Below, piece after piece: positions 1-64,000 of a stretch of DNA of 64,000 nucleotides. The position numbers and the translations under genes are program-made. Location of the stretch: assembly GCF_006716425.1 (NCBI RefSeq), contig NZ_VFOZ01000001.1, forward strand, positions 7,335,237 through 7,399,236, given 5' to 3'. A model generated the notes under the pieces. The model was given only the letters and a program-made list of their open reading frames with translations. It had not been told where the DNA came from and did no database searches. Positions within the stretch are counted from its first letter, which is position 1; each line of letters opens with the position of its first letter. The stretch is from Actinoallomurus bryophytorum. GTDB lineage: Bacteria; Actinomycetota; Actinomycetes; Streptosporangiales; Streptosporangiaceae.

Positions 1-300
1 GGGTAGTGGTGCGTCCGTCACGGTGGGTTCGGACGGCGGCGCCTCGTTCGCCGGGTCCCAGAGCGGCTGGGGCGGGATCCGCCAGGGATCGGAGGCCGGC
101 GGGGTCTCGAACCGCGGCTTGCCGCCGGGGTCGACCGTGGGCCCCTCGTCGTCGTACGGGCGCTCCCCGTACGGGGGAGGCGGGGCCCACGGCGGGACGG
201 CGGCCGGTGGTGTGCCCGGGTGCCGGCCGCCGGGAGGCGGGGGAGGTATCGCCCAGGGGTCTTCGGGAGGCGGATCCGCGTCAGGTTCGTCGTCAGGCAT
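1..300 (-). CDS. Proline-rich protein, N-terminal part (runs off the window)
   Basis: The minus strand reads open from an ATG at 300 to the window edge, about 100 residues with no stop. The start MPDDEPDADPPPEDPWAIP is followed by long stretches of proline with scattered acidic, tryptophan and tyrosine residues. This is typical of the disordered cytoplasmic N-terminus of actinobacterial membrane proteins (RDD, DUF4190 or trypsin-like types), but the domain that would identify it lies outside the window. A GGGAGGGTGAG stretch about 15 bases upstream could be the ribosome site. No function is assigned. Confidence 0.5.
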   Translation of the reverse strand, partial: MPDDEPDADPPPEDPWAIPPPPPGGRHPGTPPAAVPPWAPPPPYGERPYDDEGPTVDPGGKPRFETPPASDPWRIPPQPLWDPANEAPPSEPTVTDAPLP

Positions 301-504
301 GTCGTGCCGAGTCACGCTCACCCTCCCCGTCTATCGCCGTGAATGGCGACCCCCCGCGACGCGACCTTCCACAATACGATCGTGGCGGCATCTTATCCGG
401 ACAAAGCGGGCAAGCGCCTCGTTCACCGTGTGGTGTGACCTATCCGCAAACTTTTCTCCGCCCGAAAAGTGTTCTGTGGCATTCGCCGGGCCGCATTACG
501 GTCG

Positions 505-1374
505 CTATGGCCCGACGAATGCGGCGAGAATCGGCCGGTAGTGCAAGCCGAGGCCCTGATAGAGGCGGACCGCGGCCTGGTTCGTCTCATCGACCATGAG
601 GGCGGCGCTTCCATGCCGGGCCAGCGCGGCGGCGAGGATGAAGCCGCAGACGGCCCGGCCGAGGCCGCGTCCGCGTGCGTCCGCGCGCACCGCCACGCCC
701 GCCATGAAGCCGACCGCGGGAGCGGACCAGGCGAGCGCCGCGACGGCCGTGAGCCGCCCCGCGTCGTCGCGTATCCCGGCCCACCGCTCGACGCCGGGGA
801 CGCCGGGCATCGCGTCCGAACCGGGGGAGACGGCCTCCAGGAGTGCCGTCGCCTCGGGCAGTTCGCCGCCGCCGAGCCAGCGGGCGGCCCGCTCGCACGG
901 GGCGTCGTTCTCCGTCCGCCCGCACGCGGTGGCCTCGGCCTCCATCCACCCGAACGACTTGCCGGTCACCAGTTCGGGCAGAGTGTCGGCGAGCGCTCTG
1001 ATCGACCCGGGGTGTCCGAGCGGGCGGTACGTGGGACCGACCTCACCGAGGACCTCGCGTACCAGGGGCACCGAGGCACCGGCGGGGCCGTGGACGGCGA
1101 TCCGGTCGCGCCGCGAGATGCCGGACCCGGCGACGGCGACGGCACGGCCGTCCTCACTCGCCCAGGCGCGGCCGCGTCCGCCCAGGCCCTGGGCCGCCCA
1201 CAGGCACAGGGTGTCGCCACCGCACAGTGCCGCCAGTTCGTCGTGGTCGTCGATCGCCCGCATCGGCCGGCATTCTGCCATTCCCCGGCGAACCGCCCGG
1301 TCGGCAGGGGTACGGCCCGCCTCGGTGCCGTACGGCGTGGGATCCCCGTACGGCACCGTCGGGAGTGCGGTCAT
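505..1374 (-). CDS. GNAT family N-acetyltransferase
   Basis: This 289-residue protein has a C-terminal GNAT domain. The acetyl-CoA binding motif is RGRGLGRA at about residues 234-241, followed by the usual second half (ETNQAAVRLYQGLGL). The N-terminal half is a diverged second domain, so substrate cannot be predicted. The ATG at 1374 overlaps the stop of the Clp N-domain gene as ATGA, which fixes the start and implies translational coupling. It is the last gene of a three-gene minus-strand operon (HTH, ClpN, GNAT). It resembles the GNAT at 46039-46767 across the last 150 residues (shared VSPG, RWA-IR and RGR-LG positions), so the two look like paralogues. Confidence 0.8.
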   Translation of the reverse strand: MTALPTVPYGDPTPYGTEAGRTPADRAVRRGMAECRPMRAIDDHDELAALCGGDTLCLWAAQGLGGRGRAWASEDGRAVAVAGSGISRRDRIAVHGPAGASVPLVREVLGEVGPTYRPLGHPGSIRALADTLPELVTGKSFGWMEAEATACGRTENDAPCERAARWLGGGELPEATALLEAVSPGSDAMPGVPGVERWAGIRDDAGRLTAVAALAWSAPAVGFMAGVAVRADARGRGLGRAVCGFILAAALARHGSAALMVDETNQAAVRLYQGLGLHYRPILAAFVGP

Positions 1375-1922
1375 GCGGCCTTGGGGGGAATCAGCCGTGT
1401 CACGTCGTCCCGCAGATCGTCGAGATCGACGCCCGTGGTCGCGAGCACCTGCGCCGCCAGTCCTTCGCCCTCGCGGAGGATGCCCAGCAGGATGTGGCCG
1501 GTGCCGATGTACTTGTGCCCCAGCCGCAGGGCCTCGCGCAGGGAGAGTTCGAGGGCCTTCTTCGCCCGCTTGCTGAAGGGGATGTGTCCCGACGGGACCT
1601 TGCCGCCCCGCACGTCCAGCGCGCCCGGGCCGAAGCTCGCCTCGGTCACGCGCCGTACCTCCTCCAGGTCGATGCCGAGGGTGGCGAGCGCCTCGGGATC
1701 CAGGGCGTCACCCTCCGAGGTGACGATGCCGACGATCCGCCGGCGCAGGTCGTCCGGGTCGAGGTTCCGGCCCCGCAGGGCCTGTGCCGCCGGGCCGCCG
1801 TCTCCGCCCAGCAGTGCGAGCAGGAGGTGCTCGGTGCCGATGTAGGGATGGCGCAGCCGGCGGGCCTCCTCCTGCGCCCGCTGCACGACCTGGCGCGCCT
1901 CGTCTGTGAACCGTTCGAACAT
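1371..1922 (-). CDS. Stand-alone Clp N-domain protein
   Basis: This 183-residue protein consists of two Clp N-terminal repeats and no ATPase. Repeat 1 starts MFERFTDEARQVVQRAQEEA and contains HPYIGTEHLLLALL; repeat 2 (about residues 115-175) contains FSKRAKKALELSLREA and HKYIGTGHILLGIL. In ClpC and ClpA this domain binds adaptors and substrates, so a free copy may act as an adaptor or decoy for the ClpC protease, or as a stress sensor; that is inference. It lies 2 bases after the HTH gene and overlaps the GNAT start by 4 bases, so all three are probably made from one mRNA. Confidence 0.88.
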   Translation of the reverse strand: MFERFTDEARQVVQRAQEEARRLRHPYIGTEHLLLALLGGDGGPAAQALRGRNLDPDDLRRRIVGIVTSEGDALDPEALATLGIDLEEVRRVTEASFGPGALDVRGGKVPSGHIPFSKRAKKALELSLREALRLGHKYIGTGHILLGILREGEGLAAQVLATTGVDLDDLRDDVTRLIPPKAA

Positions 1923-1924
1923 CC

Positions 1925-2158
1925 CTACCGCTCCTTACCGAGGATCCGCCGGCCGCCGCCGTGTTTCTTGTGCACGGCCTGCCGGCTGACGCCGAGACAG
2001 ACCGCGATCTCCTGCCAGGACCATCCCTGGTCGCGTGCGTTGCCGACCTGCAACGTCTCGAGCCGTTCGGCCAGCTCGCGCAGTGCGCGGACCGCCCGCA
2101 GCCCGACCGCCGGGTCACGGCTGCTCGCCTCCTGGGCGAGCTGTACTCCATCGCTCAT
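1925..2158 (-). CDS. Small helix-turn-helix regulator
   Basis: This 77-residue protein has a C-terminal helix-turn-helix, GWSWQEIAVCLGVSRQAVHKK (about residues 45-65), of the kind found in sigma-region-4-like and Trp-repressor-like small regulators. The N-terminal 40 residues are predicted helical (LRAVRALRELAERLETLQ). The ATG at 2158 sits about 7 bases after a good -10 box, so the mRNA is probably leaderless. Two perfect palindromes overlap that promoter, so the protein most likely represses its own operon, which also encodes a Clp N-domain protein and a GNAT enzyme. Direct autoregulation is inferred from layout. Confidence 0.8.
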   Translation of the reverse strand: MSDGVQLAQEASSRDPAVGLRAVRALRELAERLETLQVGNARDQGWSWQEIAVCLGVSRQAVHKKHGGGRRILGKER

Positions 2159-2161
2159 GCC

Positions 2162-2205
2162 GTCAACATAGGTTGACACGGAGGCGTCTGTCAACCCAAG
2201 TTGAC
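2162..2205 (-). promoter_or_regulatory. Leaderless promoter with twin palindromic operators
   Basis: Two perfect 16-bp palindromes, GTCAACATAGGTTGAC (2162-2177) and GTCAACCCAAGTTGAC (2190-2205), share the half-sites GTCAAC/GTTGAC around different 4-bp centres and lie 28 bp apart, close to three helical turns. On the minus strand, one half-site supplies a consensus -35 TTGACA (2194-2189). An 18-bp spacer leads to TATGTT (2170-2165) as the -10, predicting a transcription start at about 2158, the A of the HTH gene's ATG. A dimer on each palindrome would cover the -35 and the -10. Confidence 0.75.
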
Positions 2206-2404
2206 GCGCGGCGGCATGAGTCGAGGCCGGGTGTGCGGGGGAGGTCAGGTGGGGGTCGTCGCGGGCCGCGGATTCCACCGGATGAGAGGCGTCGAATGAG
2301 ATTCCCCTCACCGATGTGGATCTTCCCTCGACAGGGCCGCTTGGCCATACTCGACGGACGGATGTCAGCCTGGGGAGCAGGCCCGAAGCAGTGAAAGGCG
2401 AGGT

Positions 2405-4003
2405 ATGACGGTTCTCACCAGCACGCTCGACCCGGCCGGCGACGCGTACGCCGAGCGCCGGGTGGCGATGCTGGCCAAGCTCGCGGAGCTCGACACCGAG
2501 CAGGCGAAGGCGGTCGCGGGCGGCGGCCCGAAGTACGTCGACCGGCACAAGGGACGCGGCAAGCTCCTGGCGCGCGAGCGCGTCGAGCTGCTGCTCGACC
2601 CGGACGCTCCCTTCCTGGAGCTGTCGCCGCTCGCCGCGTGGGGCAGCGACTTCGCCGTCGGCGCCAGCGTCGTCAGCGGCATCGGCGTGGTCGAGGGCGT
2701 CGAGTGCGTGATCGTCGCGAGCGATCCGACGGTGCGTGGCGGCTCCAGCAACCCGTGGACGATGGCCAAGACCTTCCGCGCCGGCGAGATCGCGCTGGAG
2801 AACCGCCTGCCGCTGATCAACCTCGTCGAGTCCGGCGGCGCCGACCTGCCCACGCAGAAGGAGATCTTCATCCCGGGCGGCCGGATGTTCCGCGACCTGA
2901 CCAGGCTCTCCGCGGCGGGCATCCCGACGATCGCGCTCGTCTTCGGCAACTCCACGGCAGGCGGCGCGTACCTGCCCGGCATGAGCGACCACGTCGTCAT
3001 GGTCAAGGACCGCGCCAAGGTGTTCCTCGGCGGGCCGCCCCTGGTGAAGATGGCAACGGGGGAGGAGTCCGGCGACGAGGAGCTGGGCGGCGCCGAGATG
3101 CACGCGCGTACCAGCGGCCTGGCCGACTACATGGCCGCCGACGAGCACGACGCGCTGCGCATCGGCCGCCGGATCGTGGCCCGTCTCAACTGGCACAAAC
3201 AGGGCCGGGAGCCGCTCCCGGTGCGGCCTCCCGCGTACGGCGAGGAGGAACTGCTCGGCATCGTGCCGGAGGACCTGAAGATCCCCTTCGACCCGCGCGA
3301 GGTCATCGCACGGATCGCCGACGGGTCGGACTTCGATGAGTTCAAGCCGCTGTACGGCACCAGCCTCGTCACCGGCTGGGCGACGCTGCACGGCTATCCG
3401 ATCGGCGTCCTGGCCAACGCCCGCGGCGTGCTGTTCGGCCAGGAGTCGCAGAAGGCCGCGCAGTTCATCCAGCTCGCGAACCAGACCGGCACCCCGCTGC
3501 TCTTCCTGCAGAACACCACCGGCTACATGGTCGGCAAGGAGTACGAGCAGGGCGGCATCATCAAGCACGGCGCGACGATGATCAACGCGGTGTCCAACAG
3601 CCGGGTACCGCACCTGACCGTCATCATGGGCGCCTCGTACGGCGCGGGCAACTACGGCATGTGCGGCCGGGCGTACGCGCCACGGTTCCTGTTCACCTGG
3701 CCGAGCGCGAAGTCGGCGGTGATGGGACCGGCCCAGTTGGCCGGGGTGCTGTCCATCGTCGGCCGCCAGGCCGCGCAGGCACGGGGGCAGGCTTTCGACG
3801 AGGAGTCCGACGCGCAGATGCGCGCGATGGTCGAGGCGCAGATCGAGTCGGAGTCGCTGCCGTTCTTCCTGTCGGGGCGGTTGTACGACGACGGCGTCAT
3901 CGACCCGCGCGACACACGTACGGTGCTCGGGCTCTGTCTTTCCGCGATCAACAGCGCCGCCGCCGCCGAACCGGCGAACGGCTACGGAGTCTTCAGGATC
4001 TGA
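2405..4003 (+). CDS. accD1: Acyl-CoA carboxylase carboxyltransferase (beta) subunit, methylcrotonyl-CoA type
   Basis: This 532-residue carboxyltransferase moves CO2 from carboxybiotin to an acyl-CoA. Two crotonase-like halves are visible. The N-terminal half has VRGGSSNPWTMAKTF (about residue 112) and GGAYLPGMSDHVV (about 187); the C-terminal half has NTTGYMVGKEYE and GASYGAGNYGMCGRAYAPRF (about 410). The length and the GNYGMCGRAY motif match the MccB/AccD1 group of leucine degradation rather than the shorter propionyl/acetyl-CoA type. The partner alpha subunit follows, separated by an IS remnant. GGCGAGGT lies just before the ATG. Substrate assignment rests on family resemblance and on the enoyl-CoA hydratase downstream. 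Confidence 0.92.
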   Translation: MTVLTSTLDPAGDAYAERRVAMLAKLAELDTEQAKAVAGGGPKYVDRHKGRGKLLARERVELLLDPDAPFLELSPLAAWGSDFAVGASVVSGIGVVEGVECVIVASDPTVRGGSSNPWTMAKTFRAGEIALENRLPLINLVESGGADLPTQKEIFIPGGRMFRDLTRLSAAGIPTIALVFGNSTAGGAYLPGMSDHVVMVKDRAKVFLGGPPLVKMATGEESGDEELGGAEMHARTSGLADYMAADEHDALRIGRRIVARLNWHKQGREPLPVRPPAYGEEELLGIVPEDLKIPFDPREVIARIADGSDFDEFKPLYGTSLVTGWATLHGYPIGVLANARGVLFGQESQKAAQFIQLANQTGTPLLFLQNTTGYMVGKEYEQGGIIKHGATMINAVSNSRVPHLTVIMGASYGAGNYGMCGRAYAPRFLFTWPSAKSAVMGPAQLAGVLSIVGRQAAQARGQAFDEESDAQMRAMVEAQIESESLPFFLSGRLYDDGVIDPRDTRTVLGLCLSAINSAAAAEPANGYGVFRI

Positions 4004-4310
4004 CGTCCTCCCCCCGCCTGACGGTGGGGGATTCCACCCGGCCTAAGCAAAGGAGAGCGCGAGTTGAGGTTCGCGGTTCACGGGCCCGCCCAGCGGCAGA
4101 CCTCCCCGCGCGGTCACGGCACGTCCTGCCGCGATGTTCTCGGCGGGCGCGCCTGCCCGTCCCGGCCTCCAATGCCGGTGCCGCTCCACAGCCAGACTCC
4201 AGACAAAGCGGGCCCGCATGCGATGCTTCGACAACGCCTGCTCCTGGTCAGGCGTGGGCTGAAGCCGAAACCGCGTGCGAACACGCTGTTGACCACCACC
4301 GACATTCTGA
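4004..4310 (-). mobile_element. IS200/IS605-family (tnpB-only) element remnant
   Basis: The 365 bases between the two carboxylase subunits hold a shrunken insertion element. Directly after the accD1 stop is a right-end hairpin typical of this family: CCCCCGCC (4011-4018), loop TGAC, GGTGGGGG (4023-4030). The minus strand then carries the start and end of a TnpB protein with its middle deleted (4043-4282), and its upstream sequence (CCTCAGAATGTCGG) runs to about 4310. The left boundary cannot be fixed by eye. No tnpA is present. Confidence 0.72.
4043..4282 (-). pseudogene. tnpB: TnpB remnant, internally deleted
   Basis: From a GTG at 4282 the minus strand reads VRTRFRLQPTPDQEQALSKH..ARFVWSLAVE, the N-terminus of IS1341-type TnpB proteins. 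It then jumps to ENIAAGRAVTARG..GGPVNREPQ, the C-terminal tail seen in actinobacterial TnpB copies, and stops at 4043. About 80 codons remain of the usual 380-420. The RuvC catalytic residues and the four-cysteine zinc finger are gone, so there is no nuclease. The reading frame is still open across the deletion junction, which suggests one in-frame deletion. Confidence 0.72.
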
Positions 4311-4368
4311 GGAGGGAGCGGCGTCTCGGTCCCAGTCCGAAGACCGGAGCCTGCACGCCGCGCAGACC

Positions 4369-6294
4369 ATGATCTCCAGACTGCTGGTGGCCAACCGGGG
4401 CGAGATCGCCCGGCGGGTCTTCCGGACCTGCCGCGACCTCGGCATCGAGACGGTCGCGGTCTTCTCCGAGCCGGACGCACGCCTGCCACACGCGATCGAG
4501 GCCGACCGTGCCGTACTCCTGCCGGGCGCGACGCCCGCGGAGACCTACCTGGACCAGAAGGCGATCATCGGCGCCGCCAGGGCGGCCGGGGCCGACGCGA
4601 TCCATCCGGGCTACGGCTTCCTGTCCGAGAACGCCGGCTTCGCCGAGGAGGTGATCGGCGCCGGCCTGACCTGGGTGGGGCCGCCGCCGGCCGCGATCTC
4701 CGCGATGGGCCTGAAGATCGACGCGAAACGGCTGATGCGCGAGTCGGGAGTGCCCGTACTGCCCGACCTCGACCCCGAGACGATCACCACGTTCCCCGTA
4801 CTGGTCAAGGCGTCGGCCGGCGGTGGTGGCCGCGGCATGCGCGTCGTACGCGGCGCGGCCGATCTGCGCGAGGCGGTCGAGTCGGCGCGGCGCGAGGCGG
4901 AGTCGGCGTTCGGCGACCCGGCCGTGTTCTGCGAGCCACTGCTCACCGGCGCCCGCCACATCGAGGTGCAGGTGCTCGCCGACACCCACGGCACCGTGTG
5001 GACGCTGGGGGAGCGGGAGTGCTCGATCCAGCGGCGCCACCAGAAGGTGATCGAGGAGGCGCCCTCGCCCGCGGTCGACACGGAGCTGCGGCAGCGGCTG
5101 AGCGAGGCGGCGGCCGCGGCCGCCCGTGCCATCGGGTACACCGGCGCGGGGACCGTGGAGTTCATGCTCGCCCCGGACGGCGGCTTCTTCTTCCTCGAGG
5201 TCAACACGCGGCTGCAGGTCGAGCACCCGGTCACCGAGTGCGTCTACGGCGTCGACCTGGTGGCCCTGCAGATCGAGGTGGCCGAGGGCGCCGCGCTGCG
5301 CGACCCGCCCCGCCCCTCCGGCCACGCCATCGAGGCCCGGCTGTACGCCGAGGACCCGGCGGAGGACTACCGGCCCCACAGCGGCACGCTGCACGCGTTC
5401 GAGGTCACGGGCGTCGACGCGGAGTTCCGTGCGCCACCGTCGTACGGGCTGCGGCTGGACGCCGGGGTGGCGTCCGGAAGCGTGATCTCCACGCACTACG
5501 ACCCGATGCTCGCCAAGGTGATCGCCTACGCCCCGACCCGGGCCGCGGCGGCCCGGCGGCTGGCCGCCGCGCTCACCGGCGCGCGCGTGCACGGGCCGGT
5601 CACCAACCGCGACCAGCTCGTCAACACGCTGCGGCACCGTGCCTTCCTCAGCGGCGACACCGACACCGGCTTCCTCGACCACCACGACACGACGGGCCGG
5701 CTCGCCGGCGACGAGGCCGTACGCCTGTCCGCGCTGGCCGCCGCGCTCGCCCAGGCCGCCGCCAACCGCACGTCGGCCGTCGTGCTCGGCGGACTGCCGA
5801 GCGGCTGGCGCAACGTGCCCTCACAGCCCCAGCGCAGCGCCTTCGAGGAGGCCGAGGTCGCCTACCGTCTCACCCGCGACGGCCTCGTCGCCGAGGGCCA
5901 CGAGGGCGTCGAGCTCGTCGGCGCGGGCCCGTCGGAGGTCGTGCTGGCGGTCGGTGGCATGCGCCTGCGGTTCGCGGTCACGCGGTACGGAAGGCGCGTC
6001 CACGTCGACTCCGTGCTCGGACCGGTGGCGCTCACTTCGATCGAACGCCTGCCCGACCCCGCCGAGCAGATCGCGCCCGGCACCCTGCTCGCCCCCATGC
6101 CCGGCTCGGTGATCCGGATCGCCGTCAGCGAGGGCGACACCGTCGAGCGAGGCCAGCCGATGCTGTGGCTGGAAGCGATGAAGATGGAACACCAGATCCT
6201 CGCCCCGGCGGCCGGCGTCGTGGCGACACTGCACGCCGAGGTCGGCGGCCAGGTCGAGACCGGCGCCGTGCTCGCCGTCGTCACCGAGGAGTAG
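4369..6294 (+). CDS. accA1: Acyl-CoA carboxylase biotin-carrying (alpha) subunit
   Basis: This 641-residue protein joins biotin carboxylase and biotin carrier domains. It starts MISRLLVANRGEIARRVFRT. The ATP-grasp glycine loop KASAGGGGRGMRVV is near residue 146 and EVNTRLQVEHPVTE near 278. The biotinyl lysine is Lys605 in EAMKMEHQI, 37 residues from the end as usual. It carboxylates biotin for the AccD1 subunit encoded upstream, most likely on 3-methylcrotonyl-CoA. The ATG at 4369 is the only start that begins the conserved domain; the open frame extends upstream into IS sequence. No strong ribosome site precedes it, so the insertion may have altered its expression. Confidence 0.92.
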   Translation: MISRLLVANRGEIARRVFRTCRDLGIETVAVFSEPDARLPHAIEADRAVLLPGATPAETYLDQKAIIGAARAAGADAIHPGYGFLSENAGFAEEVIGAGLTWVGPPPAAISAMGLKIDAKRLMRESGVPVLPDLDPETITTFPVLVKASAGGGGRGMRVVRGAADLREAVESARREAESAFGDPAVFCEPLLTGARHIEVQVLADTHGTVWTLGERECSIQRRHQKVIEEAPSPAVDTELRQRLSEAAAAAARAIGYTGAGTVEFMLAPDGGFFFLEVNTRLQVEHPVTECVYGVDLVALQIEVAEGAALRDPPRPSGHAIEARLYAEDPAEDYRPHSGTLHAFEVTGVDAEFRAPPSYGLRLDAGVASGSVISTHYDPMLAKVIAYAPTRAAAARRLAAALTGARVHGPVTNRDQLVNTLRHRAFLSGDTDTGFLDHHDTTGRLAGDEAVRLSALAAALAQAAANRTSAVVLGGLPSGWRNVPSQPQRSAFEEAEVAYRLTRDGLVAEGHEGVELVGAGPSEVVLAVGGMRLRFAVTRYGRRVHVDSVLGPVALTSIERLPDPAEQIAPGTLLAPMPGSVIRIAVSEGDTVERGQPMLWLEAMKMEHQILAPAAGVVATLHAEVGGQVETGAVLAVVTEE

Positions 6295-6297
6295 CAG

Positions 6298-7050
6298 ATG
6301 GATCCGCTCGTGAGGGTCGCCGGCGATGGCGGCGTGGCGACGATCACCCTGGACTCGCCACGCAACCGCAACGCGCTGTCGCGGCGGCTCGTCACCGAAC
6401 TCCACGAGGCGCTCACGACCGCGCTCGGCGACGAGGGCGTACGCGTCGTGGTGCTCACCGGGGCGGGCACGGTGTTCTGCGCGGGTGCCGACCTGAAGGA
6501 GCAGTCGGCCGGTGAGCCGCCGCCGGACGTACCCGGGCTCGTGCGGCTCATCTGGGACAGCCCGAAACCGGTCGTGGCCCGCCTGAACGGCCCAGCGCGG
6601 GCCGGCGGGCTTGGCCTGGTGACCGCGTGCGACCTCGCCGTCGCGCCGGACACCGCGACGTTCGCCTTCACCGAGGTACGGCTCGGCGTCGTGCCCGCCA
6701 TGATCGCCGTGACCTGCCTGCGGCGCATGGACCCGCGCGCCGCCGCGGAGTACTTCCTGACCGGAGAGGTCTTCGACGCGCGGCGCGCCCAGGAGATCGG
6801 GCTGATCAACCGGGCCGTGCCCGCCGGCGAGCTGGACGCGGCGGTCGCCCACTACACCGGCATGCTCCTGCGCGGCGCGCCGGAGGCCCTGGCCATCGCC
6901 AAACGACTGCCGCGCACCGTCCCGGCGATGGACGTGGAGGAGGGCCTCGCGCGGATGGCGGAACTGTCCGCGGAGCGCTTCGGCTCGGACGAGGCACGCG
7001 AGGGCATCGCGGCCTTCCTGGAGAAACGCGACCCGCGGTGGATCCCCTGA
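6298..7050 (+). CDS. Enoyl-CoA hydratase/isomerase family protein
   Basis: This 250-residue crotonase-fold enzyme starts 3 bases after the carboxylase stop. The first oxyanion-hole motif is FCAGADLKEQ (about residues 60-69) and the second is NGPARAGGLGLVTACD (about 97-112). FTEVRLGVVPA carries the usual active-site glutamate region. Because it follows the alpha and beta subunits of a methylcrotonyl-CoA-type carboxylase, the natural role is 3-methylglutaconyl-CoA hydration in leucine breakdown; this is inference from position. The second motif has ARAGG where many relatives have GGG or AGG, which keeps the oxyanion-hole glycines. Confidence 0.88.
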   Translation: MDPLVRVAGDGGVATITLDSPRNRNALSRRLVTELHEALTTALGDEGVRVVVLTGAGTVFCAGADLKEQSAGEPPPDVPGLVRLIWDSPKPVVARLNGPARAGGLGLVTACDLAVAPDTATFAFTEVRLGVVPAMIAVTCLRRMDPRAAAEYFLTGEVFDARRAQEIGLINRAVPAGELDAAVAHYTGMLLRGAPEALAIAKRLPRTVPAMDVEEGLARMAELSAERFGSDEAREGIAAFLEKRDPRWIP

Positions 7051-7069
7051 CCACTGCTAACGTGCGCCT

Positions 7070-7900
7070 GTGACCTTCCCCGACCCGCCGGCGGCCGACG
7101 ACCATCAGGGCGCCGGGCCAGGACGCGCCACCCTGACCCCGGACGCTCCGGTGCTCGGCCGGCGGCTGCTCACGGCCGAGATCTGGGTGGTCTTCGCGCT
7201 GTCGCTGGGCGCCAGCGGCGTGTCGGCGCTGCTGCAGCTGATCGCCTCGCTCACCGCGTCCAAGTCGCTCTCCCGGCAGCAGGCGCTGCTCGTCGGCTCT
7301 CTCGCGCCCGGACGGCCCTGGATCGACCTGATGTACCAGCTGTTCAACATCGCGGTCGCCCTGGCGCCGGTGGCGCTCGTGGCGTACCTGCTGCTGCGGT
7401 CGGGCGAGTCGCTGGCCACACTGGGCGTCGACCGGCGCAGACCCACGCAGGACGCCGTACGCGGCGCGCTGCTGGCCGCGGTGATCGGCGGCGCCGGTCT
7501 GCTGCTCTACCTCGGCGCCTACCACGCCGGCGCCAACCTCACGGTCGTGCCCGCGAACCTGCCCGCCGTCTGGTGGCGCATCCCGGTGCTCCTGCTCGCC
7601 GCCGCGCAGAACGGCGTGCTGGAGGAGGTCCTCGTCGCCGGCTACCTCCTCCACCGGCTCTCCCAGCTCGGCTGGCGGCCGGGCCACGCCCTTACGGTCA
7701 GCGCCCTGCTGCGCGGCTCGTACCACCTCTACCAGGGCTTCGGCGGCTTCGCCGGCAACGTCGCCATGGGACTGATCTTCGGCCGTCTCTACCAGCGATG
7801 GGGACGCGCGACACCGCTGGTGATCGCGCACACGCTCATCGACGGGGTCACCTTCGTCGGCTACACGCTCCTGCACGGCCACGTGGCGTGGCTGCCCTGA
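7070..7900 (+). CDS. CPBP-family intramembrane protease-like protein
   Basis: This 276-residue polytopic membrane protein has a C-terminal CPBP (Abi/CAAX protease-like) domain. About seven hydrophobic segments follow a short cytoplasmic N-terminus. The motif block is NGVLEEVLVAGYLLHRL (about residues 181-197), then SALLRGSYHLYQG with the first conserved histidine and IAHTLID with the second. The double glutamate and both histidines are present. The arginine of the common EExxxR motif is replaced by alanine, so protease activity should not be assumed. The GTG at 7070 lies 19 bases after the upstream stop, and TAACGT at 7058-7063 could be a -10 giving a near-leaderless mRNA. Confidence 0.82.
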   Translation: MTFPDPPAADDHQGAGPGRATLTPDAPVLGRRLLTAEIWVVFALSLGASGVSALLQLIASLTASKSLSRQQALLVGSLAPGRPWIDLMYQLFNIAVALAPVALVAYLLLRSGESLATLGVDRRRPTQDAVRGALLAAVIGGAGLLLYLGAYHAGANLTVVPANLPAVWWRIPVLLLAAAQNGVLEEVLVAGYLLHRLSQLGWRPGHALTVSALLRGSYHLYQGFGGFAGNVAMGLIFGRLYQRWGRATPLVIAHTLIDGVTFVGYTLLHGHVAWLP

Positions 7901-7961
7901 CGGCTAGGAGTTGGTCACATCTGCCGAAAAGGACACAGGGTGAACCGATAGCGTCTAAGGC

Positions 7962-8897
7962 ATGAGACTCGGTGTCCTCGATGTGGGCTCCAATACCGTG
8001 CATCTGCTGGTGGTGGACGCACACCAGGGCGCGGCACCACTGCCGGCCTTCTCCCACAAGAACGAGCTGAGGCTGACCGCCCACCTCGAAGACGGCAATC
8101 GGCTGTCCGAACTGGGCGCGCGGCTCCTGCGCGACTTCGTCGACGACGCGTTGCGCATCGCCGAGGACAAGGGCGTCGAGGAGGTCGTCGCCTTCGCGAC
8201 GTCGGCGATCCGCGACGCGGTCAACGGCGAGGAGATCCTCGCCGGCATCCGCGACCGCAGCCGCATCGACATCCCGGTGCTGTCGGGCGAGGACGAGGCC
8301 CGGCTGACCTTCCTGGCGGCGCGACGCTGGTTCGGCTGGTCGTCGGGGCGGCTGCTCGTCCTGGACATCGGCGGCGGCTCGCTGGAGATCGCCTCGGGCG
8401 CCGACGAGGAGCCGGACTCCGCCGTGTCACTGCCGCTCGGTGCGGGCCGTCTCACCCGCGACTGGTTCGGCACGGACCCGCCGCCGCCCGAGGAGGTGCG
8501 CCAGCTCCGCAAGCACGTCCGCACCACGATCGCCCGCGAGGTCGGCGGGGTGCTCCGGTACGGCGCGGCCGACCATGCCGTGGCCACCTCCAAGACCTTC
8601 CGGCAGCTGGCCCGCATCGCCGGCGCGGCGCCCTCGAACCAGGGCCCCCTCGTGAAGCGCGTGCTGTCCCACGCGGAGGTCGTCGAATGGGCCGGACGGC
8701 TCCCGGCGATGACCGCCGAGGAGCGCGCCGAGCTGCCGGGCGTGTCGGAGGGACGGGCGCCACAGCTTCCGGCCGGCGCGATCGTCGCGGACGCGGCCAT
8801 GGACCTGCTCGGCGTCGCGGAGGCCGCCGTGTGCCCCTGGGCGCTGCGCGAAGGCGTCATCCTGCGCAGGCTGGACCTGCTGCCCCAGTCACCGTGA
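7962..8897 (+). CDS. Ppx/GppA family phosphatase
   Basis: This 311-residue protein is of the exopolyphosphatase/guanosine pentaphosphate phosphatase family. It shows the actin-like phosphate-1 loop [13 protein letters not shown] at the N-terminus, FATSAIRDA, and the phosphate-2 loop [10 protein letters not shown] near residue 135. It is the short, two-lobed form without the C-terminal HD extension, as in the mycobacterial Ppx1/Ppx2 proteins. Substrate (polyphosphate or pppGpp) cannot be told from the sequence. A -10 box TAGCGT (7949-7954) places the start of transcription at about 7961, so the mRNA is probably leaderless. Confidence 0.9.
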
Positions 8898-8950
8898 CCC
8901 GGCGCCCGTGGCCCGTACGGCCAGCGGGGGCGGTCGGCTCGCGCCGTGGG

Positions 8951-9571
8951 TCACGTCTCCCAGTGGCGGGTGATCTCCTCGCGTGCGGGGGGTGGTCCGG
9001 GGAGCGGGCCGGACCGGTTCGGGCGAAGGGCGTCGAGCGTCAGGGCAAGGCAGCGTTCGCGTAGCCGTCGCGTACGGTGCTCGTCGCCGAAGCGTACGGC
9101 CGTCAGCTGTTCGAAGATCAGCGCGATGTCGTCGAGGACCACGTCGGCGCGGATCGCGCCCGCGGCCTTCGTCCGCTCGAACAGACGCGTGCTGAGTTCC
9201 TGCGCGCGCAGCGCGGCCTGGCGCAGTGGTGGATCGGGGGTGAACGTGCCGGCGAGACGCAGCGTCAGCGCGTACAGGTCGGCGGCGACGACGCGGTGCA
9301 TGAAACGGCAGAACACGCCCCAGCGGTCACCCGCGTCCGACAGTGCGGCCGCGGCCTCGGCGTTGTAGCGGCGTACGGCGTCGGCGCACAGGCGCCGGAG
9401 CAGATCCTCTTTCGAGGCGCTGCGGCGGTAGAGGGCGCTGATGCCCACACCCGCACGCTCGGCCACGGCGGAGATGGGCGCCGACGGATCGGCCGCGAAC
9501 ACCGCGCGCGCGGCCGTCAGGATGAGCTCGTCGTTGCGTGCCGCCTGAGCTCGGCGGCCGTTCAGCGGCAC
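8951..9571 (-). CDS. TetR family transcriptional regulator
   Basis: This 206-residue protein has the TetR N-terminal DNA-binding domain: RNDELILTAARAVFAADP, then the helix-turn-helix ISAVAERAGVGISALYRRSASKEDLL (about residues 33-58). The C-terminal ligand domain is all-helical and gives no ligand clue. The nearest genes on its strand are a His-rich lipoprotein and an XRE-TPR regulator. A frameshifted fragment of the same TetR gene lies at 11880-12144, so the gene belongs to a block that was duplicated in tandem. Confidence 0.9.
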   Translation of the reverse strand: MPLNGRRAQAARNDELILTAARAVFAADPSAPISAVAERAGVGISALYRRSASKEDLLRRLCADAVRRYNAEAAAALSDAGDRWGVFCRFMHRVVAADLYALTLRLAGTFTPDPPLRQAALRAQELSTRLFERTKAAGAIRADVVLDDIALIFEQLTAVRFGDEHRTRRLRERCLALTLDALRPNRSGPLPGPPPAREEITRHWET

Positions 9572-9675
9572 GGACCGGCCTCCATGTGCTCAGCATAGGC
9601 GGAATGAACGGTTCCGTTCTGCCGGATTCCGGCGGGTCGTGCGCGGCAGGGGCGGGCACGTACGCGTGGCGGTGG

Positions 9676-9822
9676 TCAGTGGTGCCGGTGGTGCACGACG
9701 TGGTGTACGACGTGGTGGTGGACCACGTGGTGATGAGAATGACCGCAGGCCGTGAGCCCGAACAGGGCGGGCACGAGGGCCACGCTCGCCACGGCGGCCA
9801 GGCGAAGTCGTTTGACCAGCAC
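9676..9822 (-). CDS. Histidine-rich mini-lipoprotein
   Basis: This 48-residue protein starts at GTG 9822, six bases after a GGAGGAAAA ribosome site. Residues 1-8 are basic, 9-22 hydrophobic, and LTAC (residues 23-26) is a lipobox, so the cysteine should be lipidated and the protein anchored outside the membrane. The mature 23 residues are Cys-Gly-His-Ser followed by runs of His, Val and one Arg; 14 of the last 21 residues are histidine. Such a tail would bind Zn, Ni, Cu or Co. Single copies with no other domain are unusual. It lies between the TetR and XRE-TPR genes on the same strand and after a strong terminator, so it probably has its own promoter. Confidence 0.65.
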   Translation of the reverse strand: MLVKRLRLAAVASVALVPALFGLTACGHSHHHVVHHHVVHHVVHHRHH

Positions 9823-9903
9823 GTCTTTTCCTCCGATGTTCAGCGGCCTTCCAGCACTCATTCAGCGTGTCCGGATAGGCGTACAAGGAAAGACGCAGCG
9901 CGA

Positions 9904-9935
9904 GGACGCGCGGTTCCATCGGGAACCGCGCGTCC
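9904..9935 (-). terminator. Hairpin terminator after the XRE-TPR gene
   Basis: A perfect 14-bp stem, GGACGCGCGGTTCC (9904-9917) and GGAACCGCGCGTCC (9922-9935), surrounds a 4-base loop. It lies 42 bases downstream of the XRE-TPR stop codon on the minus strand, with a pyrimidine-rich stretch shortly after. It should separate that transcript from the lipoprotein gene. Confidence 0.7.
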
Positions 9936-9977
9936 GTCGCTTCGGTGGTCTGTCCGCGTACGGGCGAAGGACGCGGG

Positions 9978-11276
9978 TCAGAGGTCCATGCAGGACAGCG
10001 CGCGCTGGAAGGCCGCCTTCTGCCCCTCGGGCTGGCCGGCCGCGCCGAACAACTCGGCGAGATCGAACCAGGTGCTCGCGGCCGGGCGGTGCGCCCCCAT
10101 GTTCTCCAGGTACTCCACGGCCTTCGACAGGGCCGCCACGAAGTCCTCGCGGCGGCCGAGCCTCCCGCACGCCTCACCGAGCACGGCATACGCCCTAGCG
10201 ATGGCGAGCCCGGCGGTCTCCTGCAGGAGCTCCGTCGCGCGGCGGGCCAGTGCGGCCGCCTCGACCGGATGCCCCAGCGTCAGCTCGGCCTGGGCCTCGA
10301 TGGTGACGCACCAGGCCATGTCGACGGTGCTCGCGGAGCTGGCGTCCAGCTCACGCTCGGCCTTGAGCAGGATCTCACGTGCCTGGTCCGCGCGCTCCGG
10401 ATGGGCGGTCATCAGGAACAGCGCGTACGCGGTCCGCAGCCGGCTGAGGTTGCGCGGGTCGTCCTCCTCGCCGAGGAGCGCGATCGCACGCTCGGCCAAC
10501 TTCAGCGCGGTCTCGAACTCGCCACGGGACTCCGCGACGAACGCCGCGTTCCAGTACACGGCCATCAGGGCCCGCGGGCTGCCGATCGTCTCGGCGCGTT
10601 CCACGAGAGCCTGGGCCAGCTGGGTGGCGTAGGCGAGGTCGCCGCGGTAGTAGTAGGCGCCGAGAGTGGTGGCACCGAGCATGACCATGGCGTCGCTCCA
10701 CTGGCCGCCACCTTCGGTCAGCTGCTCGAGCGCCTTTTCGCCCGCGTGGATGCTGGCGGCCAGGTCGCCGTGTTCACGCAGGCACCGGCTCAGCGCGATG
10801 TGCAACTCGGCCCATCGGTCGGGATCGGCCTGCGGCGAGGTCAGCTCCGCGGAGGCCCGCAGCTCGGCGACGGCCTCCTCCAGCGCACCCGTCGCCTCGA
10901 GCGCGAGCGCGTAACCCGACCGGGCCTCGAGCGCCAGCTCGGGCAGGTCGGCGAGCGCAGGGTGGGCCAGCACCTCGGTGAAGCACGTACGTGCCTCGTT
11001 CGCCTCGCCGTTCTGCAGGGCCATCTGCGCATACCGTAGGGTCTCCTGCAGCCCCGTCATCGCCTCCTCGGTCACCCCTGTCGTCAGGTAGGCGACCGAG
11101 CAGTCGAGCTTCCTGGCAAGGAGGGCCACCATGCTGGGCGCCGGAGTGCGCTTGCCGCTCTCGATCAGGGATACGTAGCTGTCGGAGAGCTCTGGCCACG
11201 CGAGCTGCGCCTGAGACAGGTTCCTCCTCAGACGCAGGTTACGTATCCGTTCGCCCAGCGATTCTTGACTTGGCAT
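9978..11276 (-). CDS. XRE-family regulator with TPR sensor domain
   Basis: This 432-residue protein has an N-terminal XRE helix-turn-helix (about residues 6-62: LGERIRNLRLRRNLSQAQLA, then SDSYVSLIESGKRTPAPSM) followed by some 350 residues of paired helices of tetratricopeptide type (EARTCFTEVLAHPALADLPE, DLAASIHAGEKALEQL, EFETALKLAERAIALL). HTH plus TPR is the layout of peptide-sensing regulators (Rgg, PlcR, NprR, AimR) in Firmicutes, and also of many actinobacterial regulators of unknown ligand. The ATG at 11276 is preferred, because AGAGGTGG precedes it by 6 bases; a GTG 9 bases earlier is possible. The gene is divergent from a small secreted-peptide gene 52 bases away, the obvious candidate partner. 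Confidence 0.85.
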   Translation of the reverse strand: MPSQESLGERIRNLRLRRNLSQAQLAWPELSDSYVSLIESGKRTPAPSMVALLARKLDCSVAYLTTGVTEEAMTGLQETLRYAQMALQNGEANEARTCFTEVLAHPALADLPELALEARSGYALALEATGALEEAVAELRASAELTSPQADPDRWAELHIALSRCLREHGDLAASIHAGEKALEQLTEGGGQWSDAMVMLGATTLGAYYYRGDLAYATQLAQALVERAETIGSPRALMAVYWNAAFVAESRGEFETALKLAERAIALLGEEDDPRNLSRLRTAYALFLMTAHPERADQAREILLKAERELDASSASTVDMAWCVTIEAQAELTLGHPVEAAALARRATELLQETAGLAIARAYAVLGEACGRLGRREDFVAALSKAVEYLENMGAHRPAASTWFDLAELFGAAGQPEGQKAAFQRALSCMDL

Positions 11277-11328
11277 CCCGCCCACCTCTACAAGAAAGTG
11301 ACAGAACTACACGAAAGGATAGAAAAGA
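11277..11328. promoter_or_regulatory. Divergent control region between XRE-TPR gene and peptide gene
   Basis: Only 52 bases separate the two start codons, so promoters and any operator must overlap this gap and the coding ends. For the peptide gene, TTGACT inside the XRE start (about 11266-11271), spaced 18 bases from TACAAG, is a possible promoter, and AAGGAT lies 9 bases before the ATG. The same stretch is recognisable at about 12950-12998 in front of the decayed copy, where a deletion has removed 8 bases including the XRE start codon. Confidence 0.45.
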
Positions 11329-11475
11329 ATGTCACAACTTCGGAGAGCCATCGCTGCGATCGTCCTTGCGACGATGGGAGGGCTCGTCGGGTTCGGGTTC
11401 GTCGGAGCCGGCTACACCGCCGCTTCGGCCGCGCCCATGCGGGCGCCGCAGACTGTTCCAATCGTCTGCTGCTGA
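11329..11475 (+). CDS. Small secreted peptide precursor divergent from the XRE-TPR regulator
   Basis: This 48-codon gene, too short for routine gene calling, encodes MSQLRRAIAAIVLATMGG.. and ends ..QTVPIVCC. The N-terminus is a textbook signal peptide: basic n-region (LRR), a hydrophobic core of about 22 residues, and an Ala-Ser-Ala cleavage site (residues 32-34). Cleavage would release a 14-residue product from Ala35 to Cys48, rich in Pro and ending Cys-Cys. AAGGAT stands 9 bases before the ATG. The head-to-head placement with an HTH-TPR regulator suggests an autoinducer propeptide; a secreted toxin or bacteriocin-like peptide is the alternative. A related signal peptide survives in the decayed copy at 12999. 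Confidence 0.6.
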   Translation: MSQLRRAIAAIVLATMGGLVGFGFVGAGYTAASAAPMRAPQTVPIVCC

Positions 11476-11879
11476 CGTTCTGACCTGTAGTTTCTCGATG
11501 ATCGGCACCAGCTTGAAGGTGTCCCGGACACGGTAGGACCGGCCGGGATCGACACTTCGACGGCCCGCGAGCGTCGGATGGTCCATCCCGGCCACATCCG
11601 AAGGATGTCAGTAATGGCCTAGTGTGGCCGTGGTCGGACGGTCACCGATACCGACCGCCACGGGGGTACCCGGCCCTCCGATGCGCCTGCGGTAGGCCCG
11701 CGCCCCCGCCGAACCCCCCGGACCGGCACGGAACGCCTGCAGGGGCTTCGCCGTTCTACGACGGGGTACGTGGACCGGCCACCGTCTCTTCGATGCCCGG
11801 GGGAGCGGCGCGGTCACCGCCACCGAACACGAACCCCGTCATCGGCGCGACCTGCCGCACCACCGACGCGTGGCGGATC
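11476..11879. other. Non-coding stretch between the two copies of the XRE/peptide block
   Basis: No convincing gene is seen here. The minus strand near 11485-11597 reads DHPTLAGRRSVDPGRSYRVRDTF, which has protein-like composition and might be a scrap of a transposase or ATPase, but it is too short to name. The rest has frames open by base composition only. The region probably marks the junction of a tandem duplication that has since decayed. Confidence 0.4.
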
Positions 11880-12144
11880 GTCCGCCCTGTACTTCGAGAC
11901 CTGCTTGGACACGGCGCTCTCCGTCTCACGGTTGTGAAGGCGTACGGCGTCCGCGCGCAGCCGGGAGAGCAGACCCTCCTTTGCGGCACAGCGCCGACAG
12001 AGGGCGCTGAGACCGACACCGGCGCGCCCGGCCGCGCGGTCGACAGGGGAGCCGCCCGGATCCGCGGCGAACACCGTACGTGCGGAAGTCGGGATGAGCT
12101 CGCCGTTTGCATGCCACCTGACCGGGGCGACCGTCCACCGGCAT
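11880..12144 (-). pseudogene. Frameshifted TetR fragment (second copy)
   Basis: From the ATG at 12144 the first codons (MPVDGRPGQVA) match the start of the intact TetR gene at 9571 (MPLNGRRAQAA). A frame change then follows, after which VFAADPGG, AGRAGVGLSALCRRCAAKEGLLSRLRADAVRLHN clearly matches the VFAADPSA, AERAGVGISALYRRSASKEDLLRRLCADAVRRYN region of the intact gene. Similarity ends near 11900 and the ligand domain is missing. This is a dead partial copy. Confidence 0.75.
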
Positions 12145-12463
12145 GGACCGAACTCGGCTCGTCTGTGGGATGTTCCACCCGCCCGCCGCGCTCACTGCGG
12201 TCCGCGCTCACTGCGGCCACCGCCCGCCGCGCCTTCGCCTGCGCGGCCGAAGCCTGCCGCGCCCCGAGGCGGCCCGTAGCGGGTCGGCCTCCCGTGGCCT
12301 CCAGGCCACCGATCGGCGCCCATGGTGCGACGACGCCGGGCCCACGGTGCGAAGAACGCCGCTGGACCTCCGGGGAGTGACTCGGTCCGCGTTCCAGACG
12401 GGAGCCCCTCAAGGCCCATCTGTGCCGCGTGAGGGCCCGCGGCGCCATGCGCCGCGTGGCCCG
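12145..12463. other. Degenerate spacer upstream of the TetR fragment
   Basis: About 320 bases of very GC-rich sequence lie between the TetR fragment and the tandem repeat. By position it should correspond to the lipoprotein gene and the 3' half of the XRE-TPR gene of the intact copy, but no His-rich tail, lipobox or TPR sequence is recognisable in any frame. Open frames here look like composition artefacts. Confidence 0.4.
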
Positions 12464-12643
12464 CCCGCGTCCGGTCTCGCGCCCGCGTCCGGTCTCGCGC
12501 CCGCGTCCGGTCTCGCGCCCGCGTCCGGTCTCGCGCCCGCGTCCGGTCTCGCGCCCGCGTCCGGTCTCGCGCCCGCGTCCGGTCTCGCGCCCGCGTCCGG
12601 TCTCGCGCCCGCGTCCGGTCTCGCGCCCGCGTCCGGTCTCGCG
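12464..12643. repeat. 18-bp tandem repeat, ten units
   Basis: Ten head-to-tail copies of CCCGCGTCCGGTCTCGCG occur without a mismatch; GGTCTC recurs every 18 bases from 12473 to 12635, and a degenerate partial unit follows. The minus strand reads (ARPDAG)n in the frame of the decayed XRE-TPR gene, directly after residues matching its first TPR helix (AHPALADLPALA). The array therefore seems to have grown out of that coding sequence. There are no unique spacers, so it is not CRISPR. Copy number is likely to vary between strains. Confidence 0.9.
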
Positions 12644-12949
12644 TCCGCGTCCGCGTGCGCCAGTGCCGGCAGGTCGGCGAGCGCCGGGTGGGCCAGCACC
12701 TCGGCGAAGCACGGACGTGCCTCCTCGGTGGCGCCGTTCCGCAGGGCGATGTGGGCGTACCGGATGGTGTCCTGAAGCCCGGTCATGGCCTCTTCGGTCA
12801 CGCCCGTCGTGAGGTAGGCGGTCGAGCTTCTGTGCCAGCAGGGCCACCATGCGTAACGATCGGATAGTTCGGGCCACGCAAGCTGAGCCTGAGACATGGT
12901 CTTCCGCAGGCGCAGGTTACGTATCCGTTCGCCCAGGGATTCTTGACTT
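12644..12949 (-). pseudogene. Decayed XRE-TPR regulator (second copy)
   Basis: The minus strand between 12949 and 12644 matches the first 100 residues of the intact regulator: SQESLGERIRNLRLRK, MSQAQLAWPELSD, then AYLTTGVTEEAMTGLQDT and EVLAHPALADLPAL. Three lesions are visible. The start codon and flanking bases are deleted (the intact GGGATGCCAAGTC has become GGCAAGTC). About 14 codons covering the recognition helix (VSLIESGKRTPAPS) are missing, with a frameshift just after. The rest of the TPR domain is replaced by the 18-bp repeat. It cannot encode a working regulator. Confidence 0.82.
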
Positions 12950-12998
12950 GCCCACCTCTACAAGAAAGTGACAGAACTACGCGAGAGAACAGAAAAGA

Positions 12999-13241
12999 GC
13001 GTCACATCTTCGCAGGGCCATCGCCCTGGTCGTTCTGGCCTTCATCGGGGGCCTCGTGCCCCTTGGAACGATCGTCGCCGTCTCCACCCCCGCGTCGGCC
13101 GTCGTCGCGGCGCCGCTGGCCGAGCCTCACGGCACCGGTACGTGCCGTCGCAGGCGGCAAGCCGACTCGAGCCTCGGTGGCCGCCCCTCGGCCGGGTGCG
13201 GAATGGCCGTCGGGGCTTCGCTGTTGTGGCAGGGGCGGTGA
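12999..13241 (+). pseudogene. Decayed secreted-peptide gene (second copy)
   Basis: Where the intact peptide gene has ATGTCACAACTTCGG, this copy has GCGTCACATCTTCGC, so the start codon is lost. The frame that follows keeps a signal-peptide pattern, SHLRRAIALVVLAFIGG, then a hydrophobic stretch and TPASA as a cleavage site. It then runs on past the length of the intact peptide to a stop at 13239-13241. The product region bears no resemblance to PQTVPIVCC. The retained signal peptide next to a changed C-terminus could reflect either decay or divergence of the signal before the start codon was lost. Confidence 0.65.
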
Positions 13242-13282
13242 CACGGAGGGCACCGCGTCCTCGACCCCAGGGAGCTGATGAA

Positions 13283-13642
13283 ATGGCCACCACGACATTG
13301 ACCACCGCCGACTTCGACGAGAAAGCGGCTGGTGAGGGCATCCTGCTGGTCGATTTCTGGGCGAGCTGGTGCGGTCCGTGCCGTAGCTTCGCCCCCGTCT
13401 ACGAGCGTTCTTCCGAAAAGCACGAGGACATCGTCTTCGGCAAGGTCGACACCGAGGCCCAGCAGGACCTGGCCGCGCGCTTCGAGATCACCTCGATCCC
13501 GACGATCATGGCGATCCGCGACGGCGTCATCGTCTTCGCCCAGCCCGGAGCCCTGCCCGAACAGTCCCTTGAGAGCCTGATCGAGCAGGTACGCGCGCTG
13601 GACATGGACGACGTACGCAGCCGGCTCGCCACCAAGTCCTGA
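13283..13642 (+). CDS. Thioredoxin
   Basis: This 119-residue thioredoxin has the standard active site WASWCGPC (residues 27-34) and the cis-proline loop ITSIPT (about 70-75). There is no signal peptide, so it acts in the cytoplasm as a protein disulfide reductase. The ATG at 13283 has GGGAG 10 bases upstream. The frame is open much further upstream, into the decayed peptide gene, but nothing there resembles thioredoxin, so the long form is rejected. Confidence 0.93.
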   Translation: MATTTLTTADFDEKAAGEGILLVDFWASWCGPCRSFAPVYERSSEKHEDIVFGKVDTEAQQDLAARFEITSIPTIMAIRDGVIVFAQPGALPEQSLESLIEQVRALDMDDVRSRLATKS

Positions 13643-13650
13643 GGGCGCTC

Positions 13651-14676
13651 TCAGACGAGTATCGGGATCAGGCAGACCGCGAACAGGCCGTAGAAGGCCG
13701 CGGCCCAGGTCAGCGTCCTCCCGCTGAAACGACCTGAGGTCAGCGCGAACAGCAGGAAGACCATCGCGACGATCGTCACGATCCCCGAGAGCAGAAGCGG
13801 ACCGTCGAACCTCCACCTGGTGAACAGAATGCCCAGGCCGGAGGGGACGGTCGCCTGAATCATCATCGCACCACTGATGTTCGCCAGGGCGAGATGCGTC
13901 TTGCCCTGGCGGACCCAGATGATGGCGTTCATGATCTCGGGCAGCTCGGTCGCGATGGGGGCGAGGAGCAGGGCGGTGACCGCGGCCGGCAGGCCGAGCA
14001 TCGGCCCGACGGCCTCCAGCTGGTGCACGAAGAGCTGTGAGGCCACGAAGATGACGGCGAGCGTGGCGACGGCCTGGACGACCACCGCCCAGGTGGCGGG
14101 GGTCGCGCGGCGCGGCTGCAGGCGGAGCGGCTCGATCTCCGCCACCTCGTCGTCGCTGCTCTCGGCGCGCAGCTCGCGCCAGAAGTAGACGCCGTAGGCG
14201 GCGAAGAACAGCAGGCCCAGCCACGGCTTGAACGCGAAGGTCACCAGGCCCAGACCGACCTTGACCACGAAGATCACCAGGAACCAGCGCTGGTCGCGGG
14301 CGAGCTTGCGCGTGTCACCGAGGTTGTCACGGCGCTCGCGCGGCGGCTCACCGCCCTCGGCCGGGACGGCGACCTTGCGGCGCCGGGTCAGCAGCATGAA
14401 TCCCGTCACGCCGTACGCGGCCGTGGCGAGCGCGAGCGGACCGCCCATCGCCGCGCCGACGCCGATGTCCTTCTGGTCCGGCCCGGACCCGAGGACGACC
14501 GCGACGAAGGTCACGACGCTTTCCGGCAGCGCGGTGCCGAAGGCCGCCAGCACCGTCCCCACGGCGAGCGGGCCGACCTTGAGTCGCAGGCCCAGCCACT
14601 CGACCGCGTTGACGAACCACTCACAGGAGAGATAGATCGCCACGGCGCAGGCCAGCAGGATCACCACGTGCAGCAT
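13651..14676 (-). CDS. CaCA-family cation exchanger, probably Mn2+ efflux
   Basis: This 341-residue membrane protein has the two inverted exchanger repeats: VGTVLAAFGTALPESVV (residues 39-55) and LLLAPIATELPEIMNAI (236-252). Both carry the glutamate that binds cation, and a charged cytoplasmic loop separates the halves. Family members swap Ca2+ or other divalent ions for H+ or Na+. The 5' leader holds a yybP-ykoY-type riboswitch, an RNA that senses Mn2+, so manganese export is the most likely job; that is inference from the RNA. AAGGGAC precedes the ATG at 14676 by 6 bases. The gene converges on thioredoxin with an 8-base gap and no obvious terminator. Confidence 0.88.
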   Translation of the reverse strand: MLHVVILLACAVAIYLSCEWFVNAVEWLGLRLKVGPLAVGTVLAAFGTALPESVVTFVAVVLGSGPDQKDIGVGAAMGGPLALATAAYGVTGFMLLTRRRKVAVPAEGGEPPRERRDNLGDTRKLARDQRWFLVIFVVKVGLGLVTFAFKPWLGLLFFAAYGVYFWRELRAESSDDEVAEIEPLRLQPRRATPATWAVVVQAVATLAVIFVASQLFVHQLEAVGPMLGLPAAVTALLLAPIATELPEIMNAIIWVRQGKTHLALANISGAMMIQATVPSGLGILFTRWRFDGPLLLSGIVTIVAMVFLLFALTSGRFSGRTLTWAAAFYGLFAVCLIPILV

Positions 14677-14708
14677 GAAGTCCCTTATCGATCATGTGCC
14701 GTGAGACG

Positions 14709-14847
14709 AAAAAAGACCTCGGCCCACGGCGACAGACGTCACCAACGGCCGAAGGTCTCGTCCACCCCCTGATGCGGGGCCCGGGCACCGGGAGCGAGAA
14801 CGCTCCAGCATGTCGACGACCGGCGGGTGGGACTACTCCCCTTCGCA
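14709..14847 (-). promoter_or_regulatory. yybP-ykoY (manganese) riboswitch with intrinsic terminator
   Basis: The minus-strand leader starts about 7 bases after a -10 box TAGGCT (14859-14854). It has the hallmark GCGAAGGGGAGTAG (5') and GACCTTCGG (3') of this riboswitch class, with CGTCGACATGC between. Stem P1 is CGAAGG (14845-14840) with CCTTCG (14755-14750). The same GACCTTCGGCC (14757-14747) can instead pair with GGCCGAGGTC (14724-14715), followed by six U (14714-14709), to form a terminator. Aptamer and terminator exclude each other, which makes this a transcriptional ON switch: metal binding frees the exchanger gene. Confidence 0.82.
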
Positions 14848-14912
14848 CTGGTAAGCCTACCGTGTCGTCGCAGGCCGAGGTGCCCGGAGCGGCGATCGGC
14901 TAGTCTGGTCCC

Positions 14913-14978
14913 ATGGCAGCAGCCGTATTGGCGACGACGACGCCGGGGACACCCCGGCGCATCGGCTGCACGCACTGA
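14913..14978 (+). CDS. Threonine-rich leader peptide of thrS
   Basis: This 21-codon open frame reads MAAAVLATTTPGTPRRIGCTH. Five of its codons are threonine, three of them consecutive (14934-14942). A -10 box TAGTCT (14901-14906) ends 7 bases before the ATG, so the mRNA is probably leaderless and begins with the leader peptide. A hairpin CGCCGGGG/CCCCGGCG (14941-14959) overlaps the Thr codons and a strong terminator follows. This is the layout of an amino-acid attenuator: shortage of charged tRNA-Thr stalls the ribosome on the Thr codons and lets transcription reach thrS. Confidence 0.68.
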   Translation: MAAAVLATTTPGTPRRIGCTH

Positions 14979-14991
14979 CTTAGGCAGCGAC

Positions 14992-15019
14992 GAGGCCCCG
15001 GGAGCGATCCCGGGGCCTC
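14992..15019 (+). terminator. Attenuator terminator in the thrS leader
   Basis: A perfect 12-bp stem, GAGGCCCCGGGA (14992-15003) and TCCCGGGGCCTC (15008-15019), has a GCGA loop and is followed by ATTGCTTCGT. The CCCCGG arm of the upstream hairpin (14952-14957) could pair with CCGGGG of this stem, giving an antiterminator when a ribosome stalls on the leader's Thr codons. The U tract is weak, which is common in high-GC genomes. Confidence 0.75.
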
Positions 15020-15137
15020 ATTGCTTCGTCCCCTGGTGTTCGCTCCCACGAGAAACGAGGAGTGGATCATGGAGTACGAGGCGGCCGGGCAGTCGGTAGC
15101 ATTCGACGTCGACATCACTGACCATCGAGGAGATTCC

Positions 15138-17099
15138 GTGTCTGAACTGCGCATCACCCTCGGCGGAAGCGAGCGTGTGGTGGCGGCAGGCACCACTGTG
15201 GGAGAGGCGCTCGAAGCCGACGGCCGCAGCATCGTGGCGGCCCGTGTCAACGACCAGGCCCGCGACCTGGCCTACGTCCTGGCGGACGGTGACGTGGCCG
15301 AGCCGATCGAGGTCGGCTCACCCGAGGGCCTGTCCATCGTCCGTCACTCGGCGGCGCACGTCATGGCGCAGGCCGTACAGGAGCTGTTCCCCAAGGCCAA
15401 GCTGGGCATCGGCCCGCCGGTCGAGAACGGCTTCTACTACGACTTCGACGTCGAGCAGCCCTTCCAGCCCGATGACCTCAAGCGCATCGAGAAGCGCATG
15501 CGCGAGATCGTCAAGCAGGGCCAGTCCTTCTCCCGCCGCGTGGTCACCGACTCCGGCGCGCGCGAGGAGCTGGCCGGCGAGCCGTACAAGCTGGAGCTGA
15601 TCGGGCTCAAGGGCGCCGCGGCGGACGAGGAGAGCGTCGAGGTGGGCGGCGGCGAGCTGACCATCTACGACAACCTCGACGCCAAGACCGGGGACCTGCG
15701 CTGGAAGGACCTCTGCCGCGGCCCGCACCTGCCCACCACCCGCGCGATCCCGGCGTTCAAGCTGATGCGCTCCGGCGGCGCCTACTGGCGGGGGAGTGAG
15801 AAGAACCCCCAGCTCCAGCGGATCTACGGCACCGCGTGGGAGTCGCGCGAGCGGCAGGACGACTACCTCAAGATGCTCGAGGAGGCCGAGAAGCGCGACC
15901 ACCGCAGGCTCGGCGCCGAGCTCGACCTGTTCTCCTTCCCGAGCGAGATCGGCAGTGGCCTCGCGGTCTTCCACCCCAAGGGCGGCATCGTCCGCCGGGT
16001 GATGGAGGACTACTCCCGCAAGCGCCACGAAGAGTCGGGGTATGAGTTCGTCAACACCCCGCACATCACCAAGGGCGACCTGTTCGACACCTCCGGCCAC
16101 CTGGGCTGGTACAAGGACGACATGTTCCCGCCCATGGAGGTGGACGGGGCCGACTACTACCTGAAGCCGATGAACTGCCCCATGCACAACCTGATCTTCC
16201 GGGCGCGTGGGCGGTCCTACCGTGAGCTGCCGCTACGGCTGTTCGAGTTCGGCACCGTCTACCGGTTCGAGAAGTCCGGCGTCGTACACGGCCTCACCCG
16301 CGTACGCGGCATGACCCAGGACGACTCCCACATCTACTGCACCAAGGAGCAGATGGTCGGGGAGCTGAAGAAACTCCTCACCTTCGTGCTCGACCTGCTG
16401 CGCGACTACGGGCTGAGCGAGTTCTTCCTGGAGCTGTCCACCCGCGACGATTCGGAGAAGTTCATCGGCGCGCAGGCGGACTGGGACGAGGCGACCGCCG
16501 CGTTGCAGGAGGCGGCCGACGAGTCCGGCCTGGACCTCGTGTCCGACCCGGGCGGCGCGGCGTTCTACGGGCCGAAGATCTCCGTGCAGGCCAAGGACGC
16601 CATCGGCCGTACCTGGCAGCTGTCCACCATCCAGGTCGACTTCAACCAGCCGAAGCGCTTCGGGCTGGAGTACCAGGCGGCCGACGGCACCCGGCAGCAG
16701 CCGATGATGATCCACCGGGCGCTCTTCGGCTCGATCGAGCGCTTCTTCGGCGTCCTGCTGGAGCACTACGCGGGCGCGCTGCCGCCCTGGCTCGCTCCGG
16801 TACAGGTCGTCGGCATTCCCATCTCCGACGACCACGTCGAGCACCTGGAGCAGGTCGCCGCCCGGCTGCGCGAGCGCGGCATCCGGGTGGAGGTCGACAC
16901 CTCCTCGGACCGCATGCAGAAGAAGATCCGCAACGCGCAGAAGCAGAAGATCCCGTACATGCTGCTGGCGGGCGACGACGACGTGGCCAAGGGCGCGGTC
17001 TCGTTTCGCTACCGCAGCGGCGAGCAGAACAACGCCGTGGCGGTGGGCGACGCGATCGAGGAGATCGTGAAGGCCGTGGAGCAGCGCGTCCAGATCTGA
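15138..17099 (+). CDS. thrS: Threonyl-tRNA synthetase
   Basis: This 653-residue class II synthetase has a TGS domain (about 1-65), an editing domain beginning [19 protein letters not shown] (about 66-84), and the catalytic core with NCPMHN (zinc cysteine, about 345), the histidine of SHIYC, and [11 protein letters not shown] (about 525). A C-terminal anticodon-binding domain follows ([15 protein letters not shown] onward). The start is GTG 15138, 5 bases after AGGAG, which begins the conserved TGS sequence MSELRITL. An ATG at 15069 with GAGGAG in front would add 23 unrelated residues. Expression is likely controlled by the Thr-rich leader upstream. Confidence 0.95.
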
Positions 17100-17105
17100 G
17101 ACCGT

Positions 17106-17133
17106 CCCGGCCGCGCCGAGCGGCGCGGCCGGG
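17106..17133. terminator. Bidirectional terminator between thrS and the Asp23 gene
   Basis: A perfect 12-bp stem, CCCGGCCGCGCC (17106-17117) and GGCGCGGCCGGG (17122-17133), has a GAGC loop. It lies 6 bases after thrS and 5 bases after the end of the convergent Asp23-family gene, so it can serve both. No U tract is present. Confidence 0.8.
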
Positions 17134-17138
17134 AGGTG

Positions 17139-17666
17139 TCAGCCGAGCGTCAGCCGGTGGTCGTCCTCGTCCTCCTCCTCGGGCTCCTCGCCCTTGGCGG
17201 GAGCGGGCGGCTCCGGCATCCTGACGTCGTCGACCACCACGTTGACCTCGACCACGGTCAGGCCGAGCATGCGGGTCGTCTGCGTGGCGACGTTGTGCTT
17301 GACGTCACGGGCCACATCCATCACGACGTGGCCGTACTCGATCACGATGGTGACCTCGATCGTGACGTCGTGACCGTCGATATGGGCCTTGACGCCCTGG
17401 TCGCCACGGCGGTGGCCGACACCGATGTGCTCGCGGACGTTCTCCACGACGCGCTCCACGTCGCCGCCGAGGTCGGCGACGCCGTCGACCTCGATCGCGG
17501 CCAGTCCGGCGACCTTCTCGACGACCTCGTCCTCGATGTCGATGCGGCCCTTCACCTGCGCGGCCGGCTGTGCCGGCTCCGTGTCGGGCGAACGGTCGGC
17601 GACGACGACGTTGACCTGCTCTTCCACCTGCTCGGGTGGCTGGTTCCCATCAGCGAAATCGGTCAT
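17139..17666 (-). CDS. Asp23/Gls24 family envelope stress protein
   Basis: This 175-residue protein has a central Asp23/Gls24 domain (about residues 37-145): GRIDIEDEVVEKVAGLAAIEVDGV, then VKAHIDGHDVTIEVTIVIEYG and MLGLTVVEVNVVVDDV. Both ends are acidic and low in complexity. Family members in Gram-positive bacteria sit near the membrane and take part in cell-envelope and alkaline-stress responses; the exact role is not known. The ATG at 17666 follows TTGGAGG by 5 bases; an upstream in-frame start would add four residues with no ribosome site. Confidence 0.88.
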   Translation of the reverse strand: MTDFADGNQPPEQVEEQVNVVVADRSPDTEPAQPAAQVKGRIDIEDEVVEKVAGLAAIEVDGVADLGGDVERVVENVREHIGVGHRRGDQGVKAHIDGHDVTIEVTIVIEYGHVVMDVARDVKHNVATQTTRMLGLTVVEVNVVVDDVRMPEPPAPAKGEEPEEEDEDDHRLTLG

Positions 17667-17801
17667 GGCGGCCTCCAAGTCCTAGGGCGCACCATCCTCG
17701 CGGACTCGACACCTGGTTCGCCATGGAATGCCGGAAAGGTGCAGGCGGGGGTTCGTCACCCGGGAGGCGCCGCCATCGCGGTGCGGTCCTATGCTTCTGG
17801 C

Positions 17802-18353
17802 ATGACCGAGCCCAAGCGTGAGGAGCAGTTCGGCGTCGGGGGTCCCGACCAGTTCCAGCGTCTGTGGACCCCCCACCGGATGGCGTACATCAAGGGCGAG
17901 AGCAAACCCACGGGCTTGGGACCGGACGACGGCTGCCCGTTCTGCGAGATCCCCAAGATGGACGACGAGGAGGGGCTGATCGTACGGCGGGGTGAGTACA
18001 CCTACGCGGTGCTCAACCTCTACCCGTACAACTCGGGTCACCTCATGGTGTGCCCGTTCCGGCACGTCAGCGACTACAACGACCTCGACCTCGCCGAGAC
18101 CGCCGAGCTCGCCCTCCTCACCAAACGCTCCGTCACCGCGCTGCGCAAGGCGAGCGGCGCGCAGGGGTTCAACGTCGGAATGAACCTCGGCCACGTCGCG
18201 GGTGCCGGCATCGCCGCCCACCTGCACCAGCACGTCGTCCCCCGCTGGGGCGGCGACACCAACTTCATGCCGATCATCGGCCAGACACGGGTGCTGCCCC
18301 AGCTGCTCCGGGACACCCGTCGCCTGCTCGCCGACGCCTGGCCCCTGGACTGA
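17802..18353 (+). CDS. HIT family hydrolase/Ap4A phosphorylase
   Basis: This 183-residue protein has a zinc-type CPFC near residue 45 and the HIT triad HLHQHVVP near residue 140. It corresponds in position and type to the mycobacterial HIT protein between thrS and pgsA, for which Ap4A phosphorylase activity has been described. A -10 box TATGCT (17790-17795) ends 7 bases before the ATG, so the mRNA should be leaderless. Unlike the mycobacterial order, a DCC protein and an EF-G-like gene stand between this gene and pgsA. Confidence 0.92.
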   Translation: MTEPKREEQFGVGGPDQFQRLWTPHRMAYIKGESKPTGLGPDDGCPFCEIPKMDDEEGLIVRRGEYTYAVLNLYPYNSGHLMVCPFRHVSDYNDLDLAETAELALLTKRSVTALRKASGAQGFNVGMNLGHVAGAGIAAHLHQHVVPRWGGDTNFMPIIGQTRVLPQLLRDTRRLLADAWPLD

Positions 18354-18363
18354 GGTACACGCG

Positions 18364-18762
18364 ATGGGACGACCCGTTCTCCTCTACGACGGCGACTGCG
18401 GATTCTGTACGACCTCGGTGGGATTCCTCGAGCGCCACATCCCGACGACGGCCGAGGTGACGCCGTACCAGTTCGCGGACCTGAAGGCACTCGGCACGAC
18501 CGCCGCACGCGCCGACCGCGAGGTCCTCTGGGTGGAGGAGGACCGGATCTTCGGCGGAGCACAGGCGATCGCCAGGCTCCTCATCGACGCCCGCGGCCCG
18601 TGGCGGCCACTCGGCCTGCTGATCCGCGTCCCGCCGTTCCGCTGGCTCGCGGCGGGCGTCTACCACCTGGTCACGGTCAACCGCCACCGCCTCCCGGGCG
18701 GCACTCCCGCGTGCGCCCTGCCGGCCGCGGACCGCCCCGGATCGGGCAAGGCGACCGGCTGA
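18364..18762 (+). CDS. DCC family thiol-disulfide oxidoreductase-like protein (DUF393)
   Basis: This 132-residue protein opens with VLLYDGDCGFCTTSVGFL, the DxDCxxC signature that names the DCC family, and continues with GGAQAIARLL (about residue 61). The C-terminal third has the family's weakly hydrophobic stretch ending in VNRHRLPGG. A redox role is assumed from the CxxC pair but has not been shown for most members. It starts 11 bases after the HIT stop and is probably co-transcribed with it. Confidence 0.88.
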   Translation: MGRPVLLYDGDCGFCTTSVGFLERHIPTTAEVTPYQFADLKALGTTAARADREVLWVEEDRIFGGAQAIARLLIDARGPWRPLGLLIRVPPFRWLAAGVYHLVTVNRHRLPGGTPACALPAADRPGSGKATG

Positions 18763-18848
18763 CGCGGCGCCGGGCCGTCTTCGCGGCGGCGAGCGGGCCG
18801 GGAGGGTGACGGAGACCCGCCGACCGCGAGCCTGAGACGACCGGACGC

Positions 18849-18886
18849 GCCGGCCCCGTGTCCCCCCAGGGGAGCACGGGGCCGGC
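18849..18886. terminator. Bidirectional terminator between the DCC and EF-G-like genes
   Basis: A 12-bp perfect stem, GCCGGCCCCGTG (18849-18860) and CACGGGGCCGGC (18875-18886), has a 14-base loop that can itself fold (CCCC/GGGG). It lies 10 bases beyond the end of the minus-strand EF-G-like gene and 87 bases after the DCC gene. Confidence 0.75.
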
Positions 18887-18895
18887 GGCGACCGG

Positions 18896-21037
18896 CTACG
18901 ACTCGGCGATGACCTTCTCGGCCAGCTGTGCGGGCAGGGGTTCGTACCGCAGGAAGCTGCGGCTGAACGTGCCCGTGCCGTGAGACATCGACCGCAGGTC
19001 GATCGCGTACCGCGTGATCTCCAGTTGCGGCACCTCGGCCTTGATCAAGGACCGCCCGCCCGCGATGGCCTCGCTGCCGAGCACCCGCCCGCGGCGGGAT
19101 GACAGGTCCGACATCACCGCGCCGACATAGTCATCGGCGACGAGCACCGCGACCTCGTCGACCGGCTCCAGGAGCAGGACCTTCGTCTTGGCCGCCGCGT
19201 CCTTCAGGCCGAGCTGCCCGGCGGTCTGGAACGCCATGTCGGAGGAGTCCACCGAGTGAGCCTTGCCGTCGTACAGCGTGACCCTGATGTCGACCATCGG
19301 GTACCCGGCGAGCACGCCGCGCTCCATCTGGACGCGCAGGCCCTTTTCCACGGACGGAATGAACTGCCGGGGCACGACCCCGCCGACGATCTTGTCGGCG
19401 AACTCGAAACCCGAGCCCGACGGCAGTGGCTCCACCTCCACGTGGCAGATGGCGTACTGCCCGTGCCCGCCGCTCTGCTTGACGTGACGGCCGAGCCCGC
19501 TGGCCGTGCCGCCGAAGGTCTCGCGCAGCGGCACCCGCAGGGGCACCGTCTCGACCTCGACGCCGTACCGGCTGCTCAACCGGTCCAGCAGCACGTCGGC
19601 GTGCGCCTCGCCCATGTTCCACAGCACGAGCTGGCGGGTCTCGGAGTTGTTCTCCAGCCGCAGGGTCGGGTCCTCGGCCACCAGCCGCGCGAGCGCCTGG
19701 GAGAGCTTGTCCTCATCGGCCTTGGACTTGGCCTGGATCGCCGTCGGCAGCAGCGGGTCCGGCATCGACCAGGGCGCCATCAGCAGCGGCTCCTCCTTGG
19801 CCGAGATCGTGTCGCCGGTCTCGGCGTGGCCGAGCTTGGCGACCGCGCAGATGTCGCCGGCCACGCACGAGGACATGGTCCGCTGGAGCTTGCCCAGCGG
19901 CGAGGACAGCGCGCCGACGCGCTCATCCACGTCATGATCCTCGTGGCCGCGGTCCTCCAGCCCATGCCCGGACACGTGCACGGTCTCGTCCGGCGTCAGC
20001 GTGCCGCTGAACACGCGGACCAGCGAGATGCGCCCGACGTACGGGTCCGAGGCGGTCTTGATGACCTCGGCGACCAGCGGCCCGTCCGGATCACAGGTGA
20101 GCCGGCGGTCCGACTTGCCGTCGGTCCCGGTGACCGTGGGGATGCCGTGCTCCAGCGGCGAAGGGAACGCCTGGGTGATCACTTCGAGCAGCTCGCTCAT
20201 GCCGATCACCGGCCCGGGGTTGTCGCCGTGCGGCACCGACGTGGTCAGCACCGGATAGAAGCTGCCCCGCGCGACCGCCTTCTCCAGGTCCTCGATGAGG
20301 GCCTTGACGTCGATCTCCTCACCGGACAGGTAGCGGTCCATGAGGGTCTCGTCTTCGCTCTCCTGGATGATCCCCTCGATGAGGGCGCCCCGCTGCTCCG
20401 ACAGCCGGTCCAGGAACTCCGCGTCCGGCGCGCGCTCGGCGCGCGTGCCGGAGGAGTAGTCCAGGCACTTCTGCGACAGCAGCGCGATCAGCCCGGCCTC
20501 ACACGGGAAGTAGCACGGCAGCACACCGTCGCCGAAGGCGTCCTGGCAGTCGGTGAGCACCTCGTCGAAGTCGCCGCGCTGCTGGTCGATCTTGGTGATC
20601 ACGACGGCACGCGGCATGCCGACCGTCGCGCACTCTTCCCACAGCATCCGGGTGACGCCGTCGATGCCGTCCACCGCCGAGATGACGAACAGTGCCGCGT
20701 CGGCGGCGCGCAGCCCGGCCCGCAGGTCACCGACGAAGTCGGCGTAGCCGGGTGTGTCCACCAGGTTGACCTTGACGCCCGAATGCATGAACGACGACAC
20801 CGAGAGGTTCACCGAGCGCTGCTGGCGCATCTCGACGTCGTCGTAGTCACTCACCGTCGAGCCGTCCTCGACGCGACCGGGACGCTGGATCGTACCGGTC
20901 GCAGCGAGCAGCGCCTCGGCGAGAGTCGTCTTTCCCGCCCCGGAATGGCCGACCAACGCGATGTTGCGTATCTTCTCGGGTTGGTCGACCGATGGTGCCC
21001 TGCCGGCGGCTCCTTGGGGACCTGTCTTATCCGCCAC
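18896..21037 (-). CDS. Elongation factor G-like GTPase
   Basis: This 713-residue protein has the full EF-G domain order. The GTPase domain shows G1 GHSGAGKTT (about residue 28), G3 DTPGYADF, and G4 TKID in place of the usual NKxD. Domains II to V follow, ending with RGRVLGSEAIAGGRSLIKAEVP. It belongs to the second, non-canonical EF-G group of actinobacteria (FusA2-like), whose role is unclear; true EF-G is normally in the str operon. The GTG at 21037 lies 6 bases after GGAGGTGGG; an open upstream frame is unrelated sequence. It interrupts the otherwise conserved HIT-pgsA neighbourhood on the opposite strand. Confidence 0.9.
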   Translation of the reverse strand: MADKTGPQGAAGRAPSVDQPEKIRNIALVGHSGAGKTTLAEALLAATGTIQRPGRVEDGSTVSDYDDVEMRQQRSVNLSVSSFMHSGVKVNLVDTPGYADFVGDLRAGLRAADAALFVISAVDGIDGVTRMLWEECATVGMPRAVVITKIDQQRGDFDEVLTDCQDAFGDGVLPCYFPCEAGLIALLSQKCLDYSSGTRAERAPDAEFLDRLSEQRGALIEGIIQESEDETLMDRYLSGEEIDVKALIEDLEKAVARGSFYPVLTTSVPHGDNPGPVIGMSELLEVITQAFPSPLEHGIPTVTGTDGKSDRRLTCDPDGPLVAEVIKTASDPYVGRISLVRVFSGTLTPDETVHVSGHGLEDRGHEDHDVDERVGALSSPLGKLQRTMSSCVAGDICAVAKLGHAETGDTISAKEEPLLMAPWSMPDPLLPTAIQAKSKADEDKLSQALARLVAEDPTLRLENNSETRQLVLWNMGEAHADVLLDRLSSRYGVEVETVPLRVPLRETFGGTASGLGRHVKQSGGHGQYAICHVEVEPLPSGSGFEFADKIVGGVVPRQFIPSVEKGLRVQMERGVLAGYPMVDIRVTLYDGKAHSVDSSDMAFQTAGQLGLKDAAAKTKVLLLEPVDEVAVLVADDYVGAVMSDLSSRRGRVLGSEAIAGGRSLIKAEVPQLEITRYAIDLRSMSHGTGTFSRSFLRYEPLPAQLAEKVIAES

Positions 21038-21236
21038 GCGCCCACCTCCATTGAGGACCTGGGTGTGACGGGCGCCACACCCGTGGTCACCACCCTTACC
21101 GTCCTGACCGCATATCACAAGGGGGTGGCCGGCAAACGCTCGAGTCCTCCTCTAGTCAGCCCTTCCCACCTGCGCCGACGTCACGCACTACGATTGGCCC
21201 GCCGGGGGGATCGGGCACGGTAACGGGTGGAAACGG

Positions 21237-21274
21237 GGTTGCGGGACCTTTCAGGGGTGTTTAACACCGCAACC
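21237..21274. promoter_or_regulatory. Nested inverted repeats upstream of pgsA
   Basis: An outer 8-bp inverted repeat, GGTTGCGG (21237-21244) and CCGCAACC (21267-21274), encloses an overlapping inner palindrome GGTGTTTAACACC (21256-21268). The block ends 23 bases before the pgsA start. It may be an operator or an RNA stem in the pgsA leader; nothing here says which. Confidence 0.4.
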
Positions 21275-21297
21275 GGATCACGATTACAAGGATGGGA

Positions 21298-21912
21298 ATG
21301 CTCAACCAACTACGGCCGGCGCTTTCACGTGTCACCTCGCCGGTCGGGCACGCGCTGGCTCGCACCGGCGTGACACCCAACACGGTCACCATCATCGGCA
21401 CGCTCGGATGCGTCGTCGGTGCGCTCGCCTTCTACCCCTTCGGAGAGTTCTTCTGGGGGACGATCGTCATTACGGTCTTCGTCTTCTTCGACCTGTTCGA
21501 TGGGGCCGTGGCACGAGTGACCGGGAAGGTGAGCCGCTTCGGCGCCTTCCTCGACTCGAACATGGACCGGGTCTCCGACGCGGCGATCTTCACAGGGCTG
21601 ATCCTCCGGTTCTCGAGCCGGGACCACAACGACATGCTCCTGGTCTGCCTCGCCCTGTTCTGCCTCATCTCGGGGGCACTGGTGTCGTACGCACGCGCGC
21701 GTGCGGAGGGCATGGGGATCAACGCCACCATCGGTATCGCCGAGCGTGGCGAGCGCCTCATCGTGAGCCTGGTCGCCATCGGGCTGGCCGGGCTGGGCGT
21801 CCCGTACGTGCTCGCCGCGGGCCTGTGGCTGCTCTCGATCGCCAGCGCCATCACGGTGGTGCAGCGCTACGTCGTCGTACGGCGGCACGTGGAGGCCGGA
21901 GACCTCTCATGA
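21298..21912 (+). CDS. pgsA: Phosphatidylinositol phosphate synthase (CDP-alcohol phosphatidyltransferase)
   Basis: This 204-residue membrane enzyme transfers phosphatidyl from CDP-diacylglycerol to inositol phosphate, the first step of phosphatidylinositol and PIM synthesis in actinobacteria. The catalytic motif D(x2)DG(x2)AR(x8)G(x3)D(x3)D is complete as DLFDGAVARVTGKVSRFGAF followed by LDSNMD (about residues 65-90). About six membrane segments surround it. The ATG at 21298 has AAGG at a proper distance; the ATG 6 bases earlier abuts that site. The acyltransferase and PimA genes follow in the same operon. Confidence 0.94.
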   Translation: MLNQLRPALSRVTSPVGHALARTGVTPNTVTIIGTLGCVVGALAFYPFGEFFWGTIVITVFVFFDLFDGAVARVTGKVSRFGAFLDSNMDRVSDAAIFTGLILRFSSRDHNDMLLVCLALFCLISGALVSYARARAEGMGINATIGIAERGERLIVSLVAIGLAGLGVPYVLAAGLWLLSIASAITVVQRYVVVRRHVEAGDLS

Positions 21913-21922
21913 GAGTCCGCGC

Positions 21923-22807
21923 GTGAGAGACGAGGTGGCCGACTACGCCTATGCCCTGGGTTGGTCGGCGGTCCGCTACATGCCCGAGCCCGTCGCCCGT
22001 GAGATCTTCATGCTCATCGCCGACCGGGCCTGGCAGCGCCGGGGCCGCGGCGTACGGCAGCTGGAGAAGAACCTCCGCCGGGTCGTCGGCGACGGGCCCT
22101 CGGACGAGGAACTGCGCGAACTGAGCCGCAAGGGCATGCGCTCCTATCTCCGCTACTGGCTGGAGTCCTTCCGCCTGCCGTCGATGAGCCGGGACCGCAT
22201 CCTGTCCCGCATGCGCATCACCGGCATCGAGGCCATCTACGCCGACCTCGACGCCGGGCGCGGTGTGATCGCCGCGCTGCCGCACATGGGCAACTACGAC
22301 CACGCCGGTGCCTGGATCGCCCTGTCGGGCACGCCGTTCACGACCGTCATGGAGCGGCTCAAGCCCGAGTCGCTCTACGACCGGTTCGTGGCCTACCGCG
22401 CCGGCCTGGGGATGGAGGTCCTGCCCGCCTCCGGCGGTGACGGCGACGTGTTCGGCGTGCTCACGGAGCGGCTGAGCGCGGGCCGGATGGTCTGCCTGGT
22501 CGCCGACCGCGACCTCACCGCGAGCGGCGTCGAGGTCGAGTTCTTCGGCCGGGCGGCCAAGCTGCCCGCCGGCCCGGCGGCGCTGGCCATGCGCACCGGA
22601 GCCGCGCTACGGCCGGTCACGCTGTGGTACGAAGGAGACGAGTGGTGCGTCCGGGTCCACGACGAGATCCGGGTGCCCGGTGAAGGCGCTCGTGAGGACC
22701 GGATCCACGCGATGACGCAGTCTCTCGCGCACACCTTCGCCCAAGGGGTCGCCGACCACCCGGAGGACTGGCACATGCTCCAGCGCGTCTGGGTGGAAGA
22801 CCTGTGA
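21923..22807 (+). CDS. Phosphatidylinositol mannoside acyltransferase
   Basis: This 294-residue protein belongs to the LpxL/HtrB-like lysophospholipid acyltransferases. The catalytic histidine-aspartate motif is HMGNYD (about residue 118) in GVIAALPHMGNYDHAGAWIA. Between pgsA and pimA it matches the mycobacterial enzyme (PatA) that acylates the mannose of PIM1/PIM2 at the cytoplasmic face of the membrane. The GTG at 21923 starts 10 bases after the pgsA stop. Confidence 0.92.
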   Translation: MRDEVADYAYALGWSAVRYMPEPVAREIFMLIADRAWQRRGRGVRQLEKNLRRVVGDGPSDEELRELSRKGMRSYLRYWLESFRLPSMSRDRILSRMRITGIEAIYADLDAGRGVIAALPHMGNYDHAGAWIALSGTPFTTVMERLKPESLYDRFVAYRAGLGMEVLPASGGDGDVFGVLTERLSAGRMVCLVADRDLTASGVEVEFFGRAAKLPAGPAALAMRTGAALRPVTLWYEGDEWCVRVHDEIRVPGEGAREDRIHAMTQSLAHTFAQGVADHPEDWHMLQRVWVEDL

Positions 22808-22834
22808 CAGCGACATGAGAAGAGCGAGCGGCCT

Positions 22835-23971
22835 GTGAGGATCGGCATCGTCTGCCCCTACACCTGGGACGTTCCCGGCGGCGTGCAGTCACACGTACGC
22901 GACCTGACCGAGGCGCTGTTCGCGTCCGGGCACGAGGTCTCGGTGATCGCGCCGGCCGACGACGACGCACCTCTGCCGCCGTACGTCGTCTCCGCGGGGC
23001 GGGCGGTCCCGGTGCCCTACAACGGCTCGGTGGCACGGCTGTCGTTCGGCTTCCTGTCCGCCGCACGCGTACGCCGGTGGATCCGCGAGGGCCGGTTCGA
23101 CGTGCTCCACGTGCACGAGCCGGCCTCGCCCTCACTGGGCGTGCTCGCGTGCTGGGCCGCCGACGGCCCCATCGTCGCGACCTTCCACGCCTCGTTCGAA
23201 CGCTCGCGGGCACTGTCGGCGGCCGGCCCGATCCTGCAGAGCGCGCTGGAGAAGATCACCGCGCGGATCGCGGTGTCGGAGAAGGCGCGCAAGACGCTCG
23301 TCGAACACCTCGGGGGAGACGCCGTGCTCATCCCGAACGGCGTCACGACCGAGCGATACGCCATGGCGACGCCGCTGCCGGGCTGGCCGGGCGACGACGG
23401 GGCGCTCGGCTTCCTCGGGCGGATGGACGAGCAGCGCAAGGGGCTGCCGGTGCTGCTGCGCGCGTTCGAGACGCTCGGCCGTGAGCGCCCCGGGCTGCGG
23501 CTGCTGCTGGCCGGTCCCGGCGACGCCGACGAGATCCGCGCACGTGTCCCCTCGGACCTGCGCGACCGCGTGGTCAACCTGGGGCTGGTGAGCGAGACCG
23601 ACAAGGTGCGCGCGCTGCACTCGGTGGACGTCTTCGTCGCGCCCAACACCGGCGGGGAGAGCTTCGGCATCGTGCTGGCCGAGGCGATGTCGGCGGGCGC
23701 GCCGATCCTGGCCAGCGACATCTCGGCCTTCGACCGGGTGCTGCTCGGCGGCCGTGCGGGCGTGCTGTTCCCCGTCGGGGACGCCGCCGCGCTCGCCGCG
23801 GCCGCCTCCGAGCTCCTCGACGACGCCCCGCGCCGCAAGCAGCTCTCCGACGAGGCCAAGACGGCGGTCCGGGCCTATGATTGGTCGACGGTCGCCCGCG
23901 ACGTGGTCCGCGTGTACGAGACCGTGGCCGGGGACACCGGCGTCGTCGAGACCTCCGCGAGCCGGCCATGA
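22835..23971 (+). CDS. pimA: Phosphatidyl-myo-inositol mannosyltransferase PimA
   Basis: This 378-residue GT-B, GT4-family glycosyltransferase adds the first mannose from GDP-mannose to phosphatidylinositol. The N-terminal domain opens MRIGIVCPYTWDVPGGVQSH, whose glycine loop is typical of PimA. The C-terminal domain has LGRMDEQRKGLPVLL and the nucleotide-sugar motif NTGGESFGIVLAEAM (about 269-283). It is peripheral on the inner face of the membrane. The GTG start follows a GAGCG stretch; the stop overlaps the next gene as ATGA. Confidence 0.94.
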   Translation: MRIGIVCPYTWDVPGGVQSHVRDLTEALFASGHEVSVIAPADDDAPLPPYVVSAGRAVPVPYNGSVARLSFGFLSAARVRRWIREGRFDVLHVHEPASPSLGVLACWAADGPIVATFHASFERSRALSAAGPILQSALEKITARIAVSEKARKTLVEHLGGDAVLIPNGVTTERYAMATPLPGWPGDDGALGFLGRMDEQRKGLPVLLRAFETLGRERPGLRLLLAGPGDADEIRARVPSDLRDRVVNLGLVSETDKVRALHSVDVFVAPNTGGESFGIVLAEAMSAGAPILASDISAFDRVLLGGRAGVLFPVGDAAALAAAASELLDDAPRRKQLSDEAKTAVRAYDWSTVARDVVRVYETVAGDTGVVETSASRP

Positions 23972-24501
23972 CCGAGACGCTTCTCAACATCGCCCTGCTC
24001 ATCGCGGTCCTCTTCCTGCTCGGCGTCTACGTCTCCTGGCGGGCCACCCGGCTCGACCGGCTGCACGTACGCCTGGAGACCGCGCGCGCCGGCCTGGACG
24101 CCGCGCTCGTACGCCGCGCGGCGGTCGCCCTCGAGCTGGCCGCCTCGCGCCAGCTCGACCCGGCCACGAGCCTGCTGCTCGCCGCCGCCGCGCACGAGGC
24201 ACGCATCGCCGACAACGAAAACCGGGAGTTCGCCGAGAGCGACCTGTCACGTGCCCTGCGCGCGGTCATCGACCAGCCGGACTTCCGGCGCACGGTCGCG
24301 GCACGCGAGGACGGCGCGGACCTGCTCGACGACCTCGACGCCGCCATCCGCAAGGTCGGCTACGCGCGCAGCTTCTATAACAATGCGGTGACCGCGACCC
24401 GCTCGGCGCGGCGCAAGCTGCTTCCCCGCGTGCTTCCCCTGTCCGGCCGGGCGCCCCTGCCGGAGTTCTTCGAGATCGACGACGCGCCGCCGGAGACCTG
24501 A
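23968..24501 (+). CDS. Single-pass membrane protein of unknown function in the PIM operon
   Basis: This 177-residue protein has one N-terminal membrane segment (LLNIALLIAVLFLLGVYVSW, about residues 5-24) and a cytoplasmic helical domain (RLDRLHVRLETARAGLDAAL, RRAAVALELAAS, then ARSFYNNAVTATRSARRKL). The helix pattern RL-LH-RLE-A-AGLDAALVRR recalls LemA proteins, but similarity is weak. Its ATG overlaps the pimA stop as ATGA, so it is translated with PimA and may work at the membrane in PIM metabolism. Mycobacteria carry a gene of unknown function in the equivalent place. Confidence 0.75.
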   Translation: MTETLLNIALLIAVLFLLGVYVSWRATRLDRLHVRLETARAGLDAALVRRAAVALELAASRQLDPATSLLLAAAAHEARIADNENREFAESDLSRALRAVIDQPDFRRTVAAREDGADLLDDLDAAIRKVGYARSFYNNAVTATRSARRKLLPRVLPLSGRAPLPEFFEIDDAPPET

Positions 24502-24627
24502 GCCCGCACCGGTGTGACCCGTGTGACGGGTGTGCCGACGGGCCTCGGGGACCGGGATACGGGCGCGTCGTTCATCGACTAGCCTCGCGGACTCAGAACT
24601 TCTGATTTGCCCGGGGAGGTCCAGCTC

Positions 24628-25650
24628 GTGCGCTGTTTTCGCCTCGCGTCTCCGCCCGTCGTCCTGCTCGCGGCCGCGTCCCTCGTGGCCTGCTCGAACG
24701 CGCCCGAGGCGGCCACGGCGTCCCCGCCGCCCGCGACGACGGACCCGCGACCTTCGGCCACCCCCACTCCGACTCCGGCCCGCACCCACCCGTTCACCGG
24801 CGCGAGCACGAGCGCGGACGGTCCGGTGCTGGCCGTCAAGATCGACAACACCCGGTCCGCGAAGCCGCAGCTCGGCCTGCGCTCCGCCGACATCGTCTAT
24901 GTCGAGCAGGTCGAGGGCGGCCTCAGCCGGATCATGGCGATCTTCTCCTCGAAGCTCCCGCCGCGCGTCGGGCCGGTCCGCAGCGCCCGCGTCTCCGACC
25001 TGCACCTTCTCCCGGAGTTCGGCAAGCCGGCGTTCGCCTACTCCGGCGTGCAGGGCAAGATGAAGCCCTATGTCGCCAAGGCGCCCCTGATCGACGTCTC
25101 CCAGGACGACTCGAACACCGGCTACCTGCGCACCGGCCCGCACTCGGCGCCGTACAACCTCTACGGCACGCCGAAACAGCTGCTCGCCCGCGCGCACGGC
25201 GCCTCCAAGGCCGCCGACATCGGCTTCCGCTTCGGCCCGGCGCCGGACGGTGGCAAGCCCGTCAAGAGCTTCACCGCCCGCTACCCGGCGGCGTCGCTTC
25301 GGTTCCAGTGGTCGGCCGCCGGCAAGCGCTGGCTGGTCACCCAGGACGGCAAGGCCGATCGCGCCGCCGAGGGCGGACGGCTCGGCGGCCAGACGATCGT
25401 GGTCCAGCGGGCCCACACGACCCGTTCGCAGTTCCACGACTTCCTCGGCAACTACACCCCGCTCGTGAAGACGGTCGGCACGGGCAAGGCGACCGTGCTG
25501 CGAGACGGCAAGGCCTACGACGCCCGCTGGTCCCGGCCGTCCGAGAGCGACGGGACGACCTACACGACCGCGTCCGGGCAGCCGATGACCTTCGCCCCGG
25601 GCGAGGTGTGGGTGGTCCTCGTCAACGACGGGAAGCCCACCACGCCCTGA
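24628..25650 (+). CDS. DUF3048 lipoprotein (YerB-like)
   Basis: This 340-residue secreted lipoprotein has a signal peptide with lipobox SLVAC (cysteine about residue 22), then a Ser/Thr/Pro-rich linker, then the DUF3048 domain pair: VLAVKIDNTRSAKPQLGLRS, ADIVYVEQVEGGLSRIMAIF and RVGPVRSARVSD. The function is unknown; the family includes Bacillus YerB. The start is GTG 24628, 9 bases after GGGGAGG; the frame extends 7 codons upstream through that ribosome site, so the long form is rejected. A -10 TAGCCT lies at 24580-24585. Confidence 0.86.
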   Translation: MRCFRLASPPVVLLAAASLVACSNAPEAATASPPPATTDPRPSATPTPTPARTHPFTGASTSADGPVLAVKIDNTRSAKPQLGLRSADIVYVEQVEGGLSRIMAIFSSKLPPRVGPVRSARVSDLHLLPEFGKPAFAYSGVQGKMKPYVAKAPLIDVSQDDSNTGYLRTGPHSAPYNLYGTPKQLLARAHGASKAADIGFRFGPAPDGGKPVKSFTARYPAASLRFQWSAAGKRWLVTQDGKADRAAEGGRLGGQTIVVQRAHTTRSQFHDFLGNYTPLVKTVGTGKATVLRDGKAYDARWSRPSESDGTTYTTASGQPMTFAPGEVWVVLVNDGKPTTP

Positions 25651-25794
25651 GGCAGGCCGGCGCGCGGGCCCCCGGAACCCGCACAGTGTCGGATCCCCGC
25701 CTGAATTCTGACGAGATGTCAAGGGCGTACCGGCCCGTACCTGGCCCTACCATGGATACGACAGCTTGATCGACATTCCCGAAGAGGTAGCACC

Positions 25795-26712
25795 GTGTCC
25801 ACTGCCAGCCCCGACCAGTCCAACACCGTCCCGGAGACGGGCACCGCCCGCGTGAAACGGGGCATGGCGGAGATGCTCAAGGGCGGCGTGATCATGGATG
25901 TCGTCACGCCCGACCAGGCCAAGATCGCCGAAGACGCCGGCGCGGTGGCCGTCATGGCACTGGAGCGTGTGCCGGCCGACATCCGGGCCGAAGGCGGCGT
26001 TTCGCGGATGAGCGACCCGGACATGATCGAGGGCATCATCGGCGCCGTCTCGATCCCGGTCATGGCCAAGGCCCGCATCGGCCACTTCGTCGAGGCCCAG
26101 GTCCTCCAGGCGCTCGGCGTCGACTACGTCGACGAGTCCGAGGTGCTCACGCCCGCCGACTACGACAACCACATCGACAAGTGGGCCTTCACGGTCCCCT
26201 TCGTCTGCGGCTCCACCAACCTCGGCGAGGCGCTCCGCCGCATCACCGAGGGAGCGGCGATGATCCGCTCCAAGGGCGAGGCGGGCACCGGTGACGTGTC
26301 CAACGCCACCATGCACATGCGCCAGATCCGCCAGGAGATCCGCCGGCTGGGCTCGCTGCCCGAGGACGAGCTGTTCGTCGCCGCCAAGGAGCTCCAGGCC
26401 CCGTACGAGCTGGTCAAGGAGGTCGCGCGGGCCGGAAAGCTGCCGGTGGTGCTCTTCACCGCGGGCGGCATCGCGACGCCGGCCGACGCCGCCATGATGA
26501 TGCAGCTCGGCGCCGAGGGCGTGTTCGTCGGCTCTGGCATCTTCAAGTCCGGTGACCCCGCCAAGCGGGCCGAGGCGATCGTCAAGGCGACCACGTTCTA
26601 CGACGACCCCGACGTCATCGCGAAGGTCTCCCGCGGTCTCGGTGAGGCCATGGTCGGCATCAACGTCGCCTCGCTGTCCGAGGCCGACCGCTTGGCCGCC
26701 CGCGGCTGGTAG
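25795..26712 (+). CDS. pdxS: Pyridoxal 5'-phosphate synthase, synthase subunit
   Basis: This 305-residue (beta/alpha)8 enzyme makes pyridoxal phosphate from ribose 5-phosphate, glyceraldehyde 3-phosphate and ammonia. Conserved stretches include [20 protein letters not shown], the active-site region [30 protein letters not shown] and [16 protein letters not shown]. Ammonia comes from PdxT, encoded at 27526. GAAGAGG precedes the GTG start by about 8 bases. A DUF6928-like gene lies between the two subunit genes. Confidence 0.97.
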
Positions 26713-26825
26713 ACCGGAAGCCGTCCGCCCCTCCCCAGCGGCGGACCGGCGGGTTACTCTGGGCGGCGGCTGACAAGCGACGGCGCCGCCGGTACGTCCG
26801 TCGGGCGCAGGAGGGGACGACGCCC

Positions 26826-27440
26826 ATGGGTTGGTCGGTCGCGTTGGCGTGTTCGAGCGTCGGTGAGCCCGGTCGGGTGTTCCGGCCGGGGCTGGCCCAG
26901 GATCCGGAGACCGCCGCCGCGCTGGCCCGGCGGCTCTACCCGCGGTCCTCGGTCGTCGAGACCGGCGACACGATCCTCGACTTCGCTCTTTGGCCGTATG
27001 AGGACGAGCTGTTCGTCGGGGCGTACGGCGACGCGCTGGCCGTGTGCGATCGGCGCCTGTTCGGCATCGACGACCAGGCGCGCACGCTGGCCGACGAGAT
27101 CGCCAAGGCGCTGCCGGGCGGCTCCTGCGGTGTGCTCGTGCTGCACAGCGTCGTGTCGGGCTGCTGGTTCCGCTGGTACGAGGACAACCGGCCGCGGCGC
27201 GACGTGTTCGTCACCGCGGACGACGGTGTCGTCGTCGACCTGGGCGACCGGCTGCCGGCCGAGGCGCCGTTCTGGGCCGGCATCGACGGCGGAGCCGGCG
27301 ACGTGCCACTGCCGTTCGACTACGAGGAGTACGGCATGGCCCTGGCGAGGGAATACCTGTTCGGCCGCGACATCAGCGAGCGCGGCGCCGACGGCTTCCT
27401 CGCCCTGGAGCTGCCGCTGCGCCGCTTCAAGCTCGCCTGA
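26826..27440 (+). CDS. Conserved hypothetical protein, DUF6928-like
   Basis: This 204-residue soluble protein has no signal peptide. Recognisable blocks are [46 protein letters not shown], then [20 protein letters not shown] and [19 protein letters not shown]. The order resembles actinobacterial DUF6928 proteins, with the second block as the best match; that assignment is from memory of the family and is tentative. It is flanked by the two PLP-synthase genes, which does not by itself imply a role in vitamin B6 synthesis. GGAGGGGACG precedes the ATG. Confidence 0.6.
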
Positions 27441-27525
27441 TTCCGGGGGAAGATCGGCATGCGCCGCCCGTGTTGTCACTGCCACTAAGCTCGAAGCCGT
27501 ATTCCTCGAGTCGAAGGGCTGGTCC

Positions 27526-28131
27526 GTGACTGCTGTCCCGACGGTCGGCGTGCTCGCACTGCAGGGCGACGTACGCGAGCACCTCCGTGTGCTGGAGTCC
27601 TGCGGCGCGGGCACCGCGGTCGTCCGCAGGCCGGAGGAGCTCGACCGTGTCGACGGCCTGGTGATCCCGGGTGGTGAGTCCACCACCATGTGGCGGCTCG
27701 CCCGCACCTTCGACCTGCTCGAACCCCTGCGCAAGCGCGTTGAGCAGGGCATGCCCACCTATGGCTCGTGCGCCGGGATGATCATGCTCGCCGACCGCAT
27801 CGTCGACGGCGCGGCCGGCCAGGAGACCATCGGCGGCATCGACATGCTCGTACGCCGCAACGCGTTCGGCCGCCAGGTCGACTCCTTCGAGAGCGACGTG
27901 GTGATGACCGGTCTCGACGCGCCGTTCCACGCGGTCTTCATCCGCGCGCCGTGGGTCGAGTCGGTGGGAGGCGAGGCCGAGGTGCTCGGCCGTGCCGCGA
28001 CCGGCGACTCCGCCGGTAGGATCGTCGCCGTCCGGCAGGGCCATCTCTTCGCGACGTCGTTCCATCCCGAGCTCACCGGCGACCCGCGCATCCACGAGTA
28101 CTTCCTCGCGATGGTGAAGGGGTCGTCGTGA
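27526..28131 (+). CDS. pdxT: Pyridoxal 5'-phosphate synthase, glutaminase subunit
   Basis: This 201-residue class I glutamine amidotransferase feeds ammonia to PdxS. It begins [23 protein letters not shown] forms the oxyanion region, the nucleophile is Cys in [10 protein letters not shown] (about residue 84), and the His-Glu pair is in FHPEL (about residues 183-187). The GTG at 27526 follows GAAGGG by 7 bases. Confidence 0.96.
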
Positions 28132-28268
28132 CCTCTCGGAGGACCACGTCCAGGGGAGTCCCCGCGCGCCCACGCCGCGGCAGCGCACCAGACGACAGAC
28201 CTTTCTGAGATTGGAGGAAGGGGCTTACCTCTTCGGCCACCGGCCGGGGTCTCCGCCCCATAAATCAG

Positions 28269-29021
28269 ATGAGTGGCCACTCCAAATGGGCGACGACAAA
28301 GCACAAGAAGGCGGCGGTCGACGCCAAGCGGGGCAAGCTTTTCGCCAAGCTCATCAAGAACATCGAGGTGGCGGCCCGCACCGGCGGCGGTGACCCCGAC
28401 GGCAACCCGACGCTCTACGACGCCATCCAGAAGGCCCGCAAGAACTCCGTGCCCCTGGACAACATCGACCGCGCCCGCAAGCGCGGCGCCGGTGAGGAGG
28501 CCGGCGGCGCCGAGTGGCAGACGATCATGTACGAGGGTTACGGGCCCGGCGGTGTCGCGGTGCTCATCGAGTGCCTGACCGACAACCGCAACCGCGCCGC
28601 CTCCGACGTCCGCACGGCGTTGACCCGCAACGGCGGGACGCTCGCGGACCCCAACTCGGTGTCGTACATGTTCAACCGCAAGGGCGTCATCCTGCTCCCC
28701 AAGGAGGGGACCACCGAGGACGACGTCATGATGGCGGTGCTGGACGCCGGTGCCGAGGAGGTCAACGACCTCGGTGAGTCCTTCGAGGTGATCAGCGAGG
28801 CGACCGACCTCGTGGCCGTGCGCAAGGCGCTGCAGGAGGCGGGCGTGGACTACGAGTCCGCCGAGGCCAACTTCCTGCCCACCGTGAGCGTGCCGCTGGA
28901 CGAGGAGAACGCCAAAAAGGTCTTCCGCCTGCTCGAGGCCCTGGAGGACAGCGACGACGTGCAGAACGTCTTCGCCAACTTCGACGTCTCCGACGAGATC
29001 ATGGAGAAGATCGACGCCTGA
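28269..29021 (+). CDS. YebC/PmpR family protein
   Basis: This 250-residue protein has the strongly conserved N-terminus [20 protein letters not shown] and [22 protein letters not shown] (about 88-109). It is the TACO1/YebC family, known as DNA-binding regulators in some bacteria and, more recently, as ribosome-associated factors that ease translation of proline stretches. In actinobacteria it stands before ruvC, as here with one gene between. No good ribosome site lies next to the ATG; an AGGAGG-like run is about 50 bases upstream, so initiation may depend on another feature. Confidence 0.94.
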
Positions 29022-29027
29022 CGCGCG

Positions 29028-29059
29028 CGTGCCTCCCCGCCTGCGTGCGGGGAGGCACG
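29028..29059 (+). terminator. Terminator after the YebC gene
   Basis: A perfect 13-bp stem, CGTGCCTCCCCGC (29028-29040) and GCGGGGAGGCACG (29047-29059), has a 6-base loop and begins 7 bases after the stop codon. It has no U tract. The promoter of the next gene follows immediately. Confidence 0.8.
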
Positions 29060-29080
29060 TATGCCGTAGCGTCGTCGCTC

Positions 29081-30217
29081 GTGGAGATCCGCGTACCCGA
29101 TCCAGACGAGATCGACGCCGTTCACGACCTGTGGATCCGTGCCTTCGGGCCCTCCAGCCGCGAGGACGCGAGGACACGGCGCGTCATCGACGAACGCCGG
29201 ATGCTCGGGGTCTATGACGGGCCCCGGATGGTCGCGTGCGGTTACTTCCATGAGTTCGACCAGTGGTGGCACGGCCGTGCGGTGCCGATGGGCGGCGTGG
29301 CCGGTGTCGCCGTCGCCCCGGAGTACCGCGGCCGCGGCATCGGCCGGCGCCTCGCCACCGGGCTCCTCGACCTGATGGACGGCCGCCCGCTGTCGGCCCT
29401 GTACCCGGCGACCGCGCCGGTCTACCGGTCGGTCGGCTACGAGCACGCGGGTGCCCAGTACCTCCTGACCCTGCCGCCCGGGCCGCTGCGGACCCTCGCG
29501 AGCGGGCCCGTCAAGGTGCGCCGTGCGGGGCCCGCGGACGCCGCCGAGGTCACCGCGCTGCTGCGGCGCCTGCACGCCGACGCACGGCACGGCGGGCCGA
29601 TCGACCGCGGCGAGCCGTTCATGCGTGATGTCCTGGCCGATGAGCGCGTCTACTCCTACCTCGCCGACGACGGCTTCCTGGCCTACGGATGGAAGGACGG
29701 CAGCCGGCGGCTCGCGGTCCACCGCTGCGTCGCCGGCTCGGCCGAGACCGCACGCGCGCTGTGGGCCGTGGTCGGATCCGGGTCTTCCATCGCCGAGACG
29801 GTCGAGGCCTTCGTCGCGCCGGACGACCCGATGCTGTGGCTGCTCCGCGACCGCTCCGAGGACGAGGTCCGCCGCGTCTCCTGGATGCTGCGGGTCCTCG
29901 ACGCGCCCGCGGCCGTCGCCGCGCGCGGCTTTCCCGCGGCGGTCTCCGTGGACGTGCCACTGGTCGTCGACGACGAGCAGCGGCCGGGCAACGCGGGCTC
30001 GTGGCGGCTCGTGGTCGGCGCCGGGAGCGGGCGGCTCGAACGCGCGCCCGCGGAACGCGATGCGACACGGCTGCCCGCGCGCGGGCTCGCCGCCCTGTAC
30101 GCGGGCGTCCCGATGGCGACGTTGCGCGGCGCCGGCATCGCCACCGGCGGCGACGCCGCCGACGCCCTCCTCGACGCGGCCTTCGCGACGACGCCGTACA
30201 TGCTGGACTACTTCTGA
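29081..30217 (+). CDS. Eis-like GNAT acetyltransferase
   Basis: This 378-residue protein has the Eis layout of two GNAT domains and a C-terminal sterol-carrier-like domain. The first domain carries the acetyl-CoA motif [20 protein letters not shown] (about 78-97) and [18 protein letters not shown]; the chain ends in the family's aromatic-acidic tail (MLDYF), whose carboxylate is thought to take part in catalysis. Eis enzymes acetylate amines such as aminoglycosides at several positions. The GTG at 29081 is chosen because a -10 TAGCGT (29067-29072) predicts transcription starting at about 29079; a longer frame would run into the terminator. Confidence 0.85.
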
Positions 30218-30306
30218 CCGCGACACGCCGCGCCGAGCCGGGCCGCGGGAGGCACCGGCCGAGTAGCCTCGCTGCGAACACGTGTTCGGGGCCGAGAGGA
30301 GTCGTC

Positions 30307-30855
30307 GTGCGGGTGCTGGGCGTCGATCCCGGGCTGACCAGGTGCGGAGTGGGCGTCGTCGACGGTGCCCCCGGAAAGCCGCTGCGGCTCGTGAGCGTGG
30401 GCGTGATCCGTACGAGCCCCGGCGACGAGATCGGCGTACGGCTGATCGGGCTCGAACGCGGCATCGAGGAGCTGCTCGACGCGACGAACCCCGACGCGGT
30501 CGCCGTCGAGCGGGTGTTCAGCCAGCACAACGTCTCCACGGTCATGGGCACCGCGCAGGCCGGAGCGATCGCCATCGCCTGCGGCGCGCGTCGCGGACTG
30601 CCGGTCGCCCTCCACACGCCGAGCGAGGCCAAGGCCGCGGTCACCGGCAACGGCCGCGCCGACAAGGCCCAGGTCACCACTATGGTGACCAGGCTGCTGC
30701 GGCTGGACACGCCGCCGAAGCCGGCCGACGCCGCCGACGCGCTCGCGCTGGCCATCTGCCACGTCTGGCGCGGCGGCGCGCAGGCGAAGCTCCAGGCGGC
30801 CAGGACCCGGGTGACCGGATTGGGACACGACACGAGGGACGGAAGGACGCGGTAG
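30307..30855 (+). CDS. ruvC: Holliday junction resolvase RuvC
   Basis: This 182-residue RNase H-fold nuclease cuts four-way junctions in recombination. Catalytic acids lie in [11 protein letters not shown] (Asp7), AVERVFS (Glu near 68) and [13 protein letters not shown] (Asp pair near 140). GAGAGGAG precedes the GTG start by 7 bases, and a -10 TAGCCT lies at 30263-30268. The stop overlaps the ruvA start (TAGTG), and ruvB follows. Confidence 0.96.
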
Positions 30856-31454
30856 TGATCGCATTCGTGAACGGCCGGGTCGCCTCGGCCGGACCCGACG
30901 GGGCCGTGGTCGAGGTCGGCGGCGTCGGCCTGTCGGTCCTGTGCACGCCGGCCACGCTCGCCGGCCTGCGGGTGGGCGACCGGGCCCACGTACCCACCTC
31001 TCTCGTCGTGCGCGAGGACTCCCTCACCCTCTACGGCTTCGCCGACGACGACGAGAAGACGGTCTTCGAGCTGCTGCAGACCGCGAGCGGTGTCGGTCCA
31101 CGCCTCGCCCTCGCGATGCTGGCCGTGCACACGCCGAACGCCCTGCGCCGCGCCGTCGCCACCGAAGACGTCACCGGCCTGACGAAGGTCCCCGGCATCG
31201 GCCGCAAGGGCGCCCAGCGCATCGTCCTGGAGCTGAAGGACCGCCTCGGCCTGCCCCTGGACGGCGACACGCCGATGCCGACGTTCGCCGCCGCCGCGTG
31301 GCGCGCGCAGGTGCACGCCGGGCTCACGAACCTCGGCTGGACCGCGCGTGACGCAGAGGCGGCGGTGGACGCGGTGGCCGCCGACATCGAGGGCCAGGAC
31401 ACCTCCGACATCGCCGCGCTGCTGAAGATGGCGATGCGGAAGCTGAGCCGGTGA
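30855..31454 (+). CDS. ruvA: Holliday junction DNA helicase subunit RuvA
   Basis: This 199-residue junction-binding protein has an OB-fold N-terminal domain ([20 protein letters not shown]), a helix-hairpin-helix domain ([12 protein letters not shown], and [20 protein letters not shown] about 109-128) and a C-terminal RuvB-binding domain ([17 protein letters not shown]). Its GTG overlaps the ruvC stop by one base. It targets the RuvB motor to junctions. Confidence 0.96.
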
Positions 31455-31485
31455 GGGCCCTGTCCGCGGGCCGGGGAGGCTCGTC

Positions 31486-32523
31486 GTGAGCGAGGACCGT
31501 TTCGTCTCGCCGGTCGCCGACGGCGAGGAGAAGGTCATCGAGGCGGCGCTGCGCCCGAAGCGCCTGGACGAGTTCGTCGGGCAGGCGCGCGTACGCGAGC
31601 AGCTCTCCCTCGTCCTGCACAGCGCCCTGCGGCGTGGCCGTCCGCCGGACCATCTGCTGATGTCCGGACCGCCCGGCCTGGGCAAGACCACCCTCGCGAT
31701 GATCATCTCCGGCGAGCTCGGCATGCCGCTGCGGATCTCCTCCGGGCCCGCCATCGAGCGGGCCGGCGACCTCGCGGCGGTGCTCTCCACGCTGTCCGAG
31801 GGCGAGGTGCTGTTCCTCGACGAGATCCACCGGATGGCGCGGCCCGCCGAGGAGATGCTCTATGTCGCGATGGAGGACTTCCGGGTCGACGTCGTCGTCG
31901 GCAAGGGGCCCGGCGCCACCGCGATCCCGCTCGACATCGCGCCGTTCACCCTGGTCGGCGCCACCACCAGGGCGGGACTGCTGCCGGCGCCGCTGCGTGA
32001 CCGGTTCGGCTTCGTCGCGCACATGGACTTCTACGAACCGGCCGACCTCGAGCGGATCATCGAGCGCTCGGCGCGGCTGCTCAACGTGCGGATGGACGAG
32101 GCGGGCGGCGCCGAGATCGCCAAACGCTCGCGCGGCACGCCGCGGATCGCCAACCGGCTGCTGCGCCGCGTGCGCGACTACGCCGAGGTACGCGCCGACG
32201 GCTTCATCACCGAGCAGATCGCGCAGGACGCGCTGTCGTTGTACGAGGTCGACGCCGAGGGCCTGGACCGGCTCGACCGCGGGGTGCTCGACGCGCTGAT
32301 GCGCAAGTTCGGCGGCGGACCCGTCGGGCTCTCGACACTCGCGGTCGCCGTGGGGGAGGAACCGGAGACGGTCGAGGTGGTGGCCGAGCCGTTCCTCGTG
32401 CGCAAGGGCCTCATCGCGCGCACCCCCCGTGGGCGGATCGCGACACCGGCGGCATGGCGGTACCTGGGAATCACGCCACCACTCTCGGTTGAAGGTACGC
32501 TTTTCGAAGTGACGGAGGAGTGA
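31486..32523 (+). CDS. ruvB: Holliday junction branch-migration ATPase RuvB
   Basis: This 345-residue AAA+ motor begins with the family sequence [15 protein letters not shown]. Walker A is GPPGLGKTT (about 65-73), Walker B VLFLDEIH, sensor 1 GATTRAG and the arginine finger region LRDRFG. A winged-helix DNA-binding domain closes the protein ([16 protein letters not shown]). It forms the hexameric pump of the RuvAB complex. It starts 31 bases after ruvA in the same operon. Confidence 0.97.
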
Positions 32524-32558
32524 CGAGGAACTTCCCGGCGACCTCAGTCGTCAGCTCG

Positions 32559-32588
32559 TTGGCGGGGTTTCGTCAACTCCTTTACACT
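32559..32588 (+). promoter_or_regulatory. Predicted promoter of yajC-secD-secF
   Basis: TTGGCG (32559-32564) and TACACT (32583-32588), 18 bases apart, match a housekeeping actinobacterial promoter. A leader of about 80 bases leads to the yajC start, where GGAAGG precedes the GTG. It lies in the 154-base gap after ruvB. Confidence 0.5.
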
Positions 32589-32677
32589 CCGGAGCTTGTC
32601 GCCGTCGTCAGGCGACACGCCTTTCGCACGCGAATCGTCGGCGGCGGGCTGAACACCCATATCGGAAGGATGCCCCC

Positions 32678-33211
32678 GTGCAGGGCAACACAGAACTAAC
32701 AGCGCTTACTCAACTCGCTGCTTCGAAGAGCAACCCGCTGGTCACGCTCTTGCCGGTGATCCTCATCGGTGTCGTCTTCTACTTCCTGCTCTTCCGCCCG
32801 CAGCGCAGGCGTCAACAGCAGCAGCAGCAGATGCAGCGGCAGATCGAGCCGGGCCAGCGCGTCATGACGACCGCGGGCATGCTCGCCGACGTCGTCGCCG
32901 TCGAGGACGAAGCGGTCGTCCTCGAGATCGCGCCGGGGGTCGAGGTCCGTTTCGTCAAGGCGGCCATCGGTCAGGTGCTCCCCGATGACGAGGAGATCGA
33001 GGACGAGGACGAGACCGACGACGAGGAAGTCGTCGAGCCCGAGCAGGCCGAAACGGAGGCCCAGGAAGAAGAGGCTCCCAAGGCGCGCGAGACCCTTCAG
33101 GACGACGTCGAGGCGAAGACCGAGACTCTTCCCGGCACGACCGGGAAGAAGTCGGAGGACACGCCGTTGAACGATGACGAGGACAAGTCCGGCAAGAGGC
33201 CTTCAGCCTGA
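32678..33211 (+). CDS. yajC: Sec translocase accessory subunit YajC
   Basis: This 177-residue protein has a single membrane segment (VTLLPVILIGVVFYFLLF, about residues 22-39), then RPQRRRQQQQQQMQRQIEPG and GQRVMTTAGMLADV, the conserved cytoplasmic part. The last 85 residues are a very acidic, disordered tail (EEIEDEDETDDEEVVEPE) longer than in Escherichia coli YajC. It associates with SecDF, encoded next, at the SecYEG channel. Confidence 0.93.
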   Translation: MQGNTELTALTQLAASKSNPLVTLLPVILIGVVFYFLLFRPQRRRQQQQQQMQRQIEPGQRVMTTAGMLADVVAVEDEAVVLEIAPGVEVRFVKAAIGQVLPDDEEIEDEDETDDEEVVEPEQAETEAQEEEAPKARETLQDDVEAKTETLPGTTGKKSEDTPLNDDEDKSGKRPSA

Positions 33212-33248
33212 CCAGAGCCTGACCGCAGACAAAGGACGAAAGACGACC

Positions 33249-35072
33249 GTGGCTCCGCCAAACAGAAACGTTTCGAGACCGGGGCGCGTGCTACTCACGC
33301 TGCTCGTGATAGCCGTCGCCCTGGTGGGCCTGATGTTCTGGCAGGGCACAAAGACGCCCAAGCTGGCTCTTGACCTGGCCGGAGGCACCACCGTGACGCT
33401 CACGGCGGAGCCCGCGAAGGCCGGCGCCAAGATCGGCGACTCCGAGATGTCCCAGGCGATCAGCATCATGCGTGAACGCGTGAACGGCCTGGGCGTCTCC
33501 GAGGCGGAGGTCACCAAGCAGGGCAGCAACGTCATCATCGTCCAGGTCCCCGGTCAGGGGCAGGAGCGGGTCGTCAAGACGATCGGCACCACCGCCAAGC
33601 TGGAGTTCCGCCAGGTGATGGTGGCCGAGCCGGTGGGCGTCCCGCAGCAGCCGACGCCGCCCCCGGCGAGCCCGACGCCGACGCCGTCCGGCAAGGCGTC
33701 CAAGTCGCCGAAGCCGTCCGGCAGCGCCACTCCGTCGGGCAAGGCGTCACCGACGCCCAAGGGCCGCGCGCTCGCGCAGGCGCTGACGGCGGAGACCCCC
33801 AAGCCGACCACGAAGCCGTCGGGCAAGGCCGCCACTCCGGCGCCGAGCGCCACGCAGTCGCTGACTCCCGAGCAGCAACAGCAGCTCGAGCAGCAGCTCC
33901 AGGCGCAACAACAACAGCAACAGCAGCAGCAGGCCGGCGCCGAGGACTTCAGCGGCGTCGACCCGGCGGTCAAGGCGCAGTTCGACAAGCTCACCTGCAC
34001 CGGCAACGACGTCGGCCAGGGCCTGACGCTCAACGCGACCAAGCAGGCCGCGATCTGCGCCCGGCCCGACCCGAAGACGCACAAGAGCGACTACAAGTTC
34101 ATCCTGGCTCCCACCCAGATCTCCGGCGAGCAGGTCACCAAGGCGCAGGCACTGCCGCCGGACCCGCAGAACGGCCGGGTCCAGTGGACGGTCAGCCTCG
34201 ACCTCAACGGCACCGCCACGAAGACGTTCGCCGACTTCACCTCCAAGGCCGCGGCACTGGGTGAGAACAACACCCGCAACCACTTCGCGATCGTCCTCGA
34301 CGGCACCGTCTACTCCTGGCCGAGCGTCAAGGAGGCCATCACCTCCGGCAACGCCCAGATCGAGGGCCAGTTCGGGCAGCAGGAGGCCACCGACCTGGCG
34401 AACGTGCTGAAGTACGGCGCGCTGCCGCTGAAGTTCAACCAGAGCTCGATCGAGTCGGTCTCGGCGACCCTCGGCAAGGACCAGCTCACCGCGGGCCTGA
34501 CCGCGGGCGCGATCGGTCTCGGCCTCGTCGTGCTCTACTGCCTGTTCTACTACCGCGGCCTGGGCTTCGTCGCGATCTCCAGCCTGGTGATCGCCGGTTG
34601 CCTGACGTATGAGTCGATCGTGCTTCTCGGCAAGGCCATCGACTTCCGTATGTCGCTGGCCGGCATCGCCGGTGCGATCGTGGCGATCGGTATCACCGCC
34701 GACTCGTTCGTCGTCTTCTTCGAACGACTACGCGATGAGATCCGTGAGGGGCGCAGCCTGCGCACGGCCGTCGAGCGAGGCTGGCACCGTGCCCGGCGTA
34801 CGATCATCGTCGCGGACGCGGTCTCGTTCATCGCCGCGCTGCTGCTCTACTGGTTCGCCATCGGCGGGGTCAAGGGCTTCGCGTTCACGCTGGGTCTGAC
34901 CACGCTGATCGACGTGATCGTGGTGTTCTTCTTCACCAAGCCGCTCGTCACGATCCTGGCGCGGACGAGGTTCTTCGGTGGCGGTCACCGGTTCTCCGGA
35001 CTCGATCCGAGCACACTGGGCACGACGAAGAGACGTACCAACGCCCGTCCGACCAGCACCAAGGAGGCCTGA
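33249..35072 (+). CDS. secD: Protein translocase subunit SecD
   Basis: This 607-residue RND-type membrane protein uses the proton gradient to help pull proteins across the membrane. The first membrane segment is at about residues 12-32 and the signature LALDLAGGTTVTL at about 39-51. The last 200 residues hold five membrane segments (AGAIGLGLVVLYCLFYY, then GIAGAIVAIGITADSFVVFF). A low-complexity insert at about 130-235, first Pro/Thr/Ser/Lys then glutamine runs, sits in the extracytoplasmic domain. The GTG at 33249 is preferred to the longer frame that overlaps yajC. Confidence 0.95.
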   Translation: MAPPNRNVSRPGRVLLTLLVIAVALVGLMFWQGTKTPKLALDLAGGTTVTLTAEPAKAGAKIGDSEMSQAISIMRERVNGLGVSEAEVTKQGSNVIIVQVPGQGQERVVKTIGTTAKLEFRQVMVAEPVGVPQQPTPPPASPTPTPSGKASKSPKPSGSATPSGKASPTPKGRALAQALTAETPKPTTKPSGKAATPAPSATQSLTPEQQQQLEQQLQAQQQQQQQQQAGAEDFSGVDPAVKAQFDKLTCTGNDVGQGLTLNATKQAAICARPDPKTHKSDYKFILAPTQISGEQVTKAQALPPDPQNGRVQWTVSLDLNGTATKTFADFTSKAAALGENNTRNHFAIVLDGTVYSWPSVKEAITSGNAQIEGQFGQQEATDLANVLKYGALPLKFNQSSIESVSATLGKDQLTAGLTAGAIGLGLVVLYCLFYYRGLGFVAISSLVIAGCLTYESIVLLGKAIDFRMSLAGIAGAIVAIGITADSFVVFFERLRDEIREGRSLRTAVERGWHRARRTIIVADAVSFIAALLLYWFAIGGVKGFAFTLGLTTLIDVIVVFFFTKPLVTILARTRFFGGGHRFSGLDPSTLGTTKRRTNARPTSTKEA

Positions 35073-36262
35073 TGTCACGCCTCGGCAACATCGGCGGCCG
35101 ACTTCACCGCGGCGAGGTCTCCCTGGACTTCGTGGGGCGGCAGAAGACCTGGTATGCCATCTCCGGCCTCATCCTGGTCATCAGCATCGTCTCGCTGCTC
35201 ACCCTCGGCCTCAACTTCGGCGTCGAGTTCAAGGGCGGCACCGTCTTCCAGTTCCCGGGCAAGCCGGGCGCCACGACGTCGGAGGCCCGTGACGCGGTCA
35301 AGAACTCCGGGGTCGTCAAGGAAGACCCGATCGTCCAGAAGACCGGCACGGGCTGGCGAGTGCAGACCGAGACCCTCACCTCCGACAACGTCGCCGCCGT
35401 GCAGAGGTCGGTGCAGAAGGAGTTCGCGCTCTCCAAGCCCGACGACGTCAGTCCGCAGACGGTCGGTGCCAGCTGGGGCAAGGACATCTCCTCGAAGGCG
35501 CTCGAGGGCCTGATCGTCTTCCTGATCGCGATCGTGATCTACCTGTCCATCGCGTTCGAGTGGCGGATGGCGGTCGCGGCGCTCATCGCACTCGCGCACG
35601 ACATCCTCATCACGATCGGTGTCTACTCGCTGGTGCAGTTCGAGGTGACACCGTCCTCGGTGGTCGGCCTGCTGACGATCCTCGGTTATTCGCTGTACGA
35701 CACCGTGGTGGTGTTCGACAAGGTGCGGGAGAACACCCGTTCGCTGACCACGTCGAACTCCATGACCTACAGCCAGGCGGCCAACCTGGGTCTCAACCAG
35801 ACCCTGGTCCGGTCGATCAACACTTCGGTGATCGCCCTGCTGCCCGTGGCCGGACTGCTGTTCATCGGGGCCGGAGTCCTGGGTGCGGGCACGCTCAAGG
35901 ACCTGGCGCTCGTGCTGTTCGTCGGCATGCTGGCCGGCGCCTACTCCTCGATCTGCATCGCCACGCCGATCCTCGCGGACCTGCAAGAACGGCAGGAAAA
36001 ATACCGCACACTGGCCAAGCGGGTGCAGGCCAAGGCGACCAGCGCCAAGCGCAGGTCCAAGACGGCGGCGGGGCCGCAGGGGCCCGCCGAGGTCACGGAC
36101 GGCGGCGAGGACGAGGTCCAGGACACGGTTCCGGCCGAGGACGAGACCGACGAGACGACCTCGGTCGGCGCCGGCAGGTTCCGCATGGTGCAGCAGGGAC
36201 CGCGGCAGCAGCCGCGGCGTGCGGGCTCCAAGGGCCGGCCGAGCGGCAAGAAGAAGCGCTGA
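35072..36262 (+). CDS. secF: Protein translocase subunit SecF
   Basis: This 396-residue partner of SecD has a first membrane segment near residues 29-48, the signature LNFGVEFKGGTVFQF, and five C-terminal segments with the GYSLYDTVVVFDKVREN motif (about 206-222). The ATG overlaps the secD stop by one base (TGATG) and AAGGAGG lies inside secD, so the two are translationally coupled. A charged tail of about 90 residues is typical of actinobacteria. Confidence 0.96.
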   Translation: MSRLGNIGGRLHRGEVSLDFVGRQKTWYAISGLILVISIVSLLTLGLNFGVEFKGGTVFQFPGKPGATTSEARDAVKNSGVVKEDPIVQKTGTGWRVQTETLTSDNVAAVQRSVQKEFALSKPDDVSPQTVGASWGKDISSKALEGLIVFLIAIVIYLSIAFEWRMAVAALIALAHDILITIGVYSLVQFEVTPSSVVGLLTILGYSLYDTVVVFDKVRENTRSLTTSNSMTYSQAANLGLNQTLVRSINTSVIALLPVAGLLFIGAGVLGAGTLKDLALVLFVGMLAGAYSSICIATPILADLQERQEKYRTLAKRVQAKATSAKRRSKTAAGPQGPAEVTDGGEDEVQDTVPAEDETDETTSVGAGRFRMVQQGPRQQPRRAGSKGRPSGKKKR

Positions 36263-36281
36263 CCGACCTCGCGCGACATCC

Positions 36282-36321
36282 GGCGGGCGGTACCCCCCGA
36301 AATCGGGGGGTACCGCCCGCC
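36282..36321. terminator. Very strong hairpin between secF and apt
   Basis: A perfect 19-bp inverted repeat, GGCGGGCGGTACCCCCCGA (36282-36300) and TCGGGGGGTACCGCCCGCC (36303-36321), has only two bases between its arms. It begins 19 bases after the secF stop and ends just before a -10-like TAGCGT (36323-36328) for apt. It has no U tract. It is the longest perfect stem noticed in the window. Confidence 0.85.
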
Positions 36322-36397
36322 GTAGCGTGTACCGTCTTCGGGGGCTTCCGCCCCTGTTCCCCACGCCGGCCATGGCGAAGCGTTGTCAAGGAGGATC

Positions 36398-36937
36398 GTG
36401 ACCAGGCGCCCCGTCGACCTGACGCAGCTGATCATCGACCGGATCCGGGACGTCCCGGACTACCCCAAGCCGGGCGTGACCTTCAAGGACATCACTCCGC
36501 TGCTCGCCGACCACGCCGCCTTCGCGGCCGTCATCGACGCCATCGTCGCGCACTACGGCCGTGGCACCATCGACAAGGTGGCCGGCGTCGAGGCGCGCGG
36601 TTTCATCCTGGCCGCTCCGGTGGCGTACCACTTCGGCGCCGGGTTCGTCCCGGTACGCAAGAAGGGCAAGCTGCCCTCGTCGACGTACGCGGAGAGCTAC
36701 GACCTGGAGTACGGCAGCGAGACGATCGAAGTGCACCAGGACGCGTTCACGCCGGGGGAGCGGGTTCTCATCGTCGACGACGTCCTCGCCACCGGCGGCA
36801 CCGCCAGGGCCACCGCGGAGCTCGTACGCCGGACCGGCGCGCAGGTCGCCGGGCTGTCGGTGCTCATGGAGCTGGGCTTCCTGAACGGCCGCGAGAAGCT
36901 GGCCGATCTCGACCTCCACGCGATGGTCACCGTCTGA
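36398..36937 (+). CDS. apt: Adenine phosphoribosyltransferase
   Basis: This 179-residue purine-salvage enzyme converts adenine and PRPP to AMP. The PRPP loop is VLIVDDVLATGGTA (about 123-136), and IRDVPDYPKPGVTFKDITPL and AGVEARGFILAAP are family blocks. The GTG at 36398 follows AAGGAGG by 4 bases, so the longer frame is rejected. Apt lies between secF and rel, the usual actinobacterial order. Confidence 0.95.
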   Translation: MTRRPVDLTQLIIDRIRDVPDYPKPGVTFKDITPLLADHAAFAAVIDAIVAHYGRGTIDKVAGVEARGFILAAPVAYHFGAGFVPVRKKGKLPSSTYAESYDLEYGSETIEVHQDAFTPGERVLIVDDVLATGGTARATAELVRRTGAQVAGLSVLMELGFLNGREKLADLDLHAMVTV

Positions 36938-36938
36938 G

Positions 36939-37061
36939 TCACAGCCTGGCCAGCGCGATGAGCAGCACGACGACGGCGAGGCCGAAGAGCAGGATGAGAT
37001 TGCGGGCCTGGGTGCCCATGCCCTGGAATCGGTCGTACGGCTCGTACGGGCTGTCGGACAC
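36939..37061 (-). CDS. Small single-pass membrane protein
   Basis: This 40-codon frame on the minus strand reads MSDSPYEPYDRFQGMGTQAR, then a continuous hydrophobic helix LILLFGLAVVVLLIALARL to the end. The stop lies one base past the end of apt (convergent). The polar N-terminus plus C-terminal membrane helix is plausible for a tail-anchored small protein, and codon use fits the genome, but the ribosome site is weak and no relative was recalled. The remaining gap up to rel (37062-37255) shows only a promoter, TAAACT at 37220-37225. Confidence 0.5.
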   Translation of the reverse strand: MSDSPYEPYDRFQGMGTQARNLILLFGLAVVVLLIALARL

Positions 37062-37255
37062 CAGGAACCATGACCAAGATCATGTCCCATCCCGCCGCGA
37101 TCCGGGCACCCGCCCTCCCGGGGAGGGACGGTGGGTACGGCGCGATCCCGGTCGCTCTCGGCTTTTCTACTGATCGGACCGGAATGGTGGATCGGCGCAG
37201 AGTGGAATTCCAGTGCCGCTAAACTGGTGTTCCGACGCAGGCATGGGGAGGCTGA

Positions 37256-39655
37256 GTGCCCGGTGAGGTGGTGTCAACCGACAACGCGGCGTCCGATGCC
37301 GTGTCCGATGTCGAGCTGACTCCGCACATCACGCCCCAGACGCTTCCGGCGCCCGACAGCACAGACGCTTCCGCACCGGACGAGGGCGATCGGACTCCCT
37401 CAGGCCCGGCTGCGCCCTCGGCCGCCCGGGTCCGCCGGCGGCTCTCCCGGCTCGGCGCCCAGCGTGGACCCATCATGAATCCTGTACTCGAACCCCTGAT
37501 CAAGACGCTGCGCAACACGCATCCCAAGGCGGACGTGCGCCTTGTCGAGCGCGCCTACGACGTCGCGGCGCACCACCACCGCGAGCAGAAGCGCAAGAGC
37601 GGCGACCCGTACATCACCCACCCGCTCGCGGTGGCCACGATCCTCGCCGAGCTCGGCATGAACACCGAGACGCTGTGCGCCGCGCTGCTGCACGACACGG
37701 TCGAGGACACCACCTACACCCTCGACCAGCTGAGGGGCGACTTCGGCGACGTGATCGCCGCGCTGGTCGACGGGGTGACCAAGCTCGACAAGGTCAAGTA
37801 CGGCGAGGCGGCCGAGGCCGAGACCGTGCGCAAGATGGTCGTCGCCATGTCCCGCGACATCCGGGTCCTCGTGATCAAGCTGGCCGACCGCCTGCACAAC
37901 ATGCGCACCCTGCGTTACCTGCCGCGGCACAAGCAGGAGCGCAAGGCACGCGAGACGCTGGAGATCTTCGCGCCGCTGGCCCACCGCCTCGGCATGAACA
38001 CCCTCAAGTGGGAGCTGGAGGACCTCGCCTTCCAGACGCTCTACCCCAAGCGGTTCGACGAGATCGCGCGGCTGGTGTCGGAGCGGGCGCCCCGGCGCGA
38101 CGTGTACCTCCAGGACGTCATCCAGCACGTCTCCAAGGACCTGCGCGAGGCCAAGCTCAAGGCGACCGTCAAGGGACGCCCGAAGCACTACTACTCGATC
38201 TACCAGAAGATGATCGCCCGCGAGCTGAGCTTCGAGGACATCTACGACCTCGTCGGCATCCGCGTGCTCGTCGACACCGTACGCGACTGTTATGCCGCTC
38301 TCGGCACCATCCACGCGCGATGGAACCCGGTCCCCGGCCGGTTCAAGGACTACATCGCGATGCCGAAGTTCAACATGTACCAATCGCTGCACACCACGGT
38401 GATCGGTCCCGAGGGCAAGCCGGTCGAGCTGCAGATCCGCACGCGCGCCATGCACAACCGCGCCGAATACGGCATCGCGGCCCACTGGAAGTACAAGGAA
38501 GAGACCGTCGGCGACGGCGGCGGCACCCCCGCCGGCGCGGGCAAGGCCGGCGACATGGCCTGGCTGCGGCAGCTCCTCGACTGGCAGCGGGAGACCACCG
38601 ACCCGGCCGAGTTCCTGGAGTCGCTGCGCTTTGACCTGTCGGTCTCGGAGGTCTTCGTCTTCACCCCGAAGGGGCAGGTCCTCGCGCTGCCGCAGGGTGC
38701 CACGCCGGTGGACTTCGCGTACGCGATCCACACCGAGGTGGGCAACCGCACGATCGGCGCCCGGGTCAACGGACGGCTCGTCCCGCTGGAGTCGACCCTC
38801 GACAACGGCGACACCGTGGAGATCTTCACCTCCAAGTCGCCGGACGCCGGCCCCAGCCGTGACTGGCTCCACTTCGTCAAGAGCGCCCGCGCCCGTAACA
38901 AGATCAAGCACTGGTTCTCCAAGGAGCGCCGGGAGAGCGCGATCGAGCAGGGCAAGGAGTCCCTGGCCCGCGCGATGCGCAAGCAGAACCTCCCGCTCCA
39001 GCGCATGCTGTCCGGTGAGGCCCTGCTGACGCTGGCGCACGACATGCACTACGCCGACGTCTCCGCGCTCTACGCGGCGATCGGCGAGAGCCACGTCTCG
39101 GCCCAGAACATCGTGCGCAAGCTCGTCGACGTGCTCGGCGGCGACACCGCGGAGGACCTCGCCGAGACCGCGATCCCGACCCGCAAGCGCCGCTCCCGCC
39201 CGGCGGGCGACCCCGGCGTCGTGGTCGCCGGCGACCCGGACGTGTGGGTACGCCTGTCCCGATGTTGCACCCCGGTGCCGGGTGATGAGATCGTCGGCTT
39301 CGTCACGCGCGGCAACGGCGTCTCGGTGCACCGGGTCGACTGCGTCAACGTCACCAACCTGCAGACCCAGCCCGACCGCATGGTGGACGTCAAATGGTCG
39401 CCGGGCGAGGACTCGGTCTTCCTCGTGGCCATCCAGGTCGAGGCGCTCGACCGCCCGAGGCTGCTCTCCGACATCACCCGCGTGCTGTCCGACCAGCACG
39501 TCAACATCCTGTCGGCGTCGGTGGCGACCAACCGCGACCGCGTCGCGGTGAGCCGGTTCAGCTTCGAGATGGGCGACCCCAAGCACCTGGGCCACGTCCT
39601 CAAGGCCGTGCGTTCGGTCGACGGCGTCTACGACGTCTACCGCGTCACCAGCTGA
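37256..39655 (+). CDS. rel: Bifunctional (p)ppGpp synthetase/hydrolase
   Basis: This 799-residue long RSH enzyme of the stringent response has a disordered N-terminus of about 75 residues. An HD hydrolase domain follows ([26 protein letters not shown] about 145), then the synthetase domain ([28 protein letters not shown], then [20 protein letters not shown]), TGS ([20 protein letters not shown], about 465), the conserved-cysteine region [13 protein letters not shown] (about 668), and a C-terminal ACT domain. HD and synthetase motifs both look intact, so it should both make and degrade ppGpp. GGGGAG lies 6 bases before the GTG start. Confidence 0.97.
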
Positions 39656-39664
39656 GCGCCGAAA

Positions 39665-39691
39665 AGCCGCAGACCCGGAGGGCCTGCGGCT
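39665..39691. terminator. Bidirectional terminator between rel and the DUF349 gene
   Basis: The stem AGCCGCAG (39665-39672) with CTGCGGCT (39684-39691) has an 11-base loop. On the minus strand it is followed by TTTTC, so it is a classical terminator for the DUF349 gene and can also end rel transcripts. Confidence 0.75.
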
Positions 39692-39706
39692 CCGCGGACG
39701 GTGCCT

Positions 39707-40936
39707 TCAGGAAAGCTCGGACAGGGTGTGCTCGGCCTCGGCGAGCCAGGCGCGGCGTGCCGTCAGGGCTTCCTCGTTGTCCTTGACGTCCTTGTCGCGT
39801 CCGGCGTTACGGGCCTTCTCCAGCCGGGTCTCGAGCTGCTCGATCGAGGCGCGCAGCTGCGCGACGGTCGCCTCGGCACGCGCTCGTGCCTCGGGGTTGG
39901 TCCGCCGCCACTCCGACTCCTCGGCGCCACGGACCGCTTCCTCGATCTTGCGCAGCCGGCCCTCGAGCCGCTCGCGTGAGTCGCGGGGGACCATGCCGAT
40001 GGCCTCCCAGCGCTCCTGGATCGACCGCAGCGCCTGCCGGGAGGCACGTATGTCGCGCACCGGGACCAGGCGCTCGGCCTCGGCCAGGAGCTTCTCCTTG
40101 GCCTCGGCGTGCTCCTGGAACTCCGCGTCGCGCTCGGCGAAGACCGCCGAACGGGCCGTGAAGAACATGTCCTGAGCGCCCTTGAACCGGGCCCACAGGT
40201 CCTCTTCGGCATCACGGGAAGCGCGACCGGCCAGCTTCCACTGGCGCATCAGCTCGCGGTACGCGGCGGCGGTCGGTCCCCAGTCGGTCGAGCCGGACAG
40301 CGCCTCGGCCTCCGCGACCAGGCGCTCCTTTTCCGACCGTGCCTGCTCGCGCTCGCCCTCGAGGTTGGAGAAGTAGGCCTTGCGACGCTTGGTGAAGGAG
40401 TTGCGTGCCGAGGACAGGCGCTTCCACAGTGCCGTCTCGGTGGGGCGGTCGACCCGCTCGGCGGCCTTCCACTCCTCGACCAGCTGACGCAGCCGCTCGC
40501 CGCCGTTCTTCCAGTGCGTCTCCTCGGCCGAGATCCGCTCGGCCTCGGCGACGATGCGCTCCTTGACCTCGCGGGCCTGGACGCGCGCCTGGTCGCGAGC
40601 GACCTTGAGCTGCTCGCGGCGTTCGCCCAGCAGTGAGGTGAGACCGTCGAGCCGGCGGCCGAGCCCGTCCAGGTCACCGACGGCGTGCGCCTCGGTCACG
40701 GACTCACGGAGGCGGGCGATGGTGTGCTCCGCCTGGGCGGCCGCCAGATCGGTCGTCTTGATCCGCTGCTCGAGCAGATCGACCTCGGTGACCAGGGCGT
40801 CGTACTTGCGCCGGAAGTAGGCCAGGGCCTCCTCGGGCGCACCGGCCTGCCAGGATCCGACCGTGCGTTCCCCGTCCGCCGTGCGTACGTAGACGGTCCC
40901 GTCCTCGTCCACCCGGCCCCACGGATCAGTGCTCAC
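39707..40936 (-). CDS. DUF349 domain coiled-coil protein
   Basis: This 409-residue protein is almost entirely helical. After a short opening (MSTDPWGRVDEDGTVYVRTA) come repeated DUF349 units of about 70 residues, marked by WKAAERVDR..ALWKRLSSARNSFTKRRKAY, WKLAGRASRDAEEDLWARFK and ERWEAIGMVPRDSRERLEGR. The function is not established. It lies convergent to rel, as in other actinobacteria. No signal peptide is present. Confidence 0.88.
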   Translation of the reverse strand: MSTDPWGRVDEDGTVYVRTADGERTVGSWQAGAPEEALAYFRRKYDALVTEVDLLEQRIKTTDLAAAQAEHTIARLRESVTEAHAVGDLDGLGRRLDGLTSLLGERREQLKVARDQARVQAREVKERIVAEAERISAEETHWKNGGERLRQLVEEWKAAERVDRPTETALWKRLSSARNSFTKRRKAYFSNLEGEREQARSEKERLVAEAEALSGSTDWGPTAAAYRELMRQWKLAGRASRDAEEDLWARFKGAQDMFFTARSAVFAERDAEFQEHAEAKEKLLAEAERLVPVRDIRASRQALRSIQERWEAIGMVPRDSRERLEGRLRKIEEAVRGAEESEWRRTNPEARARAEATVAQLRASIEQLETRLEKARNAGRDKDVKDNEEALTARRAWLAEAEHTLSELS

Positions 40937-41153
40937 GACCGCCCTCCCAGGTCAGTGGCGTGGCCGCCGTGAGCCGCCATACGGCCTTCACGACGTCCCG
41001 CCCGGCTGCCGCGGGACTCCCCAAGGGTTCGGTGGCGCTGCACACCGCTGCCTCCTGTGTCAGAGCCCGGAGCGTCCCCTCACACACCGGGCCCACCATG
41101 ATGAACGACCATGGGAGTAGCGCTCCCGCAGGCCACCCTAGCCAATCGCATTG

Positions 41154-41999
41154 CTACATCTTCGCGACGGTGAGGTCTTTTATTTCGATTTTCTTCTTTG
41201 GGGCGGTGTTCCCGGCTTGGTCGGCGGGTTCCGCGCCGGCCTTGGCGACGGAGTCGACGATGTCCATTCCCTGAGTGATCTGACCGAAGACGGTGTAGTC
41301 GGCGGGCAGCGGAGAATCGCCGTAGACGATGAAGAACTGGCTCCCGTTGCTGTTCGGAGCGTCGCTGTGCGCCATCGCGATGACGCCGCGCTTGTACGTG
41401 GCCTGGCCGGACTTGGCGGCCTTGGGGACGTTCTCATTCCCGAAGCCGTAGGAGGGGCCGCCCGTTCCCGTTCCGGTGGGGTCGCCGCATTGCAACACCT
41501 TGATACCCTCGGTGACCAGCCGATGACATTTGGTGTTGTTGAAGAATTTCTTGCTCGCCAGATACTTGAACGAGTTCACCGTGCACTTGGCCTTGGTGCC
41601 GTCCACACTGGCGACGATCGTGCCGAGGCTGGTGTCGAGCGTCATTCGGTAGGTGCCCTTGACGGGCTTCGCCGGAGGCTTGCCGACGTTCTTCGCACCC
41701 TGAGCCGCCGCGGCGGGCAAAGGCTGGTAGGCGCATTGCCCCGGCTTGGCCGAAACACTGGCCGCGGGGCTCGGCGTGGCGGCCGGCGTCGACGACGCCG
41801 CGGCGGCCGTGGTCTTCTTCTTCGCCGGCCCGTTCATGGCGAAGGCGATGGCCCCGCTGCCCCCCGCGATCACGACGACGGCGATGACCGTCCCAATGAT
41901 CTTCATCCGGCGGGCCCTGGCCTGCCGGATCGCGCGGCGCTGCAACTGGCGCTCGTAGCGCTGCCGCGCCAGCTCCTTCTTGCGGTCTTTACCCGCCAC
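41154..41999 (-). CDS. Membrane-anchored cyclophilin-type peptidyl-prolyl isomerase
   Basis: This 281-residue protein has a basic cytoplasmic start (KDRKKELARQRYERQLQRRA), one membrane segment (IIGTVIAVVVIAGGSGAIAF, about 34-53), an Ala/Ser/Thr/Pro linker, and an extracellular cyclophilin domain (NSFKYLASKKFFNNTKCHRL, AMAHSDAPNSNGSQFFIVYG, YTVFGQITQGMDIVD). It should help fold exported proteins. The GTG at 41999 is preferred; the frame extends upstream through about 70 residues of non-conserved sequence. Two cysteines in the domain may form a disulfide. Confidence 0.9.
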   Translation of the reverse strand: MAGKDRKKELARQRYERQLQRRAIRQARARRMKIIGTVIAVVVIAGGSGAIAFAMNGPAKKKTTAAAASSTPAATPSPAASVSAKPGQCAYQPLPAAAAQGAKNVGKPPAKPVKGTYRMTLDTSLGTIVASVDGTKAKCTVNSFKYLASKKFFNNTKCHRLVTEGIKVLQCGDPTGTGTGGPSYGFGNENVPKAAKSGQATYKRGVIAMAHSDAPNSNGSQFFIVYGDSPLPADYTVFGQITQGMDIVDSVAKAGAEPADQAGNTAPKKKIEIKDLTVAKM

Positions 42000-42217
42000 C
42001 GGTCTCGCACCCCTTGATTCGCGTCGTGAACTGGGAAACGTGCTGCGCATCGTAGCGGTCCCGGCCGGTATTTTGGCCACGCACCACAGAGGCGCCCAAA
42101 CCAGCCGAACATCGGCACGTGTCGACCACTCCACGCTATGCGTTCGCGATAGCGCACGCGCCGCCGGTACGCTCAAGCTGCCACCAGCCGTAAGAGTGGC
42201 CATAAGAAAGGACGATC

Positions 42218-42901
42218 GTGCTCATCGCCACGTTCCCCGCTGGAGCCTTCGCGACGAACTGCTATGTCGTGGCGACCGCGGCGGGGGAGGAGTGCGTGAT
42301 CATCGACCCCGGGCAGGACGCCGAGGCGATGGTCTACGACGTCCTGCGCGAACACCGGCTCAAGCCGGTCGCGGTGGCGCTGACCCACGGCCACATCGAC
42401 CACGTCTGGTCCGTGGCGCCGGTCTGCGGCGCCCGCGACGTCCCGGCCTACATCCACGCCGCCGACCGGGCCCTGCTGTCCGACCCGGCGAAGGGCTTCC
42501 CGCCGGAGGTCGGCCGCCAGCTGCTCGGCGGCCTGACGTTCAGCGAGCCGGACGACGTACGCGAGCTGGGCGACGGGGAGACCCTGACGCTCGCCGGCCT
42601 GGACTTCGTCGTCGACCACGCGCCCGGCCATACACCGGGCTCGGTGACGTTCCGGCTCGCCGCCGAGCCCGTGATGTTCTCCGGCGACCTGCTGTTCGCC
42701 GGCTCGATCGGACGTACCGACATGCCGGGCGGCGACTACGCGACGATCATGGAAAGCCTGGCCCGCGTGTGCCTGCCGCTGCCGGACGAGACCGCGGTGC
42801 TGCCCGGCCACGGCGCCAAGACCACGATCGGCCAGGAGCGGACGGCCAACCCCTTCCTCAAGGAGTCGGCCCCGTTCGACGGCCCGCACAGGGGACTTTG
42901 A
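42218..42901 (+). CDS. MBL-fold metallo-hydrolase (glyoxalase II-like)
   Basis: This 227-residue metallo-beta-lactamase-fold enzyme has metal ligands in [11 protein letters not shown] (about 55-65), [23 protein letters not shown] and PGHGAKTT. The layout is that of hydroxyacylglutathione hydrolase-like proteins, which in actinobacteria lacking glutathione probably act on other thioesters. It stands 7 bases before hisS, as commonly seen, and AAAGGAC precedes the GTG start. Confidence 0.9.
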
Positions 42902-42908
42902 CCAGCAG

Positions 42909-44171
42909 ATGAGCTTCGACTTCCGGGCGCCCAAGGGCGTCAACGAGTACGTTCCGCCGCGCTCGGCGACCTACCTCGCCGCGCGCGACGCCTTCGCGGC
43001 CACGGCGAGGCGCGCGGGCTATTCCTACCTCGAGCTGCCGGTGTTCGAGGACACCGCGCTGTTCTCACGTGGTGTGGGCGAGTCGACCGACGTCGTGTCC
43101 AAGGAGATGTACACCTTCGAGGACCGTGGCGGACGTTCGATCACGCTGCGCCCGGAGTTCACCGTGGGTGTGCTCCGCTCGGTGCTCCAGCACAATCTGC
43201 ACCGGGGCGAACTGCCGGTGAAGGTCTGGGCCACCGGCCCGGCGTTCCGCTACGAACGCGCCCAGGCCGGGAGATACCGGCAGTTCTACCAGGTCGACCT
43301 GGAGGCGATCGGCTCGGAGGACCCGGCGGTCGACGTCGAGACGATCGCCCTCGCGTGGGACTGGTACCGCGAGCTGGGCCTCACGAGGCTCACTCTCAAC
43401 CTCAACTCGCTCGGCTGCCGCGAGTGCCGGCCGGTCTACCGCGCGGCGCTCCAGGAGTTCCTGCGCGGGCTCGACCTGGACGAGGACACCCGCGCCCGGG
43501 TCGAGATCAACCCGCTCCGGGTGCTGGACGACAAGCGGCCCGATGTCCGTGCCCAGGTGGAGAACGCCCCGTTGGTCACCGACTACCTCTGCGGCACCTG
43601 CAAGGCCCACCACGACAAGGTCCGCGAGCTGCTCGCCGACCTGGCGATCCCCTGGACGGACGAGCCCCGGCTCGTGCGGGGCCTCGACTACTACACGCGC
43701 ACCACGTTCGAGTTCGACCACCCGCTGCTCGGCTCCCAGTCCGGGATCGGCGGCGGTGGCCGCTACGACGGGCTGTCCGAGGAGATCGGCGGCCCCTCGC
43801 TGCCCGGCATCGGCTTCGGGCTCGGCCTGGACCGTACGGTGCTCGCCATGGAGGCCGAGGAGGTCGCGGCCACGGCCGGCACGCCGGTCGGCGTGTACGG
43901 CGTGCCGCTCGGCGAGGAGGCACAGCGCAGGATCTTCGGTCTCGTGACCGAGCTGCGCCGGGCCGGGATCGCCGCCGACATGTCCTACGACGGCAAGAAG
44001 ATCAAGGGCGCCATGCGCGGCGCCGACCGGTCCGGCGCGGCTTACGCCGTGATCCTGGGCGACCGCGACCTCATCGAGGGCGCCGCGCAGGTCAAGGACA
44101 TGGTCACCGGCGAGCAGGAGGCCGTACCGCTCGACCGCGTCGCCGACGTGCTCAAGGAGAAGCTGGGCTGA
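42909..44171 (+). CDS. hisS: Histidyl-tRNA synthetase
   Basis: This 420-residue class II synthetase has motif 1 in [20 protein letters not shown], motif 2 [19 protein letters not shown] (about 113-131), the histidine motifs [14 protein letters not shown] and GGGRYDGL (about 282), and motif 3 [13 protein letters not shown]-terminal anticodon domain follows. Together with the next gene aspS it forms the usual hisS-aspS pair. Confidence 0.96.
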
Positions 44172-44205
44172 GACCCGGCTCGCAGACAGAAGGGCTTTCG
44201 CAGAA

Positions 44206-45993
44206 ATGATCCGCACACATGAGGCGGGTTCGCTCCGCCGCGAGCACGCCGGACAGCAGGTCGTGCTCGCCGGCTGGGTCGCGCGCCGCCGCGACCACGG
44301 AGGCGTCACGTTCATCGACCTGCGTGACGCGTCCGGCATCGCGCAGGTCGTCTTCCGTGAGGAAGACTCAGTACACGACCTCCGCTCGGAGTTCTGCGTC
44401 AAGATCACCGGCGAGGTCCGGGTGCGCCCGGGGGGCAACGAGAACGCCGAGATCCCGACCGGTGACATCGAGGTCGCCGCCACCGAGATCGAGGTGCTGA
44501 GCGAGTCGGCACCGCTGCCGTTCCCGATCGAGACCGACGTCAACGTCAACGAGGAGGTGCGGCTGAAGTACCGCTACCTCGACATCCGCCGCGAGGCCCA
44601 GGCCCGCGCCCTGCGGGTGCGCTCCACGGCGTCCTACATCGTGCACGACGTGCTGCGCGGCCACGGTTTCGTCAACGTCGAGACGCCGACGCTGACGCGG
44701 TCCACGCCCGAGGGCGCGCGCGACTTCCTGGTGCCCGTACGCCTCAAGCCCGGCCATTGGTACGCCCTGCCGCAGTCGCCCCAGCTGTTCAAGCAGCTGC
44801 TCATGGTCTCCGGGCTGGAGCGCTACTACCAGATCGCCCGCTGCTACCGCGACGAGGACTCCCGCGCCGACCGGCAGCCGGAGTTCACCCAGATCGACAT
44901 CGAGATGTCCTTCGTCGAGCAGGAGGACGTCCTGGGCGTCGCCGAGGACCTCGTCGGCCGGCTCTGGAGCGAGGTCGCGGAATACGAGATCCCGCGGCCG
45001 ATCCCGCGCATGACGTACGCGGACGCGATGAGCCGCTTCGGCTCGGACAAGCCGGACCTGCGCTTCGGCAACGAGATCGTCGAGATGACGGAGTTCTTCA
45101 AGGACACGCCCTTCCGCGTCTTCCAGGCGCCGTACGTCGGCGCGGTCGTGATGCCGGGTGGCGGGGCGCAGACCCGCAAGGAGCTGGACGGCTGGCAGGA
45201 CTGGGCCAAGGCGCGCGGGGCCAAGGGCCTCGCCTACGTCCTCGTCCAGCAGGACGGCACGCTCGGCGGCCCGGTGGCCAAGAACCTCTCCGACGCCGAG
45301 CGCGCGGGCCTGGCCGACAGGGTCGGCGCCGCGCCCGGCGACGCCGTCTTCTTCGGCGCCGGCAAGCAGCACTCCACACAGGAGCTCCTGGGCGCGGCAC
45401 GGCTGGAGATCGGCCGCCGCGGCAAGCTGATCGACGAGTCGCAGTGGGCGTTCGTGTGGGTCGTGGACGCGCCCATGTTCGAGGAGACGGATGAGGGCGG
45501 CTGGACGGCCGTGCACCATCCCTTCACCTCGCCCAAGACAGAGTGGGCCGACGGCTTCCAGGACAAGCCCGGCGAGGCGCTGGCCAACGCGTACGACATC
45601 GTCTGCAACGGCAACGAGATCGGCGGCGGCTCGATCCGTATCCACCGCGCCGAGATGCAGCAGCGGGTGTTCGACACGCTCGGCCTGGCGCGCGAGGAGG
45701 CCGAGGAGAAGTTCGGCTTCCTGCTGGAGGCGTTCAACTACGGACCGCCCCCGCACGGCGGCATCGCCTTCGGCTGGGACCGGATCGTCATGCTGCTTGC
45801 GGGCCGCGACACGATCCGCGACGTGATCGCCTTCCCGAAGGCGGCGTCCGGCTTCGACCCGCTGACCGCCGCGCCGACGCCGATCACGGCCGAACAGCGC
45901 AAGGAGGCCGGTGTGGACGCCAAGCCCGAGGGCCCGGCCGCGCCACCGAACGAGCCCGGCCACATAGTCCGTCCCTCGGAGGAGCGCTACTGA
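44206..45993 (+). CDS. aspS: Aspartyl-tRNA synthetase
   Basis: This 595-residue class II synthetase has an OB-fold anticodon domain ([22 protein letters not shown]), motif 1 [20 protein letters not shown], motif 2 [20 protein letters not shown] (about 207-226), a GAD-type insertion domain, and motif 3 [12 protein letters not shown]. The bacterial-type insertion suggests it may also charge tRNA-Asn when an amidotransferase is present; that cannot be decided here. It begins 34 bases after hisS. Confidence 0.97.
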
Positions 45994-46001
45994 GGCCCGC
46001 A

Positions 46002-46033
46002 CCGCGCCGGACGGGCTCGTCCGTCCGGCGCGG
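46002..46033. terminator. Bidirectional terminator after aspS
   Basis: A perfect 13-bp stem, CCGCGCCGGACGG (46002-46014) and CCGTCCGGCGCGG (46021-46033), has a 6-base loop. It sits between the aspS stop and the end of the convergent GNAT gene. Confidence 0.8.
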
Positions 46034-46038
46034 ACCCC

Positions 46039-46767
46039 TCAGGCCGGAGGCTTCAGGACTCCGCTCGTCATCGCGCGGTCCACGGTGAAGCCGAGACGGT
46101 CATACATCCGCAGGCCGACCGTGTTGTCGGCGTAGACGCCCAGCGTCACCACGTCGCACCCCTCGGCGAACATCCGGCGCATCGCCCAGGCCGTGATCGA
46201 CGGGCCGAGCGCACGGCCGCGTACGCCGGTGTGGACGGCGATCGCCGAGATGTGACCGACCCCGGAGGCGGCGGTGGTGTCGGCCAGGCAGGCGACCAGC
46301 CGGCCGTCCTCGCGGATCTCCGCCCAGCGCCGTACCTTGGCGTCGCCCGGCCAGGCGGACGTGCCAGGGCTCACGAGCGTGAGCAGCTCGGTGATCGCCT
46401 CCTCGTCCTCGGACCAGCGGGCCGCGGCCTCGGCCGGCTGCCGCGGCGGGCCCGCGTAGGCGGCGCGGAAGTGCCAGTCGGAGCGCTGGGACAGCGGGAG
46501 CGGCGTACCCCGCGGAACGATCACGCGGATCCCCTCGGGGACCTGGTCGCGTACGCCGAACACCAGCTCCGGCGTCCGGTCCGGAGGTCCCAGCGCGACC
46601 AGTGACCGGATGCGGTCCTCGGAGTCGTACGCGGTGAAGGCGACCGCGCGGCCGTCGGCGTTGCGCCAGGCGGGCCCGCGACGGGCACCGCGCACGCCGC
46701 GCACGAACGGGTCAGGACCGGTGAGGCAGAGGACGTCGTCCATCGAGCAGGAGGGCCAGGAGGACAT
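46039..46767 (-). CDS. GNAT family N-acetyltransferase
   Basis: This 242-residue protein has a C-terminal GNAT domain: ISAIAVHTGVRGRALGPSIT (acetyl-CoA loop) and VTLGVYADNTVGLRMYDRLGF. The N-terminal half is a diverged domain. The substrate is unknown. The ATG at 46767 lies 2 bases after GGAGGCC; an internal ATG at 46743 is a possible alternative start, and the very long upstream frame is rejected as composition. It is convergent to aspS and related to the acetyltransferase at 505-1374. Confidence 0.82.
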   Translation of the reverse strand: MSSWPSCSMDDVLCLTGPDPFVRGVRGARRGPAWRNADGRAVAFTAYDSEDRIRSLVALGPPDRTPELVFGVRDQVPEGIRVIVPRGTPLPLSQRSDWHFRAAYAGPPRQPAEAAARWSEDEEAITELLTLVSPGTSAWPGDAKVRRWAEIREDGRLVACLADTTAASGVGHISAIAVHTGVRGRALGPSITAWAMRRMFAEGCDVVTLGVYADNTVGLRMYDRLGFTVDRAMTSGVLKPPA

Positions 46768-46928
46768 GGCCTCCAGGATAAGGATGGCGAGGTGGTTCCG
46801 GCACGAGAGTGTCCTGGAACGGACACGGCACCCATCCCTGGACATGCCGCCGTCGCCGCGTCCGCGATACATGGGCGCCGTCCGGGCGTGCGTGCCGCGC
46901 CGTCCGGGCGTGCGGATAGTGTCGGGAC

Positions 46929-48278
46929 GTGGCGCGCAGGGACGACGAGCAGGCCGACAGCCTCTTCGACACACAGGCGGAGGAGGCCGAGCGGGCGAAC
47001 GCGCCGCTCGCCGTGCGGATGCGCCCGCGCGGGCTCGACGAGGTGGTGGGGCAGGAGCATCTGCTCGGGCCGGGCACACCCCTGCGGCAGCTCGTCGAGC
47101 GTGACACCGCGATGTCGCTGCTCCTGTGGGGTCCACCGGGCACCGGCAAGACGACGCTCGCGTACGTCGTCAGCCAGGCGACGCGACGGCGGTTCGTGGA
47201 GATCTCGGCCGTCTCCGACGGCATCAAGCAGGTGCGGGCCGCCATCGACCAGGCCAAGACCGAGCTCGGCATGCGCGGCCGGCAGACGGTCATGTTCGTC
47301 GACGAGGTGCACCGCTTCAACAAGGCCCAGCAGGACGCCCTGCTGCCGGCCGTGGAGAACCGCTGGGTCTCCTTCATCGGCGCGACCACGGAGAACCCCT
47401 TCTTCTCGGTGATCAGCCCGTTGCTGTCCCGTTCGCTGCTGCTCACGCTCGAACCGCTCGGCGACGACCAGCTCCGCGCGGTGATCCGGCGTGCTCTCGC
47501 CGACGAACGCGGGCTGGCCGGCGTCACGAGCCTCACCGGCCCGGCCGAGGACCACCTCGTACGCCTCGCGGGCGGCGACGCGCGGCGCGCGCTCACCTAC
47601 CTGGAGGCCGCCTCCTACGTCGCGACGGCCGGCGAGCCGATCGACGTGGACATCCTGGAAAAGGCGGTCGACCGCGCCGCGGTCCGCTACGACCGCGAGG
47701 GCGACCAGCACTACGACGTCATCAGCGCGTTCATCAAGAGCATCCGTGGTTCCGACGTCGATGCCGCGCTGCACTACCTGGCCCGCATGATCGAGGCCGG
47801 CGAGGACCCGCGCTTCATCGCCCGGCGCCTCATCGTGCACGCCAGCGAGGACGTGGGCATGGCGGACCCGACCGCGCTGCAGACCGCGACCGCCGCGGCG
47901 CACGCGGTGGAGTTCGTCGGCCTGCCGGAGGCCCGCATCAACCTCGCCCAGGCCGTCATCCACCTCTCCCTGGCGCCCAAGTCCAACGCCGTCGTGCGGG
48001 CGATCGGCGAGGCGAGCGCCGACGTCAGGCGCGGCCTGGTGGGCCCGGTTCCCGCGCACCTGCGCGACGCGCACTACAAGGGCGCGCAGAAGCTCGACCA
48101 CGGCAAGGGCTACAAGTACGCCCACGACTTCCCCGGCGGCGTGGCCGAACAGCAGTACGCCCCCGACGTCGTGGCGGGGCAGGAGTACTACCACCCCACC
48201 AAGCACGGCATGGAGTCGCGCTTCTCCGAGGTCGTCGAACGCCTGCGCGCCGTTTTGCGCGGCACCCGGCAGGACTGA
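46929..48278 (+). CDS. rarA: Replication-associated recombination AAA+ ATPase RarA/MgsA
   Basis: This 449-residue protein starts [20 protein letters not shown]. Walker A is GPPGTGKTT (about 70-78), Walker [21 protein letters not shown], sensor 1 IGATTENP. The C-terminal clamp-loader-like tetramerisation region has [20 protein letters not shown] and [10 protein letters not shown]. It acts at stalled replication forks with the single-strand binding protein. The GTG start has no clear ribosome site, and ATAGTG stands about 10 bases upstream as a weak -10. Confidence 0.94.
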
Positions 48279-48415
48279 GCCCGCGGGACGCCACGTGGTG
48301 GCCGGTTCAGGGCATGTCCGCACGGACACGTCGGTTCGCGTGACCTCCGGCGAGGTGAGGGGGACGGTATGGTCTGTCCGACCAGGTTCACCGCGAGCCG
48401 AGGGAGAGGGAGCCG

Positions 48416-48781
48416 ATGCTGAGTGGCGGACAGGTGGCCGGCCTGATCGTGGCCGTGTTCTGGGCGATTCTTGTCGCCTTCCTCGCCTTTGTGCTGCTGC
48501 GGCTGGCCAAGCTGCTGAAGGAGGCCACCAAGATGGTCTCCGACCTCGGTGAGCAGGCCGGCCCACTGCTGGACGACATGACCGACACGGTCACGCGGGC
48601 CGGTGAGCAACTCGACCGGGTCGACCTGATAACCAAGAGCGTCGGCAGTGTCACCCAGAACGCCGCCGCGGTCACGACCACGGTCACCTCGGTGGTCGGC
48701 GGTCCGCTCGTGAAAGCGGCCGCCTTCTCCTATGGTGTCCGTAAGGCCATTGGTTCGCGCAACCAGGACGGCAAGCGGTGA
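48416..48781 (+). CDS. DUF948 membrane protein
   Basis: This 121-residue protein has one N-terminal membrane helix (VAGLIVAVFWAILVAFLAFVLL, about 7-28) and an amphipathic helical tail (DLGEQAGPLLDDMTDTVTRAGEQLDRV). This is the DUF948 layout, related to general-stress proteins of low-GC bacteria. Its stop overlaps the next start as GTGA. In actinobacteria this small pair regularly stands before alaS. GGGAGAGGGAG precedes the ATG. Confidence 0.85.
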   Translation: MLSGGQVAGLIVAVFWAILVAFLAFVLLRLAKLLKEATKMVSDLGEQAGPLLDDMTDTVTRAGEQLDRVDLITKSVGSVTQNAAAVTTTVTSVVGGPLVKAAAFSYGVRKAIGSRNQDGKR

Positions 48782-49020
48782 TCCGCCGGCTGTTCTGGCT
48801 GGTCCTGGGGGGCACTCTCGGTGCCTGGGCCGCCTTCCGGCTCAAGCGCCTCATGCGTGCCCTGACACCCCAGGCCCTCGTGCACCAGGCCTCCGGAGTC
48901 GGCCAGACCGTACGCGGCTTCACCGACGACGTTCGCAACGCCATGCACGCGCGCGAGGACGAGCTGCGGGACGCGCTCGGCCTCGACGCGCCCACCGAGA
49001 CAGACAAGGACCACCACTGA
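48778..49020 (+). CDS. DUF6167-like small membrane-associated protein
   Basis: This 80-residue protein starts [20 protein letters not shown], with a short hydrophobic helix (about 5-20), followed by [20 protein letters not shown] and a charged tail ending in His-His. It matches the small actinobacterial protein between the DUF948 gene and alaS (DUF6167). The function is unknown. Coupled to the DUF948 gene by a GTGA overlap, it ends one base before alaS, so the three are one operon. Confidence 0.78.
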
Positions 49021-49021
49021 G

Positions 49022-51684
<2,663 letters not shown>

Positions 51685-51688
<4 letters not shown>

Positions 51689-52170
51689 GCCAGCCGGGGC
51701 AGGAGCAGCGCATGAGACGCGGCGTCCGCCTCGGAGTCGATGCGGGAAGTGTGCGCATCGGAATCGCCCGGAGTGATCCGGCCGGCATCCTGGCCTCCCC
51801 GTTGGAGACCGTACGCAACGGAAAAGGCGACATCGAGCGCATCGCGTGGCTCGTCGCCGAGAACGAGGCCGTCGAGGTGATCGTCGGCCTGCCGACCTCG
51901 CTGTCGGGCCGTGAGGGCCCGGCCGCGGGTGAGGCCCGCCGGTTCGCCTCCCGCATCGCCCGGCGCCTGGGCGCCGAGACCGTACGCCTGTTCGACGAGA
52001 GGCTCACGACCGTGACCGCCGAGAGCGGCCTGCGGCAGAGCGGCGTGCACGGCCAGGCACGCCGCAAGGTCGTCGACCAGGCGGCCGCGGCGGTGCTCCT
52101 GCAGGCCGCACTCGACGCCGAACGCTTGACAGGCCGTCCACCTGGGGAGATTGTCCGGGGGGACACATGA
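51685..52170 (+). CDS. ruvX: RuvX/YqgF family nuclease
   Basis: This 161-residue RNase H-fold protein has motifs [16 protein letters not shown] (about 13-28), [15 protein letters not shown] and [11 protein letters not shown], with [15 protein letters not shown] at the end. YqgF proteins process the 5' end of pre-16S rRNA. The gene overlaps alaS upstream and mltG downstream by 4 bases each, so expression is tightly coupled. Confidence 0.92.
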
Positions 52171-53339
52171 GTGACGCGGACCTGGATTTTCTCAGACAGC
52201 TCGCCGAGCGGCAGCGGTCGGCCCGGGCCGACCAATCTGGGCGCGGCGGGGGCCGTGGCCACCGCGGACGGCGCCGTAAAAAGTCCAAGAAGGGGCGAAA
52301 ACTGGCGCCCCTGATGGCGATCGTCTTCCTCATCGCCGTCGTGGGCGGTGGCGGATATATCGGATTTACGAAGCTGAGTGGGATCATCCACCCACCGGAC
52401 TACAGCGGCACCGGCACGACTGCGGTCACCGTCCAGATCCAGGACGGCGACTCCGTACGCCAGATGGGCCGGCGTCTGGAGGACGCGGCCGTCGTCAAGT
52501 CGAGCAGTGCCTTCTACAAGATCGCCAAGGATGATCCCAAGGCCACCAGCATCCAGCCCGGCTACTACCAGCTGAAGCTGCACATGTCGGCCAGGTCCGC
52601 GCTCGCGCTGCTGCTCAGCCCGGCCTCGCGGACCGGACGGTTCACCTTCCCCGAGGGCAAGCGCGCCGCGCAGGTCTACCAGACGCTGTCGGCCCGTACC
52701 CACATCTCGGTCAAGAGCTTCCAGCGTGCCGCCCAGCACCCGAAGGCGCTCGGGCTGCCCTCGTACGCCAACGGGCAGGTCGAGGGGTTCCTCTATCCCT
52801 TCACGTACGACCCGCCGCCGAAGGCCACCGCGACCCAGGTCCTGAAGGCGATGGTGGACCAGTTCAAGAAGAGCGCCGACGACATCGACCTGGAGAGCGA
52901 GGCCAAGCGCGTCCACATGTCGCCGCACGACGTGGTGGTGGCCGCGAGCCTGGTGCAGGCCGAGAGTGGCACGGCCGAGGACATGCCGAAGGTCGCACGG
53001 GTGATCGAGAACCGCCTCCACAGCCCGCAGCCGTGGATGCACAAGCTCCAGCTCGACAGTACGGTCATGTACGGCCTCGGCAAGTACGGCATCGTCGCCA
53101 GCGGCAACGACCTGAAGTCGACCAGCCCGTACAACACCTACAGCATCTCGGGTCTGCCGCCCGGCGCGATCTGCAATCCCGGCGAGGAGGCCCTGCGGGC
53201 CGTGCTCAAACCCGCGAAGGGCCCGTGGATGTACTTCGTGACGACCGACCCGGCACACCACGTCACCAAGTTCACCGACAACTACGCCGAGTTCGGCCGT
53301 TTCCGCCAGGAACTCCAGCAGAACCTGGCGCACGGATGA
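52167..53339 (+). CDS. mltG: Endolytic murein transglycosylase MltG
   Basis: This 390-residue protein has a basic cytoplasmic start (RGHRGRRRKKSKKGRK), one membrane segment (LAPLMAIVFLIAVVGGGGYI, about 46-65), a LysM-like region and the YceG catalytic domain. The catalytic glutamate is Glu266 in VVVAASLVQAESG, and Asn-rich NTYSISGLPPGAICNPG is also conserved. It cuts nascent glycan strands at the outer face and so sets their length. ATGA overlaps join it to ruvX before and aroE after. Confidence 0.94.
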   Translation: MSDADLDFLRQLAERQRSARADQSGRGGGRGHRGRRRKKSKKGRKLAPLMAIVFLIAVVGGGGYIGFTKLSGIIHPPDYSGTGTTAVTVQIQDGDSVRQMGRRLEDAAVVKSSSAFYKIAKDDPKATSIQPGYYQLKLHMSARSALALLLSPASRTGRFTFPEGKRAAQVYQTLSARTHISVKSFQRAAQHPKALGLPSYANGQVEGFLYPFTYDPPPKATATQVLKAMVDQFKKSADDIDLESEAKRVHMSPHDVVVAASLVQAESGTAEDMPKVARVIENRLHSPQPWMHKLQLDSTVMYGLGKYGIVASGNDLKSTSPYNTYSISGLPPGAICNPGEEALRAVLKPAKGPWMYFVTTDPAHHVTKFTDNYAEFGRFRQELQQNLAHG

Positions 53340-54538
53340 CCCGTGCGGCGGTCCTCGGTAAGCCGATCGCGCATTCGCTGTCGCCGGTGCTCCACCGGGC
53401 CGCGTACGCCGCGCTCGGCCTGGACTGGACCTACGACGCCGTTGAGTGCGACGAGGCGGGCCTGCCTGCCGTCCTCGAAGGTTCGTGGGCGGGCCTGTCG
53501 CTGACGATGCCGCTGAAACGCGCCGTGCTGCCGCTGCTGGACGAGGTCTCCGACCTGGCCCGCGCGACCGGCGGCGCGAACACGGTCGTCTTCCACGGCG
53601 GCCGCAGGCTGGGCTTCAACACCGACGTCCACGGCATCGTGACCGCGCTCGCCGAGGCCGGGGTGCCCGCGGCGGGCTCGGCGGTCGTGCTCGGTGCCGG
53701 TGCGACCGCCTGCTCTGCCCTCGCGGCCCTGCGCGACCTCGGCGTGTCCGAGGCCGCGCTGGTCGCCCGCGACCCGGGCCGTGCCGCCGAGGCGGCCGCC
53801 GCGGCCCGGCGGCTCGGCGTCGGGCTGACCGTCCTCACGTACGCCGACCCGCTGCCCCGCACCGACCTGGTGATCTCCACGCTCCCGGCCGGCGTGGCCG
53901 ACGCGTACGCCAAGACGATCGCGCGGGCCACCGGCGCGTTCCTCGACGTGGTCTACGCCCCGTGGCCGACGAGGGCGGCCGAGACCGTGCGCGAGGCCGG
54001 AGGCACGGTCGCCGACGGCTTCACGATGCTCCTGCACCAGGCCGTACGCCAGATCACGCTGATGACCGGCCACGACGACGTGCCGGTCGAGGCGATGCGC
54101 GCCGCGGGCCTGGCCGAGATCGCCCGCCGCGCCGGCGAGGGGCCTTCCGGCCAGGGGCCCTCCGATCACGGGCCTTCCGGCCACGGGCCTTCCGGCCACG
54201 GGCCTTCCGGCCACGGGCCTTCCGGCCAGGGGCCCTCCGATCACGGGCCTTCCGGCCACGGGCCTTCCGGCCACGGGCCTTCCGGCCACGGGCCTTCCGG
54301 CCACGGGCCTTCCGGCCAGGGGCCCTCCGATCACGGGCCTTCCGGCCACGGGCCTTCCGGCCACGGGCCTTCCGGCCACGGGCCCTCCGGCCACGGGCCC
54401 TCCGATCAAGGGCCTTCCGGCCAGGGGCCCTCCGGCCACGGGCCCTCCGATCAAGGGCCTTCCGGCCAGGGGCCCTCCGGCCAGGGGCCCTCCGATCAAG
54501 GGCCTTCCGGCCAGGGGCGCCCCGCGACGGGGCTTTGA
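53336..54538 (+). CDS. aroE: Shikimate dehydrogenase with a pentapeptide-repeat tail
   Basis: The first 268 residues are a normal shikimate dehydrogenase: LGKPIAHSLSPVLHRAAY, Lys61 in SLTMPLKRAV and Asp97 in GFNTDVHG as the catalytic pair, and the NADP loop VVLGAGATACSA. The remaining 132 residues are a tail of 25 perfect 5-residue units (GPSGH, GPSGQ, GPSDH, GPSDQ) and a short end, GRPATGL. Shikimate dehydrogenases usually end near residue 270-290, so the tail is an addition by repeat expansion in frame. The enzyme reduces 3-dehydroshikimate in aromatic amino acid synthesis. The start overlaps the mltG stop as ATGA. Confidence 0.93.
   Translation: MTRAAVLGKPIAHSLSPVLHRAAYAALGLDWTYDAVECDEAGLPAVLEGSWAGLSLTMPLKRAVLPLLDEVSDLARATGGANTVVFHGGRRLGFNTDVHGIVTALAEAGVPAAGSAVVLGAGATACSALAALRDLGVSEAALVARDPGRAAEAAAAARRLGVGLTVLTYADPLPRTDLVISTLPAGVADAYAKTIARATGAFLDVVYAPWPTRAAETVREAGGTVADGFTMLLHQAVRQITLMTGHDDVPVEAMRAAGLAEIARRAGEGPSGQGPSDHGPSGHGPSGHGPSGHGPSGQGPSDHGPSGHGPSGHGPSGHGPSGHGPSGQGPSDHGPSGHGPSGHGPSGHGPSGHGPSDQGPSGQGPSGHGPSDQGPSGQGPSGQGPSDQGPSGQGRPATGL
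54140..54514. repeat. 15-bp coding tandem repeat in aroE, 25 units
   Basis: The array has 25 units of 15 bp, consensus GGGCCTTCCGGCCAC, differing at the third codon (CCT or CCC), the GGC/GAT codon and the final CAC/CAG/CAA. Variants recur in a higher-order order (Q, DH, H, H, H, then again), pointing to block duplications of 5 to 6 units. The unit contains the palindrome GGCCTTCCGGCC in part. There are no spacers, and the array stays in frame throughout. Confidence 0.95.
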
Positions 54539-54545
54539 CGGGCCG

Positions 54546-55391
54546 ATGCTCGCCGACGTCCTTCGCTACCTCCGCTGTCCCGTCTGCGCCGGTGACCTGT
54601 CCGCCGAGGAGCGGGCCCTGCGCTGTACGTCGGGGCACACGTTCGATGTCGCCCGGCAGGGTTACGCCGGGCTGCTGACCGGGAACGCGAGTACCGGCAC
54701 CGCCGACACCGCCGCGATGGTGGCGGCGCGCGCGGACTTCCTCGACGGCGGTCACTTCGCCCCGCTCGCCGAGCTGGTCGCCGAGCGGGCCGCGGCCCGG
54801 GCCCCCGATGAGGGCTGCGTGCTGGACGCCGGCGCCGGTACGGGCTACTACCTGGGCACCGTCCTCGACCGGCTGACGGGACACCAGGGGGTGGCCCTGG
54901 ACATCTCCAAGCACGCGCTGCGGCGTGCCGCGCGGGCCCATCCGCGTATCGGGGCCCTCACCTGGGACGTCTGGCGTCCGCTTCCGGTGCGCACGGGCGC
55001 GGTGTCGGTGCTGCTGGACGTCTTCGCCCCGCGCAACGCGCCGGAGTTCCACCGGGTGCTGCGGCCGGACGGAGTGCTGATCGTCGTCACGCCGGCCGCC
55101 CACCACCTGGCCGAGCTCGTCGGCCCGCTGGAGCTGCTCACCGTCGACCCGCGCAAGGCCGAGCGGGTCGCCGACGCGGTCGGGGAGCGGTTCACCCCGT
55201 CCGGCTCCCGGTCGCTGGAGCTCCCGATGCGGTTGACCCACAAGGAGGTCGCGGTGCTGGCGGCCATGGGACCGAGCGCCTGGCACACCGACGAGGCCGC
55301 CCTGCGGGCACGGATCGCCGCGCTCCCCGAGCCCGTGCCGGTCACTGCCGCCTTCGAGATGCGCGATTTCGACGCACGGCCCGAAAGCTGA
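54546..55391 (+). CDS. RlmA-like 23S rRNA (guanine-N1) methyltransferase
   Basis: This 281-residue protein has an N-terminal zinc-binding module (LRCPVCAGDLSAEERALRCTSGHTFD with four Cys/His ligands) and a SAM-binding domain (VLDAGAGTGYYLGTVL, about 91-106; GVALDISKHALRRAARAH). This is the layout of RlmA(I)/RlmA(II)-type enzymes, which methylate G745/G748 of 23S rRNA. The RlmA(II) subtype gives tylosin-type macrolide resistance; the subtype cannot be called from sequence. It starts 7 bases after aroE. Confidence 0.85.
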   Translation: MLADVLRYLRCPVCAGDLSAEERALRCTSGHTFDVARQGYAGLLTGNASTGTADTAAMVAARADFLDGGHFAPLAELVAERAAARAPDEGCVLDAGAGTGYYLGTVLDRLTGHQGVALDISKHALRRAARAHPRIGALTWDVWRPLPVRTGAVSVLLDVFAPRNAPEFHRVLRPDGVLIVVTPAAHHLAELVGPLELLTVDPRKAERVADAVGERFTPSGSRSLELPMRLTHKEVAVLAAMGPSAWHTDEAALRARIAALPEPVPVTAAFEMRDFDARPES

Positions 55392-55403
55392 TATCTTTAA
55401 CCG

Positions 55404-55649
55404 TTGACTGGCCTGGCGTTCACGCGCCGGGCGCGCAAGCGGAGGTCACCTCCCACCTGATCGGCCGCGCTCCGCGAGGAGCCAAAGGCTGATGGGTCCC
55501 GGTCCGACACGCTATTAGCGTGTCCCCTCGTCGGCTCCGGCCGCCGGGGTGACCGGTAGTGGCCCCGCATGCGAGCTGTGCGGGGCTTTTCGTATGAAGG
55601 GCCCGGGGTATGGCCGGTCATAGACAGCGAAGTACCCCAAGGAGGTCCC
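55404..55649 (+). promoter_or_regulatory. Structured leader of the infC-rpmI-rplT operon
   Basis: A -10-like TATCTT (55392-55397) at the end of the methyltransferase gene would start a leader of about 245 bases. It holds a palindrome GGAGGTCACCTCC (55441-55453), a 7-bp stem GACACGC/GCGTGTC (55506-55524), and a full intrinsic terminator GCCCCGC (55562-55568)/GCGGGGC (55580-55586) with TTTT after. A terminator inside the leader implies attenuation of the operon, as known for infC-rplT leaders in other bacteria. AAGGAGG stands at 55638-55644. Confidence 0.6.
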
Positions 55650-56246
55650 ATCAGCGCCGAACCGCGTATCAACGAGCGCATTCGCGTGCCCGAGGTCCGA
55701 CTCGTCGGTCCGAACGGCGAACAGGTTGGCATCGTTCCCATCGCCAAGGCCCTTGACCTTGCACGGGAGTCCGATCTCGATCTGGTGGAGGTCGCACCGA
55801 CCGCGCGACCGCCCGTGGCCAAGCTCATGGACTACGGCAAGTTCAAGTACGAGTCCGCGATGAAGGCCCGCGATGCGCGACGTAACCAGGCGCACACGGT
55901 CATCAAGGAGATCAAACTCCGGCCGAAGATCGACCCGCACGACTACGGCACCAAGAAGGGCCATGTCGAGCGGTTCCTCAAGGCAGGTGACAAGGTCAAG
56001 GTCACGATCATGTTCCGTGGTCGCGAGCAGTCCCGGCCGGAGCTGGGGTTCCGGCTGTTGCAGCGGCTCGCGGAGGACGTCGACGACCTCGGCTTCGTCG
56101 AGTCCCGGCCCAAGCAGGACGGCCGGAACATGATCATGGTGCTCGGCCCGCACAAGAAGAAGAGCGAGGCAAAGGCCGAGACGCAGCGCGCCGCGACCAA
56201 CAGCCGCTTGCGGCGGCAGGTGGAGAACGAGGCCCCGGCCTCCTGA
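55650..56246 (+). CDS. infC: Translation initiation factor IF-3 (AUC start)
   Basis: This 198-residue IF-3 matches the family from its first codons: (I)[53 protein letters not shown], then the C-domain [18 protein letters not shown]-type block and [11 protein letters not shown]. The start is ATC at 55650, with AAGGAGG 5 bases upstream; no ATG, GTG or TTG is available at this position, and the upstream in-frame ATG at 55569 lies in the leader terminator. Rare AUU/AUC starts on infC let IF-3 limit its own translation. The tail is short. Confidence 0.92.
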
Positions 56247-56394
56247 TCGGGGCTTGTTCCACCCCGACCCCGCTCGTGCAGTGGGGTCGCCTCGCGATGA
56301 AGCATGCACATCGCGCCTCATCAGGCGTGCGGTACTCCGTAAAGGGGTGAGCCGCGCGCCCCGAGGCGCACGGACTAGGGAGACGTCGGCGACC

Positions 56395-56589
56395 ATGCCG
56401 AAGATGAAGACGCACAGTGGTGCCAAAAAACGGTTCAAAGTGACCGGCACCGGCAAGGTCATGCGCCGCCGCGCCAACCGCAACCACCTGCTCGAGCACA
56501 AGGCGACCAAGCGCACGCGCCGCCTTGACGGGCCCGTGGTGGTCGACAAGAACGACGAGAAGAAGATCAAGAAGCTGCTCGGCAAGTAA
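56395..56589 (+). CDS. rpmI: 50S ribosomal protein L35
   Basis: This 64-residue protein reads [20 protein letters not shown] and continues with very basic sequence ([20 protein letters not shown]) to KKLLGK, the standard L35 length and ends. It is the second gene of the infC operon. A 148-base spacer after infC contains GGGGTGAG-like sequence; AGGGAGACG precedes the ATG. Confidence 0.96.
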
Positions 56590-56704
56590 GCCCGGCAGGC
56601 ATGATCGCCGGGCTCCCGGTGCCACGACGGCACCGGCAGCCCCGTAAGTCCTACGACCGGCCGGTCGCCCACGAGGCACCGGCCCCCACGAGGGAGTTCG
56701 AAAC

Positions 56705-57079
56705 GTGGCACGCGTGAAGCGGGCGGTCAATGCCGCCAAGAAGCGCCGGGTCGTCCTGGAGCGGGCGAGTGGCTACCGCGGCCAGCGGTCCAGGCTGTAC
56801 CGCAAGGCCAAGGAGCAGCAGCTCCACTCGATGACGTACGCCTTCCGCGACCGGAAGGACCGCAAGGGCCAGTTCCGCCGTCTGTGGATTCAGCGGATCA
56901 ACGCGGCGGCCCGCGCCAACGGGATGACCTACAACCGACTCATCCAGGGCCTGCGCGAGGCCGGCGTCGAGGTCGACCGCCGTATGCTCGCCGAGCTCGC
57001 GGTCAACGACGCCCCCGCGTTCGCGGTACTCGTCGAGACCGCCAAGAAGGCGCTGCCCACGGGCACCGCCGCGGCCTGA
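56705..57079 (+). CDS. rplT: 50S ribosomal protein L20
   Basis: This 124-residue protein opens [20 protein letters not shown] and has [17 protein letters not shown] and [20 protein letters not shown], all typical of L20, an early 23S rRNA assembly protein. GAGGG precedes the GTG start. In other bacteria L20 also represses its own operon by binding leader RNA. A hairpin CCGGTGCC/GGCACCGG (56616-56636) lies in the 115-base gap after rpmI. Confidence 0.96.
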
Positions 57080-57101
57080 GCGCCCCAGGATCACCGCGCT
57101 G

Positions 57102-57917
57102 ATGGCGGGCCGTGAGCTGAGTTCCACCCGATCTCCACGGGTGAAGGCGGCTCGTCGGCTCGCCAAACGCGCGTTCCGGCGCCGCGACGGCCGGTTCCTC
57201 GCCGAGGGGCCGCAGGCCGTACGCGAGGCACTGGCGCTGGACGGAGTCCTCTGCGAGCTGTTCGCCACGGCCGAGGCGGAGAACCGCCACCAGGACCTGG
57301 TCGCCCGGGCGGAAAAATCCGGCATCCCCGTCTTCAGGGTGGGTGCCGACGTGATGGCCGAGCTCGCTCAGACCGTCACTCCTCAGGGCCTGCTGGCCGT
57401 CTGCCGATTCGTCGACGTCTCGTTGGAGTCGGCGCTCGCGTCTTCGCCGCGGCTGGTGACGGTCCTGGCGCACGTACGCGACCCGGGCAACGCGGGGACG
57501 GTGCTGCGCACCGCCGACGCCGCCGGGTCCGACTCGGTGATCTTCACCGACGCCTCCGTCGACTCCTACAACGGCAAGTGCGTGCGCGCCTCCGCGGGCA
57601 GCATCTTCCACCTCCCCGTCGTCATGGGCCCGCGTTTCGGCGAGGTCATCCCGGCGCTGAAGGCCGCGGGCCTGACCGTCGTGGCCGCCGATGGCGCGGG
57701 AGAGTCCTCGCTGGACACCGCCCTTGAGGCGGGCACGCTCGGCGGGCCGACCGCGTGGGTGTTCGGCAACGAGGCGTGGGGCCTGCCCGAGGAGATCCTG
57801 GCCGCCGTCGACGAGGTCGTCCGCGTGCCGATCTACGGTGGCGCCGAGAGCCTCAACCTCGCGACCGCCGCCGCGGTCTGCCTCTACACCTCCGCACGGG
57901 CCCAGCGCGCCGGCTGA
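57102..57917 (+). CDS. SpoU/TrmH family RNA 2'-O-methyltransferase
   Basis: This 271-residue protein has an N-terminal substrate-binding domain (ARRLAKRAFRRRDGRFLAEG, VREALALDG) and a SPOUT catalytic domain with motif 1 HVRDPGNAGTVLRTADAAG (about 124-142), motif 2 WVFGNEAWGLPEEIL (about 222-236) and motif 3 VPIYGGAESLNLATAAAVCL. It methylates a ribose in rRNA or tRNA. Its place after rplT is usual in actinobacteria, ahead of pheS. The ATG at 57102 starts 22 bases after rplT. Confidence 0.92.
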   Translation: MAGRELSSTRSPRVKAARRLAKRAFRRRDGRFLAEGPQAVREALALDGVLCELFATAEAENRHQDLVARAEKSGIPVFRVGADVMAELAQTVTPQGLLAVCRFVDVSLESALASSPRLVTVLAHVRDPGNAGTVLRTADAAGSDSVIFTDASVDSYNGKCVRASAGSIFHLPVVMGPRFGEVIPALKAAGLTVVAADGAGESSLDTALEAGTLGGPTAWVFGNEAWGLPEEILAAVDEVVRVPIYGGAESLNLATAAAVCLYTSARAQRAG

Positions 57918-58042
57918 GGCCTCCTGACAAAAGTGGTGGGTCTGACCTGGTCAGGGGTGCCGTCCACGACGCCGCCGGGCGCGGGACGAGGCCGGCCGTG
58001 CCGGCGATTAACCCGGCGACAGTCAGTGGTCCTCTCGCGATA

Positions 58043-58789
58043 ATGGCCGACGTGGAAGAGGTCGAGCTCGTCGTCGCCCATCGGGAGCGCGCCACCCTGC
58101 GCGTCGGCGACGTGTTCCTGAAGATCGACGCGGATCAGACGCGCACCGATGTCGAGGTCGAGGCGATGGCCATGGCGCCGATCCCGACTCCGGAGGTCCT
58201 GTGGCGAAAGCCGCCCGTGCTCGCGCTCGCCGCCCTCCCGGGCACGGCACTCGGCCGCCTCGGCGAGCGGTCGGCCGCGTCGCCGTCGGCCTGGGCCGCG
58301 GCGGGTGCCGCCGTACGGAAGCTGCACGACGCACCGCTGCCGCCATGGCCCGGTCAGAGCCTTGACGAGCTCGCATCGGATCTCGACCGCGAATGCGAGC
58401 GGCTCGTCACGAACGACGTGCTTCCCGCCGACCTGGTCACGCGCAACCGCGAGGTCGCCGAGGCCGCGCTCCGGCCGTGGACGCCGGTGTTCACGCACGG
58501 AGACCTGCAGGTCAGCCACGTGTTCCTCGACGGTGAGGAGATCACCGGCGTGGTCGACTGGTCCGAGGCGTCCCGAGGCGACGCCCTGTACGACCTCGCC
58601 GTCCTGACACTCGGGCACGAGGAGCACCTCGGCGACGTCGTCGCCGGCTACGGCACCGACGTCGATCTCGACGTGATCCGCGCGTGGTGGTCGCTGCGAA
58701 GCCTGCTGGCGGTCCGCTGGCTCGTCGAGCACGGCTTCGACCCGTACGCGCCAGGTTGTGAGGTCGACGTGCTGAGAGCCCGGATGTGA
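58043..58789 (+). CDS. Aminoglycoside phosphotransferase-family kinase
   Basis: This 248-residue protein has a kinase-like fold. The catalytic loop is THGDLQVSHVFLDG (about 153-166), with His-Gly-Asp and, at the position normally held by Asn, His. GVVDWSEASRGDALYDLAVL (about 171-190) supplies the metal-binding aspartate. The N-terminal lobe is short, with LRVGDVFLKIDADQ. The substrate is unknown; many such proteins phosphorylate small alcohols rather than antibiotics. The ATG at 58043 is chosen; a GATAAT box overlapping it would favour a leaderless start at GTG 58052. Confidence 0.82.
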   Translation: MADVEEVELVVAHRERATLRVGDVFLKIDADQTRTDVEVEAMAMAPIPTPEVLWRKPPVLALAALPGTALGRLGERSAASPSAWAAAGAAVRKLHDAPLPPWPGQSLDELASDLDRECERLVTNDVLPADLVTRNREVAEAALRPWTPVFTHGDLQVSHVFLDGEEITGVVDWSEASRGDALYDLAVLTLGHEEHLGDVVAGYGTDVDLDVIRAWWSLRSLLAVRWLVEHGFDPYAPGCEVDVLRARM

Positions 58790-58931
58790 GGCCACGCGAA
58801 CCCGGCGGCCACGAGCGGCCCCCAGGGCCCGCCGGCCAAGGTGTTTCACTGGCCCGGCGCGACGGCTGAGGCCTTGGATCCGTCTCGAAGCCCGCGTCGC
58901 TCAGCAGACGGCGGGACTTCGGGACAGGTCC

Positions 58932-59723
58932 TCAGTGCGGGGCCAGGGCCACGGCGACGGCGAGCCCGAAGGTGACGATGACCGCGCGGAGGACGGTCGG
59001 CGACAGCCGCCGCGCCAGGCGCGCACCCAGGAATCCGCCCGCCAGGCTCGCCACCGCCATCACCGCGACCGCGGACCACCGCACCGGACCGAAGATCGCG
59101 AACGCGCCGCACGCCACCGTGTTGATGACCAGCGACAGCACCGCGCGTACGGCGTTCACCCGCTGCAGCCGGTCGTGCACGAACACGCCGAGGATGCCCA
59201 GCAGCATGACGCCGAGGCCGGCGCCGAAGTAGGCGCCGTACACCCCGCCGAGCAGGATGCCCGAGTGCAGCAGGATCTGGTGCTGGCGGCCGGTCAGCCG
59301 GTCCGAGGCGCTCAGCCGCTTCTTCACCCAGGGCTGGACCGCGAGCAGCAGGCTCGCCACGGCGATCAGGATCGGCACGAGCGCGCCGAAGACGTTCTCC
59401 GGTGTGACCAGGAGCAGGAGGCAGCCCAGGACGGCGCCGACCACGCTCGTCACGCCGAACGTGACCGCGCGCCTGCGCTGCCCGGACAGCTCCGCGCGGT
59501 ACCCGACGGCGCCTCCGATGTAACCCGGCCACAGCGCCACCGTGTTGGTCACGTTGGCGGTGACGGTCGGGTAGCCGACGAATAGAAGCGCGGGAAAGGA
59601 GATCAGCGAGCCGCCGCCGGCGATCGCGTTGACGACGCCCGCCGCCACGCCCGCGGCGGCGAGCAGACCGGTGTCCAGCAGGTTCAACGCGCTACCGCCC
59701 GACCGCGTAACCCTGGGCACCAC
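58932..59723 (-). CDS. TauE/SafE family (TSUP) permease
   Basis: This 263-residue membrane protein of about eight segments has the TSUP repeats: GVAAGVVNAIAGGGSLISFP (about 24-43) with the conserved GGGS and PAL, and LLGGVYGAYFGAGLGVMLLG in the second half. Members export or import sulfonates, sulfite or other small anions. The listed GTG start overlaps the end of ggt by 32 bases; a TTG at 59687, 5 bases after the ggt stop, would begin closer to the conserved part. Translational coupling with ggt suggests a shared role in handling sulfur or organic acids from peptides (inference). Confidence 0.85.
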   Translation of the reverse strand: MVPRVTRSGGSALNLLDTGLLAAAGVAAGVVNAIAGGGSLISFPALLFVGYPTVTANVTNTVALWPGYIGGAVGYRAELSGQRRRAVTFGVTSVVGAVLGCLLLLVTPENVFGALVPILIAVASLLLAVQPWVKKRLSASDRLTGRQHQILLHSGILLGGVYGAYFGAGLGVMLLGILGVFVHDRLQRVNAVRAVLSLVINTVACGAFAIFGPVRWSAVAVMAVASLAGGFLGARLARRLSPTVLRAVIVTFGLAVAVALAPH

Positions 59724-61476
59724 GCGGGTTCGCCGCCGCGCGCAGGAAACCGGGGGCGGCGGAGTCGCGGCTCACCGCGCTGAGCCGGCCGAGGGACCAC
59801 GGTCCCTGGACGTCCACGTCGTGGCCGCGCCGCCGCAGCTCCGCCACGACCGCCGGGTCGACCCGCTCCTCCACGACCATGCCGCCGGGCCGTGAGCCGC
59901 GCGGGTAGAAGGAGCTGGGGAAGTGCACCGAGTGGAACATCGGCGCGTCGACGGCCTCCTGGAGGTTCAGGCCACCGTGCACGACGGACAGGAGGAAGTT
60001 CAGGCTCCACTGGTCCTGCTGGTCACCGCCCGGCGTGCCGAACGCCATCCAGGGCCGGCCGTCGCGGAGCGCCAGTGAGGGGGACAGCGTCGTACGCGGC
60101 CTGCTGCCCGGCCGCAGCGAGGCGGGCAGGCCCGGCTCCAGCCAGAACATCTGCGCCCTGGTGCCCAGGCAGAAGCCGAGCTCGGGAACGACCGGCGAGC
60201 TCTGCAGCCAGCCGCCGCTCGGTGTCGCCGACACCAGGTTGCCGTGCCGGTCGGCGACGTCCAGATGACACGTGTCGCCGCTCACCCGCCCGTCCGCGCG
60301 TACGGTCGGCTCGCCCACGCCGTCGCCGATGGGCGCCGAGGCGCCCGGCGCGCTCGCGGGCAGCACCGGGCTTCGCCCGTCCGGACTGCCCGGCCGCAGG
60401 TCCAGGCTCGCCTCGGCGCCGATGAGCCCGCGCCGCGCGGTGGTGTAGTCCGCGCCGAGCAGGGCCTCCATCGGCACCTCGGTGTGCTCCGGGTCGCCGT
60501 ACCAGGCCTCGCGGTCGGCGAAGGCGAGCTTGGCGGCCTCGGTGACGGTGTGGATGTAGTCGGCCGACAAGAATCCCGCGGCCTCCAGGTCGAACCCGGA
60601 CAACAGCGCGAGCTGCTGCAGGAACACCGGGCCCTGTCCCCACGGCCCGGTCTTCAGCACCCGGGCGCCGTGGTAGTCGTAGCCGAGCGGCTCCTCGGTG
60701 GTCGCCGCCCAGCCGGCGAGGTCGTCCCCGGTCAGCAGCCCGCCGTGCTCGCGTCCTGAGGAGTCGCGCCAGGCCGTCTCCGCGCAGAACCTCGCGATCG
60801 CCTCGGCGACGAATCCGGAGTACCAGGCCGTACGGGCGGCGGCGATCCCCGCCTCGCGGCCGCCGGACGTCGAACGCGCCGCGTCCGCGATCCGCCGGTA
60901 GGTCGCCGCCAGTCCGGGGCTGCGCAGCCGTGACCCGGCGGCCGGTACCCGGCCCTCCGGCATCCAGACCGCGGCCGACGTCGGCCAGTCCTCGGTGAAG
61001 GTCCGCTCGACGGTGCCGATCGTCTCGGCGATCCGGCCGATGGCGGGGAAGCCGTTCTCGGCATAGGAGATGGCCGGTGCGAGGACGTCCTCCAGCGGCC
61101 AGGTGCCCCAGCGTTCGAGCATCAGCAGCCAGGCGCCGAACGCGCCGGGAACGGTCGCGGCCAGCAGCCCGGTGCCGGGGACGAGGTCCAGGCCCAGCCC
61201 GGTGTAGTGCTCGATGGTGGCCGACGCCGGGGCGGTGCCCTGGCCGCAGACCGCGGTCGCGCGTCCCTCTGTCTCGTTCCACACCAGGACGGGCAGGTCA
61301 CCGCCCGGCCCGTTGAGGTGGGGCTCGACGACCTGGAGCACGAAGCCGGCGGTGACGGCCGCGTCGAACGCGTTACCGCCGCGTTCGAGCACACTCATCC
61401 CCGCGGCGGAGGCGAGCCAGTGGGTGCTCGCCACCATGCCGAAGTCGCCGGTCAGCTCAGGGCGGGTCGTGAACAC
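59692..61476 (-). CDS. ggt: Gamma-glutamyltransferase-family protein
   Basis: This 594-residue Ntn-hydrolase precursor cleaves itself before the catalytic threonine, Thr402 in GDTCHLDVADRHGNLVSATP, which becomes the N-terminus of the small subunit. The start contains MVASTHWLASAAGMSVLERG and FDAAVTAGFVLQVVEP, as in the family; no signal peptide is seen, so unlike E. coli GGT it should be cytoplasmic. It begins 1 base after the peptide-transporter ATPase gene, which suggests it breaks down an imported gamma-glutamyl or related compound. AAAGGGAT precedes the GTG. The family also includes acylases, so substrate is open. Confidence 0.9.
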   Translation of the reverse strand: MFTTRPELTGDFGMVASTHWLASAAGMSVLERGGNAFDAAVTAGFVLQVVEPHLNGPGGDLPVLVWNETEGRATAVCGQGTAPASATIEHYTGLGLDLVPGTGLLAATVPGAFGAWLLMLERWGTWPLEDVLAPAISYAENGFPAIGRIAETIGTVERTFTEDWPTSAAVWMPEGRVPAAGSRLRSPGLAATYRRIADAARSTSGGREAGIAAARTAWYSGFVAEAIARFCAETAWRDSSGREHGGLLTGDDLAGWAATTEEPLGYDYHGARVLKTGPWGQGPVFLQQLALLSGFDLEAAGFLSADYIHTVTEAAKLAFADREAWYGDPEHTEVPMEALLGADYTTARRGLIGAEASLDLRPGSPDGRSPVLPASAPGASAPIGDGVGEPTVRADGRVSGDTCHLDVADRHGNLVSATPSGGWLQSSPVVPELGFCLGTRAQMFWLEPGLPASLRPGSRPRTTLSPSLALRDGRPWMAFGTPGGDQQDQWSLNFLLSVVHGGLNLQEAVDAPMFHSVHFPSSFYPRGSRPGGMVVEERVDPAVVAELRRRGHDVDVQGPWSLGRLSAVSRDSAAPGFLRAAANPRGAQGYAVGR

Positions 61477-61477
61477 G

Positions 61478-62473
61478 CTAATCCCTTTCCGTGATGTCAG
61501 GTATCTCGGACGATGTCACCAGGTGGCACGCGACGGGCCGGTCCGCCTCACGTACGCCGGTCAGCGCCGGCTCGACCGTACGGCAGGTGTCGACGGCCAC
61601 CGGGCAGCGGGTGTGGAACCGGCAGCCGGCCGGTGGGTCGACCGGGCTGGGCACCTCACCGGTGAGGACGACGCGCTTCCGTGCGCGCTGCCGTACGGGG
61701 TCGGGCTCGGGGGCGGCCGAGAGCAGCGCCTGGGTGTACGGATGCTGCGGCTCGGCGAAGATCTTCTTCGTCGGCCCGGTCTCCACGATCTGCCCGAGGT
61801 ACATGACCGCGATCCGGTCGGCGAGGAACTCCACCACCGACAGGTCATGGGTGATGAACAGGCACGAGAAGCCCATGTCGCGCTGCAGGTCGGCGACCAG
61901 GTTGAGCACCGACGCCTGGACGGACACGTCCAGCGCCGACACCGGCTCGTCGGCCACGACGAGCTTGGGCTCCAGGATCAGCGCGCGGGCGAGCCCGACG
62001 CGCTGGCGCTGCCCGCCGGACAGCTCGTGCGGGCGGCGGGTGCGCATCTCCGCGCCCAGGCCGACGCGTTCGAGCATCTCCCGTACGCGCTCGGTGACCT
62101 GGGCGCCCCGTGCGACCCCGTGCCGCCGGAGCGGCTCGGCCACGATCTGGCCGACGGTGAACCTCGGGTTGAGGGAGGAGTAGGGATCCTGGAAGACCAT
62201 GTGCACGTCGCGGCGGAGCGGGCGCAGCTCGCGCCGGGACAGGTGGGTGATGTCGCGGTCGCCGAGGCGAACGGAGCCGGCGGTGGGCTCGGTCAGGCGC
62301 AGGACGCACTTGCCGATCGTCGACTTGCCGCTGCCCGACTCGCCGACCAGGCCGAGCACCTCGCCCGGCCCGATCGACAGGGACACCCCGTCGACCGCGC
62401 GCACGACCTGCCCGCGTCCCCTGACGTGGTAGTGCTTCACCAGGCCGTCGACCTCGAGAACCGTTTCCGTCAT
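61478..62473 (-). CDS. dppF: Di/oligopeptide ABC transporter ATP-binding protein (DppF/OppF type)
   Basis: This 331-residue ATPase has Walker A GESGSGKST (about 44-52), Q-loop FQDPYSSLNPR, signature LSGGQRQRVGLARAL, Walker B LVVADEPVSALD and switch FITHDLSVV. The C-terminal oligopeptide-transporter extension (PAGCRFHTRCPVA) includes the cysteines often linked to an iron-sulfur site. Its ATG overlaps the dppD stop as ATGA. It pairs with DppD to power peptide import. Confidence 0.93.
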   Translation of the reverse strand: MTETVLEVDGLVKHYHVRGRGQVVRAVDGVSLSIGPGEVLGLVGESGSGKSTIGKCVLRLTEPTAGSVRLGDRDITHLSRRELRPLRRDVHMVFQDPYSSLNPRFTVGQIVAEPLRRHGVARGAQVTERVREMLERVGLGAEMRTRRPHELSGGQRQRVGLARALILEPKLVVADEPVSALDVSVQASVLNLVADLQRDMGFSCLFITHDLSVVEFLADRIAVMYLGQIVETGPTKKIFAEPQHPYTQALLSAAPEPDPVRQRARKRVVLTGEVPSPVDPPAGCRFHTRCPVAVDTCRTVEPALTGVREADRPVACHLVTSSEIPDITERD

Positions 62474-63471
62474 GAGTCCTCTCCCGAGGCCGGTGTCAGG
62501 GACAGGGGATGGAAGCACGCGGCCAGGTGCCCGGTGCCGTACGTGTCGAGCGCGGGACGTTCGGTCGTGCAGTCCGCCTCGGCACGCGGGCAGCGCGGAT
62601 GGAACGCGCATTCGCGCGGATCGTCGTACGGCGGCGGCACCAGCCCCGGGATCTCCGAGAGCCGGCGCCGGCCGTCCTCGCCGGTGACCGCGGCCGAGGG
62701 AAGCGCCCGCATGAGCCCCGCCGTGTACGGATGGCGCGGCCGGGCGAACAGCTCCGTCACCGGGGCCTCCTCGACGGCGCGGCCGGCGTACATGACGACC
62801 GCGCGGTCGGCGATGTCGGCCACCACCCCGAGGTCGTGCGTGATCAGGATGATCGCGGTGCCGAGCCGGTCGCGCAGGTCGCGGAAGACGTCCAGCACGC
62901 CGGCCTGGATGGTCACGTCGAGCGCGGTCGTCGGCTCGTCCGCGATGAGCACCCGCGGCGAGCACGCCACCGCGATGGCGATCATCACCCGCTGGCGCAT
63001 GCCGCCGGAGAGCTGGTGCGGGTACTCCTTGACCCGCCGGGCGGGCGCGGGGATGCCGACCAGCTCGAGCAGCTCGATGGCACGGGACCGCGCCGCCGCG
63101 CGGGACAGGTCCTCGTGCCTGCGCAGCACCTCGGCGATCTGGAAGCCGACCGTGAACGCGGGGTTCAGCGAGGTCATCGGCTCCTGGAAGACCACCGAGA
63201 CGTCCTTGCCGCGGATCTCCCGCAGCTCACGCTCGGGCAGCTCGGTGAGCTCGCGCCCGTCGAGCCGGATCGAGCCGGACAGCCGCGTCGTGTCCGGCGG
63301 CAGCAGCCGGGGGATCGACATCGCGGTGACCGACTTGCCGCAGCCCGACTCGCCGCACAGCGCGAGGATCTCACCGCGTTCGAGCGTGAGTGAGATGTCG
63401 CGTACGGCCTGCACCTCACCGTCCTCGGTGTCGAAGCCGACCCGCAGACCACTGATCTCCAGAAGACTCAT
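62470..63471 (-). CDS. dppD: Di/oligopeptide ABC transporter ATP-binding protein (DppD/OppD type)
   Basis: This 333-residue ATPase has Walker A GESGCGKSV (about 40-48), Q-loop FQEPMTSLNP, signature LSGGMRQRVMIAIAV, Walker B VLIADEPTTALD and LITHDLGVVADIADR. The C-terminal extension ends FHPRCPRAEADC. GAAGGAGGGCTC precedes the ATG. It follows the permease gene dppC by 64 bases in which a GAGCG repeat lies. Confidence 0.93.
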   Translation of the reverse strand: MSLLEISGLRVGFDTEDGEVQAVRDISLTLERGEILALCGESGCGKSVTAMSIPRLLPPDTTRLSGSIRLDGRELTELPERELREIRGKDVSVVFQEPMTSLNPAFTVGFQIAEVLRRHEDLSRAAARSRAIELLELVGIPAPARRVKEYPHQLSGGMRQRVMIAIAVACSPRVLIADEPTTALDVTIQAGVLDVFRDLRDRLGTAIILITHDLGVVADIADRAVVMYAGRAVEEAPVTELFARPRHPYTAGLMRALPSAAVTGEDGRRRLSEIPGLVPPPYDDPRECAFHPRCPRAEADCTTERPALDTYGTGHLAACFHPLSLTPASGEDS

Positions 63472-63520
63472 GAGCCCTCCTTCGTCGGAAGTGTGATCTG
63501 GGACGCTGTGTTTCCGGATC

Positions 63521-63537
63521 GCTCGCTCCGCTCGCTC
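63521..63537. repeat. Short GCTCGCTCCGCTCGCTC repeat between permease and ATPase genes
   Basis: The 17-base GCTCGCTCCGCTCGCTC, near-palindromic at the RNA level (GAGCGAGC/GCTCGCTC types), overlaps the stop codon of the permease gene on the minus strand. Sequences of this kind recur between genes in actinomycete genomes. Only one copy was noticed in this window. Confidence 0.5.
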
Positions 63538-64000
63538 ATCGGCTGCTCCGTGGGTCGAGGACGTCGCGCAGGCCGTCGCCGAGCAGGTTGAACCCGAGCG
63601 TGGACAGCGCGATCATCACGCCGGGCCAGATCGCCAGCCACGGCGCCTGGTCGAGGAACTGCTGGGCGGCGGTGAGCACCACGCCCCACGACGGGGTCGG
63701 CGGCTGCACGCCGAGGCCCAGGAACGACAGCGTCGCCTCGCCGATGATCGCCGTCGGGATCCCCACGGTGGCCTGCACGATCAGCGTGCTGGTGGCACCC
63801 GGCAGGATGTAGCGGAACATGATCCGGCCATCGCCCGCGCCGTCGGCGACCGCCGCCGAGACGTAGTCCATCTCCCGCAGGGCGAGCACCTCACCGCGGG
63901 TGACCCGGATGATCCCCGGGAACAGAGAGACGCTGAGCGCGATGATGACGTTGCGCAGAGACGGGCCCAGGATCGCCGCCATGCCCACCGCGAAGATCAG
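63536..64000 (-). CDS. dppC: Di/oligopeptide ABC transporter permease (DppC/OppC type), C-terminal part
   Basis: The frame enters from the right edge and covers the last 154 codons of a binding-protein-dependent permease. It has at least four membrane segments and the EAA loop that docks the ATPases: EMDYVSAAVADGAGDGRIMF, then RYILPGATSTLIVQATVGIP. The end, GEATLSFLGLGVQPPTPSWG and FNLLGDGLRDVLDPR, is characteristic of DppC. The rest of the operon (other permease and binding protein) should lie beyond 64000. Confidence 0.92.
   Translation of the reverse strand: MIFAVGMAAILGPSLRNVIIALSVSLFPGIIRVTRGEVLALREMDYVSAAVADGAGDGRIMFRYILPGATSTLIVQATVGIPTAIIGEATLSFLGLGVQPPTPSWGVVLTAAQQFLDQAPWLAIWPGVMIALSTLGFNLLGDGLRDVLDPRSSR

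What the first reader, a model, noticed from the sequence alone, without database searches (positions are those of the whole stretch)
9978..11475. XRE-TPR regulator head-to-head with a tiny secreted-peptide gene: a candidate peptide-signalling pair
A 432-residue HTH-TPR protein is divergently transcribed, with only 52 bp between start codons, from a 48-codon gene. That gene encodes a textbook signal peptide and a predicted 14-residue product ending PIVCC. In Firmicutes, HTH-TPR proteins of the RRNPP group sense exactly such processed peptides, encoded next door. The family and genetic layout are seen here; the claim that this peptide is the ligand is inference. I know of no well-established case of this arrangement in actinomycetes. 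The peptide gene is too short for normal gene calling, so it would be missed in annotation.
Basis: partly seen in the sequence, partly recalled or inferred. Interest (0 to 1): 0.8.

Follow-up and report, generated by a model that had tools for sequence, protein, structure and literature searches.

The report
Actinobacterial peptide pheromone and receptor pair
A DNA-binding receptor and a tiny secreted-peptide gene next to it form a pair that recurs across many soil actinobacteria, where the peptide usually ends in two cysteines and varies together with the receptor's binding groove, so it looks like an undescribed peptide language in bacteria thought to signal mainly with small molecules.

Summary
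A 432-residue HTH-TPR regulator (9978-11276, -) lies 52 bp from a divergent 48-codon ORF (11329-11475, +) with a Sec-like signal and a tail ending VPIVCC. All 8 genomes of the genus examined carry the pair. Of 204 distinct XRE-TPR proteins sampled, 135 have a signal-bearing short ORF ending Cys-Cys beside them: 106 divergent, 28 convergent downstream, 1 codirectional; none lies inside 537,006 strand-bases of receptor coding sequence. Tails are hypervariable (128 distinct 8-mers in 135). Of 432 receptor columns, the five that best separate CC receptors from the 12 with other tails are N276, G179, N243, A239 and T203; four lie on A helices of TPR4-6. In a peptide-less clade, relaxed positions cluster on those helices. 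E243 goes with His before CC in 11 of 11, in two separate lineages. Against: TPR evolution is not faster in paired receptors, and groove hypervariability is not enriched there. Best reading: an RRNPP-like pheromone-receptor family in Actinomycetota, not met in ten literature searches. Binding, re-import, mature form and regulon are untested.

The parts
9978..11276 (-). XRE-TPR regulator / proposed receptor, 432 aa (HTH plus nine TPR helix pairs)
   Evidence: AlphaFold2 model mean pLDDT 94.8 with 24 helices
11085..11246 (-). HTH domain (residues 11-64)
   Evidence: Pfam HTH_3 E 1.2e-9; dN/dS about 0.04
9990..11069 (-). TPR domain (residues 70-429) with proposed CC pocket T203, A239, W242, N243, N276 on A helices of TPR4-6
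11329..11475 (+). 48-codon propeptide gene
   Evidence: CC-ended counterpart in 8 of 8 genus genomes examined
11329..11430 (+). Sec-type signal part (residues 1-34, cleavage ASA/A by inspection)
   Evidence: sequence; hydropathy criterion; no SignalP available
11431..11472 (+). predicted 14-residue exported product APMRAPQTVPIVCC
   Evidence: sequence; processing is inference
11467..11472 (+). C-terminal Cys-Cys codons
   Evidence: CC ends 135 of the 147 signal-bearing short ORFs identified beside these receptors (the search for other endings was less exhaustive than for CC)
11288..11317 (.). operator-like direct repeat CTACAAGAAAG-8-CTACACGAAAG between the two start codons
   Evidence: two matches with up to 3 mismatches in the 9.47 Mb genome, this one and the decayed copy; reversed control 0
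12583..12948 (-). remains of a second copy of the XRE-TPR gene, overlapped by an 18-bp tandem array (12462-12653)
12958..12987 (.). second copy of the operator-like repeat, 2 mismatches
13002..13121 (+). remains of a second copy of the propeptide gene (start codon lost, frame runs past the CC end)
   Evidence: and inspection

Best explanation
This is a peptide pheromone and its cytoplasmic receptor, working like the RRNPP systems of Bacillota. The 48-aa propeptide is exported by Sec and cut at or after the signal, releasing a short C-terminal peptide that ends in Cys-Cys. That peptide re-enters the cell and binds the concave groove of the TPR superhelix. Conserved groove residues (T203, A239, W242, N243/E243, N276) hold the constant Cys-Cys end; variable residues near them (206, 209, 210, 246, 250, 282, 286) may read the variable tail, which is the weakest step. 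Binding changes how the N-terminal HTH sits on an operator in the shared 52-bp promoter region, giving autoregulation of both genes and control of other unknown targets. Shown here: pairing, conservation, protein-level constraint, covariation of tail type with groove residues, predicted fold. Inferred: secretion, processing, uptake, binding, DNA binding, output.
Against: No expression, secretion or binding data exist. 57 of 204 receptors have no such ORF in the stretch held; some loci are cut by contig ends or were held short, and L213 is the same gene as L258, which has one. A 43-row clade keeps the receptor without the peptide, and 8 of 57 partnerless receptors keep the full pocket. TPR dN/dS is not higher in CC receptors than in the peptide-less clade (p 0.82; at 85% identity or more it is lower, 0.14 against 0.22). 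Only 6 of the 40 most variable TPR positions in the CC core lie on the A helices of TPR4-6, about what chance gives (52 of 360); variability is highest in TPR7-9. Pooled tail dN/dS is below 1 (0.69), so positive selection is not shown. Mutual information between tail and receptor positions was noise at about 55 effective sequences; residue 243 ranked fourth for position -3. Most E243/His cases share ancestry, and L266 has His with N243. The other-tail clade is a single origin, so part of its receptor change could be drift. p values ignore phylogeny. Generic TPR proteins match the fold as well as Rap does.
Confidence: 0.78

Rival explanations
1. The regulator controls the peptide gene but does not bind the peptide. 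The peptide acts outside the cell (antimicrobial, metal- or redox-active, surface peptide), and the TPR domain senses something else.
For: Divergent regulator-target layout. Metal-linked genes lie nearby in some lineages: CopC and a CopD/CtaG-like gene downstream in part of family f1, a ZnuA-like gene in L230, a His-rich lipoprotein-like ORF at 9676-9861 in the window; these names come from reading the sequences. Hypervariable tails also suit antimicrobial peptides.
Against: Tail type tracks groove residues in the other-tail clade and in four loci outside the class, and pocket constraint relaxes where the peptide is absent. The metal-linked neighbours are not shared by all families.
Confidence: 0.13
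2. The Cys-Cys end is a chemically gated signal: a vicinal disulfide, metal (copper or zinc) complex or thiol-modified end is the form read, so the pair reports redox or metal state rather than, or as well as, cell density. This overlaps the best explanation.
For: CC nearly constant with few other Cys in the peptides (16 in 4,536 residues, loci chosen for CC); receptor Cys165 on a TPR A helix is frequent (116 of 135 CC receptors); metal-linked neighbours in some lineages.
Against: Cys165 is equally kept in partnerless and most non-CC receptors (55 of 57 and 8 of 12), so it is not specific to CC; no modifying enzyme stands out as a shared neighbour.
Confidence: 0.25
3. Chance ORF or annotation artefact in GC-rich DNA.
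For: Short ORFs are common in this window.
Against: Rate at the site 100 of 168 against 34 of 77,626 anchors; recurrence over several families; protein-like substitution pattern in the signal part.
Confidence: 0.01

Closest known systems
PlcR-PapR and NprR-NprX (RRNPP/RRNPPA peptide receptors of Bacillota)
   Different: Found here in Actinomycetota; peptide mostly ends in Cys-Cys; mostly divergent layout. Similarity of the peptides to known pheromones was not tested.
Rap-Phr (and AimR-AimP, recalled)
   Different: Rap has no HTH (recalled); tails here carry CC. TPR-only relatives occur in one genome (G1058) and could be a Rap-like counterpart.
NsdA family TPR regulators
   Same: Weak match over TPR parts, 38.9 bits.
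   Different: Below the curated cut-off of 75 bits.
Small-molecule (gamma-butyrolactone type) quorum sensing of actinobacteria
   Same: Same phylum, presumed population signalling.
   Different: Signal here is a gene-encoded peptide; the receptor is XRE-TPR, not TetR-type (recalled). PMC10075063 says Actinobacteria typically use enzyme-made small molecules (passage seen).

Membership tests
RRNPP (signature of PMC10075063, passages seen) | propeptide of 10-100 aa | tested here: met
   48 aa; 33-63 aa over 135 loci
RRNPP | propeptide with basic N-terminus and hydrophobic stretch, Sec type | tested here: met
   hydropathy and charge criteria, AXA site by inspection; SignalP itself, which the survey used, was not on hand
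RRNPP | receptor of 250-500 aa | tested here: met
   432 aa
RRNPP | C-terminal TPR domain | tested here: met
RRNPP | receptor and propeptide genes are direct neighbours (-60 to 400 bp) | tested here: met
   52 bp; median 55 between starts in 106 divergent loci; in the 28 convergent loci the start lies 107-631 bp past the receptor's end
RRNPP | common descent with a validated RRNPP receptor | tested here: inconclusive
   PlcR profile match E 2.1e-15 covers HTH and part of the TPRs; unrelated TPR proteins match the fold equally well
RRNPP | mature peptide re-imported and bound in the TPR groove, changing receptor activity | not testable with these tools
   indirect covariation only
NsdA family (NF053720) | score above curated cut-off 75 bits | tested here: not met
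   38.9 bits for the window protein

The most novel reading that the evidence does not exclude
A phylum-wide peptide language of Actinomycetota. Each lineage secretes a private, fast-changing peptide word closed by a near-constant Cys-Cys mark, and a dedicated XRE-TPR receptor reads both. The Cys-Cys mark is chemically meaningful (vicinal disulfide, metal complex or thiol modification), so the signal reports redox or metal state as well as kin identity; some lineages have other, mostly Trp-Pro-rich ends, with matching changes in the groove.
Probability: 0.3. Interest if true: 0.92.

Novelty: new variant of a known kind. Interest (0 to 1): 0.82.

Why it matters
Cytoplasmic peptide-pheromone receptors of this kind are described from Bacillota; the two genomic surveys I consulted in passages report on Firmicutes, and none of ten searches of an open-access library turned up such a pair in actinobacteria. 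These genera include antibiotic producers with many silent gene clusters (recalled). If the pair is real signalling, cheap synthetic peptides with predicted sequences become testable inducers, strain by strain. It also offers a natural set of 135 receptor-peptide pairs, plus altered and lost partners, for working out how TPR grooves choose peptides.

Tried and rejected
Chance ORF: rejected by the anchor control. Faster TPR evolution as a sign of receptor-ligand race: not seen. Enrichment of hypervariable positions on the proposed groove helices: not seen (6 of 40 against 52 of 360). Residue-by-residue mutual information between tail and receptor: noise. A conserved metal-homeostasis partner: CopC/CopD-like genes next door hold in part of the family only. 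A genome-wide regulon from the intergenic direct repeat: only the pair itself and its decayed copy match. XRE-TPR genes on plasmids (32-40% identity in Streptomyces, 45% on a Streptosporangium plasmid): no short signal ORF on the divergent side at the six loci examined; the two searches listed the same sixteen records. No genome of family f20 matched at E 1e-70 or at 1e-60 (that f20 is Streptomyces is my guess). Zero nonsynonymous change at CC is not evidence, since the pairs were chosen for ending in CC. The plain Foldseek search against PDB never ran; only the VIA second look did. NCBIfam gave nothing above its cut-offs, and the PHROGs matches were general regulators.

Full report
WHAT IS THERE. 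The window belongs to a 9.47 Mb genome whose named relatives are Actinoallomurus species and Actinomadura sp. DC4. The regulator at 9978-11276 (-) has an HTH and TPRs. Its AlphaFold2 model has mean pLDDT 94.8 and, after the HTH, helices that I pair into nine TPRs. Fifty-two bases from its start codon, on the other strand, is a 48-codon ORF with basic N-terminus, hydrophobic stretch, ASA/A site and the tail APMRAPQTVPIVCC. No Pfam or NCBIfam family matches the short ORF.

CONSERVATION. All 8 genomes of the genus that were examined carry the pair, with the short ORF ending in CC (rows L001 and L036-L042). The same genome holds a second pair with a 51% identical receptor and a VFHCC tail (L002), a third receptor with no partner found (L003), and a decayed duplicate of the pair at about 12.6-13.1 kb in this window, where both members have decayed. 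In the family, 189 of 297 sampled genomes have a match at E 1e-60; from that list I examined 20 new automatic loci and 80 chosen from the printed, capped list, not all. Of 131 loci, 81 had a CC ORF within 300 bases on the divergent side; of 49 (partly the same genes). After removing identical receptors, 100 of 168 met a strict rule that 34 of 77,626 control anchors met. With five sets of loci pooled to 204 distinct receptors, and a rule that allows all start codons and orientations, 135 have a CC partner: 106 divergent, 28 convergent downstream, 1 codirectional; 0 such ORFs lie inside receptor genes in 537,006 strand-bases. Start-to-start distance in the divergent loci has median 55, ORF length is 33-63, and 98 of 106 divergent starts have a Shine-Dalgarno-like stretch (no control was run for the last). 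The named species Nonomuraea gerenzanensis has a CC partner too.

THE TAIL. CC is near-constant and the residues before it are not: 128 distinct 8-residue tails in 135. In one group the tail GPRVHCC is the same in six genomes while the signal part differs, which points to the last seven or so residues as the working peptide. Pooled dN/dS over 39 disjoint pairs is 0.49 for signal, 0.69 for the ten residues before CC, 0.24 for TPR and 0.045 for HTH. Twelve receptors have a signal-bearing short ORF with another ending: one clade of eight, seven of them Trp/Pro-rich (GWNHPG, GWGWPG, WQWPI and similar) and one ending PLNNAE, and four loci outside the class (FPWPK, YPWPK, FPGP, FPWGGT).

COVARIATION. 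Positions T203, A239, N243 and N276 are nearly fixed in CC receptors (Thr 130; Ala 108 plus Ser 23; Asn 123 plus Glu 11; Asn 122, each of 135) and differ in non-CC receptors (10, 12, 11 and 12 of 12). The full pocket (T203, small 239, W242, N or E 243, N276) is present in 118 of 135 CC, 0 of 12 other-tail and 8 of 57 partnerless receptors. Positions 203, 239 and 276 sit 36 and 37 residues apart on the A helices of TPR4-6, which line the concave groove in TPR proteins (recalled; I had no coordinates to check it). In the partnerless clade (43 rows, mean TPR entropy 0.72 against 1.43 in the CC core), 22 TPR positions are more variable than in the core by 0.8 bit or more; 10 of them lie on those three helices (p 2.8e-4), and 4 of the 7 positions relaxed in the other-tail clade are among the 22 (p 3.3e-4). 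These p values ignore phylogeny. E243 occurs with His just before CC in 11 of 11 CC receptors that have it; one of these (L256, family f16) is far from the others on the tree, where its gene is row L211. L266 has His with Asn243.

A CHECK THAT COULD HAVE FAILED. Several f16, f28 and f40 receptors looked partnerless but kept much of the pocket. Of 20 loci fetched with wider flanks, 12 were such receptors and 8 were new. CC partners were found at 6 of the 12, mostly convergent downstream (one of them, codirectional, already seen), and at 8 of the 8. Two of the six misses, L270 and L271, end at contig ends. A search of 149 f28 genomes (37 with a match) gave more of the same, two loci with tandem propeptide copies (L305, L307).

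CONTEXT AND CONTROL REGION. Neighbours differ between families: in 23 neighbourhoods no cluster other than the receptor spans more than 12. CopC, CopD/CtaG-like, xanthine dehydrogenase-like and PucR-like genes occur around much of the f1 set, a HisC-like gene in f21 (names from reading the sequences, not from a profile search). In the window the 52-bp gap carries an 11-bp direct repeat; with up to 3 mismatches it occurs elsewhere in the genome only at the decayed copy, which suits a private autoregulatory operator (inference).

RESULTS AGAINST. TPR dN/dS is no higher in CC receptors than in partnerless ones. The most variable TPR positions are not concentrated on the proposed groove helices (6 of 40, expected about 6), so the step in which variable groove residues read the variable tail is weak. 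Mutual information is uninformative. 57 of 204 receptors have no partner in the stretch held, and 8 of these keep the full pocket. Six XRE-TPR genes on plasmids have no divergent signal ORF. There are no experimental data.

VERDICT. An apparently undescribed, widespread actinobacterial receptor-peptide family, RRNPP-like in design, with a Cys-Cys signature. Pairing and covariation are shown; the signalling function is inferred with fairly high confidence.

Noticed in passing
window 11756-13140: Decayed duplicate of part of the TetR-like gene, the XRE-TPR gene and the propeptide gene.
   Followed up: partly
window 12462-12653: An 18-bp unit repeated 10.7 times (99% matches) in the decayed XRE-TPR copy.
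   Followed up: no
window 9676-9861 (-): 61-aa ORF with a lipoprotein-like start and a His-rich tail (CGHSHHHVVHHH...) just downstream of the receptor; a similar His-rich piece is seen in L041.
   Followed up: no
G1058:C11:5330-9035: Three neighbouring matches to the TPR part only (query from residue 68-70), reminiscent of Rap proteins.
   Followed up: no
L305 and L307: Two CC propeptide ORFs side by side downstream of one receptor, with nearly identical tails.
   Followed up: no
L249-L252: Loci outside the class: 28-40 codon divergent ORFs with FPWPK-like ends and a TTAAC...GTTAA inverted repeat around a TTGACT-type promoter element, by inspection.
   Followed up: partly
loci of family f1 such as L223, L227, L237: CopC-like gene downstream of the receptor and a CopD/CtaG-like gene after it, a possible copper link.
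   Followed up: partly
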